From the NCBI GenBank assembly GCA_022562855.1, contig JADFON010000067.1:1-8147 (forward strand): a DNA stretch of 8,147 bases, in the 5' to 3' direction. Under the pieces are notes generated by a model, which saw only the letters and a program-made list of their open reading frames with translations, was not told the DNA's origin and ran no database searches. Below, in pieces: positions 1 through 8,147 of this stretch. Each line of letters starts with the position of its first letter. The stretch's first letter is position 1. Source of the stretch: Candidatus Zhuqueibacterota bacterium (lineage in GTDB: Bacteria; SM23-31). The position numbers were made by a program, and so were the translations under genes.

Positions 1-111
1 CAAAACAGACTGAATGCAGTCGCAAAACGACTGAACGAGAGACCAAGAGAAACGTTACAATTTAGAACACCGGCTGAACGATTTAACCAATGTGTTGCAT
101 CGACCGGTTGA
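1..111 (+). CDS. IS30-family transposase, C-terminal end (5' truncated by window edge)
   Basis: The frame starting at base 1 reads 36 codons and stops at TGA 109-111. The peptide contains RLNERPRETLQFRTPAERF and ends CVASTG, the characteristic tail of IS30-family DDE transposases, which catalyse cut-and-paste or circle-mediated transposition of short insertion sequences. In the family this segment lies just after the third catalytic acidic residue (Glu), so the catalytic core is outside the window and whether the gene is intact cannot be judged. The element's right end should lie shortly after the stop; the inverted repeat at 123-160 is in the expected place, but I cannot match it to a known IS end. 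The base composition is richer in GC than the genes further right. Confidence 0.85.
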   Translation, partial: QNRLNAVAKRLNERPRETLQFRTPAERFNQCVASTG

Positions 112-122
112 AGTCACAACCC

Positions 123-160
123 AAAGCGGACATCGACCTTCAATCGTGAATGTCTGCTTT
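123..160. repeat. Inverted repeat downstream of the IS30 transposase
   Basis: AAAGCGGACAT (123-133) and ATGTCTGCTTT (150-160) form an 11-bp stem with one G-T wobble position around a 16-base loop; inside the loop CGA (134-136) can also pair with TCG (144-146). It begins 12 bases after the transposase stop. It could be a transcription terminator-like hairpin for the IS gene or part of the element's terminal region. There is no convincing poly-T run after it, so a classic intrinsic terminator is not supported. Confidence 0.45.
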
Positions 161-174
161 TGAGAAGGAAGGTG

Positions 175-221
175 CGTCATCAGCTTGGGAAGCTGAGGTT
201 CTACCATTGAACTACACCCGC
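175..221 (-). pseudogene. Truncated tRNA-Gly (anticodon CCC), 5' portion only
   Basis: Read on the minus strand from 221, the sequence starts with acceptor strand GCGGGTG, followed by TA, a D arm (GTTC ... GAAC), an anticodon stem TCAGC/GCTGA closing the loop TTCCCAA (anticodon CCC, plus-strand 187-189), and the variable segment TGACG. After 175 the match stops: there is no TTCGA T-loop and no CACCCGC strand to close the acceptor stem; instead the sequence runs into the IS30-flanking DNA. A complete glycine tRNA would need about 27 further bases. This is therefore a tRNA 5' half left by insertion or recombination and is not expected to yield a functional tRNA. Confidence 0.75.
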
Positions 222-577
222 AATGCTCACCAATACTGACGATTCTACAGGCTCCAACGGTGCTCAGCTATGGTCCCATGGTAGAGGGATGGTGTTGGTC
301 AATCTTTGGCTTACAATTCCCACGATTCTCAGAGATTTCGATACTGCTCAGCCACGGTGTGACCGTCTCCAATAGTCGCAGGCGTGAAATTGGTTAACGG
401 AGAAGAAATCGGACAATCAGACCAGGTCACCGCTTGATTTCATCGGCATACACCAGATTTGACTATAGCTCACCTGTTTATGTGATAAATGATAACGATG
501 AAATTAAAAAATCATTTAATTATTACTTGATCGAGGAGTCTATAGACAATTTGTTGAGGGTTTCTCCTCTTCAATAT
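222..577. other. Non-coding or decayed stretch between the tRNA fragment and the nucleotidyltransferase gene
   Basis: I see no gene here that I can name. On the plus strand one frame is open from 197 to TAA 395-397 and again, without a further stop, from 398 to the stop that ends at 643 (possible TTG start at 434). The second part reads like protein between about 460 and 600 but matches no family I know, and it runs into the convergent gene at 578. The composition drops from mixed to clearly AT-rich at about 440-470, which marks a likely junction between imported DNA on the left and the resident sequence. No clear terminator for the minus-strand gene ending at 578 is visible. Confidence 0.4.
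239..406. repeat. Imperfect direct repeat, ~84-bp period
   Basis: Two related copies are visible. ACGATTCT occurs at 239-246 and 322-329; TGCTCAGC followed by a similar CyAyGGT-type context occurs at 261-274 and 345-358; TTGG plus a T-x-AC context occurs at 306-314 and 390-398. The offset is 83-84 bases throughout, with one indel between the first and second blocks. The bases between the blocks have diverged. The second copy also contains a small hairpin, ACGGT-GTG-ACCGT (354-366). I do not recognise the unit; it could be a decayed tandem duplication inside mobile-element debris. Confidence 0.4.
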
Positions 578-1945
578 TTACGCTTTATCCATAGCATGCA
601 AATGTTTTATAGTTCTCGCGGAATAAAATATAGCACTCACTAATGACCATACAGCTATGGCAGCCAATGACCAGAAAGGGGCATTTAACAAAACTCCTAT
701 TAAGATAAAGACTATGTAACTATTCTTTCTGCCATCAAATTTCCTAAATAGCTGTTCGATTCTACCGTAATCCTGCAAGTCACGACTCTTGATCGCCTTT
801 CCAAATGCACTTCCACAATAGTCAGAAACCCCATCGAAGAGAAGGATAAGTGTGCTAAGTAACATGGGTATTGCTCCAAACGTATTTGATAGATAGATTG
901 CCAATGCTATATACCACGAGTGTTCAAAAAGAAAATCAAATGCATGCTCCATTTTGCCAATATTTGAAAAAGATAATTTCACTCTCGAGAGTTTTCCGTC
1001 CACCCCATCCATAAACGAAACAACAAAGGTGAGGACGGAAGCAAACAATAGATCTCCTTTGAAAAATGAAAATGTGGATGTATAGGCAATTATGTTGATT
1101 AGTATGGTCACCTGGTTCGGTGTAACCTGCGTGTTTACCAATCTGCTTACAATAAAATTTTCTATTGGCTTGTTGACATAGGTTGCAAGCAAATCATTTC
1201 TTCCTTTACAGGCGTTCTCAATTAAAAGCTCCCTTGCTTTGATTAAATCCTCCTTTGTATCAATATTTATCCAGAAGGGTTTAACCTCCTTCCGCATGCT
1301 CGGGATATAGCTGTTAATTTGCGTGATGTCGAATATTTCAGCATCTCTGTGCTTAGCAGCCTTAGCAATACCATGCGCAAGCTCAGTCTTGCCTTCTTTT
1401 ACTGCCTCCTCAATATGAGAGAATATTCTTGGTGAGCACAAAAAGATACCAGTATCTATGCAGTTTGATTCTCCTATATTTTTACCGATATCGGCAATCC
1501 TTTCCTTCTTCTCCAGAACCTTTGTGTCTTCTGGTAAAGGTCTTCTTCTATCAACAGCTAAAACAACTGAACTTTTTGTATCATAATCGATAAGTTCTTT
1601 AAGAATGCGAACATCAAAGATATGGTCTGACATTAATAGGATGAAGTTTTCATTTAACAATCCTTTGGCCTTTAATACAAAGATCCCATTTTCTTTTTGG
1701 CAGTCATTATTTTCGATATAGTTTATTTCTACTCCATACCTATCTCCAGTTCCCAATTTTGCTTTTATTTTGTCACCCAGATAACCAACAACTATCACGA
1801 ATTCTTTAATGCCTGCTTGGTTTGCAGTTAATATTACTCTTTCGATCAAAGACAAACCCAAAAGTTTAATCAGGGGCTTGGGTTTATTTTTAGTTAAGTT
1901 GCCCAATCTGCCACCGTCTCCAGCGGCAAGTATTAAGGATTTCAT
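578..1945 (-). CDS. Bifunctional NTP-transferase / CDP-alcohol phosphotransferase (IPCT-DIPPS-like architecture)
   Basis: A 455-residue two-domain protein. Residues 1-245 form a nucleotidyltransferase: LAAGDGGRLGN (6-16) is the nucleotide-binding loop, followed by KPKPLI (21-26), ENG (85-87), the metal-binding MSDH (105-108) and WINIDTKEDL (225-234). Residues ~255-455 are a membrane-embedded CDP-alcohol phosphotransferase domain with several hydrophobic helices and the core D313-G-V-D316-G-x2-S-R321, G330, then E333 and D337. Fusions of this kind activate an alcohol phosphate as its CDP derivative and transfer it to a second alcohol; the best-known example makes di-myo-inositol phosphate phosphate, while others may make lipid headgroups. 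The substrate cannot be read from the sequence. I place the start at ATG 1943-1945 because LAAGxGxRL normally lies close to the N-terminus and AAAGAG precedes it by 6 bases; an in-frame GTG at 1958-1960 would add five residues. The DxxDGxxAR motif is modified (see findings). Confidence 0.8.
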   Translation of the reverse strand: MKSLILAAGDGGRLGNLTKNKPKPLIKLLGLSLIERVILTANQAGIKEFVIVVGYLGDKIKAKLGTGDRYGVEINYIENNDCQKENGIFVLKAKGLLNENFILLMSDHIFDVRILKELIDYDTKSSVVLAVDRRRPLPEDTKVLEKKERIADIGKNIGESNCIDTGIFLCSPRIFSHIEEAVKEGKTELAHGIAKAAKHRDAEIFDITQINSYIPSMRKEVKPFWINIDTKEDLIKARELLIENACKGRNDLLATYVNKPIENFIVSRLVNTQVTPNQVTILINIIAYTSTFSFFKGDLLFASVLTFVVSFMDGVDGKLSRVKLSFSNIGKMEHAFDFLFEHSWYIALAIYLSNTFGAIPMLLSTLILLFDGVSDYCGSAFGKAIKSRDLQDYGRIEQLFRKFDGRKNSYIVFILIGVLLNAPFWSLAAIAVWSLVSAIFYSARTIKHLHAMDKA

Positions 1946-1996
1946 ATTCAACTCTTTCACCTTTCCCTTAAGTTCTTATAAAGGCGATTCAAAAAT

Positions 1997-2021
1997 TTCG
2001 TATAACTCGTTTCTATACGAA
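1997..2021. repeat. Perfect inverted repeat TTCGTATA / TATACGAA, lox- or Xer-arm-like
   Basis: TTCGTATA (1997-2004) and TATACGAA (2014-2021) are exact reverse complements around a 9-base spacer. The octamer is identical to the inner part of the loxP arms and TTCGTATAA resembles the XerC half of dif sites. loxP itself has an 8-base spacer and different outer arm bases, and no XerD half is present, so this is a similarity of form, not an identification. It lies 48-72 bases upstream of the first visible stop before the tyrosine-recombinase fragment that starts near 2132. Confidence 0.55.
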
Positions 2022-2028
2022 TTGAATG

Positions 2029-2034
2029 TATAAT
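2029..2034 (+). promoter_or_regulatory. Possible -10 element facing the recombinase fragment
   Basis: TATAAT on the plus strand about 100 bases before the recombinase remnant; no good -35 is present at the usual spacing. It mirrors the minus-strand hexamer at 2053-2058, so the two candidate promoters would point across each other. Confidence 0.18.
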
Positions 2035-2052
2035 ATCGACCTTTTGTTGTAT

Positions 2053-2058
2053 ATTATA
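2053..2058 (-). promoter_or_regulatory. Possible -10 element for the nucleotidyltransferase gene
   Basis: TATAAT on the minus strand, about 108 bases before the chosen ATG at 1945. There is no TTGACA-like -35 at 16-18 bases upstream, so the call rests on the hexamer alone in an AT-rich region. If real, the TATACGAA boxes downstream of it would lie in the early transcribed region or operator. Confidence 0.22.
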
Positions 2059-2131
2059 CGAACTTGATGTATGATTATTGGTGAAATTACTAATAATTTT
2101 TTACTGGTTTTATTATATCAATTTTTATTGA

Positions 2132-2290
2132 ATTATACAAGAATATTTAGAGAAAACAAAGCAGGAATTAAGATTAAGAAATTATAGCTTTAAAACTATA
2201 AAAGCTTATTTGGGTTGCCTTAAGGAATATTTTGACTTTCAAAGATTTAATTTAGAAAAGATAGACGAAGAGAAAATAAAGCAAAAGCTA
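2132..2290 (+). pseudogene. Tyrosine recombinase (Xer/phage integrase-like), N-terminal SAM-like domain fragment
   Basis: The plus-strand frame from 2132 translates to a peptide containing EYLEKTKQELRLRNYS, then KTIKAYLGCLKEYF and LEKIDEEKIKQ. This is the typical N-terminal core-binding (SAM-like) domain of XerC/XerD-type integrases, which grips the recombination site before the C-terminal catalytic domain cleaves it. Only about 53 residues are present. The catalytic domain with its R-H-R-Y residues is absent, there is a TGA directly upstream (2129-2131), and no ATG, GTG or TTG starts the frame, so an N-terminal frameshift or loss is likely. From about 2281-2290 the sequence changes to that of the opposite-strand kinase, though the frame stays open until TGA 2360-2362. 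The remnant overlaps the last ~17 codons of that kinase in antisense. No function is expected, but it shows that a recombinase once sat beside the lox/Xer-like repeats at 1997-2075. Confidence 0.7.
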
Positions 2291-3759
2291 TTCTTCGCAA
2301 ACTTATGGTATTCCCAAAGAACATTTTTTATTACGGAACTCAAATCGCCCTTTTCCAATTGAAGCTCATAGTTTCCGAATTCGAATTCCTGTACGTCTTT
2401 TATCCTGTTGACGAGATCTACAATTTTATCTATTTGGTAGTCGATTTTTCTTATGAGAGATAACTGTTTTTCCGATAATTCGTTATTGTTAAAATATAAG
2501 AGACTATCGTTGTAAATTTTGATTGGCGAAAGCATATTGTTCAATTCATGTCTTAAAAAACCTTCATACTCATTCTTCAAATTTTCAATTTCTTTTTCCA
2601 ATTTGATTCTCTCAGATATGTCTCTTTTTACCGCAATAAAATTTACAACGTCCCCATTGTCATTCTTTACCGGTGCGATCGATATTTCCTCGTCATAAAG
2701 GGTGCCGTCTTTCCTTTTATTTTTGATCGAGGATTTCCATATTTTTCCTTTATTGATAGTATTCCATAGATCTTTATAGAATTCATCAGAGTGCTTTCCG
2801 CTTTTGAGAAACCGCGGGTTTTTCCCGAGAACCTCATCCTTTGTATATCCTGTCATAGTCTCAAAAGCGGGATTAACATAATGTATCGAACCATCGAGAT
2901 CAGTAATCATGACTGCGTCATAAGCCTGATCAATTCCTGTCTTGAGACGTTTAATTTTATCCTCCGCCTCTTTTTGCTCAGTAATATCATGCAGTATACC
3001 GGTGTACATTTTTTCGTTGTTTATTTCTGTTTCGCTCACCGCGAGATATAACGGGAATATGGTTCCGTCTTTACGCTTGCCCTGGACTTCTCTTCCAATT
3101 CCAATGATCTGTTTTTCTCCGGTTTTTTGATACTGCGATAAGTAGTTATCGTGCCCCTGAAAATAAGGTTCCGGCATCAGTATTTTCACGTTTTTCCCGA
3201 TTAATTCCTCAGAAGAATAGCCAAATAATTTCTCTACCGCCGGATTTACAGAATCGATGATCCCGTTTCGATTTATCGTTGCAACTCCGTCTACAATGGT
3301 ATTAAGTACATTTTTGATTTTTCGCTCATTATCAAGGACTGTTTTTTCCGCTTCTAATTTGCTTTCAAGCAGCAGTTTTTCGTAAACAATCTTACCGATA
3401 ACGCCCGGGAGCTTATCAAGATATCTTCCTTCAACATCCTTTATGAGATAATCACTGGCGCCAAGCTTCATCGCTTCTACGGCAAGAGACTCACTGCCCT
3501 GCCCGGTTATCATTATTACGGGAGGGACATCGTCATACTCTTTCAGCTTGCGGATTACTTCCAGTCCGCTGTATACAGGTAAATCGTGATCAACAAGTAT
3601 CACATCAAAGGCTCTCTTTTTGTACAGTTCGAGACCTTTTTTCCCATCCGGTGCAATAGTAACAGTGTAATCTTTTCGTTCGAGATACTTTTTGCAGAGA
3701 TTTGCTATACCGGGATCATCTTCCATATACAGAAGACAAATTTTCCTTGACAGATGCAT
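2239..3759 (-). CDS. Hybrid REC-PAS-PAS-HisKA sensor kinase, truncated before the HATPase domain
   Basis: Numbering is from ATG 3757-3759 (506 residues). Residues ~7-121 are a receiver domain with acidic pocket E13-D14-D15, phospho-acceptor D57 (VILVDHDLP), T85 and K107. Residues ~148-266 are a PAS domain very like FixL: LMPEPYFQGHDNYL with H203 at the heme-ligand position and IIGIGR with R223 at the distal arginine position. Residues ~272-388 are a second PAS. Residues ~396-470 form the dimerisation/phospho-acceptor domain with H404 in FLRHELNN. The protein then ends after EYHKFAKNS with a foreign tail (FCFIFSSSIFSKLNL) read antisense through the recombinase fragment; the N, G1 and G2 boxes of the ATP-binding domain are missing. 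It therefore probably cannot phosphorylate itself, although the receiver and sensor domains could still act. I prefer this start to ATG 3769-3771 because GGAGA sits 5 bases before it. It overlaps the upstream regulator gene by 44 bases. Confidence 0.85.
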   Translation of the reverse strand: MHLSRKICLLYMEDDPGIANLCKKYLERKDYTVTIAPDGKKGLELYKKRAFDVILVDHDLPVYSGLEVIRKLKEYDDVPPVIMITGQGSESLAVEAMKLGASDYLIKDVEGRYLDKLPGVIGKIVYEKLLLESKLEAEKTVLDNERKIKNVLNTIVDGVATINRNGIIDSVNPAVEKLFGYSSEELIGKNVKILMPEPYFQGHDNYLSQYQKTGEKQIIGIGREVQGKRKDGTIFPLYLAVSETEINNEKMYTGILHDITEQKEAEDKIKRLKTGIDQAYDAVMITDLDGSIHYVNPAFETMTGYTKDEVLGKNPRFLKSGKHSDEFYKDLWNTINKGKIWKSSIKNKRKDGTLYDEEISIAPVKNDNGDVVNFIAVKRDISERIKLEKEIENLKNEYEGFLRHELNNMLSPIKIYNDSLLYFNNNELSEKQLSLIRKIDYQIDKIVDLVNRIKDVQEFEFGNYELQLEKGDLSSVIKNVLWEYHKFAKNSFCFIFSSSIFSKLNL

Positions 3760-4204
3760 CAAATTCTCCATTAGACAATTTCACGATTAAAACAAAAAGA
3801 CCCAGTTTGGTTATTGCATCAGCGAATTGCGAATAATCGACGGGTTTGGTAATGAATACGTTACATCCCAACTGGTAACACCTGTTGATCTCATTTTGAT
3901 CTTCAGTCGAGGTCAGGACTATGACCGGTATGTGCTTGGTAGACTCATTGCTTTTTAATTCCTTGAGAACCTGGTATCCGTCAACTTCCGGCAGATTTAG
4001 ATCGAGCAAAATCAGAAGCGAATCCAATTCCGCTTTGCCTTTTTTATCAGTCTTTTTGAATATAAAATCAAGAGCCTTCCTGCCGTTTTCGATCGTAATG
4101 ATCGGATTTTTGATCAGCGCCCTTCTAAGATTGCGCTCTATCAGTTTTGCATGACCCGGGTCGTCCTCAACCAATACTATCGTAATATCATTTATCTTGT
4201 TCAT
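3716..4204 (-). CDS. Single-domain response regulator, Rcp1-type CheY-like receiver
   Basis: A 162-residue stand-alone receiver domain with no output domain. Conserved residues are E13-D14-D15 (VEDDPGHAKLIERNLRRA), phospho-acceptor D68 in LLDLNLPEVDG, T98 in VIVLTSTED and K120 in FITKPVD. The N-terminal VEDDPGH plus LIERNLRRA pattern is typical of Rcp1-like regulators that receive phosphate from PAS- or phytochrome-type kinases and pass it on by protein contact. The partner is most likely the kinase immediately upstream, whose 3' end overlaps this gene by 17 bases; GGGGA lies 8 bases before the ATG. Residues after about 145 extend past the usual end of the family into a 44-base overlap with the next gene, so the tail may be of little structural importance. 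In such phosphorelays this protein could shuttle phosphate to another component encoded nearby or elsewhere. Confidence 0.88.
   Translation of the reverse strand: MNKINDITIVLVEDDPGHAKLIERNLRRALIKNPIITIENGRKALDFIFKKTDKKGKAELDSLLILLDLNLPEVDGYQVLKELKSNESTKHIPVIVLTSTEDQNEINRCYQLGCNVFITKPVDYSQFADAITKLGLFVLIVKLSNGEFDASVKENLSSVYGR
3765..3769 (-). promoter_or_regulatory. Shine-Dalgarno GGAGA for the hybrid kinase
   Basis: GGAGA on the minus strand with a 5-base spacer (ATTTG) to ATG 3757-3759. It lies inside the coding sequence of the preceding response regulator and decides the start: the alternative ATG at 3769-3771 overlaps the motif itself. Confidence 0.6.
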
Positions 4205-6509
4205 GTTCTAATTCCCCATCTATTAATTTATCTGTTATTGTGAAAGAAAATGATGAGCCTTTTCCTACTTCGGATTCGCAGGATATGCTTCCGCCATGAT
4301 TTCGGACTAACGTATTGACAAAAGCCAGACCCATTCCTTCGCCTTCACCTGTTCTTTCTCCTACACGAATAAAAGGTTTAAATATATTCACTATGTCGCC
4401 GGCAGAAATACCCCTGCCGTTATCAACGATTTTGAATACAGTCGTTTCTCCTGTGTGTTCTCCGGAAATTTCTATTTCACCGGGGCGGTCCGGATCGAGA
4501 TATTTTACAGCGTTTTCGAGTAAATTGCCAAATATCTGTTCTAAAGCAACCTTATCGGCTTTTACATCCGGCAGCCTGAGTACCCGTACTTTAATACCTT
4601 TCTTTCCAATCTGATGCAGCATGGCGTTAATTACGATATTTACAAGAGTATCAGTATTTATTTCCTCGATGACGAGTTCTCTTCTTCCAATCCTTGAAAG
4701 TTTCATAATAGCGTTTATCAGGTTATCCATCCTGGTGACAGAGGTCTCGATAAACGTAAGCGATTCCGGAATATCAACAAATATGCTCTGTGTAAACCTC
4801 TCAATCTGATCTTCTTTCAAGAGCGGTTTTAATTCCTTGAAAATATCTTTTACGGTAACCATAGACATTCGCAGTTCACCGGCAAATCCTTTTATATTGA
4901 TGAGGGGAGACTTCATATCGTGTGAAACTACGTAGGCAAAACGCTTTATTTCTTCATTTGCATCGCTCAGATCTGCGGTTCGTCTGGCTACTTGAAATTC
5001 AAGCTCCGCCTGCGCGGTTTTCATGATCTCTTCCGCTTTTTTCTGCTCAGCGATGTCTCCGATTTGAGCCACAAAGTAATCCTTTGCCGGGCTGTAAACG
5101 GTAATAGACACCCATTTCCTCAACGGTTCCAGATAACGCTCAAAATTCATTACCTTCCCTGTTCGCGCCACCTCTCCATTTATAGAAATGAGATCGGGAT
5201 GGGATCTTTTCATCGCAGGTTGGATTTCTGAGAATTTTTTGTCGATGATCTCGTCTCTATTCTTACCAATCATTTTTTCAAAGCTTTCATTGACATCTAA
5301 ATAAACCCAATCAACGGGATTCCCTTTTTCGTTTACAATGATCTTGCAATAAGCGGTGGCTCTTGCCATGTTGTGGAATAAGGAGCGGTATTTTTTCTCC
5401 GATTCTTTCAATTCGAGCTGCGCCTGCTTTTGTAATGAAATATCCCTTATCGATCCCGACATTCTTACCGGTTTGTCATTTTCGTCCCAAATCGCCTGAC
5501 CGCGTGACCGAAACCATTTGTAATCTCCTGACTTTGTACTGAGCCGGAATTCCATATCAAATAGCTTCTTTTCTTCAAAGTGCGCCCTGACGGATTCGCC
5601 GACCGATTCAATGTCTTCCGGGTGAAGCAGGGATTTAAAATTGGTAAAACTTGCATTTATTTCACCGTTTTCATACCCGAGCAATTCATAAAACTGAGGC
5701 GACCACCATTCATCGTCTTTAGACACATCGGGCCAGTCCCAGAGTCCGTCTTGTGATCCTTTTACGGCAAGATCCAGGCGTTCTTCCGCTTTTTTAAGCG
5801 ACTCCTGGGATTCTTTTTCGGCAAGCCGGGTTGTTTCAAGCCGGCTCAGGAGATTTTCGATAGCATTGACAACTTCGCTTATCTCTTTTGTCATAAAGCC
5901 TTTTACATTTTGGAGTACCGCCGTTTCATTAAAATCGATATTGTCAAGCGCCTTATTAAGAGTTGAAAACGGTTTGAGAAGCTTGATCATCACCGTCTGC
6001 ATAGACATCCAGATGAGAATTACACCTCCAAGGAACCAGATCAACTTCTCTCTTGCATCATTCAATAGATTTTCATGGAAAATGTGATTATATTCTATAA
6101 TTACTTCGCCAAGCAGACTATTGGTGGATGACGAAAATAATGGCGACGAAACTGTAAATAAGCCTAATACAATTCCTTCATCGGATGGAGCAATAAAAAT
6201 GTTGTTTCCAGTAATAGGTTTGACTTCGATCGATAATATGAGATTTTCTTGTGTTTCGGGGTCTTTAAGCAATTGCAATCGGCGCATTTCATTTTCAATT
6301 TCGCTTCTGTCTCCTGTCTCCATAGCAATTTCGAGATTGCCCGTCATATAAGTTACCAGAAGTTCGGCTTTTGTATGTTCGCTCGATTTAATTGACGGCA
6401 CCAATATTACAATCCAGTAAATCACGACACCGGAGAGTATTAAGCCTATTCCCGCACAAAACGTAAACGAAACAAGTACCGATAATCTATTTAGATATTT
6501 TTTAATCAT
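4188..6509 (-). CDS. Membrane sensor histidine kinase with periplasmic domain, HAMP, two PAS domains, HisKA and HATPase
   Basis: A complete 773-residue kinase. A transmembrane helix at ~12-38 and a second at ~155-173 bracket a periplasmic sensor segment of ~115 residues, whose AELLVTYMTGNLEIAMETGD stretch resembles CHASE8-like domains (tentative). A HAMP-like linker follows (~174-228), then a coiled coil (~228-248), PAS 1 (~245-360, with WWSPQFYELLGYE and a PAC end SGSIRDIS), PAS 2 (~372-490), a second coiled coil, and the phospho-acceptor H530 in VVSHDMKSPL. The ATPase domain has the N box GNLLENAVKY (N666), the G1 box DNGRG (696-700) and the G2 box GEGEGMGLA (721-729). It should phosphorylate itself at H530 and pass phosphate to the Rcp1-type regulator directly downstream. 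Its start overlaps the end of the YfiR-like gene by 8 bases and has no strong Shine-Dalgarno of its own, which suggests translational coupling. The gene pair suggests that the periplasmic YfiR-like protein acts on the sensor domain (inference). Confidence 0.9.
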   Translation of the reverse strand: MIKKYLNRLSVLVSFTFCAGIGLILSGVVIYWIVILVPSIKSSEHTKAELLVTYMTGNLEIAMETGDRSEIENEMRRLQLLKDPETQENLILSIEVKPITGNNIFIAPSDEGIVLGLFTVSSPLFSSSTNSLLGEVIIEYNHIFHENLLNDAREKLIWFLGGVILIWMSMQTVMIKLLKPFSTLNKALDNIDFNETAVLQNVKGFMTKEISEVVNAIENLLSRLETTRLAEKESQESLKKAEERLDLAVKGSQDGLWDWPDVSKDDEWWSPQFYELLGYENGEINASFTNFKSLLHPEDIESVGESVRAHFEEKKLFDMEFRLSTKSGDYKWFRSRGQAIWDENDKPVRMSGSIRDISLQKQAQLELKESEKKYRSLFHNMARATAYCKIIVNEKGNPVDWVYLDVNESFEKMIGKNRDEIIDKKFSEIQPAMKRSHPDLISINGEVARTGKVMNFERYLEPLRKWVSITVYSPAKDYFVAQIGDIAEQKKAEEIMKTAQAELEFQVARRTADLSDANEEIKRFAYVVSHDMKSPLINIKGFAGELRMSMVTVKDIFKELKPLLKEDQIERFTQSIFVDIPESLTFIETSVTRMDNLINAIMKLSRIGRRELVIEEINTDTLVNIVINAMLHQIGKKGIKVRVLRLPDVKADKVALEQIFGNLLENAVKYLDPDRPGEIEISGEHTGETTVFKIVDNGRGISAGDIVNIFKPFIRVGERTGEGEGMGLAFVNTLVRNHGGSISCESEVGKGSSFSFTITDKLIDGELEHEQDK

Positions 6510-7077
6510 ATATAATTGCCGATCTTAATACAATCTCATGAATGCGAATTCCTGATTTTGTTAGTGTCTCTCCGTTAAACGAGGGAACAACCCGGGCATG
6601 AATCGACATCCCTGCAGTTATGCCCTGTTTTACGTCTTCTTCGAACGGCGAAAACACCAAAATATGATGTGTAACCGAGTAATCAGTTATTTCTGCGATT
6701 TTATTTTCGCTCAATTTTTCAACGACTAAAATTGCCGTTGGGGGTTCTTTGGGAAATTCATTTACAACCAAAATCTCAGTCGCAAATCCGGCAATTTCGC
6801 TAAATTTTTCTGCCAGGCTGGTTCTCGCATTGGCTGCTCTACTTTCCTGCGAATCATAGTAAACCAGGAGTTTCACCCTGCCCGCAGGAGACAATTTATC
6901 CGCAATATCGAGATCAACTGCGACCAACCTCGGAAAAATCTCGAGTGCGATCCCGACAAGAGTTTCTTCTTTGTCCTGAGAATACAACGATTCCGTACTA
7001 ATCAAAGAAACTATTAATAGGATAATTAAAATATAATGGCGCCAAAAAATCATGCTCTTTACTTTAACTTCTGTCAT
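6502..7077 (-). CDS. YfiR/DUF4154-like periplasmic protein
   Basis: A 191-residue protein with a hydrophobic N-terminal segment (MIFWRHYILIILLIVSLIS, about residues 9-27) preceded by basic residues and followed by a probable signal peptidase region near SLYSQDKEE, so it is likely exported. The mature part ends with a stretch of the form GMSIHARVVPSFNGETLTKS-GIRIHEIVLRSA, matching the end of the YfiR family, whose members are periplasmic inhibitors of membrane signalling proteins such as the diguanylate cyclase YfiN. The middle, with HHILVFSP, is less specific. It begins 9 bases after the receptor stop and overlaps the sensor kinase gene by 8 bases. An alternative ATG at 7051-7053 (residue 9) would leave a shorter signal sequence. 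The family call rests on the C-terminal pattern, size, export signal and neighbours; I cannot confirm it by profile search. Confidence 0.6.
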   Translation of the reverse strand: MTEVKVKSMIFWRHYILIILLIVSLISTESLYSQDKEETLVGIALEIFPRLVAVDLDIADKLSPAGRVKLLVYYDSQESRAANARTSLAEKFSEIAGFATEILVVNEFPKEPPTAILVVEKLSENKIAEITDYSVTHHILVFSPFEEDVKQGITAGMSIHARVVPSFNGETLTKSGIRIHEIVLRSAIIYD

Positions 7078-7086
7078 CGATTCTAA

Positions 7087-8147
7087 TCATTTAATAGTAT
7101 AAGATATTTGCATCCACCACCGGCGGCCCGGTCTTGGGTAATCGTCAGGGTAGGTATTGATTTTCGAAGGATATTTAATATCCGAATCGAATAAGTTTTT
7201 TATTCCCGCCCTCAGGGTTAATCCCTGATTCGCGAAGTAAAAAATACTTCCTGTCAAATCAATACGATTGTATCCTTCAAGATCTTTTCTTGTATCCGGA
7301 TTTTCTCTATTTCTTTTACCAACATAGCGATACTGCATACTCACGTTTGTTTTACGAAGGGGTGCACACAAAATCCCAAAATTCGCAAGCCAGTTGGCTG
7401 AACCTTCTAACTGGTTATTCATGTTAATATCATCAGTGTCTACAAATGAAATATTGGAATTTAACTTTATATCTGATCGAATTTTCTTATTAAACTCTAT
7501 TTCTATACCGCGAAGATTTACTCTTCCTTTGTTTTTATACTGTTTATCATCCAATACAATTATGTCTCTTAGTTTTGAATTGAAAACGGTTAATCTAAAA
7601 ACGGTTTGCTGTCCGTTATAAATATATCCTCTTTCAAATGTATCATTTGTACCCGGATTAATATCCGGATTTCCCGATACCGTAGGATTGTTTTTTGAAT
7701 ACATTTCCAGAAATGTGGGAGGACGAAAAGCTTGTGCATACTGTGTTTTCAGAATGTGATTGTCCTGGATTTCCCATATACCCGCTATTCTTGGCGTATA
7801 ACTGTTACCAACGTCGTCATAATGATCGAACCTCAGTCCCCCTGTGATGGTAAGGTATGCATTTGGGCGATATTCATCCTGCAAGGTTACACTGCCTATT
7901 AACCTGTTTTTCCCAACGGTTATGAAATTTTCTTCGCCCTTAAAACGTTGAAAATCCGGAATTGGTTTAAACGTGACAGGATTGACATTGGCGCCAAACC
8001 AGGCATCTTTTATTTCAACAAAATCGACCGAAGATCCGATTAGGAAATTATGCTTTCTGAGAGAGCCGAAGGATATCGTTATCCCGGAATAAAATCTGCT
8101 TTCTTTATAAAAAGCGCTATTGATCACTCCATCGGGAAAACCGGGAA
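7087..8147 (-). CDS. TonB-dependent outer-membrane receptor, C-terminal barrel (5' end outside the window)
   Basis: The frame is open from TGA 7087-7089 to the window edge, adding six codons before the GTG at 8125-8127; that GTG is internal, not the start. About 353 residues are visible, corresponding to the C-terminal half of the beta-barrel. Typical elements are YAQAFRPPTFLEMYSKNNP, NPDINPGTNDTFERGY, NLRGIEIEFNKKI and the closing GLTLRAGIKNLFDSD and PGRRWWMQISYTIK, with alternating hydrophobic strands. The plug domain, TonB box and signal peptide lie outside. Such receptors import siderophores, cobalamin or other large ligands using TonB energy; the ligand here cannot be inferred. Position as the promoter-proximal visible gene of an operon with a YfiR-like protein and a two-component system suggests a sensory role beside or instead of uptake. 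Confidence 0.9.
   Translation of the reverse strand, partial: PGFPDGVINSAFYKESRFYSGITISFGSLRKHNFLIGSSVDFVEIKDAWFGANVNPVTFKPIPDFQRFKGEENFITVGKNRLIGSVTLQDEYRPNAYLTITGGLRFDHYDDVGNSYTPRIAGIWEIQDNHILKTQYAQAFRPPTFLEMYSKNNPTVSGNPDINPGTNDTFERGYIYNGQQTVFRLTVFNSKLRDIIVLDDKQYKNKGRVNLRGIEIEFNKKIRSDIKLNSNISFVDTDDINMNNQLEGSANWLANFGILCAPLRKTNVSMQYRYVGKRNRENPDTRKDLEGYNRIDLTGSIFYFANQGLTLRAGIKNLFDSDIKYPSKINTYPDDYPRPGRRWWMQISYTIK

Follow-up and report, generated by a model that had tools for sequence, protein, structure and literature searches.

Genes and repeats in the window

The window (8147 bp, the whole stretch of DNA analysed) is an entire contig, C73, of a metagenome-assembled host genome (2.5 Mb, 80% complete, 491 contigs). 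A fused nucleotidyltransferase/CDP-alcohol phosphatidyltransferase gene is followed by a group of short repeats, by the 5′ part of a tyrosine recombinase gene and by a truncated histidine kinase gene, and the coordinates of these features, named according to the identification reached below, are collected in Table 1. At the contig's very end (1-108, plus strand), the C-terminal end of an IS30-family transposase is encoded, 80.6% identical to annotated plasmid ones, and at 167-221 on the minus strand lies a tRNA-like stretch (Rfam tRNA, 33 bits; not accepted by ARAGORN), which is probably a damaged tRNA-Gly gene. With the transposase tail and the tRNA-like stretch at its left end, the contig is a mosaic.

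Table 1. Features of the window (positions in bp; names follow the identification given in the text)
Feature	Position	Strand	Basis or remark
Candidate first-cassette gene, fused nucleotidyltransferase/CDP-alcohol phosphatidyltransferase	578-1960	-	Pfam NTP_transferase and CDP-OH_P_transf
attI core site, ATTTCGTATAAC (GTTATACGAAAT on the cassette strand)	1995-2006	-	Identical to the attC R′ consensus
Inverted TATACGAA box	1997-2004	-	Part of the core site's cassette-derived side; makes up a lox-like inverted repeat (8-9-8) with the box at 2014-2021; variable in other copies
attI proper, side conserved among copies	2006-2085	-	Holds two TATACGAA boxes that form part of a 21-nt direct repeat; MAFFT alignment, divergent loci
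Conserved TATACGAA box adjoining the core site, probable integrase-binding arm by analogy	2014-2021	+	Copy alignment, divergent loci, shuffles
Second conserved TATACGAA box, inside GTATATTATACGAACTTG, probable accessory direct repeat	2055-2062	+	Copy alignment, divergent loci, shuffles
5′ remnant of intI, short Patescibacteria type	2132-2304	+	Frame 2132-2281, 23-base deletion, about 20 more homologous bases; protein and DNA alignment
Host PAS histidine kinase gene, truncated at the junction	2239-3771	-	Last ~17 residues read from the back of the intI remnant; ATPase domain lost
Junction of intI remnant and host histidine kinase gene	2293-2304		TTCGCAAAC in common; ends of kinase and intI homology

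Exact copies of the box TATACGAA are found at 1997-2004 in inverted orientation and at 2014-2021 and 2055-2062 in direct orientation, just as described in an earlier interpretation of the letters alone (hereafter the sequence-only reading), and their number exceeds that in shuffled versions of the window (mean 0.33; three copies reached in 1 of 200 shuffles). Both inverted repeats of that description are present and perfect, one of 8 bp with a 9-base spacer (1997-2004/2014-2021) and one of 9 bp (2028-2036/2051-2059), and a 21-nt direct repeat with 81% identity covers 2014-2034 and 2055-2075. When the host genome was searched with a pattern containing TATACGAA, matches were no commoner than for the reversed control, a result that removes the idea of the boxes as genome-wide operators of an unrelated regulator. 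A site nearly matching the box pattern was seen on host contig C54.

The frame at 2132-2290 on the plus strand is stop-free and was taken for an N-terminal SAM-like recombinase domain in the sequence-only reading. Its match to Pfam Phage_int_SAM_4 is weak (E 2e-4, under the gathering score), but its residues 2-51 have 86% protein identity to the N-terminus of a full-length Parcubacteria recombinase (L030), and only this N-terminal part of a tyrosine recombinase is retained in the window. In DNA alignment with intact homologues, a deletion of 23 bases, placed within a few bases of about 2281, was found as the same gap against L030 and L033; about 20 further homologous bases follow, and homology to the recombinase gene stops at about 2304. 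From the other side, the PAS histidine kinase remains homologous to a gene from the same family (G002:C315) as far as residue 493, at about window position 2293. Since the kinase homology ends at about 2293 and that of the recombinase gene at about 2304, a single junction cuts both genes, which lose their 3′ ends at the same point and have there a short stretch of about 10 bases, TTCGCAAAC, in common. Neither the deletion nor the subsequent fusion to the kinase gene had been noticed in the sequence-only reading. The host genome contained no other relative of the recombinase, only Xer-like and unrelated recombinases, and encodes a XerC/D-like protein of its own.

Short integrases of Patescibacteria and their attI site

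Genomes were scanned with an alignment (A1) composed of the window fragment and three self-written variants that served to loosen the patterns, and the matches were confirmed by tblastn using the window's own sequence. The fragment matches about 60 loci, mostly of Patescibacteria, and the intact relatives are about 270 aa long; the full-length relatives L030 and L037 contain the PF00589 catalytic domain together with an N-terminal SAM-like domain, as tyrosine recombinases do. Frameshifts or internal deletions also break the integrase genes of L034, L035, L036 and L051, so that loss or decay of the integrase seems to be common. No match to the N-terminal fragment was obtained in phages, plasmids, viral contigs or the PDB. 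Within the plasmid records listed, the Patescibacteria integrase had its best full-length match on an Agathobacter plasmid (L130, 1486-3506), in which a short integrase is directly followed by an IS91-family transposase.

In a MAFFT alignment of 11 close copies (the window and ten others), conservation starts exactly at ATAACTCG (window 2002) and extends to the integrase gene, and left of this position unrelated DNA was found in every copy. In most of them a different gene starts about 20-90 bp past the boundary and points away from the integrase. Read on the other strand, the boundary consists of AACGAGTTAT and then a variable stretch ending roughly in GMAATTT. The box at 1997-2004 falls on that side of the recombination point which varies and derives from the cassette, a circumstance that had escaped the sequence-only reading. 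The consensus of the attC alignment described below (A2) begins with ATTTCGTATAAC, which is the core site of the window, and by analogy with integrons the crossover would take place at G^TT, between 2006 and 2005.

In divergent relatives, a core ATTTCnnnTAACTCGTTT and an arm TATnCGAA recur about 95-150 bp before the integrase gene. Within the 220 bp upstream of the integrase, the core motif was found in 29 of 39 loci and the exact box (TATACGAA or TTCGTATA) in 25 of the 39, against an expectation, taken from the rest of the same loci, of about 0.008-0.009 per 220 bp for either of them (about 0.009 for the box); the check proposed in the sequence-only reading, namely that the boxes lie upstream of homologous integrases, thus gave the predicted outcome. 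The fixed boundary and the differing, divergent first genes correspond to an integron in which intI adjoins attI and the cassettes at attI read away from intI.

The IntI-specific domain was absent from the full-length relatives examined, which therefore are not IntIs in the strict sense, and the window fragment ends before the region of this domain. The distance between the KGxKDR and HxLRH motifs was 64-67 residues in nearly all measurable members (KGxKDR was not recognised in a few) and 74 residues in the divergent member L083, compared with 109 in a true IntI from the same scan (L070). The alignment to Vibrio cholerae IntIA (PDB 2a3v) splits into two blocks around the domain, and in a residue alignment with IntI1 and two other IntIs the domain gap is directly visible. 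With TIGR02249, six relatives scored 207-229 bits, which places them under the cut-off of 265 and outside the strict definition, and true IntIs scored 448-472 bits; with NF040815 (XerA_Arch) the relatives scored 214-237 bits, the cut-off being 220. In a tree (its root for drawing only), the recombinase clade groups with true IntI and apart from Xer, a placement that is soft because of long branches, those of Xer among them. A Spirochaetales recombinase without the domain (L085, 3577-4386), which has four attC matches upstream and stands on a long branch next to true IntI in the tree, is a possible intermediate. Integron integrases are defined by this domain, which is located near patch III. 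The title of Messier and Roy 2001 (a reference of both PMC9668308 and PMC2426708) names it as necessary for activity, and in PMC2426708 the additional IntI domain served as a selection criterion for integron integrases.

attC arrays and their co-occurrence with the integrase

A first attC search was too strict, demanding ATAAC/GTTAT ends without deviation as well as a matching outer stem, and yielded L037 and L069 alone; by a hairpin search with AAC/GTT cores attC-like sites were found upstream of many of these integrase genes. Nineteen such sites were aligned (A2), and the covariance model R1 was used for the searches. Two helices are supported in the alignment by many two-sided changes, although the pair statistics are partly circular because the sites of the model were chosen for complementarity. 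Of the 80 matches to R1, obtained in 61 loci, all but 4 lie on the strand of the integrase and upstream of it (76), even though more downstream DNA (261 kb) than upstream DNA (183 kb) had been searched; loci without a match mostly had only a few hundred bases upstream or held distant, unrelated integrases. As single strands, six sampled sites fold beyond almost all shuffles (z -3.9 to -5.9), and in seven loci no Rfam family covered these sites. Imperfect hairpins with R and L boxes, a G-TT core and a position at cassette ends, as in attC of integrons, are thus present in the relatives.

The intervals between attC sites usually contain one short gene, the longest ORF lying on the array strand in 40 of 42. 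In our own reading of the sequences the cassette genes are diverse and include a radical-SAM protein, a DMT-type transporter, rubrerythrin, a Ham1-like protein and many unknowns. Whole-genome searches of 28 genomes chosen for their integrase revealed attC in 27. Twelve attC matches were spread over the chromosome of an Altiarchaeales archaeon with a domain-less integrase (L060, genome G080), and in genome G086 several contigs together gave 11 attC matches despite an integrase (L078) that is interrupted after about 18 residues.

Co-occurrence was examined in 286 genomes sampled evenly from the phylum of an Uhrbacteria genome (integrase at E 1e-45, attC at E 1e-4). The integrase was found in 37 genomes, with one match each, attC in 47, and both in 29. 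Accordingly, attC was present in 29 of the 37 integrase-positive genomes compared with 18 of the 249 integrase-negative ones (Fisher odds ratio 47, p 2e-20, the p-value being nominal because the genomes are not independent by descent). The 18 genomes with attC alone would be called CALINs.

In the window itself, no attC was found, the best match of the model (14.5 bits) being attI, and none was convincing in the host genome, where a single match (E 0.14) was obtained. The stretch following the nucleotidyltransferase gene (440-577) likewise gave neither a fold signal (z -0.93) nor a match to the covariance model. This gene begins at a distance of about 45 bp from the core site and is directed away from intI. 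The sequence-only suggestion of it as possible cargo is plausible in the form of a first cassette with its attC missing; probably it is the last captured cassette, stripped of its attC, although the absence of attC from the window, and of a convincing one from the genome, weakens the case for a cassette. Its product resembles the bifunctional inositol-phosphate cytidylyltransferase/DIPP synthase (NF041135, 188 bits, under the cut-off of 580). The resemblance is to a thermophile enzyme for di-myo-inositol phosphate, at a score far under the family cut-off. Relatives of the gene were absent from viral contigs, and plasmids gave only distant ones.

Identity of the locus and relation to known systems

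The feature in the window very probably consists of attI and a 5′ stub of intI from a Patescibacteria-type integron. The tyrosine-recombinase remnant beside its own recombination site that had been proposed in the sequence-only reading is thereby given a name, the boxes belonging to attI and the fragment to the 5′ end of intI; the additional proposal, that this is the left end of an integrative element having a corresponding far end, has to give way to intI, attI and oppositely running cassettes with attC ends. Judged from its sequence, the integron of the window is inactive, its integrase being frameshifted and cut off at the junction with a host gene, and the window would represent a decayed integron platform, originating either from a fragment that was acquired by the host and then decayed or from a chimeric contig.

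The chimeric origin, according to which Patescibacteria integron DNA, making up positions 430-2304 in the left part of the contig, was joined to host DNA by an assembly or binning error, is a serious possibility, if a somewhat doubtful one; it concerns where the fragment came from and not what it is, and can hold together with the integron. The loss of two 3′ ends at the same point speaks for it, as do the fragmentation of the metagenome assembly into 491 contigs, the lack of attC and of any intI homologue other than the Xer type in the genome, and the IS30 transposase tail and tRNA-like stretch at the left end of the contig. These points are balanced by the frameshifting deletion of 23 bases, which lies inside intI independently of the junction, by the common stretch of about 10 bases at the junction, which is short for a graph-assembly error, and by the broken integrase genes of L034, L035, L036 and L051, which indicate that decay is common.

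It is very improbable that the recombinase is a chromosome-dimer resolvase of the XerS, XerH or XerA type with the boxes as its dif site, which in such systems can adjoin the gene. The NF040815 scores about the cut-off, the single match per genome, the Xer-like length and the missing IntI domain would fit this, but a near-universal single-copy resolvase with one dif is not what was observed: the gene is in only 37 of the 286 sampled genomes, too patchy a distribution for dimer resolution, and a genome has many attC. Moreover, each copy has different DNA on one flank of the site, attC hairpins with cassettes are found by the dozen on one side, the tree, soft owing to its long branches, puts the clade with IntI and apart from Xer, and the host has its own XerC/D-like protein. 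Hardly credible, finally, is an integrative element (ICE, phage or transposon) that inserts by its own recombinase and has one of its ends here, since, although a tyrosine recombinase adjoins an inverted-repeat site and the flanking DNA on one side differs per copy, the flanks are single-gene cassette arrays with attC ends and not one chromosomal target, phages and plasmids (N-terminal query) and viral contigs (also with the attI pattern) gave no match, and no empty-site case of whole-element insertion at one conserved target was found.

If the intact relatives work as integrons do, a single tyrosine recombinase of 270 aa would attach to attI at the TATACGAA arms and catalyse exchange between the core site (G^TTAT on the cassette strand) and the folded attC of circular cassettes. 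Insertion would use the folded, single-stranded bottom strand of attC, and with each event a cassette of one gene, oriented away from the integrase gene, would be added immediately next to attI. The system is like an integron and has the integron features tested in the relatives, and its integrase falls outside the strict definition of IntI. We lean towards the view that Patescibacteria, some archaea and other bacteria have functional integrons whose integrase is a minimal one, lacking the IntI-specific domain; such activity is presumed from the likeness to known integrons. In that case attC recombination does not need the domain, a form older than the domain may persist in this clade, and searches that require IntI would overlook such systems or list them as arrays without an integrase (CALINs). 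The domain may either have been gained by IntI or have been lost in the short-integrase clade.

The collection of resistance genes is what integrons are best known for. Domain-less integrases beside genuine-looking attI and attC in streamlined, mostly uncultured bacteria make the purpose of the domain testable, and likewise how integrons arose from Xer-like recombinases; they are also a possible route of gene gain for the reduced genomes of Patescibacteria. The importance of the window itself is limited to that of a decayed trace from which the intact systems were reached. In the open-licence literature, neither Patescibacteria integrons nor integron integrases without the domain were found described, an absence that is weak evidence.

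Compared with known systems, the TATACGAA arm and the inverted pair around a short spacer resemble loxP in layout, and the site differs from Cre/loxP in that the lox-like left arm of the window comes from the variable cassette side. With the XerA, XerC and XerD resolvases, the short integrases have in common the catalytic fold, a similar length and NF040815 matches at about the cut-off; these resolvases act on dif, whereas the short-integrase system has attI, attC cassette arrays and a patchy distribution. With classical integrons (class 1 IntI1; Vibrio cholerae IntIA, PDB 2a3v), the divergent layout of intI, attI and cassettes is the same, as are the attI arms adjoining a G^TT-type core, the attC hairpins and the one-gene cassettes on the array strand. 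The integrase resembles IntI in its N-terminal domain (PF13495) and in a C-terminus ending in SPL, and differs from it in being short (about 270 aa), without the IntI-specific insertion of about 40 residues before the H-x-L-R-H motif. With archaeal integrons (Ghaly et al. 2022, PMC9668308), the system has in common hosts outside the classical ones, attC arrays and an attI adjoining intI; archaeal IntIs carry the IntI-specific domain according to that study, whereas the Altiarchaeales member of the present family (L060) is without it.
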